18,908 bases of DNA from a candidate division TA06 bacterium SM23_40. GTDB lineage: Bacteria > LJUI01 > SM1-40. The DNA is taken from contig LJUI01000036.1 in the NCBI GenBank assembly GCA_001303705.1, forward strand, positions 1-18,908. The letters are read 5' to 3'. Below the pieces are notes generated by a model that was not told the origin of the DNA, searched no databases, and saw nothing but the letters and a program-made list of their open reading frames with translations. The first letter of the stretch is position 1; every line of letters begins with the position of its first letter. A program made the position numbers and the translations under genes. Positions 1 to 18,908 of this stretch are shown piece by piece.

Positions 1-1
1 G

Positions 2-454
2 ACTCTAGTGGGACAGAATATGGGCGCCCGCAAGCTCGATCGGGCGGAGCGAAGCGCCTGGATCGCGGCAGGATCGTACGTCGCCGCGATGGTAGTCGTG
101 GGAGCCATCTTCTGGATCTTCGCGGATCGGCTCGTCGCTCTGGTCAACAACGACCCGGGGATCGTAGGCATCGGCAGTCAGTACATCCGGATCAACTCGG
201 TCTGCTACCCGGTGCTAGCGCTGGGGGTCGTCCTGTCGCGAGCCTTCGGCGGCGCAGGCGATACCCTCTCCCCCATGATGATCACTGCCCTAGTTCTCCT
301 CGGCCTGCAGATCCCGCTCGCGCTGGTACTCCCCGCTTTCGGCGGCCTGGGGACGACAGGGGTGTGGCTCGCTGTTGCCGCATCAGTCGTTGCCCACGGG
401 GCCATCACTGCCGTCTGGTTCAAGATCGGACGCTGGAAGCATATGGAGGTGTAG
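2..454 (+). CDS. MATE-family efflux transporter, C-terminal part (5' end outside window)
   Basis: This is the C-terminal ~150 residues of a polytopic membrane exporter, open at the left edge, so the true start is not visible. The frame enters as T-L-V-G-Q-N. The motif VGQNMGARKLDRAERSAW matches the conserved loop of MATE (multi antimicrobial extrusion) proteins that opens the later helices of the second half. About four hydrophobic segments follow, with the typical FGGAGDT loop and an ending GRWKHMEV. MATE proteins exchange cations (Na+ or H+) for organic cations, drugs or metabolites across the inner membrane. Nothing here identifies the substrate. The gene is followed by a separate promoter for tldD, so it is probably the last gene of its own transcript. 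Confidence 0.85.
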   Translation, partial: TLVGQNMGARKLDRAERSAWIAAGSYVAAMVVVGAIFWIFADRLVALVNNDPGIVGIGSQYIRINSVCYPVLALGVVLSRAFGGAGDTLSPMMITALVLLGLQIPLALVLPAFGGLGTTGVWLAVAASVVAHGAITAVWFKIGRWKHMEV

Positions 455-472
455 AGAGCGAGCAGTGGGTAC

Positions 473-501
473 TTGATTCTGCTTGGGGGATGGAGTATAA
501 C
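473..501 (+). promoter_or_regulatory. sigma70-like promoter for the tldD-tldE genes
   Basis: TTGATT (473-478) and TATAAC (496-501) are separated by 17 bases, matching 4/6 and 5/6 of the consensus. Transcription would start near 508, giving a leader of about 110 bases before tldD. A perfect 7 bp inverted repeat, GGGGGAT (485-491) and ATCCCCC (509-515), brackets the -10 element and could be an operator. Prediction from sequence only. Confidence 0.5.
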
Positions 502-619
502 GTCTCTGATCCCCCGAGCGCCGTTTCAACAGGGGCGCGGCGTGGACGCAGCCCGCATCGAGGAAGCGTAGGTGTTGCATAGTAGTGAAGGGGATTCTCA
601 ACATAGAGTCGAGGTGATC

Positions 620-1993
620 ATGTACATGCGCGAAAGGATCGAGGCCGCGCTGAGGCAGAGCAAGGCCGACTACACTGAAATCAGGATAGAGGAGCGGGAG
701 GCTACAACCGTTGCCTACCGCGGCAAGGATCTGGAGACCGCGAACGCGATCATTGACGTGGGAGGTATTGTGAGATGTCTGTGCAGGGGTCGTGGATGGG
801 GTATTGCCACATTCAATGATCTCACGGATCTTGCAGCCAGAGTTGAGCAGGCCTACCAGTGTGCGCGGCTCGTCGAAAGCGAGGAGCCCGTTGAGCTGGC
901 ACCGATCCCGGTCTCCGAGGATAGCATCAGGGCCAGTCTGGAACGTGACTTTCGTGGCGTAGCGCTCTCCGATAAGAAGGCGCTCATCGAGAAGTACAAC
1001 ACCATTCTGCTTGGGTACTGCAAGAAGATCGTGCACACGCACTGTCACTATAACGATAGCTTCACTCGCATCGTCTTCGGGAATTCGGAGGGGACGTTCA
1101 TCGAGGAAGAACGTCCCATGATCACCCTATACATCGCCGCCAGCGCGCGTGATGATGACAATGTCCAGTCTGCGGGTGAGAGCCTTTCGACCCAGGCGGG
1201 ATTCAGCTATGCGGAAGGCCGTGAAGACCTGACGTTCGCTGTCGCCCAGCGTGCAGTCGATCTTCTGAGTGCGGAGACCATAGTGGCCGGTGTGTACCCC
1301 GTCGTGATAAACCAGGCGCTGGCGGGGACCTTCATCCACGAGGCGTTCGGGCATCTCTCGGAGTCTGATTTTGTCTACGAGAATCCCCGGGCAAAAGAGA
1401 TGATGGTCTTGGGGAGACGATTCGGCCTCGACATTCTCACGGTTTTCGATGACGGATCTGTCCCCGGACTCCGCGGTTCGCATCGATATGATGATGAGGG
1501 CACACCGACCGGGCGGACCGATCTCATCAAGAATGGCATCCTGGTGGGCCGCCTCCATTCCCGCGAGACGGCAGGCAAGATGGGTGAGCGGGTCACCGGC
1601 AACGCGCGGGCAACAGACTATCGCTATCCGCCTATTGTGCGTATGACGAATACCGCTATCGAAGGCGGGGAGACCTCGTTCGAAGAAATGGTGAGCGATA
1701 TAAAGCTCGGGGTCTATGTCTGCAATTCATTTGGTGGACAGACGGCACTCGAGAACTTCTCGTTCAGTTCGGCGTACGCCTACATGATCCGCGACGGAGA
1801 GGTCGCCGAAATGGTCAAGGATGTCATCCTGGCGGGTAACTTATTCACCACGTTGAACAACATCGACGCCATCGGTAACGACTTCACGTGGTCTGAGCGA
1901 GGCGGTAAGTGTGGCAAGGGGCAGGGAGGTCTGGCCGTCGCAATGGGCTCACCTCACATCCGCATCCAGAACGTCGTCATCGGCGGGAGATAG
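620..1993 (+). CDS. tldD: TldD-type metalloprotease subunit (PmbA/TldA family, zinc-binding)
   Basis: Catalytic subunit of the TldD/TldE protease, a cytoplasmic heterodimer that in E. coli processes unfolded peptides such as pre-microcin B17 and degrades CcdA. The zinc motif HEAFGH is at residues 240-245, and the conserved late cysteine of the family is in GGKCGKGQ (Cys431). Both signatures are intact, so an active enzyme is expected. The length of 457 residues is close to E. coli TldD (481). The open frame extends upstream to 572, but the ATG at 620, or the one at 626, is a better start: a GAGGTG ribosome binding site lies at 611-616, 9 bases before the second ATG. tldE follows after 50 bases, as in many bacteria and archaea, and the two are very probably co-transcribed. 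The native substrate is unknown. No modified-peptide biosynthesis genes are seen nearby. Confidence 0.93.
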   Translation: MYMRERIEAALRQSKADYTEIRIEEREATTVAYRGKDLETANAIIDVGGIVRCLCRGRGWGIATFNDLTDLAARVEQAYQCARLVESEEPVELAPIPVSEDSIRASLERDFRGVALSDKKALIEKYNTILLGYCKKIVHTHCHYNDSFTRIVFGNSEGTFIEEERPMITLYIAASARDDDNVQSAGESLSTQAGFSYAEGREDLTFAVAQRAVDLLSAETIVAGVYPVVINQALAGTFIHEAFGHLSESDFVYENPRAKEMMVLGRRFGLDILTVFDDGSVPGLRGSHRYDDEGTPTGRTDLIKNGILVGRLHSRETAGKMGERVTGNARATDYRYPPIVRMTNTAIEGGETSFEEMVSDIKLGVYVCNSFGGQTALENFSFSSAYAYMIRDGEVAEMVKDVILAGNLFTTLNNIDAIGNDFTWSERGGKCGKGQGGLAVAMGSPHIRIQNVVIGGR

Positions 1994-2043
1994 GATATCA
2001 TCGTGTCTGTCTATCGAAATGATCAGAAGGGAGTGAGCCGAGC

Positions 2044-3345
2044 GTGGATATTCTGAGTCGATTGAGGGCTCAGGCGGATCAGGCCGAAGTTGCTCATGTC
2101 CGGGACGAAGCCACCCAGATCGGATTCGAGGCGAACAGGCTCAAGTCGAGCAAGGTCGTACAGACCCGGGGCGTTGCCGTCCGCATTGTCAAGGATGGGC
2201 GTCTCGGTTTTGCCGCATCGAGCGATGAGTCGGCTGTCGAAAAGCTCGTCGCGAACGCAGCTGAGTCTGCGGCATACGGCGCTGAGATTCCGATCGAGTT
2301 TCCTGCGCCTGCGCCGGGGCCGCAGGTGAAGACATTCGACCGCACAGCTGCGGAGCTCCCGGTCGAGCGGCTGGTTGAGATCGGCGAGAAGATGATCGAC
2401 CTCATCACAGCGAAGGATCCGGATGCGCGGGTGGATGTCAAGCTGGAGCGCGGCATCGAAGAACTCTCCATCCGGAACCAGGCGGGGGCCGACGTCTCGG
2501 TCCGACGGTCACCACTGTCGGTCCTCCTCCACGTCTCCCGGGTGCGAGGAGATGACGTGCTGAGTATCTGGGATGCCGAGGGTTCGACCGCATGGGACGG
2601 CAGGGTCATGGCGTTGGCGCGCAGGCTGGAGAGGAAGGTAGAGCTGGCGCAGGAGAGCGCGACGCTCGAGTCAGGACGTATGCCCGTGCTCTTTTCGCCG
2701 ACCGGTGCTCTGGTGTTGTGGGTGCCCTTGGTCCAGGGACTCAACGGCGAGAGCGTCTACGCGAACATCTCACCGATTGCCGACAGAACTGGCGAAAAAT
2801 TGTTCGATGAGAAGCTTACCATTGTCGATGATCCGACCATCGATGGAGCCTTCAGCAGCGCCACCCACGACGACGAGGGTGTGCCTCACCGGCGTCATGT
2901 TCTGATCGAGCGGGGGGTGTTGAGGGGTTTCGTGCACGACCTCAGGACTGCCGCGCGATTGGGGGTCGAATCGACGGGGAATGGTGCTCGCACCCTCTTC
3001 ACTCCCCCAAGGCCCTCGACAACGAACATAGTGTTCGAGCCGGGCGAGACGCCGCTCGCAGAGATGATCGCCGGTATCGATCGGGGGCTGCTAGTCGAGG
3101 ACGCGTTGGGTCTGGGGCAGGGCAATGTGGTCTCAGGAGCATTCTCCAACACATTGAGCCTGGGATTCAAGATCGAGAAGGGCGAGATCGTGGGACGGGT
3201 GAAGGATGTGACGGTCGCCGGCAACGTCTACGATCTTCTGAGAGACATATCGGCAGTGAGCCGAGAAGTGGGATGGGTCCATCGCAGTCACCGCCTGCCC
3301 TATATTCTCCTGCCGGAAGTGAGCGTGGCGACCAAGCAGCGCTAG
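2044..3345 (+). CDS. tldE: TldE/PmbA-type metalloprotease partner subunit
   Basis: Partner subunit of the TldD/TldE heterodimer. It shares the PmbA/TldA fold with the upstream protein (for example HDDEGVPHRRHVLIERGVL, matching the corresponding block in TldD) but has no HExxxH zinc motif. This is the normal state for TldE, which shapes the catalytic cavity without carrying the metal. The length is 433 residues, usual for PmbA-type subunits (about 430-450). The GTG start at 2044 has an AAGGGAG site about ten bases upstream. The tldD stop lies 50 bases upstream with no terminator between, supporting one operon. Downstream, a small GTCCGG/CCGGAC hairpin (3411-3432) might end transcription weakly. 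Confidence 0.88.
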   Translation: MDILSRLRAQADQAEVAHVRDEATQIGFEANRLKSSKVVQTRGVAVRIVKDGRLGFAASSDESAVEKLVANAAESAAYGAEIPIEFPAPAPGPQVKTFDRTAAELPVERLVEIGEKMIDLITAKDPDARVDVKLERGIEELSIRNQAGADVSVRRSPLSVLLHVSRVRGDDVLSIWDAEGSTAWDGRVMALARRLERKVELAQESATLESGRMPVLFSPTGALVLWVPLVQGLNGESVYANISPIADRTGEKLFDEKLTIVDDPTIDGAFSSATHDDEGVPHRRHVLIERGVLRGFVHDLRTAARLGVESTGNGARTLFTPPRPSTTNIVFEPGETPLAEMIAGIDRGLLVEDALGLGQGNVVSGAFSNTLSLGFKIEKGEIVGRVKDVTVAGNVYDLLRDISAVSREVGWVHRSHRLPYILLPEVSVATKQR

Positions 3346-3423
3346 AACGATTCCCCACTGATTACTCGTATGCGGCGGAGCACGGCGCGATGAGCTATTC
3401 TCGCTGGATAGTCCGGAGGAAGG

Positions 3424-3452
3424 TTGCCGGACATTCCCTTGTGGTTTATGAA
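3424..3452 (+). promoter_or_regulatory. possible promoter for the ferritin-like gene
   Basis: TTGCCG (3424-3429) and TATGAA (3447-3452) are separated by 17 bases, each matching 4 of 6 consensus positions. The right arm of a 6 bp inverted repeat, GTCCGG (3411-3416) and CCGGAC (3427-3432), overlaps the -35 element and could be an operator or a weak terminator for tldE. Modest match, low certainty. Confidence 0.35.
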
Positions 3453-3511
3453 CGGGATGCATGACCAGCGGCGTAGCACTAGCAAGATCTCAAACAGAAG
3501 GGAGGCGGATC

Positions 3512-3820
3512 ATGCCAGAGTTCGGGACACCCTTTTCCGGAGCCGCACATGATAGAAAACTGACCGATGACGAGTTGATCCGTGCGATACGGTTCATGGT
3601 CGCGGCAGAGTACGAAGCGGTTCAGCTGTACATGCAGCTCGCTGAGTCGACCGACAGCAAGCTGGCCCGCGAGGTACTCAAGGACATCGCTGATGAGGAG
3701 CGGGTCCATGCGGGGGAGTTCCTCAGGCTCCTCAAGGAACTGGCCCCGGACGAAGAGAAATTCTACGCCGAGGGGGCGGAAGAAGTCGAGGAGATGATCA
3801 CGAAGCGCAAAAGGAAGTAG
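3512..3820 (+). CDS. short ferritin-like (rubrerythrin-superfamily) diiron protein
   Basis: A 102-residue protein with two long helices carrying ferritin-type ligands: Glu33 in MVAAEYEAVQLY, and Glu63 with His66 in DEERVHAGEF. A chain this short has half of the usual four-helix bundle and must dimerise to complete a diiron site. This is how encapsulated ferritin-like proteins are built. It resembles the ferritin-like cargo domain fused to the Pyrococcus encapsulin (pattern AEL.A..LY ... EEKAHVGEF). The expected role is ferrous iron oxidation and storage, or peroxide protection. The ATG at 3512 is chosen because GGGAGG lies six bases before it; the frame extends to 3461 without a site. No encapsulin gene is adjacent. 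The next gene is a carrier, so whether it is compartment cargo cannot be decided here. Confidence 0.8.
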   Translation: MPEFGTPFSGAAHDRKLTDDELIRAIRFMVAAEYEAVQLYMQLAESTDSKLAREVLKDIADEERVHAGEFLRLLKELAPDEEKFYAEGAEEVEEMITKRKRK

Positions 3821-3908
3821 ACATAAACGCGGGGCGATGTGTACAGTCCGCTGAGGTCCACTGGACCCGGTGGGAACTGGATGTGGTCTTTTAGACAGCC
3901 AATTGACA

Positions 3909-5687
3909 ATGCCGAATCTCGAGTCGACCGTCGTGCTCGCAGTGGTTGTCGCCGCCATGGGCCTGTTCATCAGCGGGAAACTGCGGGTTGACCTCATAGC
4001 TCTCTGTGTATTGACTGCCCTGGTCGTGCTGCGTCTCATCGAGCCGGGCCAGGCCCTGTACGGGTTTGCAAGCCCGGCCACGGCGACTGTCGCGGCCATG
4101 TTCGTTCTGAGCGCCGGGTTGGTGCGGACTGGTCTTGTCCAATGGCTGGCACGCCGGCTGGACAGGCTCGCCGGGAAATCTGAGACACGCCTGGTTCTTG
4201 TGTTGTGCGCAGCCATTGCCGTTCTCTCCGCGTTCATTGTGAACACCGCCACCGTCGCAATCTTCATCCCGGTCGCCGCGGTATTGGCGAGAGCGCGCAG
4301 AATCGCTCCGTCCCGGGTATTAATGCCCCTCTCCTTCGCCAGTCAGTTCGGCGGTGTATGCACCCTGATCGGCACGTCGACAAACATATTGGTCAACTCG
4401 ATTGCGGTCGATGCCGGTCTGGCTGGCTTCGGGCTGTTCGAGTTCGCCCGCCTGGGAATACTGATGTCGGTCTTCGGCATCGTCTATCTCGTCATCGCGA
4501 CTCGCTGGCTGCTGCCCAGGCGGGAAGGAGAAATAGAGCAGGTTGACAAGTACCGTCTTGCTGACTATTTGGCGGAACTGCTTGTTGAGAAGACCTCATC
4601 GCTTATCGGGAAGACGTGGGTCGAGAGCGAGGCGGGTACCGATAGAGAACTGACTCTGATCAAGCTGATACGCGGTGGCGACGCGACGTGGCGGCCCTTG
4701 AGGACGAAACTGGAAGCAGAAGACATCCTGGTGCTCCACGGGGATGTGGAGAAGCTCATGGCGCTTGCTGACCAGTATGGTCTGACCATGAAGACAGATG
4801 TGACCATGCGCGATCAAGAGATCAGCTCTGACGAGCTGAAATTGATAGAGACTGTTATCCCGCCGCGCTCGAGTCTGGTCGGGCGCACACTACGGGATGC
4901 GGGTTTCTTTCGTCGGTATGGAGGGGTGGTTCTTGCCCTGCAGCGCCGGGGAAGAGTCCTGCGTGAGCGTCTCGGCGATATTCAGCTCGACGGCGGGGAC
5001 ACGCTCTTGGTGCAAGGCGGCAGGGAAGACGTATCCCGTCTCATGCGATCACCAGACCTGATAGTGACGAATGAGTTGACGGAGCTCTATCTACGGAAGG
5101 ATCGGGCCGTTTACGCACTCTTACTGTTGCTAGCAGTAGTCGTCCTGGCTGTGACCAACGCCGTGCCGATCTTTGTCGCCGCACTGATAGGCGCTGTGGG
5201 CATGGTATTGAGTGGCTGCCTGAGAATGGAGGAAGCCTACAGGGCGATAGATTGGAGGGTGATCTTCCTGCTGGGCGGCATCCTTCCGCTGGGGCTCGCA
5301 CTTGAGGAGACCGGGGCTGCCGCCTGGCTGGCGAATGCAACATTGGGTCCGTTTGTGCGATTCGGGCCAGTTGCGGTACTGGCGGTGATATACATCGTCA
5401 CGGCGATCCTGACGGAAACGATGTCGAACAATGCCGCTGCCATCCTGCTCGCGCCCATCGCACTTTCTGCAGCTACGTCGATAAACGTAGACCCTCGGCC
5501 GTTCTTGGTGGCGATAACATTCGCCGCCTCGACGAGCTTTGCCACACCCGTCGGCTATCAGACGAACACTATGATCTACGCCCCGGGAGGGTACCGTTTC
5601 AGCGACTACACTCGCGTTGGCGGACCACTCAATGTGGTCTTCTGGGGTCTGGCCGTGCTCCTCATACCCTTGCTGTGGCCGTTATGA
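3909..5687 (+). CDS. SLC13/DASS-type permease with two RCK_C (TrkA-C) domains
   Basis: Inner-membrane anion carrier of the SLC13/divalent-anion:sodium symporter group within the ion transporter superfamily. N-terminal helices (about residues 5-210) include IGTSTNILVNS, and the C-terminal helices (about 400-590) include ETMSNNAAAILLAPI; these are the two re-entrant substrate-binding motifs of the family. Between them lie two RCK_C domains (about 215-300 and 305-390), with the characteristic GDxLLVxG-type strand seen as EDILVLHGD and GDTLLVQGG, which usually bind regulatory ligands. The length of about 592 residues is normal for this RCK-containing architecture. Candidate substrates are sulfate, dicarboxylates or other oxyanions, and the sequence does not choose among them. 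The start is uncertain: ATG 3909 fits the position of the first helix but lacks a clear ribosome site. GTG at 3870 is an alternative, with GAGGT about 12 bases upstream. Confidence 0.88.
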   Translation: MPNLESTVVLAVVVAAMGLFISGKLRVDLIALCVLTALVVLRLIEPGQALYGFASPATATVAAMFVLSAGLVRTGLVQWLARRLDRLAGKSETRLVLVLCAAIAVLSAFIVNTATVAIFIPVAAVLARARRIAPSRVLMPLSFASQFGGVCTLIGTSTNILVNSIAVDAGLAGFGLFEFARLGILMSVFGIVYLVIATRWLLPRREGEIEQVDKYRLADYLAELLVEKTSSLIGKTWVESEAGTDRELTLIKLIRGGDATWRPLRTKLEAEDILVLHGDVEKLMALADQYGLTMKTDVTMRDQEISSDELKLIETVIPPRSSLVGRTLRDAGFFRRYGGVVLALQRRGRVLRERLGDIQLDGGDTLLVQGGREDVSRLMRSPDLIVTNELTELYLRKDRAVYALLLLLAVVVLAVTNAVPIFVAALIGAVGMVLSGCLRMEEAYRAIDWRVIFLLGGILPLGLALEETGAAAWLANATLGPFVRFGPVAVLAVIYIVTAILTETMSNNAAAILLAPIALSAATSINVDPRPFLVAITFAASTSFATPVGYQTNTMIYAPGGYRFSDYTRVGGPLNVVFWGLAVLLIPLLWPL

Positions 5688-5842
5688 GCGACCACTGGGG
5701 GGGATGGTTCATCGGGGTGGGCCCTAGAGCTCGGGCCAGCACCTGTCCTGGCGAGCCTCGCCTCGCACACACAATCAGAGCTCTGTCTGGAGTCGGGTGG
5801 CGACGCCGGGGAAGTACGGTGAGTTTGCGCTCCGGATGGGCA

Positions 5843-6589
5843 CTACTCGATTCTTCCTCGCACTTTGTCCCACGAGCCGGTGGTGAGGAAGCTCTCCGGC
5901 ATGTTGTCGATCATGCGGACGAGCTTCGGCCAGGGAACCGCGAACGACAGCACTTCATCTGGCACACACGGACGCGCGGAGACATCGAACATGCCGAGCA
6001 CTGCCCGGGGGCGAGCGGAGGCGCGCTCCCGGTACGGATAGTCGACTATCGAGGCGCATCCCGAACAGAAGGGAGCGATTACTCCATTGGGATCGGCCTC
6101 GTCGAAGTTGGCCAGTGTGAACAGGCCCGAGAGGACGTCCGGGGGTGAAAAGAAGATCACGACGGCCGGTTCATCCTTGCTACCCAGGTTGTCCCACCTC
6201 TTGAAGACGATGTACTCGGCAGGGGCGCGAAGCGGGGGATGGTGTTTGAGAAGCTCTCGCACCAGTTCCGGCGACTTCTTATAGCGTTCACCTTCGAGTT
6301 CGCCGGGAATGCCGCATGAGAGGAAGTACTCGAAGTTCGGCATCAGATCCTGTTCGAATCCCAGATACCGCCTCCCGCCGGGGCAGCCGATTCCGTCGAC
6401 GTTGAAGCAGAGTGATGCGCCGCTGCGCACTCTGGTAAGATCGCAGATGACACACCGGTGCTCACGAGGGGGCGGCACGAGCTCTCTCTGCGTCTCCTCA
6501 TCAGTGTAGTAGAATGCGATTGGAAGCTCGGCCCTGAAGAAGTACTTCTTCCAGAGTTCCACGAACCGCTGTTTGAGTTTCTCGTCCAC
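5843..6589 (-). CDS. DUF169 family protein (COG2043), function unknown
   Basis: A soluble protein of about 248 residues of the DUF169 family, which is widespread in anaerobic bacteria and archaea and has no established function. Visible features are a cysteine-rich region with CVICDL (Cys46, Cys49), Cys61 and the family-like block GIGCPGGRRYLGF (Cys69), then a second CxxC in PFCSGCASIV (Cys175, Cys178). These cysteines could bind a metal or iron-sulfur cluster; that is inference. The GTG start at 6589 is preferred over an upstream TTG at 6643 because GGGGGAGGT sits eight bases before it. It lies downstream of the decarboxylase on the same strand, with a short possible ORF between, so co-transcription is plausible. 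It converges on the carrier gene, and no clear terminator was found in the 155-base gap. Confidence 0.8.
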   Translation of the reverse strand: MDEKLKQRFVELWKKYFFRAELPIAFYYTDEETQRELVPPPREHRCVICDLTRVRSGASLCFNVDGIGCPGGRRYLGFEQDLMPNFEYFLSCGIPGELEGERYKKSPELVRELLKHHPPLRAPAEYIVFKRWDNLGSKDEPAVVIFFSPPDVLSGLFTLANFDEADPNGVIAPFCSGCASIVDYPYRERASARPRAVLGMFDVSARPCVPDEVLSFAVPWPKLVRMIDNMPESFLTTGSWDKVRGRIE

Positions 6590-6646
6590 CGTCAATACCT
6601 CCCCCGGTCGCCCACCTCGGAGACCATCTCTGTAGTCGGGCAACGG

Positions 6647-6763
6647 CTACATCTCCATTGAGTCCTTGCACCCGAGTTCCTTGATGGACTTGAGTTCGCT
6701 GAGATAGATGGGTCGCGCTCCCCATGTGACTGTCTCCCTCCCCTCAGCGCCTGCCCCTAACAT
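6647..6763 (-). CDS. possible 38-residue ORF overlapping the decarboxylase stop
   Basis: A short open frame between the decarboxylase and DUF169 genes. Its ATG overlaps the decarboxylase stop in the arrangement ATGTTAG, with AAAGGT about eight bases upstream, as in translationally coupled genes. The predicted peptide starts MLGAGAEGRE, contains a plausible amphipathic stretch PIYLSELKSIKELG and ends GCKDSMEM. Composition looks protein-like in this frame only. I do not recognise a family. It could be a real small protein, the remnant of a longer gene, or chance. Confidence 0.3.
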   Translation of the reverse strand: MLGAGAEGRETVTWGARPIYLSELKSIKELGCKDSMEM

Positions 6764-8232
6764 CCATCGTGACCTTTGTCGCCGGATTCAATGCGAGCAC
6801 GCACAACGCGCGCGTTGCGTATACACTCCCATCCTTCGATCACGTGCTCACGGCGGGTCTGTGTCTGGCCGACGCAGAAGCGGAGTGTGAAGCGCCCTCC
6901 GAGCCGCGTGTGCGTGATGTAGATGCGTCCTGAGGCGTTCACTTCGTCGAGCAGTGCTTTGTTGAGTTGATCCAGCTTCTCGTCCGAGAGCTCGTCCTCG
7001 GCCTCAGCTCTGGGGTGGAACCGAAAGCAGATGGTGTTGAGCGGCACGGGAGCGAGGAGCTCGAAGTGCTCGCTCGCCTCCACCCAGGTGCGGAACTCCT
7101 CGGCGAGGGCGATGTGCTCACGGAGACGCTGTTGCAATCCCTGCACACCATAGGAACGGAGCACGAACCAGAGCTTGAGCGCCCGGAAGCGGCGGCCGAG
7201 CTGGATGCCCCAGTCCCGGTAGTTTGTCACGTGCCGGTCGAGATCCGTCTTGAGATACTCGGGGAGGACGGAAAGCGCCCGGATGAGCGTCTCTGGATCG
7301 CGGGTGAAGTAGGCTGAGCAATCGAAGTTCGTGAACAGCCACTTGTGGGGATTGAAGACGAACGAGTCGACGCCTTCAATGCCTTGCAGGATCCAACGCT
7401 TCTCCGGTAAGATCGCGGCGCTTCCGGCCAGCGCGGCGTCCACATGGAGCCAGAGGCCGTATCGCTCCGCTACTGAGGCGATGGGTGTCAATGGATCGAT
7501 AGCTGTAGATGATGTCGTCCCCACTGTCGCCACGATGCAGCAGGGGCGGAGCCCGGTTCTCTGATCGGCTACGATACGCTGTTCGAGATCGCGCGGATCC
7601 ATCGCGTATGCCTCGTCAACTTCGACGCGGACCACGTTCTCAGCCCCGAAACCCGCGATCTTCGCATCCTTCTCGACGGAGGAGTGGCCCTCCTGAGACG
7701 TGTACACACGCAGCGTCCCGCCCTCTGTGCCGGCAGCGAAGCCGTGGGCGTTCACTCTGAAACCCGTGACCCGCTCACGGGCACAGACCAGGGCGCAGAG
7801 CGTGCCCGTAGATGCTGTGTCCTGGATCACGCCGCGGAACCTCTCGGGCAATCCCAGCATTTGCCGCAACCAGTCCATGACCAGTTCCTCGAGCTCCGTG
7901 GCAGCAGGACAGGTCTGCCAGACCATGGCGTTAATGCCCAGCGCAGCCGAGAGCAGTTCTCCCAGGATCGAGGGCCCGCTGTTGTTTGCAGGGAAATAAG
8001 CGAAGAAGCGGGGGTGGTTCCAGTGGGTGACTCCCGGGACTATTATGTCGCGGAAGTCGGCAAGTATCTTGTCCATTGGCTCGCCCGTCACCGGAGGCTC
8101 CCGCGGGAGCTGCTTTTGCACCTCTCCCGGGACCACAGGGGAGAGGACAGGGTAGCGCTCCACATCTTCCAGATAGTCGGCCACCCAGTCGACGACCTGA
8201 TGCCCGTAACGCCTGAAGGTTTCTCTCTCCAT
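6757..8232 (-). CDS. PLP-dependent aromatic L-amino-acid decarboxylase (group II)
   Basis: A pyridoxal-phosphate enzyme of about 491 residues that removes CO2 from an amino acid, most probably an aromatic one (Trp, Tyr, Phe or DOPA), giving the arylamine. All key residues of the fold are present: the stacking histidine in EGHSSVEKD (His183), ATVGTT, the cofactor-binding aspartate in HVDAALAGSA (Asp265), and the Schiff-base lysine in NPHKW (Lys297). The catalytic-loop tyrosine of true decarboxylases is retained in PEYLK (Tyr326); aldehyde synthases carry Phe there. Most animal and plant relatives have HVDAAYAGSA, so a Tyr is Leu here. WQTCPAATELE and GRRFRALKLWFVLRSYG are family hallmarks. ATG 8232 has GGAG eight bases upstream. 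The substrate is not determined. The DUF169 gene follows on the same strand. Confidence 0.92.
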   Translation of the reverse strand: MERETFRRYGHQVVDWVADYLEDVERYPVLSPVVPGEVQKQLPREPPVTGEPMDKILADFRDIIVPGVTHWNHPRFFAYFPANNSGPSILGELLSAALGINAMVWQTCPAATELEELVMDWLRQMLGLPERFRGVIQDTASTGTLCALVCARERVTGFRVNAHGFAAGTEGGTLRVYTSQEGHSSVEKDAKIAGFGAENVVRVEVDEAYAMDPRDLEQRIVADQRTGLRPCCIVATVGTTSSTAIDPLTPIASVAERYGLWLHVDAALAGSAAILPEKRWILQGIEGVDSFVFNPHKWLFTNFDCSAYFTRDPETLIRALSVLPEYLKTDLDRHVTNYRDWGIQLGRRFRALKLWFVLRSYGVQGLQQRLREHIALAEEFRTWVEASEHFELLAPVPLNTICFRFHPRAEAEDELSDEKLDQLNKALLDEVNASGRIYITHTRLGGRFTLRFCVGQTQTRREHVIEGWECIRNARVVRARIESGDKGHDGC

Positions 8233-8336
8233 CGCCTGCTCTCCTCGGCACACGCCGGCCGCCGGGCGGCAGCTCTCCGCATGTCAGGACGCGCTGAATC
8301 CCAATCGGCTCCCGGCGTAGTGCGCCCCTGTCGATC

Positions 8337-10193
8337 TCAGTACAAATCGCGCAATTTCATCTTGAGTTTCTTCATCTTCCCGTCGCGGAGAATGGTGAAG
8401 CGGTACTCGGTCCCTGCGTCTTCCCGCAGGAGCTCACGGACTGAGATGACCCCCGCAAAGTAGTCCGCACTGATACCGTTGATCGACTCGATGATGTCGC
8501 CTTTCTTGAAACCCGCCTCTGCAGCAGGAGTATCGGGGGAGACGAAATTGACCTCCATATCATCATCTTCCGATAGCCAGATCTGGAGGCCGCTCCTGTC
8601 TCTCGGGGGTGTTCGGTTGAAGTCCGCTCCCTTTTCGACGATGAGCTGCTGGCGTTCGTAATCGAGGTACAGCACGAAGCGCTGAAAGAGTCTATTGCCG
8701 AGGGTGCCAATCGGCTCCGCGTCACCGAATGTCTCCGGACACCTCCCCGGAGGAACGCTGATGAGCGGATCTTTTACCACGAACCCCGCGAATTCTATCG
8801 TCCGAAAGCGCAGGTTCCGCACCGGGAATTCGCCGCCCGCACCGCGGCCCACTCTCTCAATCCCTCTCCGGATGACAACGCCCTCTATGTCGGGAGGAAG
8901 GCAATCGAGATGCACGCCGCCAGCACCGAGATCGACCCTCCATTTACCGGAATATTTACCGTCAACGGTGGTCGCCACAGTGAAGATATTCTCCCTCAGC
9001 GGAGCCTCGAGTACTGTGCCGTCGCCGTGGTACTCAAACCTGTCCGGATGATAGAATGAAAGCTTTTCGTTGGCGTAGTCGACCTTCGTTACGAGTCTCG
9101 ACAGGAAGTCGTACCCGAGAATTCCCGCCACATCCAATCCGAACGCATTGTGGAATAGGTCATGAATATTGAGAGAGGCAACCATCTGTTCGCTGAATTC
9201 TATGCCGGGGATACTGTATGGAGGCAGTGTAGTGAAGGAGATCTCGACCGGGCCTCCCGCGCCCTGGCCCATCAGTCTGCCTTCGGGCTGGAGGCCGAGT
9301 TCGGCAGCAAAGGCTGAGTCGATGACCGATACACTTGCCCCGGTGTCGAGAATCCAGAGCGTCTTTTTGCCGCCGATCGAGACATTCAGGTAGATGTGTT
9401 CCTCAATGTACTGGAACGGGATGTCCTCAGAGCTCCAGCCCTCGGTGAAGGAAAAATCCTGGACATCCTGCTGAGGCGGCTCGAAAAGGGAAGGTTCGAA
9501 CTCCCGGCCAACGTCATAGGTGGCCAGCTGAATCGTCATCGTCTGGCCGACCGGCGCGATCGCGACCTCCATTTTGAATGGGCGATGGACCCCGTTGACC
9601 TGCCGGTAGTCTGAGTAGAGCGTTTCGATTTCCATGTCTGGCTGCAGCTGCAGGGATTTCCTGAGAAACAGGTCTCGGGTATCGAAATACTCATACCGGA
9701 TGTCCTGGTTGATGGTGTTCTCGATCTTGACGAGGTAGCAGTCGTCCGTGCCGACTGTCTCAATGCCTTCAAAGCTCAGAGTGAAGTGCTCTGAGTCCGG
9801 ATTTAGATGGTCGTACATCTCGAGCAAGGTCTCGATCTTCCTTCTCGCAATCGCCGCCTCATCGCGTACGATGGTGAGCTTTCCATTTGTGTCGACCACC
9901 CAGTTGACCTGACCATTGTCCCCCGTAGTCTGCCTGAAGACCTTCAGGTCGAGCTCCTCTCGTCTTCTGGCTGGCGGCTCCATCCACTGTTTAATGGTGC
10001 CCTCCATGCCGGGCATGGTCACCGTCCCCTCGGAATATCTCGTCTCCTCCGCGGCGAGTCTTTCCAGTCCCCCGATAGCCTTGTAGTGCTTGTGGAGGAT
10101 CTCGTACGGATCGGCCAGCCCCTGGCCGAGGGCGGCACCCGCGGTCAGTATGAGGACGATTGGCACTGACAGAATCTGTCCATGGGAACGCAT
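8337..10193 (-). CDS. exported retropepsin-like aspartyl protease with tandem protease folds and C-terminal PDZ domain
   Basis: An exported protein of about 618 residues. Residues 1-23 form a signal peptide with an AALG-type cleavage site. Residues about 25-250 resemble the LolA/outer-membrane lipoprotein-sorting fold (strands such as RYSEGTVTMPGMEG). Then come two retropepsin-like units. The first has the catalytic motif ILDTGAS (Asp283) and the flap/strand partner AGILGYDF. The second has VDLGAG (Asp421) and IGTLGNRLFQRF, with Leu replacing the usual Thr/Ser after the aspartate. A PDZ domain (about 530-610; DTPAAEAGFKKGDIIESING) ends the protein. Together the two units could form one pepsin-like active site within a single chain. 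Periplasmic or surface protease activity is inferred. ATG 10193 follows GGAGG by seven bases. The upstream glycosylase gene ends 68 bases away on the same strand. Confidence 0.85.
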   Translation of the reverse strand: MRSHGQILSVPIVLILTAGAALGQGLADPYEILHKHYKAIGGLERLAAEETRYSEGTVTMPGMEGTIKQWMEPPARRREELDLKVFRQTTGDNGQVNWVVDTNGKLTIVRDEAAIARRKIETLLEMYDHLNPDSEHFTLSFEGIETVGTDDCYLVKIENTINQDIRYEYFDTRDLFLRKSLQLQPDMEIETLYSDYRQVNGVHRPFKMEVAIAPVGQTMTIQLATYDVGREFEPSLFEPPQQDVQDFSFTEGWSSEDIPFQYIEEHIYLNVSIGGKKTLWILDTGASVSVIDSAFAAELGLQPEGRLMGQGAGGPVEISFTTLPPYSIPGIEFSEQMVASLNIHDLFHNAFGLDVAGILGYDFLSRLVTKVDYANEKLSFYHPDRFEYHGDGTVLEAPLRENIFTVATTVDGKYSGKWRVDLGAGGVHLDCLPPDIEGVVIRRGIERVGRGAGGEFPVRNLRFRTIEFAGFVVKDPLISVPPGRCPETFGDAEPIGTLGNRLFQRFVLYLDYERQQLIVEKGADFNRTPPRDRSGLQIWLSEDDDMEVNFVSPDTPAAEAGFKKGDIIESINGISADYFAGVISVRELLREDAGTEYRFTILRDGKMKKLKMKLRDLY

Positions 10194-10261
10194 TCGTTTG
10201 CCTCCTTGTCGATCTGGTGATCGTGATGGTTCGGCGATGTCTCCTTCAAGAATCAGGCCGT

Positions 10262-11092
10262 TCACGGTATGTATACATACCTGCCTTCTGCTACGATCAA
10301 TCCCTCCCGTTCGAGCTGCTCGAGGTTCTTCGTGACCAGTGTCGGGGCGCATTCGATCTCATGGGGCAGTCTATCCCGGGCAATCCGGCGTCTGTCGACA
10401 AGTGATCGAAGGATCTTGCCTCTGATCTGTCGGTTCGAGCCTTCGAACTGCGTCTGTCTCGAGTGGTGTGCGCTTCGACTGCTGGGGTTCGGATGTTCCT
10501 TCTTCAGCGCCGCTCCGTAGTCCATGAGTGCGCAGTACCATATCCGGGGATTGCTGGTGTCGACCGTCTGGGCGACAAGGGGGCGTATCTCGCTGTCCTT
10601 GACGGAGTCTCTTTCAGTGAAGAAATGATGTATGAAGACCGTGCGTATGTTGGTTTCTATCAGGATGGTCGGCTGGTCGAACGCGAACGCACAGATCGCG
10701 TGGGCGGTGGCGACGCCGATCCCCGGGAGAGCAGTGAGCGCCTCTGCATCGGATGGGATCTTTCCGTTGTATTCCGCGGTAAGAGTCTCGGCTATCCGCT
10801 TCAGTGCGAGGGCTCGTCGGTTATATCCCAATCCCTGCCAGACGGCGAGTATCTCGCGCAGCGGGGCGCGTGCGAGGGAGACGATGTCGGGGAATGTGCG
10901 CAGGAACAGATCGTACTTCTCGATTACGCGCGGGACCTGCGTCTGCTGGAGCATCATCTCTGAGACGAGGATCCTGTACGGATCCGTGGACTTCCGCCAC
11001 GGAAGGTCTCGGCCGTGGCGGTTGTAGTGCGCGTACACCACGTTGCGAAACTCTCTGATCTGTCGCTTATTGAGGGCCGGCTGCTGTCTCAT
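10262..11092 (-). CDS. HhH-GPD base-excision glycosylase, MutY/HesB-like, without iron-sulfur cluster
   Basis: A DNA glycosylase-fold protein of 276 residues. Seen: RDLPWRKSTDPYRILVSE with MMLQQTQV (Glu45 matches the catalytic Glu37 of E. coli MutY), the helix-hairpin-helix LPGIG (122-126), and IETNIRTVFIHHFF, where Glu146 occupies the position of the conserved catalytic aspartate (Asp138 in MutY), at the same distance from the hairpin. The four-cysteine [4Fe-4S] loop of MutY is absent. Instead NPSSRSAHHSRQTQFEGS leads into a winged-helix-like C-terminus ending GLIVAEGRYVYIP. This matches proteins often annotated as A/G-specific adenine glycosylase or HesB in clostridia and archaea. Removal of a damaged or mismatched base is likely, but the exact lesion is not known. 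The start ATG has only a weak AGAGAG site. The 3' end contains a 16 bp palindrome. Confidence 0.82.
   Translation of the reverse strand: MRQQPALNKRQIREFRNVVYAHYNRHGRDLPWRKSTDPYRILVSEMMLQQTQVPRVIEKYDLFLRTFPDIVSLARAPLREILAVWQGLGYNRRALALKRIAETLTAEYNGKIPSDAEALTALPGIGVATAHAICAFAFDQPTILIETNIRTVFIHHFFTERDSVKDSEIRPLVAQTVDTSNPRIWYCALMDYGAALKKEHPNPSSRSAHHSRQTQFEGSNRQIRGKILRSLVDRRRIARDRLPHEIECAPTLVTKNLEQLEREGLIVAEGRYVYIP
10266..10281. promoter_or_regulatory. 16 bp perfect palindrome upstream of the retropepsin gene
   Basis: GGTATGTATACATACC is perfectly self-complementary. It covers the last codons of the glycosylase gene and lies 73-88 bases before the retropepsin-PDZ start codon. The position and the TATACAT core would suit a repressor operator over a promoter, with TTGATC upstream on the minus strand but at non-ideal spacing. 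The coding constraint makes a chance 16 bp palindrome less expected, but function is unproven. Confidence 0.35.
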
Positions 11093-11169
11093 TATCGTTT
11101 AAACTCTCTGTAGCACAAGAGCACGGAAACTGCCTCTATATCACTCGTTATGCAGGAGAGGACGGCCTG

Positions 11170-11197
11170 ACGACCAGATCGAGCGCCAGCTGGTCGT
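11170..11197 (-). terminator. hairpin after the MscS gene
   Basis: ACGACCAG (11170-11177) and CTGGTCGT (11190-11197) form a perfect 8 bp stem with a 12-base loop, 22 bases beyond the MscS stop. There is no T-run after it on the minus strand, so it is at best a weak or Rho-assisted terminator, or an mRNA processing or stability element ahead of the glycosylase gene. Confidence 0.25.
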
Positions 11198-11218
11198 GTG
11201 CCTCGGACAGGCGAATGG

Positions 11219-12316
11219 TTATGCGGAGCTGGGCGGGAACGATGGTGCCTTCTCCAGAGGAGCCCGTCCGTCACTGACGTAGAGAGTCTGCGTGGGATAG
11301 GCGAATTCGATACCCTGCTCCTCAAAGGCCTCGTAGATAGCCAGGTTGATCGCCTGCTGGATGTCCATATACAGCCTGTAATCGGGGTCGAGCACGTAGT
11401 AGACGACCTCGAAATTGAGAGAGAAGTCGCCATACTCCTTGAAATGGGCCCGATCGAAGCGCGTCAACTCCAGGGGCTCCACGATCTGCTGTACTATCGA
11501 AGGAATCTCGCGGAGCTTCTCGTGCGGTGTCTGGTAGATTACTCCGAACGAGAAGACGATGCGTCGTTCCGCCATGCGTTTGTAGTTTCTGATCCGGCTG
11601 CTCAGGAGGTCATTATTCGAGAAGATGAGCTGTTCGCCCGAGAGACTGCGGATTCGCGTCGTCTTGAGGCCTATGTGCTCAACGGTTCCGAGATAGGTAT
11701 CGACGATGATGAAATCTCCGATGACGAACGGCTTATCCAGCGATATGGAGAGAGACGCGAAGAGGTCGGCAAGGAGTCCCTGGACGGCCAGTGCGACGGC
11801 GATGCCTCCGACCCCTAAGCTGGCAATGAGCGTGGTCACCTCTACGCCCGGTATGTTGTCGAGGGCGAGAAGTGCGACAATGGAGAAGAGAATGAGCCGG
11901 ACGACAAAGCTGAGCGCTCTGACGGTTGTCACACGCGCCGCATCCTCTTCGATCTGCCGTCGTTGATAACGGGTAACCCAGAACGGGATGATGGCATCCG
12001 CCCACAGCGCGATCTGTATGAGGAGCGCGATAAAGGCCAGTGTGCCGATCCAGACGGGAACCTTTCCGGGGAGGGTGAGCGCAAGGGATCCGGCGTAGGT
12101 GGAGAATATGGCGAGGAGAAAGGAGTTCGTTCTCCGGGAGAGGAGCGTCACTAGCTCGTCCCAGTCGCCGGGGATCCTCCGCACTACGGCAGAGAAGCGA
12201 CGGTGCAGAAGGGTCCGCAGAATACGGAGTGCCGCCAAGGCGGTCAGGGTGATGAGAAGACCGACCAGCCACCGCTGGAGCGTGTTACCGAGATACGTCC
12301 ATTCGAGAAAGTCCAT
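11219..12316 (-). CDS. MscS-family small-conductance mechanosensitive channel
   Basis: An inner-membrane channel of 365 residues that releases solutes when membrane tension rises after osmotic downshock. Predicted helices are at about 15-37, 65-82, 88-112 and 137-153, followed by the pore-lining helix around 160-190 with the Gly/Ala-rich GVGGIAVALAVQGLLADLF. The conserved beta-domain follows (KPFVIGDFIIVD...GTVEHIGLKTTRIRSL and the strand IFSNNDL), then the cytoplasmic alpha-beta vestibule. The two or more extra N-terminal helices place it with the larger YnaI/YbdG-like members rather than E. coli MscS (286 residues, three helices). GAGGAGG stands just before the ATG. A good minus-strand promoter lies about 107 bases upstream. 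Confidence 0.92.
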   Translation of the reverse strand: MDFLEWTYLGNTLQRWLVGLLITLTALAALRILRTLLHRRFSAVVRRIPGDWDELVTLLSRRTNSFLLAIFSTYAGSLALTLPGKVPVWIGTLAFIALLIQIALWADAIIPFWVTRYQRRQIEEDAARVTTVRALSFVVRLILFSIVALLALDNIPGVEVTTLIASLGVGGIAVALAVQGLLADLFASLSISLDKPFVIGDFIIVDTYLGTVEHIGLKTTRIRSLSGEQLIFSNNDLLSSRIRNYKRMAERRIVFSFGVIYQTPHEKLREIPSIVQQIVEPLELTRFDRAHFKEYGDFSLNFEVVYYVLDPDYRLYMDIQQAINLAIYEAFEEQGIEFAYPTQTLYVSDGRAPLEKAPSFPPSSA

Positions 12317-12422
12317 CGTTTCCTCCTCTGCTCGTGCCCTCGACGTGACGAATATCGATCTGGCCTCTGGTGGTCGAGACTCCGCTCAGTCAGGAGCACC
12401 CGGGCATACGTGAGAGGTCACC

Positions 12423-12452
12423 ATTGTATCGCTGCCTGGGCCTGAGAGTCAA
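12423..12452 (-). promoter_or_regulatory. sigma70-like promoter for the MscS gene
   Basis: On the minus strand TTGACT (12452-12447) and TACAAT (12428-12423) are separated by 18 bases, each matching 5 of 6 consensus positions. Transcription would start near 12416, leaving a leader of about 100 bases. It lies just past the terminator hairpin of the preceding minus-strand gene, which fits a new transcription unit starting here. Confidence 0.55.
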
Positions 12453-12483
12453 CGGATTCGAAATCCCGGACGCAGAGCGAGTA

Positions 12484-12526
12484 GAAACGAACCATCTGGT
12501 GTGCTTCGGGTGTGCAGACCAGATGG
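12484..12526 (-). terminator. intrinsic terminator after the first DUF2807 gene
   Basis: CCATCTGGT (12492-12500) and ACCAGATGG (12518-12526) form a perfect 9 bp stem, extended inward by a TGC/GCA pair after one mismatch. On the minus strand the stem is followed by TTCGTTTCT, an imperfect T-run. It lies 78 bases beyond the stop of the minus-strand DUF2807 lipoprotein gene. Confidence 0.5.
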
Positions 12527-12603
12527 GGAAATGGAGGAGCCGTCTGCCGGGGAGAACGAGCGGCGGTGGCGGGCCCAGCGAAAGAGGAGATCGGGATCTG
12601 CCC

Positions 12604-13326
12604 CTATCGGTCTCCGATGCGCCTAACGTCCCCGGAACCGCTCACTGACGTAACTACTCGGGGGCTCCCGTAGTAGTCGACCTCCCCGCTGCCGCTGACG
12701 GCGACGCTCAGGTTTTCGCGGACCCAGACTCTGGCGGAGCCGGAACCACTCACATCGACTGCTGTTGACTGACTCTCCAGTTCCGAGCCACGGTACTCGC
12801 CGGAGCCAGAGATGGCGACCACCTGTCGGGGGACTTCCCCCTCCACATCACACCTGCCCGAGCCAGTGATGTCGGTATGTAGCTCCTCTGCCCTGAGCGA
12901 GCTGATGGTGATGCTACCAGATCCCGATATGGCCAGGCCCAGACGGTCCGTCGCGACGGAGGGCGCTTCAATGCTTCCTGAGCCTGAGACCTCGAGTCCG
13001 ACGATCTCCTTCATGGTGAGGGTATACGTGATCGGCTTCGTCGGTCGGATCGCCGTCCCTCTCTCAGCGCGTCTGAACCCGAGGACGAGTTGACTGTTCT
13101 TCACCTTGGCTTCGATGTAGGGCATGATATTATCTTCAGCCTCGATCGTGAGCGATTCCCTCTCGCCTTGCGTGAGATTCACGGTGCCTGAACCGTTGAG
13201 CGAGATCTTGTTGAAGTTGCTCACATCAGGGGACTCGGTGACGAGGGTTCCTGAGCCGCTGATCACTTTACAGCCTCCTATGAGAAAAGCAGCTGCGACC
13301 AGTGGGATAGCGATGCACTTCATCAT
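12604..13326 (-). CDS. DUF2807 (GIN domain) lipoprotein
   Basis: A 240-residue exported protein. The N-terminus has a hydrophobic stretch ending in a lipobox, LIGGC, so Cys19 would be lipidated and the protein anchored to a membrane. The rest is a DUF2807/GIN domain: repeated short strands with SGSG turns (for example VSGSGSIEAPS, ISGSGSITISS, VSGSGEVDYYG), expected to fold as a right-handed beta-helix-like structure on the cell surface or in the periplasm. Function is unknown; relatives are frequent in Bacteroidetes and may be adhesins or envelope components. The ATG at 13326 (or 13323) follows GGAGGGAG by seven bases. A diverged paralogue lies at 14375-15094, with a YdeI-type gene between them on the same strand. 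Confidence 0.85.
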   Translation of the reverse strand: MMKCIAIPLVAAAFLIGGCKVISGSGTLVTESPDVSNFNKISLNGSGTVNLTQGERESLTIEAEDNIMPYIEAKVKNSQLVLGFRRAERGTAIRPTKPITYTLTMKEIVGLEVSGSGSIEAPSVATDRLGLAISGSGSITISSLRAEELHTDITGSGRCDVEGEVPRQVVAISGSGEYRGSELESQSTAVDVSGSGSARVWVRENLSVAVSGSGEVDYYGSPRVVTSVSGSGDVRRIGDR

Positions 13327-13510
13327 CCGGCATCTCCCTCCTTCGTATGCGCCCGCGTAGCAGACCTCTACTTGGCTGCGTGGGTACGCGGCGGTGGTAC
13401 ATGTGATCTGACCGCGTGGCCTCCATGCATCTCTCCGGTCGTTCACCGCGGGGTGGATCCACCGCCATCTATGAGGTGAGTCTACGGCTGCCCACGGGGC
13501 GGGCCTATCT

Positions 13511-13885
13511 TCACTCATGCGGCGGCTCCGGGGGCTTGTGGAGTCCGAGCACCTTATCCGGCAACAGAACCTTTCCCGCCTTAGTCATCTTTCCGGCACG
13601 CAGCATCCTGAGTGCGCGAGCCAGGTTGGAGTTCGACCAGGTGCTACGCCTCTCCCGCGGCGTGAAGCGACGTGCGAACTTACCTTGGTCTATCGACTTC
13701 AGCTGGCCATCGATCCAGCCGTAGCATATGGCCTCCTCGACAGAGGCGTCATAGGAGATCGATGGTGTGCCCGTCGCTTTCTTGTAGAAGATGAGCCAGA
13801 TCTCGTTCTTGTGGCGGTGGTGGTGAGCAAGCCACCGCCGCCACTCCCTGCGCGACGTCACATAGAGAGTCTCACCTATGTCCAT
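13511..13885 (-). CDS. YdeI/OmpD-associated (COG4430) family protein, short form
   Basis: A cytoplasmic protein of about 124 residues matching the N-terminal domain of the YdeI/OmdA family. Seen: LYVTSRREWRRWLAHHH, EIWLIFYKK, the signature EEAICYGWIDGQ, RRFTPRERRSTWSN, and the following ALRMLRAGKMTKAG. Full-length relatives of about 190 residues carry a second C-terminal domain, which is missing. The frame stops cleanly after KPPEPPHE, and I found no continuation in another frame downstream. Family members have been tied to bacteriocin protection and polymyxin tolerance in enterobacteria, but the biochemical role is unclear. The start at ATG 13885 has only a weak GAGAG site. The next gene on this strand, the DUF2807 lipoprotein, begins 184 bases further on. 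Confidence 0.75.
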   Translation of the reverse strand: MDIGETLYVTSRREWRRWLAHHHRHKNEIWLIFYKKATGTPSISYDASVEEAICYGWIDGQLKSIDQGKFARRFTPRERRSTWSNSNLARALRMLRAGKMTKAGKVLLPDKVLGLHKPPEPPHE

Positions 13886-14374
13886 CGGTTCTCTCAGATG
13901 GTGTGTAACTCCCGGCGATATACGGAGCGCGGGACGCACTCACCCCGGCGAGGCAACTCGCCCGGCGGTCCGCACACAGGATCCATTGATCCGGCCGTTG
14001 CAGAGTCCGCACCCTGCCTATGAGTCAGGCAGTATCGTGTTCGGGAGTCGCGTAGGATACAAATACCACACTGAGGGGAACAGAGTCAACCAGAGAACCG
14101 GGTCTGCACTTCTGCGGAGACGATTGGCTTGATACACCAACGCCCCGCAGATGATGAGTCAGTACGTGGGGCAGGTCGCCTCAACTCATATATCCTCACC
14201 TGCGAGGCGGTGGTGGAAGTGCGGCGATATCTGTCAGTATGCGAAACGAGTTGTGCAGCGTCCTCCTCGACTCATCCCCCTGACATGGTGGCGCCGTATA
14301 TCGATTTACCGGATCGCGCGTTGCCGTACACTCGGACACGGCCGGGAGCGTCCTCCAACCGGAGCAAGCTCAGG
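13886..14374. other. intergenic region between the YdeI-like gene and the second DUF2807 gene
   Basis: These 489 bases hold no ORF with protein-like composition and no tRNA or rRNA that I can recognise. A weak minus-strand promoter candidate is present: TTGACT (14090-14085), an 18-base spacer, then TATTTG (14066-14061). It could drive the YdeI-like and DUF2807 lipoprotein genes with a leader of about 170 bases. No convincing terminator for the upstream DUF2807 gene was found. The octamer TGAGTCAG occurs twice (near 14023 and 14155), without evident meaning. Confidence 0.3.
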
Positions 14375-15094
14375 TCAGCGTCCGAGCTGTGTCAGCCTGC
14401 CGGAGCCCTCCATCACCTGAGCGACGATCGGGCTGCCGTAATAGGCCACTTCGCCTGTTCCGGTCACCGTGGCCGTCAGGTTATCATGTGTGCAGACAGT
14501 GGCACACCCCGTGCCCGTGACCACGACAGTCGTCGTCTCGCTCTCGAGCTCGGGGGCGACATATCTGCCAGAGCCGGAGATGTTGACCGTCTCTATCGGG
14601 GTCTCTCCAGCCACGGCCACGCACCCCGAGCCGCTGATGTCCACCGCCAACCGGTTCGCAGTACACGAGCTGATTGCGATCTTCCCCGGTCCGGAGACGG
14701 CAGCATCGAGAGCCTCGGTCGTGATGGCGGGCGCGTGAATGCGTCCTGGTCCGGAGACGGCCAGCCCGAGGATTTCCCTCATACCCACCTTGAACGTGAC
14801 CGGCTTGGTGGACCGTGTGTCAGTCGGGGACTTATCTGGATGGAATCCCAGGTGAAGTGTGCGGTCCCTCACCTCTACCTCGACGTAGGGCATGATGTTG
14901 TCTTCTGCCACGATGGTGAGAGATTCTTCCTCACCCTGGTCGATGATCACCCTGCCGGTGCCGCTCAACGAGATGCAGTTGAAATCCGCGACCTCGCGGG
15001 ACTCGGTAATGATGTTGCCCGAGCCCTCGGCGGCGACGGCGCCAGTCATCAGCATGAGGGTGAGGGTGCACGTGAGGAGAAGCCTGTGCGTCAT
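14375..15094 (-). CDS. DUF2807 (GIN domain) secreted protein
   Basis: A 239-residue paralogue of the lipoprotein at 12604-13326, sharing blocks such as LTI.AEDNIMPY, SGSG/SGPG turns and YYGSP along the whole length. The N-terminus here is an ordinary signal peptide (hydrophobic core LLLTCTLTLMLM, cleavage after AVAA) without a lipobox cysteine, so the protein should be released into the periplasm or outside rather than anchored. Several turns are SGPG or TGTG instead of SGSG, and there are several extra cysteines (for example SSCTANRL, TVCTHDN). The ATG at 15094 is preferred, with GGAGG eight bases before it. The ATG at 15100 sits too close to that site. Function is unknown. The two paralogues may act together or be regulated differently. 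Confidence 0.83.
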   Translation of the reverse strand: MTHRLLLTCTLTLMLMTGAVAAEGSGNIITESREVADFNCISLSGTGRVIIDQGEEESLTIVAEDNIMPYVEVEVRDRTLHLGFHPDKSPTDTRSTKPVTFKVGMREILGLAVSGPGRIHAPAITTEALDAAVSGPGKIAISSCTANRLAVDISGSGCVAVAGETPIETVNISGSGRYVAPELESETTTVVVTGTGCATVCTHDNLTATVTGTGEVAYYGSPIVAQVMEGSGRLTQLGR

Positions 15095-15441
15095 CGCCAT
15101 TTCCTCCCTCTGTGGTGTGATGGTGAGTGACGTTCTGACCTGGGACCGACGCCGGGGCGTCAGCCCGACAAAGAGCGCATATCTGTCGGGGAGGCACATA
15201 GGAGGGTGTCAGTACTTATACGTCTTGAACGGCGAGATGGTTTCATTAGAATTGCCGAAGGTCAGGCATCAGGGGGGTAAACCGTTGCACGGAGGGTGAC
15301 ATACTCCAGGGGGGGCACCTGTTACCGAGAGGGTGACGTATTCCGGGTGGGCTACCTGTTGCAGAGAGGGCAGCGCGTCGTACGAGGGCGAACCGATTGC
15401 AGGTAGGGATCCCGTCATAGCGACAGACAGGGAAAAAAGGC
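15095..15441. other. divergent intergenic region, left part
   Basis: This is the upstream side of the minus-strand DUF2807 gene and of the plus-strand ABC operon leader. It holds two inverted repeats in the presumed leader of the DUF2807 gene: GACGCC/GGCGTC (15148-15161, 2-base loop) and CCCGACA/TGTCGGG (15164-15190, 13-base loop). The degenerate 36-38 bp direct repeats listed separately follow. No ORF with coding character is seen. I found no convincing minus-strand promoter, although TATAAG occurs on that strand near 15215. Confidence 0.4.
15276..15428 (+). repeat. four degenerate direct repeats of 36-38 bp
   Basis: Four tandem units start near 15276, 15312, 15349 and 15387 (periods 36, 37 and 38). 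They share the pattern GGnnACCnnTTGCA, then nGAGGGnGAC, then GTATTCC-like bases and a G-run. Units one to three are clearest; the fourth is more diverged. A shortened unit may precede them (15253-15277). They end about 15 bases before the -35 element of the ABC-operon promoter, so they could be an array of binding sites. No such unit was noticed elsewhere in the window. Confidence 0.5.
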
Positions 15442-15470
15442 TTGACAGATACCGGCCCATGGGCTAGAGT
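15442..15470 (+). promoter_or_regulatory. strong sigma70-like promoter of the ABC exporter leader
   Basis: TTGACA (15442-15447) and TAGAGT (15465-15470) are separated by 17 bases: a perfect -35 and a 4/6 -10. The spacer contains the perfect 10 bp palindrome GCCCATGGGC (15455-15464), well placed for a repressor or a MerR-like regulator. Transcription should start near 15477, about 310 bases before the ATPase start codon. Confidence 0.65.
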
Positions 15471-15502
15471 TGTGACAAGAGTAGTTAGGGACGTACGCGA
15501 GA

Positions 15503-15530
15503 CTGCAGGCCGGGCTGGCCCGCCTTGCAG
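15503..15530 (+). other. stem-loop in the 5' leader of the ABC operon
   Basis: Two 13-base arms, CTGCAGGCCGGGC and GCCCGCCTTGCAG, can pair with one mismatch and one G-U pair around a tiny loop; the innermost pairs would open in practice. It lies about 26 bases from the predicted transcript start and just before the leader ORF. It may protect the 5' end or belong to a larger regulatory fold. Confidence 0.35.
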
Positions 15531-15555
15531 CCGCCACTGAGTACTGGAGGAATCG

Positions 15556-15618
15556 ATGCTAAGCAGGTTGGCAAAGTTGAGTATCGGGCTTCTCGACGAG
15601 GGAGGAGTGTGTCCGTAG
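15556..15618 (+). CDS. putative 20-residue leader peptide upstream of the ABC exporter
   Basis: A short ORF too small for routine gene calling, with a strong ribosome binding site (GGAGGA at 15546-15551, five bases before ATG). The peptide reads MLSRLAKLSIGLLDEGGVCP and ends Pro-stop, a context known to slow translation termination (TnaC also ends in Pro-stop). A second Shine-Dalgarno-like stretch, GGGAGGAG, lies inside its last codons and may cause pausing. It has five leucines of 20 but no uninterrupted run of regulatory codons. Its stop is 34 bases before the first attenuator arm. The position between promoter, alternative hairpins and the ABC genes suggests a regulatory leader peptide. 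Translation is unproven. Confidence 0.45.
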   Translation: MLSRLAKLSIGLLDEGGVCP

Positions 15619-15651
15619 CCTACCTGTTTTAGTGCATCGCGTAAGTCATTG

Positions 15652-15740
15652 GGCCATGGGCACCTCCGAGAAGGTGCCCATGGCCGCTTTTATGTCGTTT
15701 CGGCCATGGGATCGGAAAGAGCGACGATCCCATCTTTTTT
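15652..15740 (+). promoter_or_regulatory. mutually exclusive hairpins: putative transcription attenuator
   Basis: Arm 1 (GGCCATGGGCACCT, 15652-15665) pairs perfectly with arm 2 (AGGTGCCCATGGCC, 15672-15685) as a 14 bp hairpin. Arm 3 (15702-15714) pairs with arm 4 (15725-15733) as the terminator. Arm 2 with its next base, CCCATGGCCG (15677-15686), is also perfectly complementary to CGGCCATGGG (15701-15710), giving a 10 bp alternative that would consume the 5' arm of the terminator. So 1:2 permits termination and 2:3 prevents it, the layout of classical attenuators. The trigger (ribosome position, protein or small molecule) is unknown. Confidence 0.5.
15706..15740 (+). terminator. intrinsic terminator in the ABC operon leader
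   Basis: ATGGGATCG (15706-15714) and CGATCCCAT (15725-15733) form a perfect 9 bp stem with a 10-base loop, followed after one C by six T residues (15735-15740). It lies between the leader promoter and the ATPase ribosome binding site (15771-15780), on the same strand, so transcripts must read through it to express the exporter. Confidence 0.7.
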
Positions 15741-15787
15741 CGTAGGAAATCTCTACCACGGCCTGACGGCGGGAGGAGGTGAGCGAG

Positions 15788-16762
15788 ATGGCCTCCCGGG
15801 CGGCTGACGATCGCGAACAGGGGCGACTCGTTGTGGCGAAGGTGCAGGGTGGGACCACCAGTGAACGAGTACAGGATATGAAAACGAAACCAATGAAAAG
15901 AGGTCATGTCGGGAAGACTGCCGTGCTTCCAGAGGCAGGGGACGTGGCATTGGCCTGTCACAGCGTAGGGAAGGTGTTCTACAAGACCCCGAGCGGCGGG
16001 CCGGGCGAACGCCGGTTCCCGATGAGACGCGCGGGGAGACGGAAGGTTTTTGCGCTCAGGGATGTCGGGTTCTCCGTGCCCAGGGGCGAGATATTCGGGA
16101 TCGTCGGGCCGAACGGGTCGGGGAAGAGCACGCTGGTGCGGATCATCTCCACGCTCCTCTACCCCGACCAGGGAAGTGTCTCGGTCTTCGGATACGACGT
16201 CCAGAAGGAGGCGCGCCAGGTCCGCCGCCTCATCAACCGCGTGAGCGTCGATGCCTCTTTCTTCAAGAGGCTCTCGGCGTGGGAGAATCTCAGGTATGCG
16301 TCCCGGCTGTATGGACTGCCGCCGAAAGAGGGGCGTGAGGCCACACTCCGCATCATGGAGCGTCTGGGCTTCAAGAGGGAACGGATGAGCGATCCCCTGG
16401 AGGATCTCTCCCGTGGAATGCAGCAGAAGGTGGCGATTGCGAGGGCACTCATGACCTCTCCCGTACTGCTTCTGCTCGACGAGCCGACTACGGGTCTCGA
16501 TCCGAAGTCGAAGCGGGAGGTGCAGCGGTTTATTCTCGAAACGCGGGACGAGCACGATGCGACCATTCTCCTCACGACCCACGACATGGACGAGGCGGAC
16601 CGGGTATGCAATCGGGTCGCCATCATTGATGGCGGACGGTTCGTGGCGGTCGATACGCCCGAAGGGCTGAAGCGAGCGATCGGCAGCGGAGATGGCGGCA
16701 CTACATTAGAAGATGTGTTCCTCGAACTCACAGGAAAAGGCTGGGGAGATGAGGATGAGTGA
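15788..16762 (+). CDS. ABC-2 type exporter, ATP-binding protein
   Basis: A 324-residue ATPase of the DrrA/CcmA-like ABC-2 exporter class. It energises the membrane protein encoded downstream. Seen: Walker A GPNGSGKST (107-115), a Q-loop region near RRLINRVSVDASFF (the usual Gln is not obvious), signature LSRGMQQKVAIARA (from 207; the typical LSGGQ is altered to LSRGM, which is common in this class), Walker B LLLLDEPTTGLD (Asp231, Glu232) and H-loop LTTHDMDEAD. Before the domain there is a poorly conserved extension of about 55 residues, and an Arg-rich insertion (ERRFPMRRAGRRK) sits in the first strand region. ATG 15788 follows GGGAGGAGGT by seven bases. A GTG at 15779 overlaps that site and is unlikely. 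Transcription must pass the leader terminator. Substrate unknown. Confidence 0.92.
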   Translation: MASRAADDREQGRLVVAKVQGGTTSERVQDMKTKPMKRGHVGKTAVLPEAGDVALACHSVGKVFYKTPSGGPGERRFPMRRAGRRKVFALRDVGFSVPRGEIFGIVGPNGSGKSTLVRIISTLLYPDQGSVSVFGYDVQKEARQVRRLINRVSVDASFFKRLSAWENLRYASRLYGLPPKEGREATLRIMERLGFKRERMSDPLEDLSRGMQQKVAIARALMTSPVLLLLDEPTTGLDPKSKREVQRFILETRDEHDATILLTTHDMDEADRVCNRVAIIDGGRFVAVDTPEGLKRAIGSGDGGTTLEDVFLELTGKGWGDEDE

Positions 16763-16910
16763 GATCGAACATGACGATGAGCGATATATGAGCCATGTGC
16801 TGACGGCAGATTGCGCGGGGGAAGTCGGCCCCCTGCGAGAGTTGTCGCGATTCAGGAGGAAGGTAGAATGGGGATTATGGCCGAGGCTGGGGCCTCGTGG
16901 GCGTTTGTAG
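16755..16910 (+). CDS. possible 51-residue ORF bridging the two ABC genes
   Basis: An open frame whose ATG overlaps the ATPase stop (ATGAGTGA), with GGGGAG about ten bases upstream. It runs across the 105-base gap and into the first codons of the permease in another frame. The start MSEIEHDDERYMSHVL looks plausible, but the later part (WGLWPRLGPRGRL) looks like a shadow of the permease. It could be a coupling ORF that carries ribosomes to the permease start. No family is recognised. Confidence 0.18.
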   Translation: MSEIEHDDERYMSHVLTADCAGEVGPLRELSRFRRKVEWGLWPRLGPRGRL

Positions 16911-17662
16911 AACGTAACTTCACGCTCGTACGACGCTACATAGGGTGGGAGGCCGTCTTCGTCACTTACAGCATCGTCAATTCGCTGACGATCGCATTCA
17001 TCGGCGTCACACAGGGGAAAGAGAAGGTGATGTACCTGGTAGTGGGCGCGATGATCTGGGGGTTCCTCTCGCTTCTGTTTCACGAGATCAGCGAGTCGAT
17101 CGCCTGGGAGCGCTGGGAGGGTACGATCGAGTACACCTTCATGGCGCCGATCCACCGGTTCACGCACCTTGGCGGTAACTGCGTCTTCGCGATCATCTAT
17201 GGGACGCTTCGGAGCTTCTTGCTGCTCTTCTGTGTGGCGATCTTCTTCCGGCTCAGCCTGCAGGGCGCGAACCTCGTGACGGCCCTCATCATACTGATGG
17301 TGAGTGGACTCTCCTTCGTCGGATTGGGGCTTGTGGCGGCGGTTCTTCCCCTGCTCTCGACTGAGAAGGGCGCTCAGGCGACGCACATCTTCGAGGCCGT
17401 GCTCCTGCTCATCTCGGGGGTGTACTATGAGGTGGACGTGCTGCCGGCTTGGATTCGCCCGCTTTCGGCGGTCTCCCCGGCCACCTATACCCTGCGGGCG
17501 ATACGCAGGGCTCTGTTGGAGGGGGCGTCTATCACTGAGCTGTGGCCGACGGTCGCCCTGATACTAGGGCTCGGCATCGTGCTCATTCCCGGGGGGCTCG
17601 TCATCTTCAGGGCGGCTGAGGGGCATGCGAAGCGGACGGGGAAACTGAAGCGGAGCGGATAG
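16868..17662 (+). CDS. ABC-2 type exporter, membrane permease
   Basis: A 264-residue inner-membrane protein, the partner of the ATPase just upstream. About six hydrophobic segments are seen: AVFVTYSIVNSLTIAFIGV, VMYLVVGAMIWGFLSLLF, VFAIIYGTLRSFLLLFCVAI, LVTALIILMVSGLSFVGLGL, HIFEAVLLLISGVYYEV and VALILGLGIVLIPGGLVIF. The amphipathic coupling region SIAWERWEGTIEYTFMAP and the late SGVYYEVDVLP...SPATYTLRAIRRALLEG block are typical of ABC-2 permeases of the DrrB/YadH/NodJ kind. The ATG at 16868 follows GGAGG by eight bases; upstream in-frame codons lack a site. A second ATG at 16877 is possible. The ATPase-to-permease gap is 105 bases with no terminator. It may export a drug, lipid or glycan; nothing selects among these. 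Confidence 0.9.
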   Translation: MGIMAEAGASWAFVERNFTLVRRYIGWEAVFVTYSIVNSLTIAFIGVTQGKEKVMYLVVGAMIWGFLSLLFHEISESIAWERWEGTIEYTFMAPIHRFTHLGGNCVFAIIYGTLRSFLLLFCVAIFFRLSLQGANLVTALIILMVSGLSFVGLGLVAAVLPLLSTEKGAQATHIFEAVLLLISGVYYEVDVLPAWIRPLSAVSPATYTLRAIRRALLEGASITELWPTVALILGLGIVLIPGGLVIFRAAEGHAKRTGKLKRSG

Positions 17663-17679
17663 GGCGTACACGGAAGAGG

Positions 17680-18495
17680 TTACTCGTGGGAGAGCTTCTC
17701 CAGTATGGCGCTCTGGAGGATGCGGTTCGAGGCGACAAGTGACAGATCTCTCGTTCGGAGACTCTCGAGCTGTGGCGAGGAGCCGTGGAAGTCGGTGAGG
17801 GTGCCGCCTGCCTCCTCCAGGATCAGTTTCCCGGCGGCGTAGTCCCAGATACTCTGATCTCTGCTGACAACGCCCTCGATCCTGCCGCAGGCGACATAGC
17901 AGAGCTCCTGGGCACACGACCCGCCTGCCCTGATCGATCGTACTGACCTGAGGAGTTCTCTCGTCGCCGAGCCGTCGTCGTCGAGCCGCAACATCCTGTG
18001 GCCGAACGATACGATGCTGTCATTGAGCCGGTCTACCGTAGACGCCTGGATGCGGGTTCCGTTCACGTACGCGCCCTCTCCCTTGCAGGCGGAGAAGAAC
18101 TCTCCTGTCGCGGGGCAGGAGACGATTCCGAGGACGGGGCCCCATCTGTGGAGCAGGGCGACGGATATGCTGAATGTATCCAATCCTCGCGCATAGTAGC
18201 TCGATCCGTCGAGCGGATCGATCACCCAGAGGTAGTCTCCGGAGATCGCATCCCGTCCGGCTTCCTCGGAGATGAACGAGTGGTCGGGGAATTCCCTTCT
18301 CAGTCTCTCGATGATCAGCGATTCGGACTCTCTATCCTGCTCTGAAACGACACTGTGGTGAGATTCCTTGCGCTCCACTTCTCGCGACGGACCGAAGTGG
18401 TCCATAAGATAGTGACCGGCCTCGCGGGCGGCCTCGACAGCGATCTCCAGTGCCTTTCTTGCCGGTATCTCAGTACGATCCATCTGGTGATCCAT
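17680..18495 (-). CDS. inositol monophosphatase family phosphatase
   Basis: A Mg2+-dependent, lithium-sensitive-type sugar or nucleotide phosphatase of about 271 residues, the normal length of the family. Metal ligands are visible: ISEEAG (Glu77, Glu78), the signature WVIDPLDGSS (Asp93, Asp96), and Asp218 in SIWDYAAGKLILEEAGG. The usual GTxNF after the signature is replaced by GSSYYARGL, so substrate preference may differ from classical inositol monophosphatases; fructose-1,6-bisphosphate, NADP or 3'-phosphoadenosine phosphate are other options for the family. ATG 18495 is chosen by alignment of the N-terminal helix (GGAGAGGG lies 11 bases upstream, a long spacing); ATG 18483 is the alternative. 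The gene converges on the ABC permease with a 17-base gap and no obvious terminator. Confidence 0.9.
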   Translation of the reverse strand: MDHQMDRTEIPARKALEIAVEAAREAGHYLMDHFGPSREVERKESHHSVVSEQDRESESLIIERLRREFPDHSFISEEAGRDAISGDYLWVIDPLDGSSYYARGLDTFSISVALLHRWGPVLGIVSCPATGEFFSACKGEGAYVNGTRIQASTVDRLNDSIVSFGHRMLRLDDDGSATRELLRSVRSIRAGGSCAQELCYVACGRIEGVVSRDQSIWDYAAGKLILEEAGGTLTDFHGSSPQLESLRTRDLSLVASNRILQSAILEKLSHE

Positions 18496-18763
18496 GTGGG
18501 CTGAATCCCTCTCCGCGGCAGCTTCTTCGGCCGTGCCCGTCCATTCCGGTGACTCGCAGGTGACTCGCAATAGAATATATGGGACAAACCTACCCGATCG
18601 AGGCGCCCATGTCAACCGCCTGAGTGTCGATTCCTCCCGCATCCCCGGCAGGTGGAATCCATGTCCTCGGGGCTGCGAAGCGCGAGATCTCCGTGGTGCC
18701 GGCTCTGGCACCTCTATGTTGCGTCGACAGCTGGCAGTGGAATCGAGCTGGCAGTGAAATCGC
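18496..18763. other. divergent intergenic region left of the last promoter
   Basis: No protein-like ORF is seen in this stretch between the minus-strand phosphatase and the truncated plus-strand gene. It contains a perfect 11 bp tandem duplication, GGTGACTCGCA (18548-18558 and 18559-18569), and the two promoter regions listed separately. Confidence 0.4.
18587..18615 (-). promoter_or_regulatory. possible promoter of the phosphatase gene
   Basis: On the minus strand a perfect TTGACA (18615-18610) is followed after 17 bases by TAGGTT (18592-18587), a poor -10 (3/6). The start would be near 18580, giving a leader of about 85 bases. Confidence 0.35.
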
Positions 18764-18764
18764 T
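18731..18764 (+). repeat. 17 bp tandem repeat at the -35 of the last promoter
   Basis: CTGGCAGTGGAATCGAG (18731-18747) and CTGGCAGTGAAATCGCT (18748-18764) are adjacent, head to tail, and differ at three positions. The second copy ends on the first base of the TTGACA element. The placement suits a pair of activator sites upstream of a promoter. Confidence 0.5.
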
Positions 18765-18792
18765 TGACAGGTAGGACCGCTGAGTGTAGTAT
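18764..18792 (+). promoter_or_regulatory. strong sigma70-like promoter at the right edge
   Basis: TTGACA (18764-18769) and TAGTAT (18787-18792) are separated by 17 bases. The -35 context GCTTGACAGgT is nearly identical to that of the promoter at 15442 (GCTTGACAGaT). Transcription would start near 18799, at the foot of a strong hairpin. Confidence 0.65.
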
Positions 18793-18800
18793 CCCGACGA

Positions 18801-18824
18801 GAGACCGGGCACGGGCCCGGTCTC
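18801..18824 (+). other. perfect 10 bp stem-loop at the predicted transcript 5' end
   Basis: GAGACCGGGC (18801-18810) and GCCCGGTCTC (18815-18824) form a perfect GC-rich stem with a 4-base loop, followed by TCTCTATATA. Starting within two bases of the predicted transcription start, it may shield the mRNA 5' end. A downstream CCGGGC (18839-18844) could pair alternatively with GCCCGG of the second arm. The pyrimidine run is too mixed for a confident terminator. Confidence 0.5.
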
Positions 18825-18884
18825 TCTCTATATAGGGGCCGGGCGCGTGGCAGGAGCTGCGGGTGAGATGAGGGAGACAGGACC

Positions 18885-18908
18885 ATGGCAGCGCGTGGAC
18901 GAAGGAGG
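18885..18908 (+). CDS. start of an unidentified gene, cut by the window edge
   Basis: ATG at 18885 begins M-A-A-R-G-R-R-R and runs off the window. An AGGGAG site lies eight bases upstream, and the promoter and hairpin listed above precede it by about 85-120 bases. Eight codons are too few to identify the product; the start is basic. An ATG at 18868 in another frame is also open to the edge but lacks a comparable ribosome site. Confidence 0.4.

Follow-up and report, generated by a model that had tools for sequence, protein, structure and literature searches.

The locus and its leader

The window, by which we mean the whole stretch of 18,908 nucleotides that was analysed, carries a two-gene ABC-2 exporter operon on the + strand. 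Ahead of it lies a leader (15442-15787) with its own promoter, a short ORF with a Shine–Dalgarno sequence (SD), and two terminator hairpins, T1 and T2. The features are as follows.

15442..15470, + strand: sigma-70-type promoter, TTGACA-17-TAGAGT, consensus score 10/12
~15502..15529, + strand: 5' stem-loop CTGCAGG..CCTTGCAG in the predicted fold, directly ahead of the leader SD
15546..15618, + strand: leader ORF with SD GGAGG, 20 codons from ATG at 15556 to TAG at 15618, peptide MLSRLAKLSIGLLDEGGVCP
15588..15594, + strand: candidate region 1, GCTTCTC, pairing partner 15602-15608, weak in the window
15604..15615, + strand: region 2, the antiterminator strand, GGAG[U]GUGUCCG, in the final leader codons, partner 15657-15667
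15652..15694, + strand: terminator T1, arm 3 at 15652-15665, arm 4 at 15672-15685, tail GCTTTTATG
15677..15710, + strand: relay helix of 10 bp, T1 3' arm (15677-15686) with T2 5' flank (15701-15710)
15706..15742, + strand: terminator T2, arms 15706-15714 and 15725-15733, tail CTTTTTTCG
15788..16762, + strand: ABC ATPase, DrrA-like (Pfam ABC_tran, E 5.5e-33)
16868..17662, + strand: ABC-2 permease, DrrB-like (ABC2_membrane, E 3.1e-14)

A preliminary description of this DNA had named the promoter, a small stem-loop, a 20-codon ORF with a good ribosome site, a perfect 14 bp hairpin, a terminator with six T residues, and the ribosome site and ATG of an ABC ATPase, and all of these were recovered at the positions above. 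The 14 bp hairpin, a perfect inverted repeat, folds at -31.5 kcal/mol (z -7.6 against shuffles), and the second hairpin folds at -14.2 kcal/mol and is followed by CTTTTTT. Since T1 also has a U-rich tail of its own and was chosen by a consensus scan as the terminator-like site here, we regard the two hairpins as tandem terminators. As in an attenuator, these intrinsic terminators stand between a promoter and the controlled gene. The fold of the whole leader has a z of -3.25, and none of 100 shuffles was equally good. Two 11-nt arms at 15490-15500 and 15637-15647, 91% complementary, could in addition bring the transcript start together with the segment that separates the ORF from T1.

The ABC ATPase gene has a purine-rich SD, GGGAGGAGG, ahead of its ATG at 15788. 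The top NCBIfam matches of the two exporter genes were drrA (246 bits) and drrB (44 bits), each under its curated cut-off. Approximately 53 N-terminal residues of the ABC ATPase (window 15788-15940) are absent from its orthologues, and the real start may lie further downstream, making the leader longer. Two DUF2807 (head GIN domain) paralogues lie near each other on the minus strand (12607-13518 and 14378-15199), the latter divergent from the leader. The stretch between this divergent gene and the leader promoter contains degenerate tandem repeats of about 37 nt (15270-15420), a 14-nt piece of which (..TACCTGTT) is found again in the leader at 15615-15628.

Distribution of the leader

The window genome has no close relative in the comparison set and is the sole representative of its phylum there. 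Orthologous exporters were found in Zixibacteria, Stahlbacteria, Edwardsbacteria, Bacillota, Chloroflexota, and Poribacteria, and more were taken from the phyla of chosen carriers. A leader was called by a fixed rule, namely an SD-led ORF of 8-60 codons whose stop lies 0-45 nt ahead of a terminator hairpin. By this rule, 62 of 160 upstream regions, the window included, have a leader (some calls in relatives being uncertain through a weak SD or a wrong terminator). Dinucleotide shuffles satisfy the rule in 1% of cases, and of 27 regions upstream of other ABC ATPases one does. Among orthologues with at least 300 nt of upstream sequence, the leader order is present in 61 of the 112 that are not poribacterial: 1/1 in the window's own group, 3/3 in Zixibacteria, 13/20 in the Stahlbacteria group, 19/38 in Bacillota, 25/46 in Chloroflexota, and 0/4 in other groups. 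In Bacillota and Chloroflexota, roughly half of the orthologues are thus without a leader under this rule, as are all 38 poribacterial ones with that much upstream sequence. The poribacterial loci (L048-L118) have orthologous exporter operons and can serve as a natural reference for judging the leader's contribution. No leader was seen on reading the sequence upstream of the first two orthologues (L010 and L011), and a search of viral contigs found nothing.

The carriers share more than the order of parts. Sixty other, non-identical leaders have an SD-led short ORF in the corresponding position, and 39 of 49 leaders have a promoter scoring at least 10/12 no more than 130 nt ahead of the ORF (1% of shuffles). 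The T1 core GCC[AG]TGGGC is kept in relatives, many of which have a second terminator with a T1-like sequence. In the leaders of one Chloroflexota group (L282, L287, L289, L297, L298, L305, and L307), the ORF stop is separated from T1 by a further GGCGG..CCGCC hairpin that the window lacks. Regions resembling the leader, but diverged from it, were also seen in Alicyclobacillus pomorum, A. kakegawensis, and A. herbarius.

A covariance model built from these leaders gave at most one match per genome in 251 Chloroflexota genomes, and all 19 matches with E below 1e-6 sit just upstream of the exporter operon when compared by coordinates. Three weak Chloroflexota matches away from the operon were taken as chance. 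In the window genome the model scores at the window locus alone, weak matches elsewhere (E 1.8 and 3.2) likewise being taken as chance. Rfam at its gathering score had no match for the window or for ten relatives, in agreement with the earlier remark that no known riboswitch class is recognisable here. This leader was not found in the literature, in a search that reached few subscription papers.

Pairing of the ORF end with the first terminator

In the relatives that were read, the end of the leader ORF can base-pair with the 5' arm of T1, through sequences that differ between lineages. The pairings of region 2 with arm 3 (2:3) are as follows.

Window: GGAG[U]GUGUCCG with UGGGCAC-CUCC
Chloroflexota: CCGCAG[U]GCGCC with GGCGC-CUGCGG, or GAUCUG[C]GCCCA with UGGGC-CAGAUC
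Stahlbacteria: GGGGAUGUCC with GGGUAUCCCC, or GAAGUCCAC with GUGGGCUUC

In the window this helix has 11 bp and one bulged U (15604-15615 : 15657-15667). A model with a 4-nt bulge, AGTG, was dropped, since the single-U bulge fits more sequences. To see whether the match is specific, each ORF end was paired with its own arm and with every other arm. Own pairs had a mean energy of -20.7 kcal/mol compared with -16.3 for permuted pairs, an average difference of 4.4 kcal/mol (z -10.6, 0/5000 permutations), and keeping a single leader from each cluster still gave a z of about -6 to -7. Nine loci with automatic leader calls on a weak SD were left out of the later swap tests. The controls were flat for the ORF start (z -0.6), the sequence upstream of the ORF (-0.3), and the 3' arm (-1.5), and the gap between ORF and T1 gave nothing comparable to the ORF-end signal. 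The reversed ORF end gave a z of -4.5, so base composition supplies part of the signal. The window's own ORF end preferred its own arm over all 60 foreign arms.

Covariation points the same way. When 16 leaders were aligned with MAFFT from sequence only, without use of structure, the 2:3 helix was paired in 93.6% of cells. There were 17 double-sided changes, a number that none of 500 shuffles reached, and sliding the columns by one to three positions brought pairing down to 16-50%. Covariance-model matches, including those in genomes outside the model building, show the same 2:3 behaviour, in an alignment that is itself fitted to the structure. Co-evolution and covariation together identify an antiterminator that overlaps the ORF end and is exclusive with the terminator, as in an attenuator.

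These results both uphold and revise the preliminary description. It had made conservation of the alternative pairing in relatives one of the points on which attenuation would stand or fall, and alternative pairing is conserved. Its outline of leader-peptide attenuation of an exporter with mutually exclusive arms stands. Its main antiterminator, the second arm of the 14 bp hairpin pairing with the 5' arm of the T6 terminator, has to be replaced by 15604-15615 : 15657-15667, which co-evolves across phyla. It had also seen a difficulty in the leader stop codon lying 34 bases before the first hairpin arm. This disappears because region 2 is precisely the segment that a ribosome would cover on reaching the stop codon.

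Regions 1 and 2 and the proposed relay between terminators

Pairing of the ORF start or SD region with the ORF end is also stronger within leaders than between them (z -4.2; per cluster, z -2.3 to -2.9, with a reversed control near 0). This co-evolution indicates that many leaders have the full set of 1:2, 2:3, and 3:4 pairings. In the window itself, the 1:2 helix (15588-15594 : 15602-15608) has an energy of -9.2 kcal/mol and does not exceed shuffles.

The 10 bp complementarity between 15677-15686 and 15701-15710 reported earlier is real. As the main switch it does not hold, and it is best read as a relay, a second step that disarms T2 once T1 has been disarmed. The RNA of 15672-15742 folds as the relay helix at -24.7 kcal/mol, compared with -14.2 kcal/mol for T2 alone. 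In leaders with two terminators, the T1 3' arm matches the T2 5' arm (z -3.9, n=21), and in a curated set of 15 tandem-terminator leaders z was -4.5, with a mean p of 0.018 over five clusters.

Predicted folds of 52 leaders gave a mean probability for T1 of 0.81 when free of ribosomes, 0.61 with a ribosome near the start, and 0.92 with a ribosome at the stop. In the window, the equilibrium probability of T1 was 0.80-0.99 at every ribosome position. Since T1 is favoured at equilibrium there, the switch in the window must be kinetic or weak.

Proposed mechanism

We consider it very probable that the window leader is a ribosome-mediated transcription attenuator of the DrrAB-like ABC-2 exporter operon, in which translation of the 20-aa leader peptide most likely decides between a stop and continuation into the exporter operon. 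We infer stalling, the direction of control, and the inducer as follows. Transcription would start after 15470, and a ribosome would begin the 20-codon leader. In normal translation, the ribosome at the stop codon would cover region 2, T1 would fold with T2 as a backup, and the exporter would stay off. Were the ribosome to be held up before it reaches the second half of the ORF, region 2 would be free as arm 3 emerges, and 2:3 would pair. T1 would then be blocked, its freed 3' arm would capture the 5' arm of T2, and the polymerase would enter the exporter genes. With no ribosome, region 1 may hold region 2 in many relatives, leading to termination as in trp-type leaders. In the window, the decision would be made while RNA polymerase moves, at a time when arm 4 is not yet transcribed but 2:3 can already form. 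What holds the ribosome up is most likely a translation inhibitor that the exporter removes, as suggested by the type of exporter and by the lack of a regulatory codon run in the leaders.

A wider proposal, which we put forward tentatively and regard as somewhat doubtful, is that of a related leader family in at least five phyla, attached to one ABC-2 exporter and working by a five-arm relay (region 2, freed by a stalled ribosome, takes arm 3, and freed arm 4 takes the second terminator), in which a peptide end of R-S-[AV]-P or [CS]-P close to the stop might additionally serve as an arrest peptide sensing the exported compound. Leader ORFs of Stahlbacteria and the window (window, L041, L043, L228, L231, and L233) tend to have [CS]-P or C-L as the last residues before the stop, and such residues directly at the stop could slow translation termination.

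Other explanations share some of this evidence. A classical amino-acid-starvation attenuator, sensing the charging of one tRNA rather than an antibiotic, would have the same triad of 1:2, 2:3, and 3:4 pairings, and five of the 20 residues in the window leader are Leu. However, no amino acid dominates in the 52 leaders (Arg 10.7%, Ala 10.4%, and Gly 9.5%), runs of three identical residues occur in only 6 of the 52 and are of different kinds, so that a run of regulatory codons is not seen, and the controlled genes encode an exporter rather than a biosynthetic operon. We therefore find this improbable. The alternative folds of terminator and antiterminator, together with RNA sequence similarity across phyla, would also suit a ligand-binding riboswitch or protein-binding leader in which the ORF is incidental. 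Yet the leaders have no conserved aptamer-like core beyond regions 2 and 3, Rfam recognised none of those searched, a well-placed SD and ORF are kept, and the antiterminator strand lies within the coding end, all of which makes such a leader highly unlikely.

Two further explanations set the hairpins or the peptide apart from control by translation. Given the great strength of T1 as a terminator, the leader might be a free-standing small RNA or short gene with tandem terminators, the exporter being transcribed from elsewhere. Against this, a scan of 15000-16000 revealed no further promoter-like site on the + strand in the interval from T2 to the ABC gene, so the exporter seems dependent on read-through; the leader is tied to the operon in 19/19 strong Chloroflexota matches, and the ORF end co-evolves with a terminator arm. 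We judge a free-standing RNA quite unlikely. It is also scarcely probable that the ORF encodes a functional peptide (pheromone or bacteriocin-like) secreted by the adjacent ABC-2 exporter, with the hairpins setting its dosage. C-terminal motifs do recur within lineages (PCRSAP, GRSVP, and ARPDP), and the Ser of GRS[VA]P is kept among leaders despite AGT and TCT codons. However, the N-termini vary freely, the C-terminal motif overlaps the antiterminator strand, and the conserved GGGAGGAGTGTG.CC is read in one frame in the window and L039 and in another in L040 and the Chloroflexota, which points to a constraint at the RNA level.

A related likeness concerns another frame of the window. GRSVSVAYLF* (~15594-15629) resembles in-frame leader ends of Zixibacteria (GRSVSIAEG* and GRSLSIAES*) and Chloroflexota (GRSVPI..), which would reflect conservation of the RNA irrespective of frame or else a frameshift, either old or introduced by assembly. 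It was rejected as the real leader, as it has no start codon with an SD.

Comparison with known systems

With ribosome-mediated attenuation as the preferred reading, the same logic, a recognisable RNA similarity, and one ABC-2 exporter are found together in mostly uncultured phyla, namely Chloroflexota, Zixibacteria, Stahlbacteria, and the window lineage. Conservation of the leader suggests that the exporter handles translation inhibitors. The covariance model, with its single match per genome at most, offers a sequence handle for finding such inducible export systems, and, as the pairing is conserved, a short reporter construct could be used to test both mechanism and inducer.

In trp-type leaders, arms pair as 1:2, 2:3, and 3:4, and a ribosome near the stop codon masks region 2. 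The window system differs in that it has neither a regulatory codon run nor biosynthetic genes. To our knowledge, the described cases of ribosome-mediated control over drug export come mainly from a few gram-positive bacteria. The closest mechanistic analogue is bmrB-bmrCD of Bacillus subtilis, where ribosome-targeting antibiotics slow the leader ribosome and cause read-through into an ABC drug exporter, BmrCD being described as a multidrug ABC transporter (PMC4191407). Leader ORF, alternative stem-loops, and ABC exporter are common to both. However, the bmrB ORF has 53 codons and contains the terminator within its coding sequence (PMC4191407), whereas the ORFs here have about 20-40 codons, two terminators lie past the stop, a DrrAB-like ABC-2 pair forms the exporter, and several phyla are involved. 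In the macrolide attenuator of mef(E)/mel, a ribosome stalled on a leader peptide opens a 1:2 stem, and there are an anti-attenuator and a Rho-independent terminator (PMC4335068). The principle is similar, and the two adjacent terminators described for erm(K) in the same paper resemble T1 and T2 (PMC4335068). The window leader peptide, however, has no resemblance to the eight-codon Mef(E)L (MTASMRLR), which is similar to macrolide-arrest leaders (PMC4335068), and the antiterminator here is the ORF end itself. A 2010 survey of terminators reported "ABC-leaders", premature terminators upstream of ABC transporter operons, including that of a multidrug exporter in lactobacilli; these are separate, lineage-specific elements, and Chloroflexota are unmentioned there (PMC2965389). 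The principle of attenuation is thus already known from bmrB-bmrCD and mef(E)/mel, and what is unusual here is the conservation across phyla and the relay from T1 to T2.
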